This document shows positions 1 through 35,000 of a stretch of 35,000 nt of DNA, piece after piece. Origin of the DNA: Halichondria panicea (Eukaryota > Porifera > Demospongiae > Suberitida > Halichondriidae); the NCBI RefSeq assembly GCF_963675165.1, contig NC_087385.1, positions 6,156,912-6,191,911 on the forward strand. The letters run 5' to 3'. Position 1 is the stretch's first letter. The number at the start of each line of letters is the position of its first letter. Under the pieces are notes generated by a model. That model made no database searches and was not told the DNA's origin. It saw only the letters and a program-made list of their open reading frames with translations. Both the position numbers and the translations under genes were made by a program.

Positions 1-749
1 CTAACAAGACATCACTAGTGAGCACAACGTATGGAATACATGAACATTCTGTCCCCTGACCATGTAGAGCAGTTAACAAGACTTGACACAATCCTTGACA
101 CAATCCTACATGTGTACTATATGCTCATGCTTCCCATTCTCTGGCCGCCTGTACACACTAAGCTGATGTCAATTTGTACTGAATGACATTGAATCATTAG
201 CTACAGGTATCTTATTACTAAAACAGTTCAAAGCCTCTTTGATGTCCCTTTAGCCTATTAATGCCCCCATTCCCTGGATGCCTAGCTAACCACTTAATTC
301 GATTAAACAGTAGCCATGAGGCATCCAATAGTGGCCCACCTTCCTCCCAGCCGCACTGCTCTGTCAGCACTAGAGCCAGTGGGTCTGCCTGCCTACACTA
401 GTACACTAGTACGCATTCTGCCCCAGCACAGCCACATTAGGTGTGTCCCCTGCCAATACACATGCTGTATCAGGTACAGCACTAGTCTAGAGCCTTTGGG
501 TCTTCCTGCCAGTCAGTACACTAATGCACACTCTGCTACTTGTACATATCCAATTTATCAATATAGGAATGTTAATGGCTTGTAGTACACAGAGGCAGCC
601 ATTTCAAGCCATGGGAAATAAGACTAACTCAAAGAACACTTGTAGACATGCTGTTTGAAATTGCAATGGTAACCATCCAACTGCTAACAAGTTTACACAG
701 TTGAATATTGGACCCTGTCACGTAGAGCACAACAATTATATTCACTCAC
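1..749. other. Intron sequence of the SIK-like gene
   Basis: No exon, RNA gene or clear repeat is visible. It lies downstream (minus strand) of the donor at 748-749, so it is the start of kinase intron 3. An 89-codon open frame at 316-585 (+) has no conserved features. Kinase introns 814-2240 and 2358-2755 likewise hold nothing recognised. Confidence 0.5.
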
Positions 750-2878
<2,129 letters not shown>

Positions 2879-2925
<47 letters not shown>

Positions 2926-2956
2926 GTGTGCGTGTGCGTGTGTGTATGTGTGTGTG
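2879..2956. repeat. (TG)n/(CA)n microsatellite abutting the kinase splice acceptor
   Basis: About 78 bp of TG repeats with a few CG and TA interruptions. On the kinase strand it is a (CA)n run ending in CAG|ACATGG, so it takes the place of the polypyrimidine tract before the first coding exon. Confidence 0.9.
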
Positions 2957-4710
2957 GAGGACACTGTAACCTAGTTGGGTCTACATTGCAGCTGTCCCCC
3001 TCAGGCGTAATCACTAGTGAACTTTGTTCCCAGTCACATATACAGCAGCTAGCATGATACAGTGAATACACTAATAGGTGAAAATTCACAGAAATTCATC
3101 TCCCATTGAGTGTATGAATATTTTAATAAGCTCACAGTCACAACTGTCAACAGTTCAAATTTAGATCACCTGCTGGTATGCAATGAAAAATAAACCAATT
3201 TTAAGCTAATGAAATCAATTTTAAACAGAGGGCAGCTATGCAGCCATACACATGTATATAACATGCAACATACCAAAACATTGCCTGACACACTACACCC
3301 CTACATTGCAACACACCTTATATATGCACTCGCTCACACACACACACATCTAGCAAACACGCACACTCGTATACATGTGCACTGAGAACACCCTGAGAGC
3401 ACCAGAGCGTAGGTCAGCTTGTATCCTCACACCACCATTAATAACCCTAGAAACCACAGGTACTTATAGCCAATGCATGTGAGCATGTGGGTAATTCAGT
3501 AGAGCGAACCACAATCAGCGTACTAGCTTGTTGTCTTACGTAATAACTCATGAGGGTTTCCATTCAAGGTGGCAAAAACACATTCTGTGGGTGCAGGTGA
3601 CCTAGTGCCAATTTTCCAAGAAGCTCTTATAATGATATAATAACTTAATAACTGTAAAGAGATGACTTTGATAGAGCAAAGGTCACTCTAAATTGGTCTA
3701 GCTACCAGTCTGAAATCACCCCAGAGTTGCATTGCTTGGGCTGCTAAAAGTGTCCTTATTGCATTTTTACCTATTAAAGTTAGCATCACAAAACACCAAC
3801 CACCACAATGGTAATAGTTTTATTGTAATATGCAGGAAATTGTATATGCATGTAAAACTTTCTTGTTTGTCACATGGATGGGTTAGGGGCTAACTTTAGT
3901 TGCACACTGTGGTGTTTCCTTAGTCAATGAGCTCACAAAGTGGGCTTTACCCTCATCTACTAAAAACCGCTTACAGAAAATGGTGTTGTTTGGATGCGAT
4001 TACAGAATATGTGAAAGGGTTCATACGATATATTGACCTCAATTACATGTTATGGTTACATTTACTTGTCAAAAGTAATTAAGTATACAAGTTCTTGTAC
4101 TGTAGAAAATAACAAGACTAATGAATTCAGCTCTATAATAATATAGTGTGTGGATATACACTGTGCAGCATGTGTTAGAGTGTGTCCACACTCCAACCAA
4201 GTACACCTGGCTAGTACTTACTTTGTAATTCTCTTTTTCAAACACAGAGATGGTAAAATGATCGTTGATTCGTTCTTCTCAAACAGTAAACAATACACTA
4301 GTATAGTATGTTACTAGCAGTGAACTATGCAGCTGTGTGTCTTTCCAGGCTCTAGTTTATAGGGCAGAATAGTATAGTCTTGTGTGTGATGCAGAGCTCT
4401 TCCAAACAAACAGATCACTTGGTACCAACACAGATAACTTCAGGGATCCTGTCTAGTTTAACATGAAGACATCTTGTCACTTTAGGTAGATATAGTCTTG
4501 AGCAACACTTCCTGTAGACCGTGTCCTGTGGTAGATACAGAGATCTTGACACTACACGACACTCGAACTCTCAGATAACTAACTAGGGAAAGGGTACAGT
4601 TTTCGTCTAATTAGGGCTAATTAAATTCTTGGTAGCTGAGTAAATAAACTGGAGCAGATAGATACGTCATTACTACACCTGAAGCCATTCAGCTACGTTG
4701 AGCTGGCTGA
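2957..4710. promoter_or_regulatory. Kinase leader intron and shared divergent promoter region
   Basis: No coding exon is seen. On the minus strand a strong donor (CAAA|GTAAGT) ends a probable untranslated kinase exon at 4222, giving a leader intron 2878-4221. On the plus strand a strong donor (GAG|GTAAGTT) ends a probable untranslated exon of the coiled-coil gene at 4711, spliced to the acceptor at 4846-4847. The divergent promoters should lie between about 4230 and 4680. Transcript starts cannot be fixed from sequence. Confidence 0.45.
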
Positions 4711-4848
4711 GGTAAGTTAAGTGTGTACACACCACTTGTAGTGAGTCTAGTGACCTCCTAACCAATTTCAGCATGTGCAAAATACACTGTTTGTCTGCCA
4801 ATAATTTGCCCTGTGTTGCCTGGTTACATACAACTGTTTTTGTACAGA

Positions 4849-7085
4849 ATGTCTAATCGGAGCAAGTCAAGACATCCACGTAGTGCCAAGCCAATATCAG
4901 CAGGGTTCTCTGTCCTCAGCGACAGCAGAGAATTTGAAACCATGAAACAAAATGAGGTTGCCTACAAGTCAAGGATACGATCGGTATAATTGTGCCAGCC
5001 ATTATTTCCTTTTCTTGAACATTTTCTATACAATATCCCCCTATGTGTTTACCTGTTGTTGGTTGGCTACTATGAGAACATGTGTATAGCCCATGCATGT
5101 TGTTTGGGGTGTAAGTACAGGAAGTACCCACTTTCATTCCTTTGTTAAGTCCGACTCCCTATTCAATTTCCTATTCAAATTAGGTTTGTTACTGGTAGCT
5201 AGCTATAGATCCACATAATCACATAATCACATAATCATAATAATATTTATATCTATGCATATCCTTATAAGCTACTGCATAGGTAAATGTGTTTTCAGCA
5301 TGGCATGCAGCATGCATGCAGGTGACTCTAAGGCTCACACATTACTATGGCCTCTATTAGGTGTCTACGAACATCTAATCATTCCTTGACGTCACTAAGC
5401 TAATCTCTGTTGGAATGACAATAAACACCCTCAGTTGTTGACGTTTGTTTTCTCTGCAGTTGGAGTTAGAGTTGAGCACTCTCAAACATCGACTGGACTC
5501 TCTAAGAAAGGCCAAGAGCACAACCATAGTACGTAGAGAGGTGGAGCATGTCAGAGTGTCTTCACCCAAACTAGGCAGACGTTATTACAGTTCTCTTGAT
5601 AGTCGACCGTCTACAGGTTCATTACAAGAACCCACACCCACACAGAGTGCTTGCAATCATGGAGGTAGTGACATGCTTGCTCAACTAAAAGAACTACGGA
5701 AGCAGGTACAGCTCTGGGGGAAGTGGTATCAGTTATATTGCACACTCGGCATCTATGTGGCTCTATATACAGGACACATTAATTAGCACATTGTATATCA
5801 AGCCATAACAGAAAGATTCCAGGGGTTTCTCGGCTGCCAAAGTAATACTTGGAACACTTTCTTGGTAAATGTGATTGGTACCTTCCTAGCCAAAAATACC
5901 AGTTACAAGTGACCTCTTTGGTGTGTTTCTAAGTAATTCGATCGTAACAGGACGCAAAAACTAAATTCCTGGAATACTCTAGGGCCAGAGGCCAAACGTC
6001 TTGAGAATTTGGGCACATAATTATGTCCCATGTTCAAGTTGATGTACTTGTAATAGTCTATACAGTACATATACATACCAATGCTAGAACAATCCTGCAT
6101 TGTATATTGTCGTCTTGCAGGTGGGGTGTCTGGACAGGGAGCTCCTTGCAGAGAGGGCCAGCCACGACAAGCAACGTGAGAACTTGGTGATTCAACACGA
6201 GACAGAGATGAACACTCTCAGGGAGAAGTCACAATCACAGCTCAGTGCATTGAGGGAAAGCGTGAATAAAATAAAGGAAGACCAAATCAAAGTAAATTAT
6301 AGCCTTATGCCAACTGGGGAGTACATGTAGCTATAGCATTCCAGATTGTGGTGTTGATTTTAGTCATTTGCAAAAATCCACAATACACATAATTATCAAC
6401 AATGATTTGCCAGTAACAGAGATACTTGTGTACATGCACAGACTGAATGTGAGCAGTGCTCAGAGGTTCTGTGTGAGTGTGAGAGAGTGAGGGGGGAGAG
6501 TGATGAGCTGAGGGAGAAGCTGGGGCAGCTGGTATCCATGAACCAGCGACTGAGAGACAGCAACCTTCTCTTGCAGGGCAAGTGTGAGACACTCCTGGAG
6601 GACCTCAGCATCAAGGAGGCAAAGTGGACAGAGAGGGAAGAGGCACTAAAGAACGAGGTGAGCCCTCCGTACATTAAATATACACAATGTCATGCATATG
6701 GTTTTAATCATTGTTAACATACTAATGTTATTTTATAATAATGTATGTCCATGTCCATATACTTTTTGTTTTCTATTCACTGTGATTCTAAAGACAATGT
6801 ACATGTACAATGTATGTATAGTCTAGTACAGATCACAAGTGATGTTCATATTAGCCCCTGTTTGATCATGCTCACACCCACGCATCCTCAGATACGGAAG
6901 CAATGGGGGCAGCGATACCATGAATGGTTAGTCAAGGCTGAGAAGAAAATGGAAGAGCTCCAACAAGTCAACACTCTACTGTAAGCTCTCTCTATTTCTT
7001 ATTATTATTGCGTATTTATTTTCTCTTTTTTTTTTCCTGCAGGCAAGGAATGCTACGGACTAAAGCACACAATCCAGATCTATAA
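4849..7085 (+). CDS. Uncharacterised coiled-coil protein, 299 aa
   Basis: Six coding exons: 4849-4983, 5460-5705, 6121-6291, 6442-6657, 6892-6980 and 7043-7085. The first four introns are phase 0, the last phase 2, and all have GT-AG borders; the frame closes at TAA 7083-7085. The start ATG sits 1 base after an acceptor AG, which implies an untranslated first exon. The N-terminus is Ser/Arg/Lys rich (MSNRSKSRHPRSAKP); from about residue 46 the chain is charged and helical with Leu/Glu/Lys heptad-like runs. A cysteine cluster (CEQC, then CEC) opens the fourth exon, and IRKQWGQRYHEW opens the fifth. No enzyme motif, signal peptide or membrane segment is visible. It resembles centrosomal, ciliary or scaffold coiled-coil proteins in composition only; no family is recognised. 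It converges on GRAMD1. Confidence 0.8.
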
Positions 7086-7178
7086 TAGTCATATTTCATT
7101 TAGTACTTCATTTCATTTAGTACTTCACAGCATTTACCATATAATATTATTATGTTCACAAATTTGGTTAACCCAAAA

Positions 7179-7187
7179 TTTATTAAA
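7179..7187. promoter_or_regulatory. Overlapping convergent polyadenylation signals
   Basis: AATAAA on the minus strand (7179-7184) lies 54 bp past the GRAMD1 stop. ATTAAA on the plus strand (7182-7187) lies about 97 bp past the coiled-coil stop. The two hexamers overlap in the same few bases, so the 3' ends of the two transcripts probably overlap. Confidence 0.5.
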
Positions 7188-7237
7188 ATATAGAAAAACA
7201 TGAATATAATAATAATACTAACATATTGTTCATACAG

Positions 7238-8605
7238 TTATAATTCAACACGTTCAGCCTGATCACCCTGGTTGCTAGTGGGGGTGTGGCCTCCTGGTTT
7301 GCCCGCCCCCTGTGTTAACGACTGGAACCGGTTGAACAGGTCGCTCTGTTCCTTGGCCTCTCTCACTAGACTGTTCAGTAGTTGGTTCTTTGTGCCAGAC
7401 ACAGCTACTTCAACCTGAACAAGACAACACTTTGTAACAGTATAACAACCTCACTTTGATGGAGGCATAACTAATACTACTACTATAACATTTCTCTTAA
7501 CCTTCTCTAGCTCACGAACAAGGCCGGTGATTGTCTTCTTCCAGTGGTTAACTTCTTCATCTCTTTTGTCGATTACTTCATGAACCAGACTAATCCATTG
7601 ATCTTGGGTAGTTGGCCATTGTTCTCTGCCAAAAGATAAAACGTTCTTAATTTTTTAAGGGTGTTTCCCACAAGTGCATGGCTACCTAAATGATCGGAAA
7701 CTATAAAGACGTCTACTAGTCCTCAACTCACAGGGGCTGGTAGGTCTTAGTGGTGGTGGTGGGTAGTTGGGAGGTAGTAGGTGTGGTCACAGTGTAGCCG
7801 GTCAGTTGTTGGTAGAGGAGCACATTCGATGCCACCAGAATTACCAGTCTGCGAGAAAGGAAACAGCCATCGTTACATCAACATACACAGTCATTCTGCA
7901 TGCATACACATTAATGCTCCTAAAGACAGGTACAAAGGACAGTGTGTGCTGACTCCACATAAACTAATACAAGTCCTTAGACTCAAAGCTGCTGACTCCA
8001 CATAAACTAATGCAAGTCCTTAGACTCAAAGCTGCTGACTTACAGCAGAGTGAGTGCCAGGTTGACCCTGGGGAGGGAGCCTTCCTTGTTGTGGGTGGGA
8101 ACAGGTGTCATGGGTGGGGTCCTCAGTTCTGGGAGGAGGGGGGCATATCAACTGATTTTGCTGAGTTCCAAACTCTCCACACAATTCAGAGGGGTATCGG
8201 AAATTGTTTTTAAACATTGGTGCAGCGTGTAACATATGAGGCTGTAAGGACTTTCTATATAAATCATCATAAATTGGACAATCCTATCTCAAGTTATGAG
8301 AGCTATCTCTTGGAATAGGCTAATCACACTAGGGCAGATTTAGGGTTGAAAGCAATTTGACCTAAACACACTGTTATAGCATTATCGAAGCTACTATGTA
8401 CCAGCAGGAGTAGACACTGACCTGGCTTTATTGGAGGAGGATGGGGGAGGGATACTCTGTGCAAGGTCCTAGTTTCCTCAGTGGTAGAAGAAAGGCCGGT
8501 CAGTCTCATTGGAGTGGTCGCCTTCTTGCTTAGCTTGCGGGAGCGGTGACGGCGGCTACGCTTGGGCTTCTCAGGAAGGGTGGCTATGTGCTCTTTCAGG
8601 GATGC

Positions 8606-8645
<40 letters not shown>

Positions 8646-9053
8646 GGATGATGGTAAAGTTATAATGGAACAGTCCTGATCGATGTACTTTAGTACTCTA
8701 AGGGACGGCAGAATTGAGAGGTGCAGTGTTCTCACCCATATGAGAGTAGTGTGTTCCCAGTCCATCACCAACATTTCTTTCAATCAGATCTGCGGCCAAA
8801 AACAATTAGGACTTCAACTAATACACTTAGCTACTGCACCAGCCAAGTTAGACTTATAGAGCTACAGTAGTAATAGAATACATGTAGACACTAGCTACAT
8901 TTAGTCAACCTACTCTTGACAAGGCCCCAGCAGGATTTCTTGAATTTGATTGATGCTGTTAGTCTGAGTCTGGACTGCTTATTTGCTACTCTGGTGATGC
9001 AGTAGCGACAGGCCACGTAGAATGTGTCACTGTACGGGATGTTGTGGTTTACA

Positions 9054-9104
<51 letters not shown>

Positions 9105-12100
9105 TAAGTTAGTAAGTAAAAAAAACTTTTAAGTTACGTCTGCGTCCACAATGTGCTTAATTCCAGGCTGACACATCTTGGAGTACACCTACAAAACGAG
9201 AAAAAAAATTAAGCAATGTATTGTGGTCATGTACGTGTACATGTAGCGCCAAATTGGCAAATACACGTACTGAATGTATAATTTATGGCTGGTGATTCTT
9301 ACTCGGTGCTATATTACCAGTGCTCACCTGTCTCTCCGTGGTGTGGCTGAACTTTGGACCGAACGAGTAGTTGAGAGAGATGGTGTAGGAAAGTTCACGT
9401 TCCCTAGAGCTGTCCGACTGAGACTGCCATTCACCTATCACTATGTCTGTGCAGGTGTAGATGGAGGGGGGGGGGGAGGGGGAAGCAGGTTATACTCTTT
9501 GTGGAAAAAGTTAGCACTAGTCACTACAGGCTCTCACAGAAAGAAATTCAAGCCTTTGATTTATTCGAAATTTTCCTGCCTTTCACTGATCTATGAGTGC
9601 CTGTAAGGAAGCGTGTGGAGGAGCTAGGGACGACTTACTGAACTGTTTTTGGCTCTTGAAGAAATTTCGAATGAACTCATTGTCAGTGAAGATGAGTTGA
9701 AAGATGGTCTCCACGTCACAGTTGTACAGCTCGTTGATGATGGTTCTGCCCAGGTGCTCGGAACACCCACACGACACCTCACCTGGACATTACAGAAGGA
9801 GTATAATTCTTTACTTTGAGGGTAAATTCTCAATGTTTCGGTTGAATTTTTATGCTCTAATCTTTACTAGTGTAACTGTGATAGGAGCATTTCACACACA
9901 TGCAAGCAAATTACACAATGTCCCACAAACTGACCAGTGTCCTCAAAGAGAGATACTGTCTCGTACTCCGAGCTGGCGATGCTCTCTCCTCCGACAGAGA
10001 TAACCTCTGCACTGGGACGGGAGGAGAGCAGTCCAGTAGCTCCTTCTAAAAAAACACACAAAACGTTAAATTGATAAGTGTACAGGCTAAGCCTTCTATA
10101 ATAGAGAAAAAACAATTGCTATAATACAATGGCTGGACATCATTTTTAATTTCAAAACTAAAACACACATTTATTAGCTCTAAGGAAGACCTATCACATG
10201 GTGTACACACAGCAGCTTAAACTTAAAGACTCAACAGTGGACACAATACACTACAAATGAACCATGCACAACTGAATTATGGCACCTATTTAGCAGCAGT
10301 AGAAGTAAATATCTAACCTTCGATTTTATCCGATTGACCAGATGTAGTCTCTCTAGACTGCTCCACTGCTGCTGCCCCGCCCCCCTGAGCCCTAGCTGCT
10401 CCTGCAGGGAGTAATGTAAGCACAAGATCTAACTCTTCCTCAGACGCATCTTCTCAAACTATTATACGTGCGCACATGTATGAACTACATGTATGAACAG
10501 TGATGATAAAAATTAATATAAGCAACAACCCATTAAAAACACAAGTAAATGCACAGTACAAAAAGGCTATCATTCAACTGAACTGTATTATAGGTTTAAC
10601 TTAACTTTACACAGCTCATATTATGCTAAGGGTCGTTGATATAGAAACAGTTTTGTAACAATTTTTTTGACCATAAATCAACTATTCACTACACCGGTAT
10701 AATAAATTATGATAATCAAAGGACGCTAGGAGAATACGAAAATGATGATAGCTATGATGTAACCTCCTACAACCAAGTGTTCTAGAAACTCCATCTGCTA
10801 ACCTTGCAATAGATGAGAGACGCCTGACTTGTGAAAGAAGGCAACAAGCATCTTTCTTTTCGCCATAGCTAGCTAGTTAAGATATCACCTGATAACCACT
10901 AGCTCATGAGTTAACTCTGCTGTGCTTATACTAGACACAACTCCATAGTTGATATCTTTCTTAGAATAGTCCCGTCCCAAACACATGGATGTAATAGTAA
11001 TGTCTACGATTTAATACTATGCCCTTGGTGATATTTATAATCATACTCACCATCTGTAGAGTCACTAGAGCTCTTGGAATTTTCTAGTGATACAGACGTA
11101 GGAGGTAGCACTCCAATCTCAAGATGAGTTGGCAGTGACATCGCCGGGTGCTAGCGAAGAGAAAGCATATCAAAAGTAAATGTCACAGATGAACACCTAC
11201 TAATTCTCCTAGTAAGAGCTCAACAGCTAGAGTAGAATGAGAGTAGGAAAGAGTAGGGGATAGTGGGGAAGAAAGGGGAAGAATAGCAGTAGTAGAATAG
11301 TACACAGTAGTTTTAGAGTACCCTCACAGATAACTCACCACGTGTGCTGCTTCATCCTTGTGTTTCCCCCACAGTTCCTCCTCTGATCCCACGTCCGTTG
11401 ACTCTCCCCTTGCCTTACGAGCAGCCTGGACCAGACCCAATGGGGATATTGCCTGCAGTGAAGCAAACACAACTTTTAAAAATTGCACTGATTTGGGCTA
11501 TATAAACGATCATATCAGGAGTGCATTCTGGCGATATTAACTGACTATTGCTTATACAACTTTGCAGTCTGTAGCTTAAAAAAATTATATTGTGGAATGG
11601 TCAGTTAAAGTACGTGTATCTAATTGTGGCCTAAAGGCCATATATGTACGGTACATGTAAGCAGAGGTGTAGCTATGTGAATATGTAATGAATGACATGT
11701 ACATCCTTACCTTCTCAAGCAGAACATTCTGCCAACACTTGAAAATAATGTTGTAGGACATGTCTCGATTGCCCAGTGAAGAGAAACCATACTTCTCATT
11801 AGTTGTGGAGACCTGGATAGCATTGGGAATGACTAGAGCTGTCTTCTCTTTAGTTATAGCCTGGACACTCAGAAATGGAATCGTCAGCTGCAGAAAAACG
11901 CAATAAAAAATGTTTCATGCAAATTTAAGTACAGCAGTTTACCAATGTTTCCCATGAGAAGATGTTGGCATAGAAACAGATCCAGCTCTGGGTGAGATAC
12001 AGTCGACCATGGATTAGAATGTCCCTCTGAAAAGCACATGAGTAGTCTGTGACGGTGGGTGGTGAATGGGGTACGTGTGAGTGATTATTAGGGAGGTTAT

Positions 12101-13042
12101 TGAATGAGTACTATCCTCAAGGGAGCGCTTCCCACTGACTGACATGCAATGAAAGCTGTCAAGTGTCAACAAAAGATTTAGCTAGGAGACTGATGCAGGA
12201 TACACAGTAGTCACGTACCATCAATGAGAAGTTCATCACCAGGAAGAGAAGTGAAGATCTTGTGGAGCTCAGAGTTCTTGTGTCTGTGAGAGGCTGAGAA
12301 TATGTTCATCAGAGCACCACCCTTTCGAGGAGAGAAGAACTGTGAGTGTGCATGCTTGTGTCCCTGTGCGTGTGTGTGTGGGTGGGTGTCTGTGTGGGTG
12401 TTTTGAGAGGATATACAAAATGTATGGGGGGGGGGGAATTGTTGGCTTCCATGATCATCCAGCATGGAATGCTCAGCTGTGATTTAGTTAATGGAGTCCT
12501 ACTACATGTACGTATAATTATCGAGGAACCTAAAAGCATTGTCTGGAGGTTTTGTGGGTTGATAACAGTGATAAGGTGATGTGATGTGATACCACAAGCA
12601 CAAAATTGACCTCGAACACAAGAATTGACTTTTAACAAGTATCTTTGTTTGGTCAAGCGTGTTATCCACCCCTATAAATGTGGCTAGTCTCGAATTCCAG
12701 ATACAAAGTTTAGGGAGGGCGTGGCAAGACTAATAAATGGCTTGGAGCCACACCAAACTCTTATACCATCTGCAATCGTGCTTACCCCTTTCTTATCCTT
12801 ATCCTTGGACCTCGACTTGCTGCTGTCTGTCTCAACACTTAGACTTTCAACAGATTGCTCATCAGAGGTGGACAGATTCCTACAAGATAATGGATGTGTG
12901 TGTATCTGGTGTATACTAGCTGCACGTACGGCCTCCTGTTGCTTGGCAGGGGCTCAAGAGTATCTCCCACAGAGGACTGCCTAATTACAACAGCAGGTGA
13001 GGGCTCGTTGACAGGGCTAGGGAGAGAAGTGCTAGAGGCCAT
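7238..13042 (-). CDS. GRAMD1: GRAMD1/Aster ER-anchored sterol transfer protein, 738 aa
   Basis: Nineteen exons, complete: 12930-13042, 12786-12879, 12219-12339, 11943-12046, 11711-11887, 11339-11452, 11051-11150, 10318-10401, 9935-10045, 9639-9782, 9328-9446, 9138-9188, 8914-9055, 8736-8789, 8422-8607, 8044-8128, 7732-7848, 7502-7625, 7238-7414. Phases match at every junction. A GRAM domain lies at about residues 82-200 (ILIHGRLYLTQSWICFYANI, then VIPNAIQVST and FKCWQNVLLEK). The VASt/ASTER sterol-binding domain lies at about 341-500 (IINELYNCDVETIFQLIFTD through HNIPYSDTFYVACRYCITR and WGLVKNLIERN). A strongly basic stretch follows at 523-538, then one membrane helix at about 593-611 and a 125-residue C-terminal segment. 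Known of the family: ER anchored at plasma-membrane contacts; GRAM senses accessible cholesterol and phosphatidylserine, and VASt carries cholesterol to the ER. Length matches human GRAMD1B (738). No A/B/C paralogue assignment is implied. Confidence 0.95.
7948..8040. repeat. 43-bp tandem duplication in a GRAMD1 intron
   Basis: Two copies of a 43-bp unit (7948-7990 and 7991-8033) differ at one base. The start of a third copy (GCTGACT, 8034-8040) runs into the splice donor of the exon at 8044-8128. Confidence 0.85.
8609..8636. repeat. (TG)n/(CA)n microsatellite abutting a GRAMD1 acceptor
   Basis: Fourteen TG units. On the GRAMD1 strand it is (CA)n ending directly in the CAG of the exon at 8422-8607. 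Confidence 0.9.
9057..9100. repeat. (TG)n/(CA)n microsatellite abutting a second GRAMD1 acceptor
   Basis: Twenty-two TG units. On the GRAMD1 strand it is (CA)n ending directly in the CAG of the exon at 8914-9055; it replaces the pyrimidine tract and fills half of an 82-bp intron. Confidence 0.9.
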
Positions 13043-13089
13043 TCTCAACTGGAAAGTTAATCTTCCTAAGGATCGTCTCGTAAATAAGC

Positions 13090-13508
13090 GTGACAGGGCC
13101 TAGGAAAACAACCCTTATGGAGCAAACTAATTAATTGTATTTTATTGCTTAATTAAATAAAGCAGTGCTTAAGCTTCAAATTGATTACAATATCACTCAC
13201 TTTGCACCTTCCTACCCTAAAATATTTTCGGGTGAAAGGGGGACAGTATTGACCTACCGTTTTGAGAAACTAATATTCCAAGTTCTATTCGCATACAAGA
13301 ACAGCATGAAAAAATTCAATGGCTGCCTTGTAACGGCTATACAAAAAACTTTTCGGATAAAAAATTTTTTTTTAAGTTAGAGGAGATATTGAAGTTACTT
13401 CTTATGAAAGAAAACCAAAATCCTAAAATAGCTCTAAATATTTTACTTTGTAGTGTACTGAACATTATTAGTTTGCTCCATAAGGGTTGTTTTCCTAGGC
13501 CCTGTCAC
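13090..13508. mobile_element. MITE-like element with 42-bp perfect terminal inverted repeats
   Basis: Positions 13090-13131 are the exact reverse complement of 13467-13508; both ends contain GTGACAGGGCCTAGG at the outer edge. The 335-bp interior is AT rich; its only open frame (71 codons, 13165-13380) has no recognisable protein signature. No direct target duplication of 2-10 bp is evident next to the ends, so the class is unknown. The left end is 47 bp upstream of the GRAMD1 start codon, so the element sits in that gene's promoter or 5' UTR and also in the 3' flank of kynureninase copy A. 13509-13754 holds no further feature. Confidence 0.7.
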
Positions 13509-13754
13509 ATTATTATTAGCTATGAGTGTCCGTATCTCCACCCACACACTATAATGCATTTTTAGGCACAAAAAAAAATTCTTTTTATATGTGGACTAGG
13601 ACTACTCCACCCATGAAAACTGAAATTGTGGAAAGGCTCACTCAGACATGTAGACATGAGCAATTTTGTCTTCACACATAATTATTATATAGAACAATTA
13701 ATTTGTGACAGAATAATTTGTGAGCGTTTCCATTCATGTAAACATGCATAACTT

Positions 13755-16079
13755 TCAAACAGTTATTTCTTTGAGAATTTGGAAAAACCTCCAAGTGTCT
13801 TTGAACGAGTTGTACAATGGAGAAAAGGCAACTCTTGTATGGGTGAACCTGCACAGTCCAGTCTGTATGGGATGCAAAGATGATATCACTCATGGAGGTG
13901 CGATATTACAATGCTTACCAGAACACCTCTGCTTTTGAGTCTTTGGTAGGCCTCTGTCATAGGGAAGGAAAATTGAAGGGTGAGACTATTACCTCGCTGC
14001 TTCGGGTCAGAGGGGGATATCAGAGTGACATACTGACTGCCTGCAGTGTGAACAATAACTATACTAACTATAGGAGTCCAGGGATACAGTATTTGAACAA
14101 TAGACGAACTCCCCGTGGACACAAACAAAAACCATGAAATGATACAAGTACTGTACTATGCATGGTAGAGATTGTACAGTACTGCAATCTATACACTACG
14201 CACAAGTCCTCACAAACACTGACCTGGTTTTGCTTTCTCCTTAGTGAGGTAATGCTCAATGAGCATCTCCAGGTAGCCAGTGAGAATCCTGGACTTGGTG
14301 GTCAGTTCTCTCATGGAGGTGTCAGCAAACACGTCCAGGCTGGCTTTCAGACTCAGGCACTCCATCACCGGAGGATTGGAGAGTTGGAACCCAGCGGCCC
14401 CGGCCTGGAGATCCAATACTGTGGGAGGAATTTGGAATCCTTACATTCAGCACTCTTTGCATGATAACCTATAATAATTATATGTGATATCTGTGGTTGA
14501 AACCAGGTACACCACAGATAGAGGTATACATACATACATACATACATACATACGCAATACACGTCACAAGACATACTGTTGTTCATAACAAAGCGTGTTT
14601 TCATCTCATGACTCCACCATCCCAGTAGCCGTGGTAACTGTTGGTTGTGGGCGTGTTTCTCGTGTACAAAGAATCCTGCGATTCCTCCAGGTCCACTGTT
14701 GAGATACTTGTAGCTGCACCAGACAGCAACGTCCACCCCCCAGTCATGTAGACACAGCTCCACATTGCCAGCTGCATGAGCAAGGTCAAACCCAACATAG
14801 CAACCCTGCAGGAGCAAATAGGGTTTATTTATAGCAGATAATTTGTCCATTATAGAGCATTATTATTTTGTGTGGGTACGCCATCTCCGTACTTTCTTGT
14901 GAGCTGCTTTTGTGATGGTCTCCATATCAAACACATAGCCAGTCAAGTAGTGAATACCTTAATGAGAAAATAAGATAGTCTAAATATCATTTTTGAAACA
15001 TGTAGTCTTACATATACTCACCTGGAAGCCAGACTAAAGCTACAGAGTCTCCCTGCTCCTCTATCAGTTGCACCACATCCTCAGTCCTCCAAAAGTGCTC
15101 GCCCTGCGGGAGTGCAAGCATTGCAGCAGCTATCATATATCGGACTTTCTAACCTCTCGTGGAGACACAAAAATCGTTGCTTCTTTGGGGTCATAGCCAT
15201 GCCAACGCATTTGTGACTCCACTGCATACTGAAAAATGAGAATGAAAATTAACTCCTGCCAGAGTGAAGGAATGGCTTACAAAATCTGAAGGGAAGCTTT
15301 CCTTCTCCAATAGTATCTTGAATCTGTCTTTCGTGGGTTGGTAAAAGGACGCCTATAATTAAAAGGTTGTCAAATCTGGATTGCATGATACATAGCTAGA
15401 GCTAAAAGCCAACAACTCACCATGGCCAAGTGGCAGTTGACAGTGAGCCCGTTCATACACACTATCTCGATGGGTTTAGCTCCAACAATCTTTGCACTCC
15501 CTCTAGACAGCATCTCCTCCAACCCAGGCATCCATGAGTTATGCCCAAACACGTGACCTTCCATTCCTTGCAACGCCCACTTGTCGAGATGTTTTGTGAT
15601 CAACTCTCTCGCACCTTTTGGCTGAAGACCCAGGGAGACTCCATTGAAGTACATACAGTCCTGAGCAGTGTCCACTCCTGCAGCTCAGATAATTGTATGA
15701 AAGCACACACACACATGCACGATCATAATTAATTAATTATAGCTAATAAAAATACGTGCCTAGATGAACGCTTTTTTCTCATTTTTCTGCACAAGGGATT
15801 TAATTCTAACATTTTTCACCCAACACATAGCAATACCATGTAGATACTAGATCTCTATAGTATACACAGCTTGCACACACCTTCAGCTATTACTTGCCCT
15901 TCCAAGATTTCACCGATTGTCGGCAAGCAGAACTTTGCTCTAAAGGAGGCCAGTTTGTCCCTGTTGTCCAGTGTAGTTGCTAGCCTGAGGTCATCCAGCC
16001 CCACTCCCTCCCCTCCAGCCACTGACTCCAGGTAGCTCTGAATGGACTCCTTGCTCTCAAGGTAAGGAAAGCCTTCCAT
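13755..16079 (-). CDS. KYNU: Kynureninase, tandem copy A, 467 aa
   Basis: Ten exons: 15881-16079, 15421-15677, 15281-15352, 15154-15228, 15022-15103, 14893-14957, 14577-14805, 14224-14418, 13919-14040, 13755-13862. It is a PLP enzyme (fold type I) that splits L-kynurenine or 3-hydroxykynurenine into anthranilate or 3-hydroxyanthranilate plus alanine, normally cytosolic. Seen: [20 protein letters not shown], with the PLP-contacting Asp257 and His260, and WCSYKYLN with the Schiff-base Lys283 (human Lys276). Length agrees with human (465). Oddities: the GNSLGLQ motif reads GVSLGLQ, and the last exon reads [18 protein letters not shown] where copy B has [18 protein letters not shown]. An in-frame ATG at 16112 would add 11 residues; I chose the internal ATG because copy B starts there too. 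Intact, but possibly altered in substrate handling. Confidence 0.92.
14526..14553. repeat. (CATA)n microsatellite
   Basis: Seven tandem CATA units in the intron between exons 7 and 8 of kynureninase copy A. Copy B lacks it. Confidence 0.85.
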
Positions 16080-16112
16080 TTGCTGAGAGGCAGTTGATAC
16101 AATGCTGTACAC

Positions 16113-16540
16113 ATAACAGAAGGTTTAGATCCCCTCTACTATCTATGGTTTAGAACTCACCAACTGGAGATAAAAGTGTTAGATGTTCAACTAATAAAAT
16201 TTTAATTTTAATTTAGGCCACTGCTTTGCATACTTGTTAGATCAACCTCCCCTCCAATTAAGGCCTTGTTTGTGTTCACCAGGTCCTCTATAGCCAGCAC
16301 TGCACTGCACTGTGAGTGTCTCGTTATTTCTCAAAAGAGGTGTGGCCAGAGAGTGAGAGGGAGGGGCTTGTCCTGCAGCAATGATTCACTGCCCACTTTA
16401 TACATGACCCAAAGTAGCGCTTGGGTTATTCATGGGGCTCCGGAGCTGGTGGTGGGTGTCGGGAAACTGGCATCTGCCATATCATATCCATCAGAGCGCT
16501 ACTTATCCGGAGTTCTGTAGCTAACACTGCTCGGTGTGGT
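16113..16540. other. Upstream region of kynureninase copy A, with a coding-like fragment
   Basis: It should hold the copy A promoter. On the minus strand, 16208-16307 reads AVLAIEDLVNTNKALIGGE and on to a stop (AVL begins at 16307). An acceptor-like CTCACAG lies just above and GT donor candidates follow. It could be a 5' exon, a fragment of a neighbouring gene carried along by the duplication, or chance. I do not assign it to a family. Confidence 0.3.
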
Positions 16541-16544
16541 GTAC

Positions 16545-16768
16545 CTTATGCTGCCCTCAAAAGCAGTACTTATGCTACCTTAAAAAGTAGTACTTATGCT
16601 GCCCTCAAAAGCAGTACTTATGCTACCCTAAAAAGCAAAAGCAGTACTTATGCTACCCTACAAAGTAGTACTTATGCTGCCCTCGAAAAGCAGTACTTAT
16701 GCTACCCTAAAAAGTAATGCTGCCCTCGAAAAGCAGTACTTATGCTACCTTAAAAAGTAGTACTTATC
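16545..16768. repeat. 24-bp minisatellite between the kynureninase copies
   Basis: About eight units built on AGTACTTATGCTACC plus TTAAAAAGT. Two versions partly alternate: GCTGCCCTCAAAAG and GCTACC(C/T)TAAAAAG. The 24-bp period keeps a plus-strand frame open with an STYA(A/T)LKS-like peptide repeat, but no start context or splice signals point to real coding. Confidence 0.85.
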
Positions 16769-16802
16769 CCCTAAGCAGTTTCTGGCCAGACGCTTTTTTT
16801 TA

Positions 16803-16808
16803 TTTATT
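16803..16808 (-). promoter_or_regulatory. Polyadenylation signal of kynureninase copy B
   Basis: AATAAA on the minus strand, 161 bp past the copy B stop and just before the minisatellite. The hexamer sits in the run AATAAATAAAAA. Confidence 0.5.
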
Positions 16809-16968
16809 GGCTCAGTATAATAATTATTATAATTATAAGGGTATAAGGCTTTATGATCTGCTTGCCATTGTTTCGGCTTATATAATTGAGAGTGACAAAG
16901 ATTAATGTGGTATTGGAAGTGGTTATTTCAGTGCAAAAACACATACATGTACACATGCAAAGCTATTC

Positions 16969-19183
16969 CTATTTCAGTGTTAGTTCAAGAGTCTTGAAGA
17001 ACGTCCAGACATCTTTGAATGAGTTGTATAGGGGGGCAGGGGCTACTCTCATGTGGCCATCTTTACGAAGGTCCGTCTGTATGGGAGCATTATAACGGTA
17101 ATAACTAACAGTGTGACAATCTTGCTGGTATGGTAGTTAGATTATAGTTGAAATAAAATAGCGTCAATTTTCTGGCACACCACCCCTTGCCCATAGCCTA
17201 GCAACGTAACCCAGACACCAAACTGCTGACAAACGTACGTACTCACCACAACTCCCCTACTCGCCAGCTGGTGATGAACCTCTTTGACGGGGAAGGAGAA
17301 CTGGAGGGACAATTGGGCACCACGCCTCTTAGGGTCAGAGGGGGTCACTATGGTCATATATTTTGAAGAGTCCGCTGTATGCGTGTACATTACATTTTAT
17401 ATTAAAGTTGAATTTTGGGATTACAGTCATGTTACAAAGAAAATACACACCTGCTACATTTTCTCTCTTCTCCTTAGTGAGGTAATGCTCAATGAGCATC
17501 TCCAGGTAACCAGTGAGAATCCTGGACTTGATGGTCAGTTCTCTCATGGAGGTGTCAGCAAACACGTCCAGGCTGGCTTTCAGACTCAGGCACTCCAACA
17601 CCGGAGGATTGGAGAGTTGGAACCCAGCGGCCCCGGCCTGAAGATCCAATACTGTGCACATTATTAGACATAATACACACTAACATTTGCATACGATACG
17701 TACCGTTGGACATATCAAATCGAGTTTTTCTATTGTGACTCCACCATCCCAGTAGTCGTGGTAACTGTTGGTTGTGGGCGTGTTTCTCGTGTACAAAGAA
17801 TCCTGCGATTCCTCCAGGTCCACTGTTGAGGTACTTGTAGGTACACCAAGCAGCAACGTCCACCCCCCAGTCATGTAGACACAGCTCCACATTGCCAGCT
17901 GCATGAGCAAGGTCAAACCCAACATAGCAACCCTGCAGGAGCAAACAGAGACAATCAAAGTAAGACACTGACCTCTCACACCAATTATATGTCTCTCACA
18001 TTTTCTCAGATAGTTTACGAAACACAGAATCTCACCTTGCTGTGAGCTGCTTTAGTGATTGCCTCCATGTCAAACACATACCCAGTCAGGTAGTGAACAC
18101 CTTTACAAATACAATGATATACTGCTTCCAAGTACTGTCACGTATGAAATTGAGGACTCACCTGGAAGCCAGACTAAAGCTACAGAGTCTCCCTGCTCCT
18201 CTATCAGTTGCACCACATCCTCAGTCCTCCAAAAGTGCTCGCCCTGAGGGTAACTGTTGGTAACTGGAGGTGGTAAATGTGGTGACCTATTATCACTTAC
18301 CTCTCTTGGAGCCATTACTATCATTGCTTCTTTGGGGTCATAGCCATGCCAATTAACCTGTGACTGCACTGCATACTGCAATAGAAAAAAATAAGAATAT
18401 TGTCAATTCAATTTCTCCAAACGTACAAAGTCTGAAGGGAAGCTGTCCTTCTCCAACACGATTTTGAACCTATCCTTAGTGGGCTGGTAGAACGATACCT
18501 ATAGTGTAATAATTAAGTATCAAAACAATGACAGGGACAACTATATATAGGAAGACCTCGTTACCCATTCAAGCAATCTTACTCCTCACCATAGCCAGGT
18601 GGCAGTTGACGGTGAGTCCATTCATAGGCACCACCTCAATGGGTTTAGCTCCCACTAGCCGTGCACTCTCATCCACCACGATGTCCTCTATGGGTAACCA
18701 GGCAACTGGGTCATGAAAGTGACCATACACGCCTTTCTTTGCCCATTTATCCAGATCTGCTACGATCAAGTCCTTCGTTCCCTTTGGTTGAAGACCCAGG
18801 GAGTTACCAGTGAGATACACACAGTCTTGGCTAGAGTCTATATCTGAAGATGATAATGTGGAATTTCCGAACAATGCACTCTTATAAATTATTTACAGCT
18901 CCAAAACATTTCGTCTATTCATTAATTTCCTCAGCAATGGAACACATACATGGAGCTACACACACGTACGTGTACATTAGTTACCTGCCGCCAACTTTTC
19001 CCCCTCACAGATGTCACTGATTGTCGGCAAGCAGAACTTTGCTCTAAAGGAGGCCAGTTTGTCCCTGTTGTCCAGTGTAGTTGCTAGCCTGAGGTCATCC
19101 AGCCCCACTCCCTCCCCTCCAGCCACTGACTCCAGGTAGCTCTGAATGGACTCCTTGCTCTCAAGGTAAGGAAACCCCTCCAT
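16969..19183 (-). CDS. KYNU: Kynureninase, tandem copy B, 470 aa
   Basis: Ten exons with the same intron positions and phases as copy A: 18985-19183, 18590-18843, 18427-18498, 18301-18375, 18162-18243, 18036-18100, 17704-17932, 17451-17651, 17247-17374, 16969-17076. Canonical motifs are all kept: [32 protein letters not shown] (Asp256, His259), WCTYKYLN (Lys282) and [11 protein letters not shown]. This copy is closer to vertebrate kynureninase than copy A at the variable sites, so it is the likelier ancestral-type enzyme. Exons 1, 5 and 7 are almost identical to copy A at DNA level, while exons 2, 9 and 10 are clearly diverged, which points to gene conversion. It is divergent from the orphan membrane gene, with the nested mini-elements between them. 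Confidence 0.94.
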
Positions 19184-19245
19184 CACCAGCTAAATCTAGC
19201 TGTCTTTTTCTAGTAGGGCGTGGTTGGATAGGCCACTCCAGGAAG

Positions 19246-19435
19246 CTGTGCACCTAGCTCGATTCAAGGTAGCCTCGATCCCAGGCCGAGTTTTCGCTTT
19301 TATAACGGTTAGGCGAACAACCAGTTGTTCGCCTAACCGTTATAAAAGCGAAAACTCGGCCTGGGATCGAGGCTAGATTCAAGGCCGATTAAAATACGTA
19401 TTTTAATCGGCCTGGAATCGAGGCTACTGTGCACC
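19246..19435. mobile_element. Outer palindromic mini-element with 9-bp target duplication, interrupted
   Basis: CTGTGCACC occurs exactly at 19246-19254 and 19427-19435 and abuts an element that begins TAGCTCGATTC (19255) and ends GAATCGAGGCTA (19426). Without the insert at 19270-19375 and one copy of GATTCAAGG, the element is a 57-bp near-perfect palindrome centred on TACGTA; its core 19382-19413 is a perfect 32-bp palindrome. No coding capacity. A 9-bp duplication suits Mutator-like transposases among known superfamilies, but no transposase is here. Confidence 0.8.
19270..19375. mobile_element. Inner palindromic mini-element (106 bp) nested in the outer one
   Basis: Arms 19270-19321 and 19324-19375 are perfect 52-bp reverse complements around a 2-base spacer. 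Ends are TAGCCTCGATCCCAGG, matching the outer element's end TAGCCTCGATTCCAGG in 15 of 16 bases. It is flanked exactly by GATTCAAGG on both sides (19261-19269 and 19376-19384), a second 9-bp target duplication made inside the outer element. It could form a very stable hairpin or cruciform. It sits about 90 bp upstream of the copy B start codon. Confidence 0.85.
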
Positions 19436-19499
19436 ACAACTGCGGCGCGTGTTGTGCCACAAATCGCGCGCGCAGTTTGTATGTCGCTGGACAACCCCC
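19436..19499. promoter_or_regulatory. CpG-rich patch, likely promoter of the orphan membrane gene
   Basis: A short patch rich in CG steps (GCGGCGCG, TCGCGCGCGC) in an otherwise AT-rich region, directly before the proposed first ATG at 19500 and after the mini-element. It is placed to serve both the rightward gene and kynureninase copy B. Confidence 0.35.
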
Positions 19500-22003
19500 A
19501 TGCAAAGAAGTAAGTGGTTGTGAAGACCCATGAAAATAGGAAAGCAGAGAGACAGTGTGTGTGGTAGAATAAAAAATAACAAAATAGTGATTACTGATAA
19601 CTATTATGCTAACAATTATATACTCAATTTTATAATACTCTCAATTTATATCTAGTATGACTCATACTAGATATAAATTGAGAGTATTATACACTTAATA
19701 TCCATGTAGTGTGTGTATATAATTATTGTGTGGATGATAAATTTACTATAAGGTCTAGATATCATTGTCTGAAATTAGGAGCAGCCAGCTAATATGTAAC
19801 TTATAGTAGTGTGCGTATGTTTGTGTGGGTGATAAATTTTACACACATTGTCTGAAATTGAGAGTATATAGTGTGTGTATATAATTTGTGTGGATGATAA
19901 ATGTTACTATTATTATCATTGTCTGACACCTGACACCATTGGGAGTAGCCAGTAGCCAGCATTCATGACAATAGACAATAGATAGTAGCCATAATTCCCG
20001 GAAAGGAGGTGGGTTTTATATCAAGGGTTGATAAGAAGTAATGAATCTACTTGACGGGAGACTGTATAAAAGTAATCTTTGTAAACATATTTTCATTAGC
20101 AGGTCCATTCGGTACAATGTCAGAAGGAAAAGCTACACCTGATGAACTAGAGGAGCACCGTTCTTCTCACTCCAGTGAAGTTCCTGTAGAAATTGAAATC
20201 AAAAATGAAGCTTCAGTGAATGAAAATGAAAATAAATCTGGTGGTCTGTATAGCGACTATGAGAAAGAAGTTTATTCTCAGATTTTCGATGATCTTTACG
20301 AGAATTTGCCTGAAACGGAAACTGGTGGGGAAATAATCGAGTTTATCCCCAGCAAATCTGAATCACTGATGGACTTGGTTTATAGCTTTAAGGTCCGAAT
20401 CTCCTGCAGGGAAGTTAGAAAATCTCCTAAAGCTGTCGAGACTAGTCCGTTTAAGCTTTTGAACAGCTTCATGAAAAATGCTCGCAGAAGAGGATTTGGT
20501 GCAGTTGACAATATTTTGTTCCCAAATGTTGAAAGTAAATTAAGAAATATTGTGACGATTATATGGGTCATTTGTGAGTTGGTTTTTCTTTCTGTTGGAA
20601 CGGTTTTGTCTATTGTTGCTATCAGTACACCAGAGAGTGTTTCAATATACACTTGGGTGCACTTTGGATTTGCTTGCATTGGGTTTATACTTTCTGGCAT
20701 TGATGCAATCATATTCTTTCGTTCTTGCAGTAATTGCAAAGCTCACTCTAGTGATAATAGCATCCATGAAGGTGATACCCAAAATCTCTATAATACCGAA
20801 ACAGAAACAAGTGGTACTGAAGGTGGAAACCTTTCTTGTAGTAAACGCAAGTGTAGGAAATGTCATGCTCTCAAAAGAAGTGCTGAGATCTGTCGAATGA
20901 TTTTAACAGAGGTTATTGTTACACCATTATTAATTTGTGATTTGTTTGAAATCTTTGATAGTCAAGGCTACAAGACTGATGCTGGCCACCTAGATCGAGT
21001 TGGATTTGCACTATTCATAATTGACACTATAGCCACAGCTTTCTTTATGTACATTGCACGAGTACTGCTTTTGGCTGTAGCTGTATACAGCATGCATAAG
21101 ACCCAAACATCTAGATCAAATGATGATTCTGAAAGTAAAAGCAAGTTAAGCAAACGAGCTTTATACTTTGTTATCTTTATCTCAGTACATATTACTCTTC
21201 ACCTTATTGGCCATTTTATAATGTTAGTTGCAGTTGGGGCACAGATAGGGCTGGACAATCTTAGTATCATGCCACGTCTTCCTACTATCGAAACAGGACC
21301 AAATAACTACGTCGCCTCCTCATCGGCTGTTTACATGTGTTTTGCAGTTTGTGTCTTGCCAATTGCTGGAGTGTTGAGCTTCTTTATTTATGCAAACTTT
21401 TGGTTTCAGGAATGTCCAATGTCTGTCGCAGCCGATTTGCTCAATATTATCCAAACACCTGGTGGTAAGGAGATAATCGAATTCTCACAAGCTTGCAAAA
21501 ATACCCAAGAAGGTTTTGAGAAAATAGTAAACAAGCTCGAAAGAAAAAATGCTTTGCTACACAGACAATATGAAAACTTTGTCAACACAGGTATGAATAC
21601 AAAACTTTTCTTGCCTTTTCGAAATCCTGTTTTCATTGTTTTCTCCCTAATATACACTGCTCTACAGATATCATTTTTCGTAAGTGCTGGAATTGGCTAC
21701 TTAAATGTGACTAACATAGACGTCATCCCTGGGGCCGAGTGGTATTTGATTCACATTATTATTGGAGGAATTTTTGTTGTGATTGTCAACAGCTATGTGT
21801 TTATACTTGCTTTAGTATGGTTTACAGTGATAACGCTCTTCATCGCCATACAGCTGCTTGAAATTTTGCTATTCTTGTTTTGGCTTTGTAACACATGTGA
21901 CAAATTCATGGATGACCCAGCTAATGCGATAGATAGCCTGCAAAGAGAGAATTTGGAAGAAAGAGTGAATTGTATCTCCTGTGTTGCCTTACAGAGGTGT
22001 TAA
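19500..22003 (+). CDS. Orphan multi-pass membrane protein, 636 aa
   Basis: Two exons: a 10-base first coding exon 19500-19509 (ATGCAAAGAA, donor GTAAGTGG) joins 20103-22003 in frame, giving MQRSPFGT before the internal ATG at 20117. If translation begins at 20117 the protein is 628 aa and the first exon is leader. Numbering from 20117: an acidic N-terminus of about 144 residues; hydrophobic segments at about 145-169, 179-201, 259-280, 295-324, 349-376, 403-427, 503-529 and one or two more in 542-590, so roughly 8-9 passes. The TM2-TM3 loop carries CSNC and CSKRKCRKC (possible metal-binding or disulfide sites). CNTC follows the last helix and CISC is near the end. A helical charged stretch lies at about 450-490. 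No transporter, channel or receptor signature is recognised. Confidence 0.8.
19631..19691. repeat. Perfect 30-bp inverted repeat (hairpin)
   Basis: 19631-19660 and 19662-19691 are exact reverse complements with one base between. It lies in the 593-bp intron of the orphan membrane gene. It may be another mini-element; because its ends are TA, a 2-bp target duplication cannot be told from the palindrome. Confidence 0.8.
19703..19930. repeat. Degenerate direct repeats in the membrane-gene intron
   Basis: Three imperfect copies, starting near 19708, 19808 and 19870, share GTGTG(T/C)GTAT, then TTGTGTGG(A/G)TGATAAAT, then an ending close to ATTGTCTGA. They also share the GAGAGTAT piece with the adjacent hairpin. 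Confidence 0.55.
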
Positions 22004-22307
22004 TTAATTAAGTAATGGTGATCAAACTTTTAGTTACAGTAGATCTATCACAATTAGAATACACAATATAGAGACAATAACAATTTAGACTTAGTATAAT
22101 TATGTTATTAGAGTGGATCTTTATGCACCTGCATACTTTGTTAATAGCGAGTTCGTGAGTAGATTTGAGTTTTTGCTGTAAGATTTTTCGTATGTTTTTC
22201 GCAATTCTTTTATGCGCATGCACAGATTAAGTCGGGCGTCGCCGTCCGGATGACCCTTGACCTATCAGCCTTGAGTGGGTATGGGACGAATATTATGACT
22301 GTTAGTG
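22004..22307. other. Intergenic region, membrane gene to COG8
   Basis: No ORF or RNA gene is recognised. It must hold the 3' end of the membrane gene and the COG8 promoter; no AATAAA is visible close to the upstream stop. Confidence 0.4.
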
Positions 22308-25300
22308 ATGGCAGATGATGTGGGATTGTATTGGTCTCTTTTCCAAGGGCAATTTCCAGGTGAGATTGTACTGACTCTAGAAACCACATAATATATAGCT
22401 CCTGTCCATCATTACTATAAAATTATACTTCCTTTACACATATTTATATTAAATGATACAGATGACTGGAAAACAGACTCTGAATTTGTCCAGTATCTCT
22501 CTGAACTCAGTGCATACTCTTTGGAGAAACTACGTGAGTGAATGAATGTATAATATGCTAGTAGCGTCTTATCACTATAGGCGAGAGTGTTTATGATACC
22601 CTAACATTGCCGCTATGTACGTGATATTGATATTCATCTCATTATGCTAACCCTCCTCTCAGAGCTGGAGCCAGAGCACCTAAAAGAGGAGCGTAGGCTA
22701 GTCCTCAATTCCACTCAGAAGTTGGCCTTCAACAACTACCAGACATTCATTCAGACAGCAGACTGCACTAGAGAGGTCTTTAAAGATGTGAGCAAATCTT
22801 TGTTGCATCTTAAAAAGTGGTGTGTTGCTTAACTTTCCCCTTAATTGCCAAGAGTTTCTGTTCATTTCCAACAATGTTAATATGTTCGTTGGCATTTTCA
22901 CTTTCACTCTTTATTTCTTATTCTCCGTCGTCAGTTTATAGCTGTGGAGGATCATGTGAGCAAGCTACTGAACAGGATACCAGACTTCACTGACGCTTGT
23001 AAGAAATTCACCACTGACTCTCAAGAGGTCAATGAAAAGTAAGCGTCCCTACTTTGTAAGCGTCCATGTGATACTAAGTACTGTCTTTTAAAGGTGTAGT
23101 GTAGCACCAACTGTTGTGGTAGGCAATGTTATAACAAGAGTGTTATTGTAACCCTCCTCTCAGGCGTAAGTTGAACTCACTGGCTCTGTCGAGACACACC
23201 CAGCTACTGGAGGTGCTGGAGATCCCTCAGGTTATGGAGACGTGTGTGAGGAATGGCTACTATGAGGAGGCCCTGGATTTGAGCGCCCATGTCAGGAGAA
23301 TGGCCAAGAAGCACGGGACTATTCCCATCATTGAGGTGTGTCCGTGGTGTACATGTAATCACATGGGATGCAGATGGGGTGTACCCATAGCGATCAAAAA
23401 ATCATTGTGTACCTCTATAAAACACAAGTTTGTAATGAGAACTTATCCACTTCCCCCCTCCCCAGGGCATTGGCCGAGACATAGAACGCTCCCTGGGCCT
23501 GATGCTCTCCCAGCTCTTACAGCAGTTGAGAGGCTCTATCCAGCTACCCGCCTGTCTGAGAGTGGTGGGTTTCCTCAAGAGAATGGAGGTCTTCTCTGAT
23601 ACAGAGCTGAGACTCAAGTTCCTCCAGGCCAGGGACACTTGGATGCAGGGAGTGCTGGCAGCCATTCCCACAGATGATGGTGAGCTCTACAACCTTTTAG
23701 GTTTTTCAACTGTGCGTGTACTGTACCAGATTATTATTGTAGCTGGCTTATGGTTGACAACAGTTTAGTATCATGTGTACACTTGCAATTAATTAACTCA
23801 ATAAAGTTGTGCAACTTCCCTGTACAGCATACCAGCACCTCAGCAAAACTATTGAGGTCAGTCGAGTCCACCTCTTTGACATAGTGACCCAGTACAGAGC
23901 TATATTCCCTGATGATGACTCTGTCAAGACCTCCTACTCCACCTCTAGAGCAGCTGTCTCTGTGGCCACTGTCCCTGGGGCACTCTTCTATCGCTGGGTC
24001 AACGACAAGGTTGGTAATATTACACATAAATAACATTATTTTTAGTGCCCTTTGATTTAGTACTGCAACAGCTAATCCAATAACCTTTTGTTCGCTATAT
24101 TATTATCCTGCTTATTGTAAGTGTGTACTGATGAGTGTGCCTCTAATTTCCCCAGATATGGCAGTTTCTGCACACTCTGGAGAAGGATCTTCAGAGAGGA
24201 GTGGGTGGACGTGTGGACTCTCTCCTCGGACAGTGCATGTACTTTGGTCTCTCTTTCAGTCGCATTGGTGCCGACTTTCGTAGCTTGATAGCTCCTGTGT
24301 TTGTGAGGGTCTTGGTGAGGTCCTTCAGGCAAACTGTCAGGAATGCTAAACACCAGTAAGTATAACAAAATACAGTTGAATTTGACTCTCTGAATAATGT
24401 TCAACTCAATAGCTCTCTCTCTCAAAACAAAATTGTTGTTTTATGCAAATCATGTGTTCAGTTTCCACGAGTCAATGAAGCGACTAACGTTGTCCACACC
24501 TCTGAGACGAGCCACAGATTTATCCACCCACTCCACTCACACTATCACGCCCCCACACTCCCTCCTCGACTACTCCCCACTAGCCTCACTCACCAATGCA
24601 CTGGTGACTGCGTTCAACGAGCTGAGGCAGTGTGCTCCTCTTGCCATGGGCCCCGAGGTAGCACAGGAGCTGAGGAGACTGGTGGAGAGTACCGTACATG
24701 ACATCTGCGAGTACCACAAGTAAGCAGTGACAGTGAATTGGCTTCATTATCTTCAGATGTTGATGATTGTATGTATCTGTGAACCTCCCTTGATATTAAA
24801 TAATACAGGAGTGCTACGTATTATTTTGTGTATTTGAATGTGAATTCTCATAAGCTTGTTTGAAGATAATTATTTATTAGGGCCTAGTCTCTAGCTAGCT
24901 AGCTCTGTGTACGTGCACACTGACTTATTTACAATCAATACACATAATTATGATAATTATCTGTGTCTTATGCAGGATCGAGAATGGTTCATTCACTGCT
25001 AAAGAGAAGGAAGCTTATGAGCAGCTAGTTCGTGTGATGGTGCGAGACTTTCTACCGTTTGTGAAGCAAGTATTCGAGACTCTGTTCAAGACTCAGCCAA
25101 TACAAGCAGTTGCTCTCTCTTCAACGTACGCTCTCAAGCACACCAGAACACTCTCTAACACTCAACCAGGCTCAGTGTTTGCCTCTAAGCTGCAGTTGGG
25201 AATGGAGCTAGACGTGACGGCACTCGCAGAACCACTGAGATCTATTGCAGCTGGTGTGTTTGAGGAGAAAGAATCATTAGCACAGCAGCTACAAGATCAA

Positions 25301-25342
25301 GAGAATATCACTAAAGCAGAAGAAAGCTCTGAGAACAGTTGA
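22308..25342 (+). CDS. COG8: Conserved oligomeric Golgi complex subunit 8, 581 aa
   Basis: Ten exons: 22308-22359, 22462-22533, 22663-22787, 22935-23038, 23164-23335, 23466-23679, 23828-24009, 24156-24355, 24462-24719, 24976-25342. It is a Dor1-type COG8, a lobe B subunit of the COG tethering complex on the cytosolic face of the Golgi, needed for intra-Golgi retrograde traffic and glycosyltransferase placement. Recognisable runs: [131 protein letters not shown]. It has the expected helical content and no membrane segment. Slightly shorter than human COG8 (612), mainly at the variable C-terminus. Start chosen because [13 protein letters not shown] is the only ATG feeding the conserved second exon in phase. 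Confidence 0.95.
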
Positions 25343-25542
25343 ATATTGAACAGATTCTGCATTCATTTTAGATCTAATATCTTTTTTCCTATTGATGCTT
25401 CCTTGTTGGTATAACTCCTTAGAGTCTAATTCCATGGTTACCAGCTTATGTGAACGCTGCATATGCATCATCGTCTTAACTATAACAGTAGCTACTCTAT
25501 TAGGTGCAGGTCTGTTTGTACAGTATATGCTATTGCACAGTG

Positions 25543-26754
25543 ATGGCGACGGCGATGGCCGAGATCGAGCCCATTAGTGTTCCAAGGTGGGCGGGGCTCG
25601 TTCACTGCAAAAAGCTGGGTGGAGCTCAAGACTGTACTAACTGTGCTGGATGCAGTGACCACATCACCACCAGCTATAAAAGTCACTATGAGGGCAAGAG
25701 ACCAGCAGCCAGGATGCCATTGAGGCCTTCTTCCCTCACCAGGAAGCACAACCCTCAACCAAGACATGTATTCTTGCTCAGGAGAGCAGTGCCCAATAAG
25801 GTAGCAGTAGTTCACATCCTTTGTTGTACGACACAACACGAATGGTGTTAGCAGTACAAGAATCACCACAAATAATTATCGCACTAAATGTATGTCACTG
25901 TACAGTACATAAAATGCTTATTGTTCTCTTTTTATAAAAATAGCCTGTCTGCAATGTATGGACTAAGACTACTCCACCAACAAAAACTGTGGAGGAACCT
26001 ATAGCTACCGAGTCTTCAGTGGATCTCACTAGGCCTAGTAAGACTCAGTTGACCAGTGCCAAGAGCTCCTACAAGAATACCGATGGTCACCTAAACTTCC
26101 AGAGCATTCCAACACGGTTTGGTTCCAACAAGCTGAAGATGGTACCAGCTAAGGGAATCGGTAAATAATTAACCTCAAAATCGATCTAATAATTATCAAC
26201 ATGTTTCCTTCTCATATATAGTCCCAACGACTTGTGCGTTGACCACAGATTCTAAAATTGATACTACTGAGCCATTTCCCTCCATACCCGATGAGCCTCT
26301 CAATAAGGCCATCCAAGGTGGAAAAAGAAAGCTGAATGCATCATACGGTAATTGAGTTGTTGAGTAGTTTAAGCCTTGTCTTTGAGCATTTTTACACAAG
26401 CTACATTGTAATTCACACCCCTTCCCCATACACACACCACTTCACCCCCTCCCACACACACACACACACACACACACACTTCACCCCCTCCCCCCAACAG
26501 TCCTCAACCAACACCTCATAGGATATGATGCTATGAAAGACGTGAAGGCACGTGCGCAAGCTGGCAAGGATGACCGCTTTTCATTTTTGTCAAGAACCTC
26601 CAGAAAAAAGCATGTTCCAACTCTCAAGTCCAACTTATCAGGGAGCAGTATAGCAGTGAGAAGTAACAAAAAGGCAGCTCCAAGAGTGGCCAAGGTGCAC
26701 TGGAATGAAGTGGTGGAATCTTGCACTCCCAAGCCGACCTGGATGTACCTATAA
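25543..26754 (+). CDS. Uncharacterised basic protein, 284 aa
   Basis: Four exons: 25543-25800, 25944-26160, 26222-26347, 26501-26754, with phases 0/1/1 and GT-AG borders, closing at TAA. The N-terminus MATAMAEIEPISVPRW is followed by a cysteine cluster (CTNCAGC near residues 31-37) and many Ser/Thr/Lys/Arg residues; the middle is low complexity. The last exon carries VLNQHLIGYDAMKDVKARA, then a Lys-rich segment, and ends WNEVVESCTPKPTWMYL, which looks like a constrained C-terminus. No known domain, signal or membrane helix. It begins 200 bp after the COG8 stop on the same strand, so some COG8 3' overlap is possible. Role unknown; composition would suit a nucleic-acid- or microtubule-associated protein, which is only a guess. 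Confidence 0.7.
26455..26480. repeat. (CA)n microsatellite near a splice acceptor
   Basis: Thirteen CA units followed by a C-rich tract and the acceptor of the exon at 26501-26754. Confidence 0.8.
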
Positions 26755-26874
26755 CAATAGATAATAATTATACATAACACTTGTGTGTATTCAATCACTA
26801 TCTTGTGTGTCAAGTTTTGGTAATTATTGATTCTATCAAAGAATTTCTTGTTTTCACATTCATACAATGTCAAA

Positions 26875-26880
26875 AATAAA
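26875..26880 (+). promoter_or_regulatory. Polyadenylation signal of the 25543-26754 gene
   Basis: AATAAA 121 bp past the stop codon in AT-rich sequence. Confidence 0.5.
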
Positions 26881-27745
26881 TACAAGTTAAACAAACTGCG
26901 AAACATTGTTTCAACAACTATAGCTACTCTTAATCAAATGTCCAAGTTCTTTTCAACAACTAGCTACTCTAATTAGTCCAAGTTCCCTTTTTTTTTATAA
27001 TACATCCATAATCACATTGCCACAACTTCCAATCACATTTCTTTAAATCCTTAAACAAGCATCGTTCCTTGTTGTAAATCGTTTTGGGTAATACGTAGAT
27101 GGTACACGATGGCTATCCCAGCACAAACCAAACATCCTTAGTGAGATGAAGCCAAGTGAATAAAAGTTTATTAAATCTCGTTGATTGAATAATCACACGG
27201 TAATTCCAGTGGTATAGCCACAAGATGCGTGGTAGAGGAGAGACTCAAAGTCTTCTCAAAGATGGTAAAACAGCAACAGTTTGTTCCAGATCACAAGATG
27301 TTACAACCAGTCCAGTCGAAACAAATGTTGCAAAACAGTAAAGAACAGAGAAATGAAAATGACAACAGCTAGAGCTACAAAACAAGAGTGACCAAGAAAA
27401 AGACGGCAAGAGATGGAAGGAGGAGAGATAATAAGCATTAAGAGGGGAGGGGGGGTGGGTGGTCAGATCTGAGTTACACTCAGTCCATGGCATACATACA
27501 TCAGCAAGAAGCAGACACAAGAAGAACAGTGAACATCAACACAAAATGTTAGAAATAAGCATAATCACGAATTGACAACACAACACTATAAAATATTCCA
27601 CAACCAGCACACCGAACAAGACACAATAGGGAGTGATTCCAAACACAACTGATCAGTGCAAGTGCTCCAGATTATAAAGTGCGACAGAATTATTTGCAAA
27701 GAGACGAGACAAGTAATGAGCTGAGTGGTGGAACGGGACAGTGAG
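26881..27745 (-). other. Convergent 3' region, probable DDX6 3' UTR
   Basis: No conserved coding sequence on either strand. A minus-strand AATAAA at 27167-27172 lies 574 bp past the DDX6 stop and is the best 3'-end signal seen, implying a long DDX6 3' UTR. A plus-strand AATAAA at 27159-27164 almost overlaps it. Confidence 0.4.
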
Positions 27746-29124
27746 TTAAGTTTGAACAGAGGATGAAGAGGACACATCATTTCTGTCTTCTTCGGACGCC
27801 ACCTGGTATTCGGCAACGTAGAGTCGTTTGTCGATGACCTTTGGTACCGGTTTGATCTCTGTGCGTAGTTCTTTCTCGACTGTCATGAGTGTGAAGCGAT
27901 CGTTATAAGTGATAAGGTTGATAGCCAGGCCAAGGTGGCCGAAACGACCAGAGCGACCGATTCTGTGGAGGTAGGTCTCAGCCGTCGTTGGGAAGTCAAA
28001 GTTGATGACTACGTTCACAGCTTGGATGTCAATCCCACGGGTCAAGAGATCTGTGAAGGGTGGAAACAATTTATTATTATAAAGAATTTATGCACGAAAC
28101 ACAGATGTACGTGTAACAGTAAACACAAGCTTCTGTGACATGAATTTCTGCTAGCTTAGAAGGACCCAATTCAGATGATACGCTCAAATCTCAAATTTGG
28201 AACGGGCCATAATTTTCCATAACAATCATCTGAAGAGATTGGCTGACCTGTGCATACAAGGTTTCTGCACTCTCCATTCCTAAAGTCGTGGAAGACTCTG
28301 TTTCTGTGAGCTTGGGCCATTTTGGAGTGAATGTAGAAACACGAGTAGCCCAGTTGAGTGATTTTTTTGGCCAGGAGCTCTACTCTGTTGACCGAGTTAC
28401 AGAAGATGATGCTTTGGTTGATCTGGAGCTTGGAGAATAGTGTGTTGAGGCAGTGGACCTTTTGTCTCTCCTCCACAAAGGCATAGTACTGAGTGACCCC
28501 CTTCAGAGTGAGCTCGTCCATTAGATTGATCATGTAGGGGGAGTTCATGTGGTGCTCCTGTAATTAGTGAGAGAGGAGAGTCTAACACATGGGATTACAA
28601 CATTCATAACAAGGGAATACAACACAGTGTAAGCCATGTCCATTGGTCAACACGCATGCAGAACACACAAACAAGCCTAAAGCTGTCTGGACACAGTAGG
28701 GGAATGCCATGTACACTTTATAGCTACTTAGGATTGCGTGCTGCAAGAATGTACTAAAAATGCTAAAAATCTGCTGTTAATCTTAATTACAACATCCTGG
28801 CTGTAAAGCTACACAGCCACAGTGACATGCGTGTGTTGGTTGACTCACTGTGAAGCCCTGAATGGTGACAGGAAAAGTGGCAGAGAATAGGAGGACTTGT
28901 CTGTCCGATGGCAGGAAGGAGATCAACTTGTCTAGTACGTGCTGAAAGTCCATCGAGAGCAGCTTGTCAGCTTCATCTAAGACCAAGATTTGACACTTGT
29001 TCACTTTTGCAATGCCCTTCTCCATTAGGTCTATGATACGACCTGGTGTGGCTACTACCACTTGCACTGCAGCAAACAGAAAGCACATTCAGCACACACA
29101 CACACACACACACGCACGCACACG

Positions 29125-29174
<50 letters not shown>

Positions 29175-29182
29175 CACACGCG

Positions 29183-29215
<33 letters not shown>

Positions 29216-30608
29216 ACGCACACACACACACACCCACCCACCCACGCACACGCACGCACACACACACAGTACATACATGTAGTGTAGTCTACATGCACCA
29301 TTACAGATAAACAACACTGCACACAGACTCTATTAAAGGCACGCAGGTGAACAACATACTAGTCTATTCAATCTAATGTACATCGCAATCGATAATGGAT
29401 CTTGAATACTTCAATAAAAGGCCAAGAGATGCTGAGACAATCAAAACTACCAACCAGGTTCCTCAAGTCTCATGATGTCATCCGATAAGTTGGTCCCTCC
29501 AGTAGTGACCATGACTCGGGCTTTCATGTACTTGCCCAACTCCTTGCATATCTGAGAGGTCTGTAGAGCCAGCTCCCTTGTAGGGACCACCACTATGGCT
29601 GCAGACATGGGACAGAGAAGTGGAGATTTAATCTCTATACACTCCACGAGATCACACAGTAAGCCATAGTATTGAACATGTATACAAGCTAGCAGGAGTG
29701 CATGAATACTCCTGAAGCTAGCTATAGCTGGATAGTAAAGTGTTTAGAGCATGTATCCATGTAAAAGTGTAATGAACTTTTAAAAATGCCACAGAAGTAC
29801 AGAATGCTTAGTGGTAGTCTGCAAGCACAGTAAGAGTTCCTAATAGTTATTACCATCTGCTCAAACTATACACTGGCTATATATTAATTTTAAGCTGTCT
29901 ATTTACATGTACAAGCAGCACACAGATACAGCACAGCACACACAGCACCTTGGATATGGTCCTGGTCAGTGTCCACTTTCTCTAGGACAGGAATGAGGTA
30001 TGCTCCTGTCTTCCCCGTGCCATTCTTAGCTCTGGCCAGAATGTCTTTGCCTGCCAGAGCAATGGGAATAGACTCCTCTTGAATTGGTGAGGGCTCTTCG
30101 TAACCTTTCTCAAAGATGCCCATTAGGAGCTCTCGCTTGAGGCAGTAGTCCTCGAATTCATTGCCTTTTCTTCGAGTTACATCCTAAGAACAGACCACAA
30201 GAATTTAAAGCCACACACGTACATTGCCTCATCACATCATAACAGCCAAGTAGTGCAAAAAGTGGGTTGGATTTTGGATACCACAAACGTATTAAACTGG
30301 CATGATTGTGTGGCAATTCAGACATGATTTAATATACTGATAAACGTAACATAACGTACCTCAGTTCTTACTCTCCTGTCTTTTGGTGGAGCTTTGATTT
30401 GTGTTCTCCAGTCACCACTAGAAAGAGAGAGATAATTTGGAAAGACAAATTATCGCTAGAATGTAATAAGCTAGTAGGCAACGACAACCACACACAATCT
30501 GTAAAACTACAAATGCAGCCTAAAATAGGCTTACTCTTGTTTTTTGGATGCATTGTGAGCTGGTGGTTGCTGTTGTGCTGAAGCTGTTTGGACGTCAGGT
30601 GTGGCCAT
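27746..30608 (-). CDS. DDX6: DEAD-box RNA helicase DDX6/Me31B/Dhh1, 447 aa
   Basis: Seven exons: 30535-30608, 30360-30417, 29949-30183, 29455-29598, 28849-29066, 28248-28557, 27746-28050. A cytosolic ATP-dependent RNA helicase that represses translation and promotes decapping in P-bodies. Motifs in order: [20 protein letters not shown] and the Q motif [10 protein letters not shown] (about 75-84), NGTGKT (98-103), PTRELALQ (about 128-135), TTGGT, ATPGR (176-180), DEAD (201-204), SAT (232-234), [18 protein letters not shown] (about 344-354), [10 protein letters not shown] (375-384). The C-terminal [10 protein letters not shown] stretch fits the family. The N-terminus is a short Gln/Ala-rich tail ([16 protein letters not shown]), shorter than in human (483 aa total). 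Its ATG lies 332 bp downstream of the MRE11 stop on the same strand. Confidence 0.97.
29092..29270. repeat. (CA)n/(CACG)n array in a DDX6 intron
   Basis: About 180 bp of CA with CG interruptions, about 25 bp upstream (minus strand) of the acceptor of exon 28849-29066; in the transcript it is UG rich. It keeps several six-frame reading frames open (HTHT/VCVC), which are artefacts. Confidence 0.9.
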
Positions 30609-30940
30609 TTCTTGAGCAGGAAACCAGTGTACTTGTTGATTGAAGCCTGTGGCAATCTGTTTGTGAGCCTGTAGTAGTTTGTGGCAGCTGCTAATTTTGT
30701 GTAGCCAGGCGAGATCTTCTCGTGTTCTCTTGGGTGGATATAATGAGCTCTGTTGCCAGTCACGTCACTAAGATAAGGATGTCACAATACACTGGGTGTG
30801 CCGTGGGCCTATGAATCGCCTTAGCAGTAGTACTAATACCTCGAGACAATCCCCACAACAAATTCAATAAAAAGTCACAGCACAGCATAAATTATTATAT
30901 AATTGTGCACATAAAATAGGCAAGAGATATAATGTTATGC
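30609..30940. other. MRE11-DDX6 intergenic region
   Basis: A short gap between two minus-strand genes, holding the MRE11 3' end and the DDX6 promoter or leader. No further gene or repeat is seen. Confidence 0.4.

Positions 30941-35000
<4,060 letters not shown>

Follow-up and report, generated by a model that had tools for sequence, protein, structure and literature searches.

Architecture of the locus

The window (the whole stretch of 35 000 nucleotides that was analysed) holds at 19246–19435 an inner element of 106 bp inserted within an outer element, and direct reading shows that each is flanked by an exact 9 bp target duplication (TSD), as listed in Table 1. The outer element as a whole spans 19255–19426 and measures 57 bp once the inner element and one target copy are subtracted; this 57-base remainder, TAGC-TCGATTCAAGGCCGATTAAAATACGTATTTTAATCGGCCTGGAATCGAGGCTA, is the form seen elsewhere in its family, for example at C1:7856796, minus one C. 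The palindromes of 57 and 106 bp with exact 9 bp duplications on both sides, described in the earlier note, were thus confirmed by direct reading of coordinates and duplications. The end form (T/C)CCAGG claimed there is present at three of the four ends and fails at the outer left end, TAGC-TCGATTCAAGG, where one base has been lost and one C changed to A; among the 58 bp copies genome-wide the end of the outer family reads TAGCCTCGATTC(A/C)AGG. Since the inner target matches known uninterrupted sequence of the outer family, the order of insertion, outer element first and inner element second, is secure, and the claim that the events can be ordered stands. The inner element corresponds to both ends of a non-coding 1.08 kb family (family A). 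In single-strand folding the 106 bp palindrome (−67.4 kcal/mol, z −19.7) and the 58 bp palindrome (−32.1 kcal/mol, z −13.3) both give a nearly complete fold.

Five tip-like matches were observed in the window against 0.15 expected, and two of them, with three mismatches each (15021 and 18161), lie in the two copies of a tandem duplication. These copies (14235–16079 and 17468–19183) are about 3.1 kb apart, are 81–99% alike in matched blocks and read as a minus-strand gene of several exons; their translations appear kynureninase-like, but two of the exons gave no Pfam match. A perfect 42 bp inverted repeat (GTGACAGGGCCTAGG...; 13090–13131 and 13467–13508, 335 bp apart) is MITE-like with different ends, and its 14-base flanks share no 9-mer. 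An AT-rich palindrome at 19626–19696, in which 35 bp arms (94%) enclose a loop of one base, lies 190 bp beyond the right end of the nested pair and differs from it in sequence, and a CA/TG microsatellite of nearly 500 bases (about 31490–31975) opens spurious long frames on both strands.

Table 1. Features of the nested pair in the window, longer elements with related tips and fold-back sites elsewhere in the genome.
Feature	Position	Strand	Description
Outer TSD, left copy, CTGTGCACC	19246..19254	no strand	Direct reading
Outer element, left part, TAGC-TCGATTCAAGG	19255..19269	+	Direct reading; last 9 bases are the inner target
Inner TSD, left copy, GATTCAAGG	19261..19269	no strand	Direct reading
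Inner element, 106 bp palindrome	19270..19375	no strand	Direct reading; 52 bp perfect arms around CA
Inner TSD, right copy, GATTCAAGG	19376..19384	no strand	Direct reading
Outer element, right part	19385..19426	+	With 19255–19269 gives the 57 bp family B palindrome
Outer TSD, right copy, CTGTGCACC	19427..19435	no strand	Direct reading
L033, family D	106–1676		TSD ATTCCACCA; first 20 bases identical to those of the inner element
L034			3161 bp; TSD GGTTTTCGT; part of DUF6589
L035	77–5719		5643 bp; TSD GTGTTTACC; DUF6589; on the opposite strand DEAD, Helicase_C and RecQ_Zn_bind
L037	1878–7452		5575 bp; TSD ACTCTACTG; tip TAGCCTCGAGACCAGCC; DUF6589; on the opposite strand DEAD and Helicase_C
Fold-back L083			Exact inverted-flank run of 17
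Fold-back L090			Exact run of 11; duplicate L091, run of 5
Fold-back L078			Exact run of 6
Fold-back L079			Exact run of 4
Fold-back L092			8 of 9 bases inverted; exact runs of 1–5 in L092–L095, apparently copies of one locus

Copies and target duplications in the genome

Both elements carry the tip TAGCCTCGATYCCAGGCC or a variant of it differing by one or two bases. In the genome of 131,455,214 bases (39 contigs), eukaryotic to judge by size and split genes, the 20-base tip pattern with up to two mismatches gave 3949 forward and 3881 reverse matches (about 7,800), whereas the reversed pattern gave none in either orientation. The non-autonomous mobile family that the earlier note had proposed is supported. 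The same paired tips were not found in prokaryote genomes and viral contigs, a collection from which records near the host genome may be excluded. With up to three mismatches allowed, 83 places hold the 58 bp outer palindrome; among the 50 of these that were listed, all 30 places with one mismatch have CAAGG at one end, some of them being copies of one carrier repeat, and CAAGG is a variant of the family. For the 106 bp inner palindrome, 18 forward and 17 reverse matches with up to three mismatches were counted as 19 places including the window. At six further places the copy is identical to that of the window (seven identical copies in all), and each of the six has its own, different exact TSD, five of 9 bp and one of 10 bp.

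Flanks were read for 20 of the 83 copies of the 58 bp form, 19 of them usable, and for a separate copy in L023, which has no exact duplication. An exact direct TSD, always of 9 bp, was present in 16 of the 19 and absent from three; the 16 represent 12 distinct sites, because five copies sit in copies of one carrier repeat. Among the 106 bp copies, 16 of 18 have an exact TSD (13 of 9 bp and three of 10 bp) and two have none, L067 and L068 being the same site. The 1.08 kb copies have one in seven of nine cases (four of 9 bp and three of 10 bp), the exceptions being L015, with one mismatch, and L028 1334–2418, with no duplication; long elements of families D, E and F have an exact 9 bp TSD in five of six. 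Among the elements with flanks read, an exact duplication is absent from the family D copy in L019 and from L038, L050, L051, L070 and L072. The 10 bp duplications were first noted as a one-base offset and were interpreted as 10 bp after the description of AcademH was met. Insertion at 9 bp staggered cuts, as originally suggested, accordingly describes most copies read, with 10 bp occurring as well. At L070 (G000:C1:9785151–9785256) the 106 bp copy abuts a DUF6589 match at C1:9785257 without a direct duplication; the left side there is the end of a family A arm, and the copy looks chimeric.

One carrier repeat, with the duplication GGGGGGTGC, contains the element at five places; eight further places are empty and show GGGGGGTGC only once. 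Compared with the sequence searched, six of the empty places have one mismatch, one has two and one has three, and none is exact; the four for which the letters were shown have the same base difference, and the empty places may represent a sister subfamily of the carrier repeat. A search for an empty copy of the second carrier repeat (AGTCCGGCT) found none, so that the empty-site check succeeded for one carrier and not for the other. In the loci read, which included 20 regions of 10 kb chosen around listed tips and not randomly, the 9-base flanks agree at 8 or 9 positions for 22 of 94 opposed tip pairs up to 8 kb apart, and cross-pairing the flanks of different elements as a control gave 0 matches in 454. 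Palindromes can expand by replication slippage, and a reading of these sequences as chance or satellite-type palindromes and not insertions could also point to the carrier repeat lacking an empty copy; it is nevertheless extremely improbable in view of exact 9 or 10 bp duplications at dozens of sites, the absence of matches in the cross-pairing control and the eight empty places of the other carrier.

The bases flanking the TSD are biased palindromically, as (G/T)(C/T)(A/T)N – 9 bp – N(A/T)(A/G)(A/C). This bias was computed on 47 distinct exact 9 bp sites (94 half sites; 60 elements listed) from L009–L088 and the window and holds for that sample, in which the elements had been picked by their tips; a C occupies the third outside base at 56 of these 94 half sites (p = 5e-16 in a binomial test against 0.21).

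As to recent activity, the perfect 52 bp arms put forward in its favour are a weak argument, because one arm of a palindrome can serve as the template on which the other is made or corrected. Better evidence of recent spread comes from identical copies at separate sites, such as the six identical 106 bp copies with TSDs of their own. From identical or nearly identical units at many sites with different duplications, together with the common CAAGG change, we infer that the 58 and 106 bp palindromes move as units.

Longer elements with the same tips

Elements of 1.6–5.6 kb that have the same or closely similar tips and 9 bp TSDs contain parts or all of a set comprising DUF6589, a zf-AD-like protein and a RecQ-type helicase in the opposed orientation. 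The first 20 bases of family D are those of the inner element. In L019 the family D copy has a zf-AD domain (E = 1.5e-7, above the cut-off) and, on the opposite strand, part of a DEAD helicase, and the copy in L033 encodes a protein 98% like the zf-AD protein together with a DEAD helicase exon. A genome search with the zf-AD protein gave 75 matches with E up to 1e-5; L034 and L035 were reached through its more distant matches, and L037 through the DUF6589 search and the tip list. The zf-AD domain passes the Pfam cut-off only in family D (L019), falls below it in L034 and L035 and is absent from L037, and no family D copy still holding DUF6589 was found among the copies read. The DUF6589 exons of L035 match with E = 1.9e-15 and 2.7e-31, the best PDB matches of the L037 helicase are WRN and BLM at 1e-36, and the helicase fragment of L034 gave no helicase match in the domain search. 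The variant end of the outer family, TAGCCTCGATTCAAGGCCG, agrees with the 3' end of L035 at every one of 19 bases; the outer left end in the window lacks one of these bases.

The full-length element with the same ends and a predicted transposase, for which the earlier note had advised a search, was thus found in L035 and L037, with DUF6589 as the candidate. Two full-length, putatively autonomous elements with DUF6589 and helicase were read. DUF6589 (Pfam PF20231, labelled as of unknown function) was matched 82 times in this genome and not at all in 14 control genomes. The motifs GDN, GGDQ, EDWH and LHxEHxNR are common to the DUF6589 proteins of L035 and L037 and may form a D-D-E active site; a search by sequence for relatives of solved structure gave a single chance-level match (E = 0.11). 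Domain content and shared tips together suggest that the DUF6589 protein would be the transposase that recognizes the tip and moves the miniature elements in trans, which points to a transposase function for a domain to which Pfam assigns none. DUF6589 also occurs in longer open frames, at G000:C9:1650827 (1732 codons), C14:4797543 (1732) and C3:3629098 (1617).

The earlier note had named a Mutator-like (MULE) transposase as one possible mover. MULEs commonly make 9 bp duplications, and the genome contains 28 MULE-domain matches, several of them in long open frames. Four of the 28 loci were read, as 6 kb pieces in which elements longer than 6 kb would be missed; separate tips lie near the MULE gene in two of them, but in none does a pair of tips enclose the MULE frame, and MULE transposase was rejected as the mover on that basis. 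The long elements with the same tips bear DUF6589, zf-AD or RecQ-type helicase parts, and no MULE domain was found in them, which makes movement by a MULE transposase very unlikely. The alternative offered in the same note, another group with 9 bp duplications, is probably the right branch, with TSDs of 9 or 10 bp and a helicase in the long elements.

Formation of the miniature palindromes

Exact-tip pairs with 0–30 bases between the 16-base tips number 100, and a further 72 have 31–61 bases between them, the listed forms reaching down to 39 bp; flanks were read in 23 of the 100 shortest (20 together with L009, L012 and L014). At L012, a sequence repeated in tandem every 74 bases occupies positions 528–2175 within a dispersed repeat that L009, L010 and L014 also contain.

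Two routes to such miniatures are suggested by the arrangement of the long elements and of the miniatures themselves. Nine long elements of families A, B, D, E and F were compared, and in eight of them part of the tip is repeated in inverse orientation slightly inward of each end (CCAGGCC ... GGCCTGG or a near match to it). The remaining one is the 285 bp element L010 4261–4545, which was considered as a parent of the 59 bp form and rejected, since it is the nested 59 bp form itself holding another element; this 59 bp element, at GGGGGGTGC, contains a 226 bp element that has CCGTATAGCGCGAAATTT ends and, read by eye, a TA duplication at its TACGTA centre. By the first route, a deletion running from the subterminal GGCCTGG of a long element to the terminal one would leave a miniature. 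The predicted products, of 48 bp for family B and 72 bp for family A, both exist, at C6:2567061 and C1:16166210. Products for family D and for the other end of family B were not among the two miniature sequences compared, and for F and E the scripted deletion rule produced nothing usable.

The second route is suggested by the flanks. Among 20 miniatures of 44–60 bp, exact direct TSDs flank five (44, 44, 45, 48 and 60 bp) and TSDs with one mismatch flank another two, whereas nine loci, representing five distinct sites, have no direct TSD at the palindrome and are flanked instead by inverted copies. At these five fold-back sites (Table 1) a palindrome of 50–53 bp lies between inverted copies of 4–17 bp of flank, compared with inverted-flank runs of 0–3 in all other elements with flanks read. 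In L078, L079, L083 and L090 an exact direct 9 bp TSD is found further out, around a composite in which a second tip (such as TAGCCTCCTTCACAAGG) accompanies the inverted flank and the palindrome, and by eye the seven visible bases of L092 agree with the same plan. The turning point of the fold-back is a small hairpin (such as CTCTTCCTCGAAGAG). Because what is repeated inversely is the flank of the site itself, the palindrome must have been made in place after insertion of an older element, and because the flanks are inverted these miniatures did not come from deletion. Insertion of the 53 bp miniatures into other elements was rejected, since it would give direct and not inverted copies of the outer flank. 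L089 fits neither route.

On the evidence of these junctions, the simplest process for the palindromes with inverted flanks appears to be snap-back synthesis: a strand would snap back on the small hairpin inside the tip, copy the tip and some host flank inversely and then join the rest of the old element, leaving a palindrome between inverted flanks. Some snap-back palindromes would later move as units, like the 58 and 106 bp forms. In the part of the source available, foldback inversions of yeast are described in which single-strand hairpins yield inverted duplications of adjoining sequence (PMC7467729). The inverted adjoining sequence at L078, L079, L083, L090 and L092–L095, with its hairpin, is alike; the yeast events, as described in that portion, are a source of chromosome rearrangement, whereas here the outcome would be a new transposon-like unit.

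It might be supposed that the shortest palindromes never move and are decay products of longer copies that have lost their middles in place. In favour of this, many miniatures of 44–53 bp each have an individual interior, formation in place is seen at five sites and two miniatures correspond to simple deletion of a long parent. Below 58 bp, miniatures with direct TSDs may be explained equally well by deletion after insertion, because their interiors are individual. As a general account decay in place is nevertheless improbable: the 58 bp form, even with some places being carrier-repeat copies, is widely dispersed, with the same end change at 30 of the 50 listed places and exact TSDs at the 12 distinct sites, and the other six places of the identical 106 bp form have different exact TSDs of their own. 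Decay in place applies to some miniatures below 58 bp and not to the two families of the window, which are better regarded as mobile units. Their origin may have been either by snap-back or by symmetric deletion, which look the same in these families because the two ends of the parents are alike.

More speculatively, transposition might proceed through a folded single-strand or cruciform substrate exposed with the help of the RecQ-type helicase, the 58 bp palindrome thus being competent and the same folding giving birth to miniatures by snap-back that captures flank; we regard this as a possibility of rather low likelihood. If true, it would account for a 58 bp palindrome that works despite being too short for its ends to meet easily by duplex bending, and a single genome would display two readable stages, birth in the inverted flanks and movement in the direct duplications. 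The origin of MITEs from full-length transposons is an old question for which few intermediates are available. This genome shows long parents, miniatures that match simple deletion products, palindromes made in place with inverted flanks and dispersed palindromes with direct TSDs side by side, and a repeated, target-duplicating unit of 58 bp provides a test of models of transposon end synapsis.

Comparison with known transposons

AcademH reportedly comprises the helicase-encoding DNA transposons of the Academ superfamily, said to have been described by Kojima. The elements reported here are very probably miniature palindromic, non-autonomous members of such an AcademH-type, helicase-bearing group, for which formation by deletion and snap-back is proposed. 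In the sections available of the IS481EU paper, AcademH has duplications of 9 or 10 bp and AcademX of 3–4 bp, and the length seems to be related to the encoded helicase or nuclease (PMC10045372). The likeness to the AcademH of that account lies in the RecQ-type helicase and in the 9 or 10 bp TSDs: DEAD and Helicase_C domains are present in the putative autonomous elements L035 and L037, the termini of the window elements recur in the helicase-bearing elements L033 and L035, and 9 or 10 bp duplications flank the 58 bp, 106 bp, 1.08 kb and long D, E and F elements. Judged by descriptions of AcademH in other papers, the family behaves as AcademH does and probably belongs to it. Its candidate transposase is the Pfam domain DUF6589, which by element anatomy may be the Academ transposase. 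The portions of the AcademH descriptions at hand do not mention palindromic miniatures of 39–106 bp such as those found here.

Mutator-like TSDs are 8–10 bp long, and the 9 bp TSD found here is thus shared with MULEs and does not discriminate; the open reading frames tested from L033, L034, L035 and L037 gave matches to other families or no match at all, and no MULE transposase appears in elements with the same tips. Mutator-type foldback elements make a 9 bp duplication. In the excerpt consulted, the foldback elements of root-knot nematodes (Tm1; PMC3169594) have long inverted-repeat arms in common with the present elements; as presented there they are Mutator-type, whereas the elements here have another coding partner, are far shorter and fold back within the tip. 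The target duplication of Kolobok is TTAA, which differs from the TSDs found here. A helicase is also carried by KolobokH, according to the part of the paper seen (PMC10799480).

Searches of the open-licence literature, beyond which other printed work may exist, gave no name for this family among the papers listed and no paper on DUF6589, and searches there for Academ with sponge and MITE, or for the smallest or shortest MITE or transposon, returned nothing useful. The family shares with MITEs its high copy number, with thousands of tips, its inverted ends, its lack of coding sequence, its shortness and its target duplication. MITEs are usually about 100–600 bp in size, and the nearly all-palindromic 58 bp unit, present at its 83 places, lies below that range.
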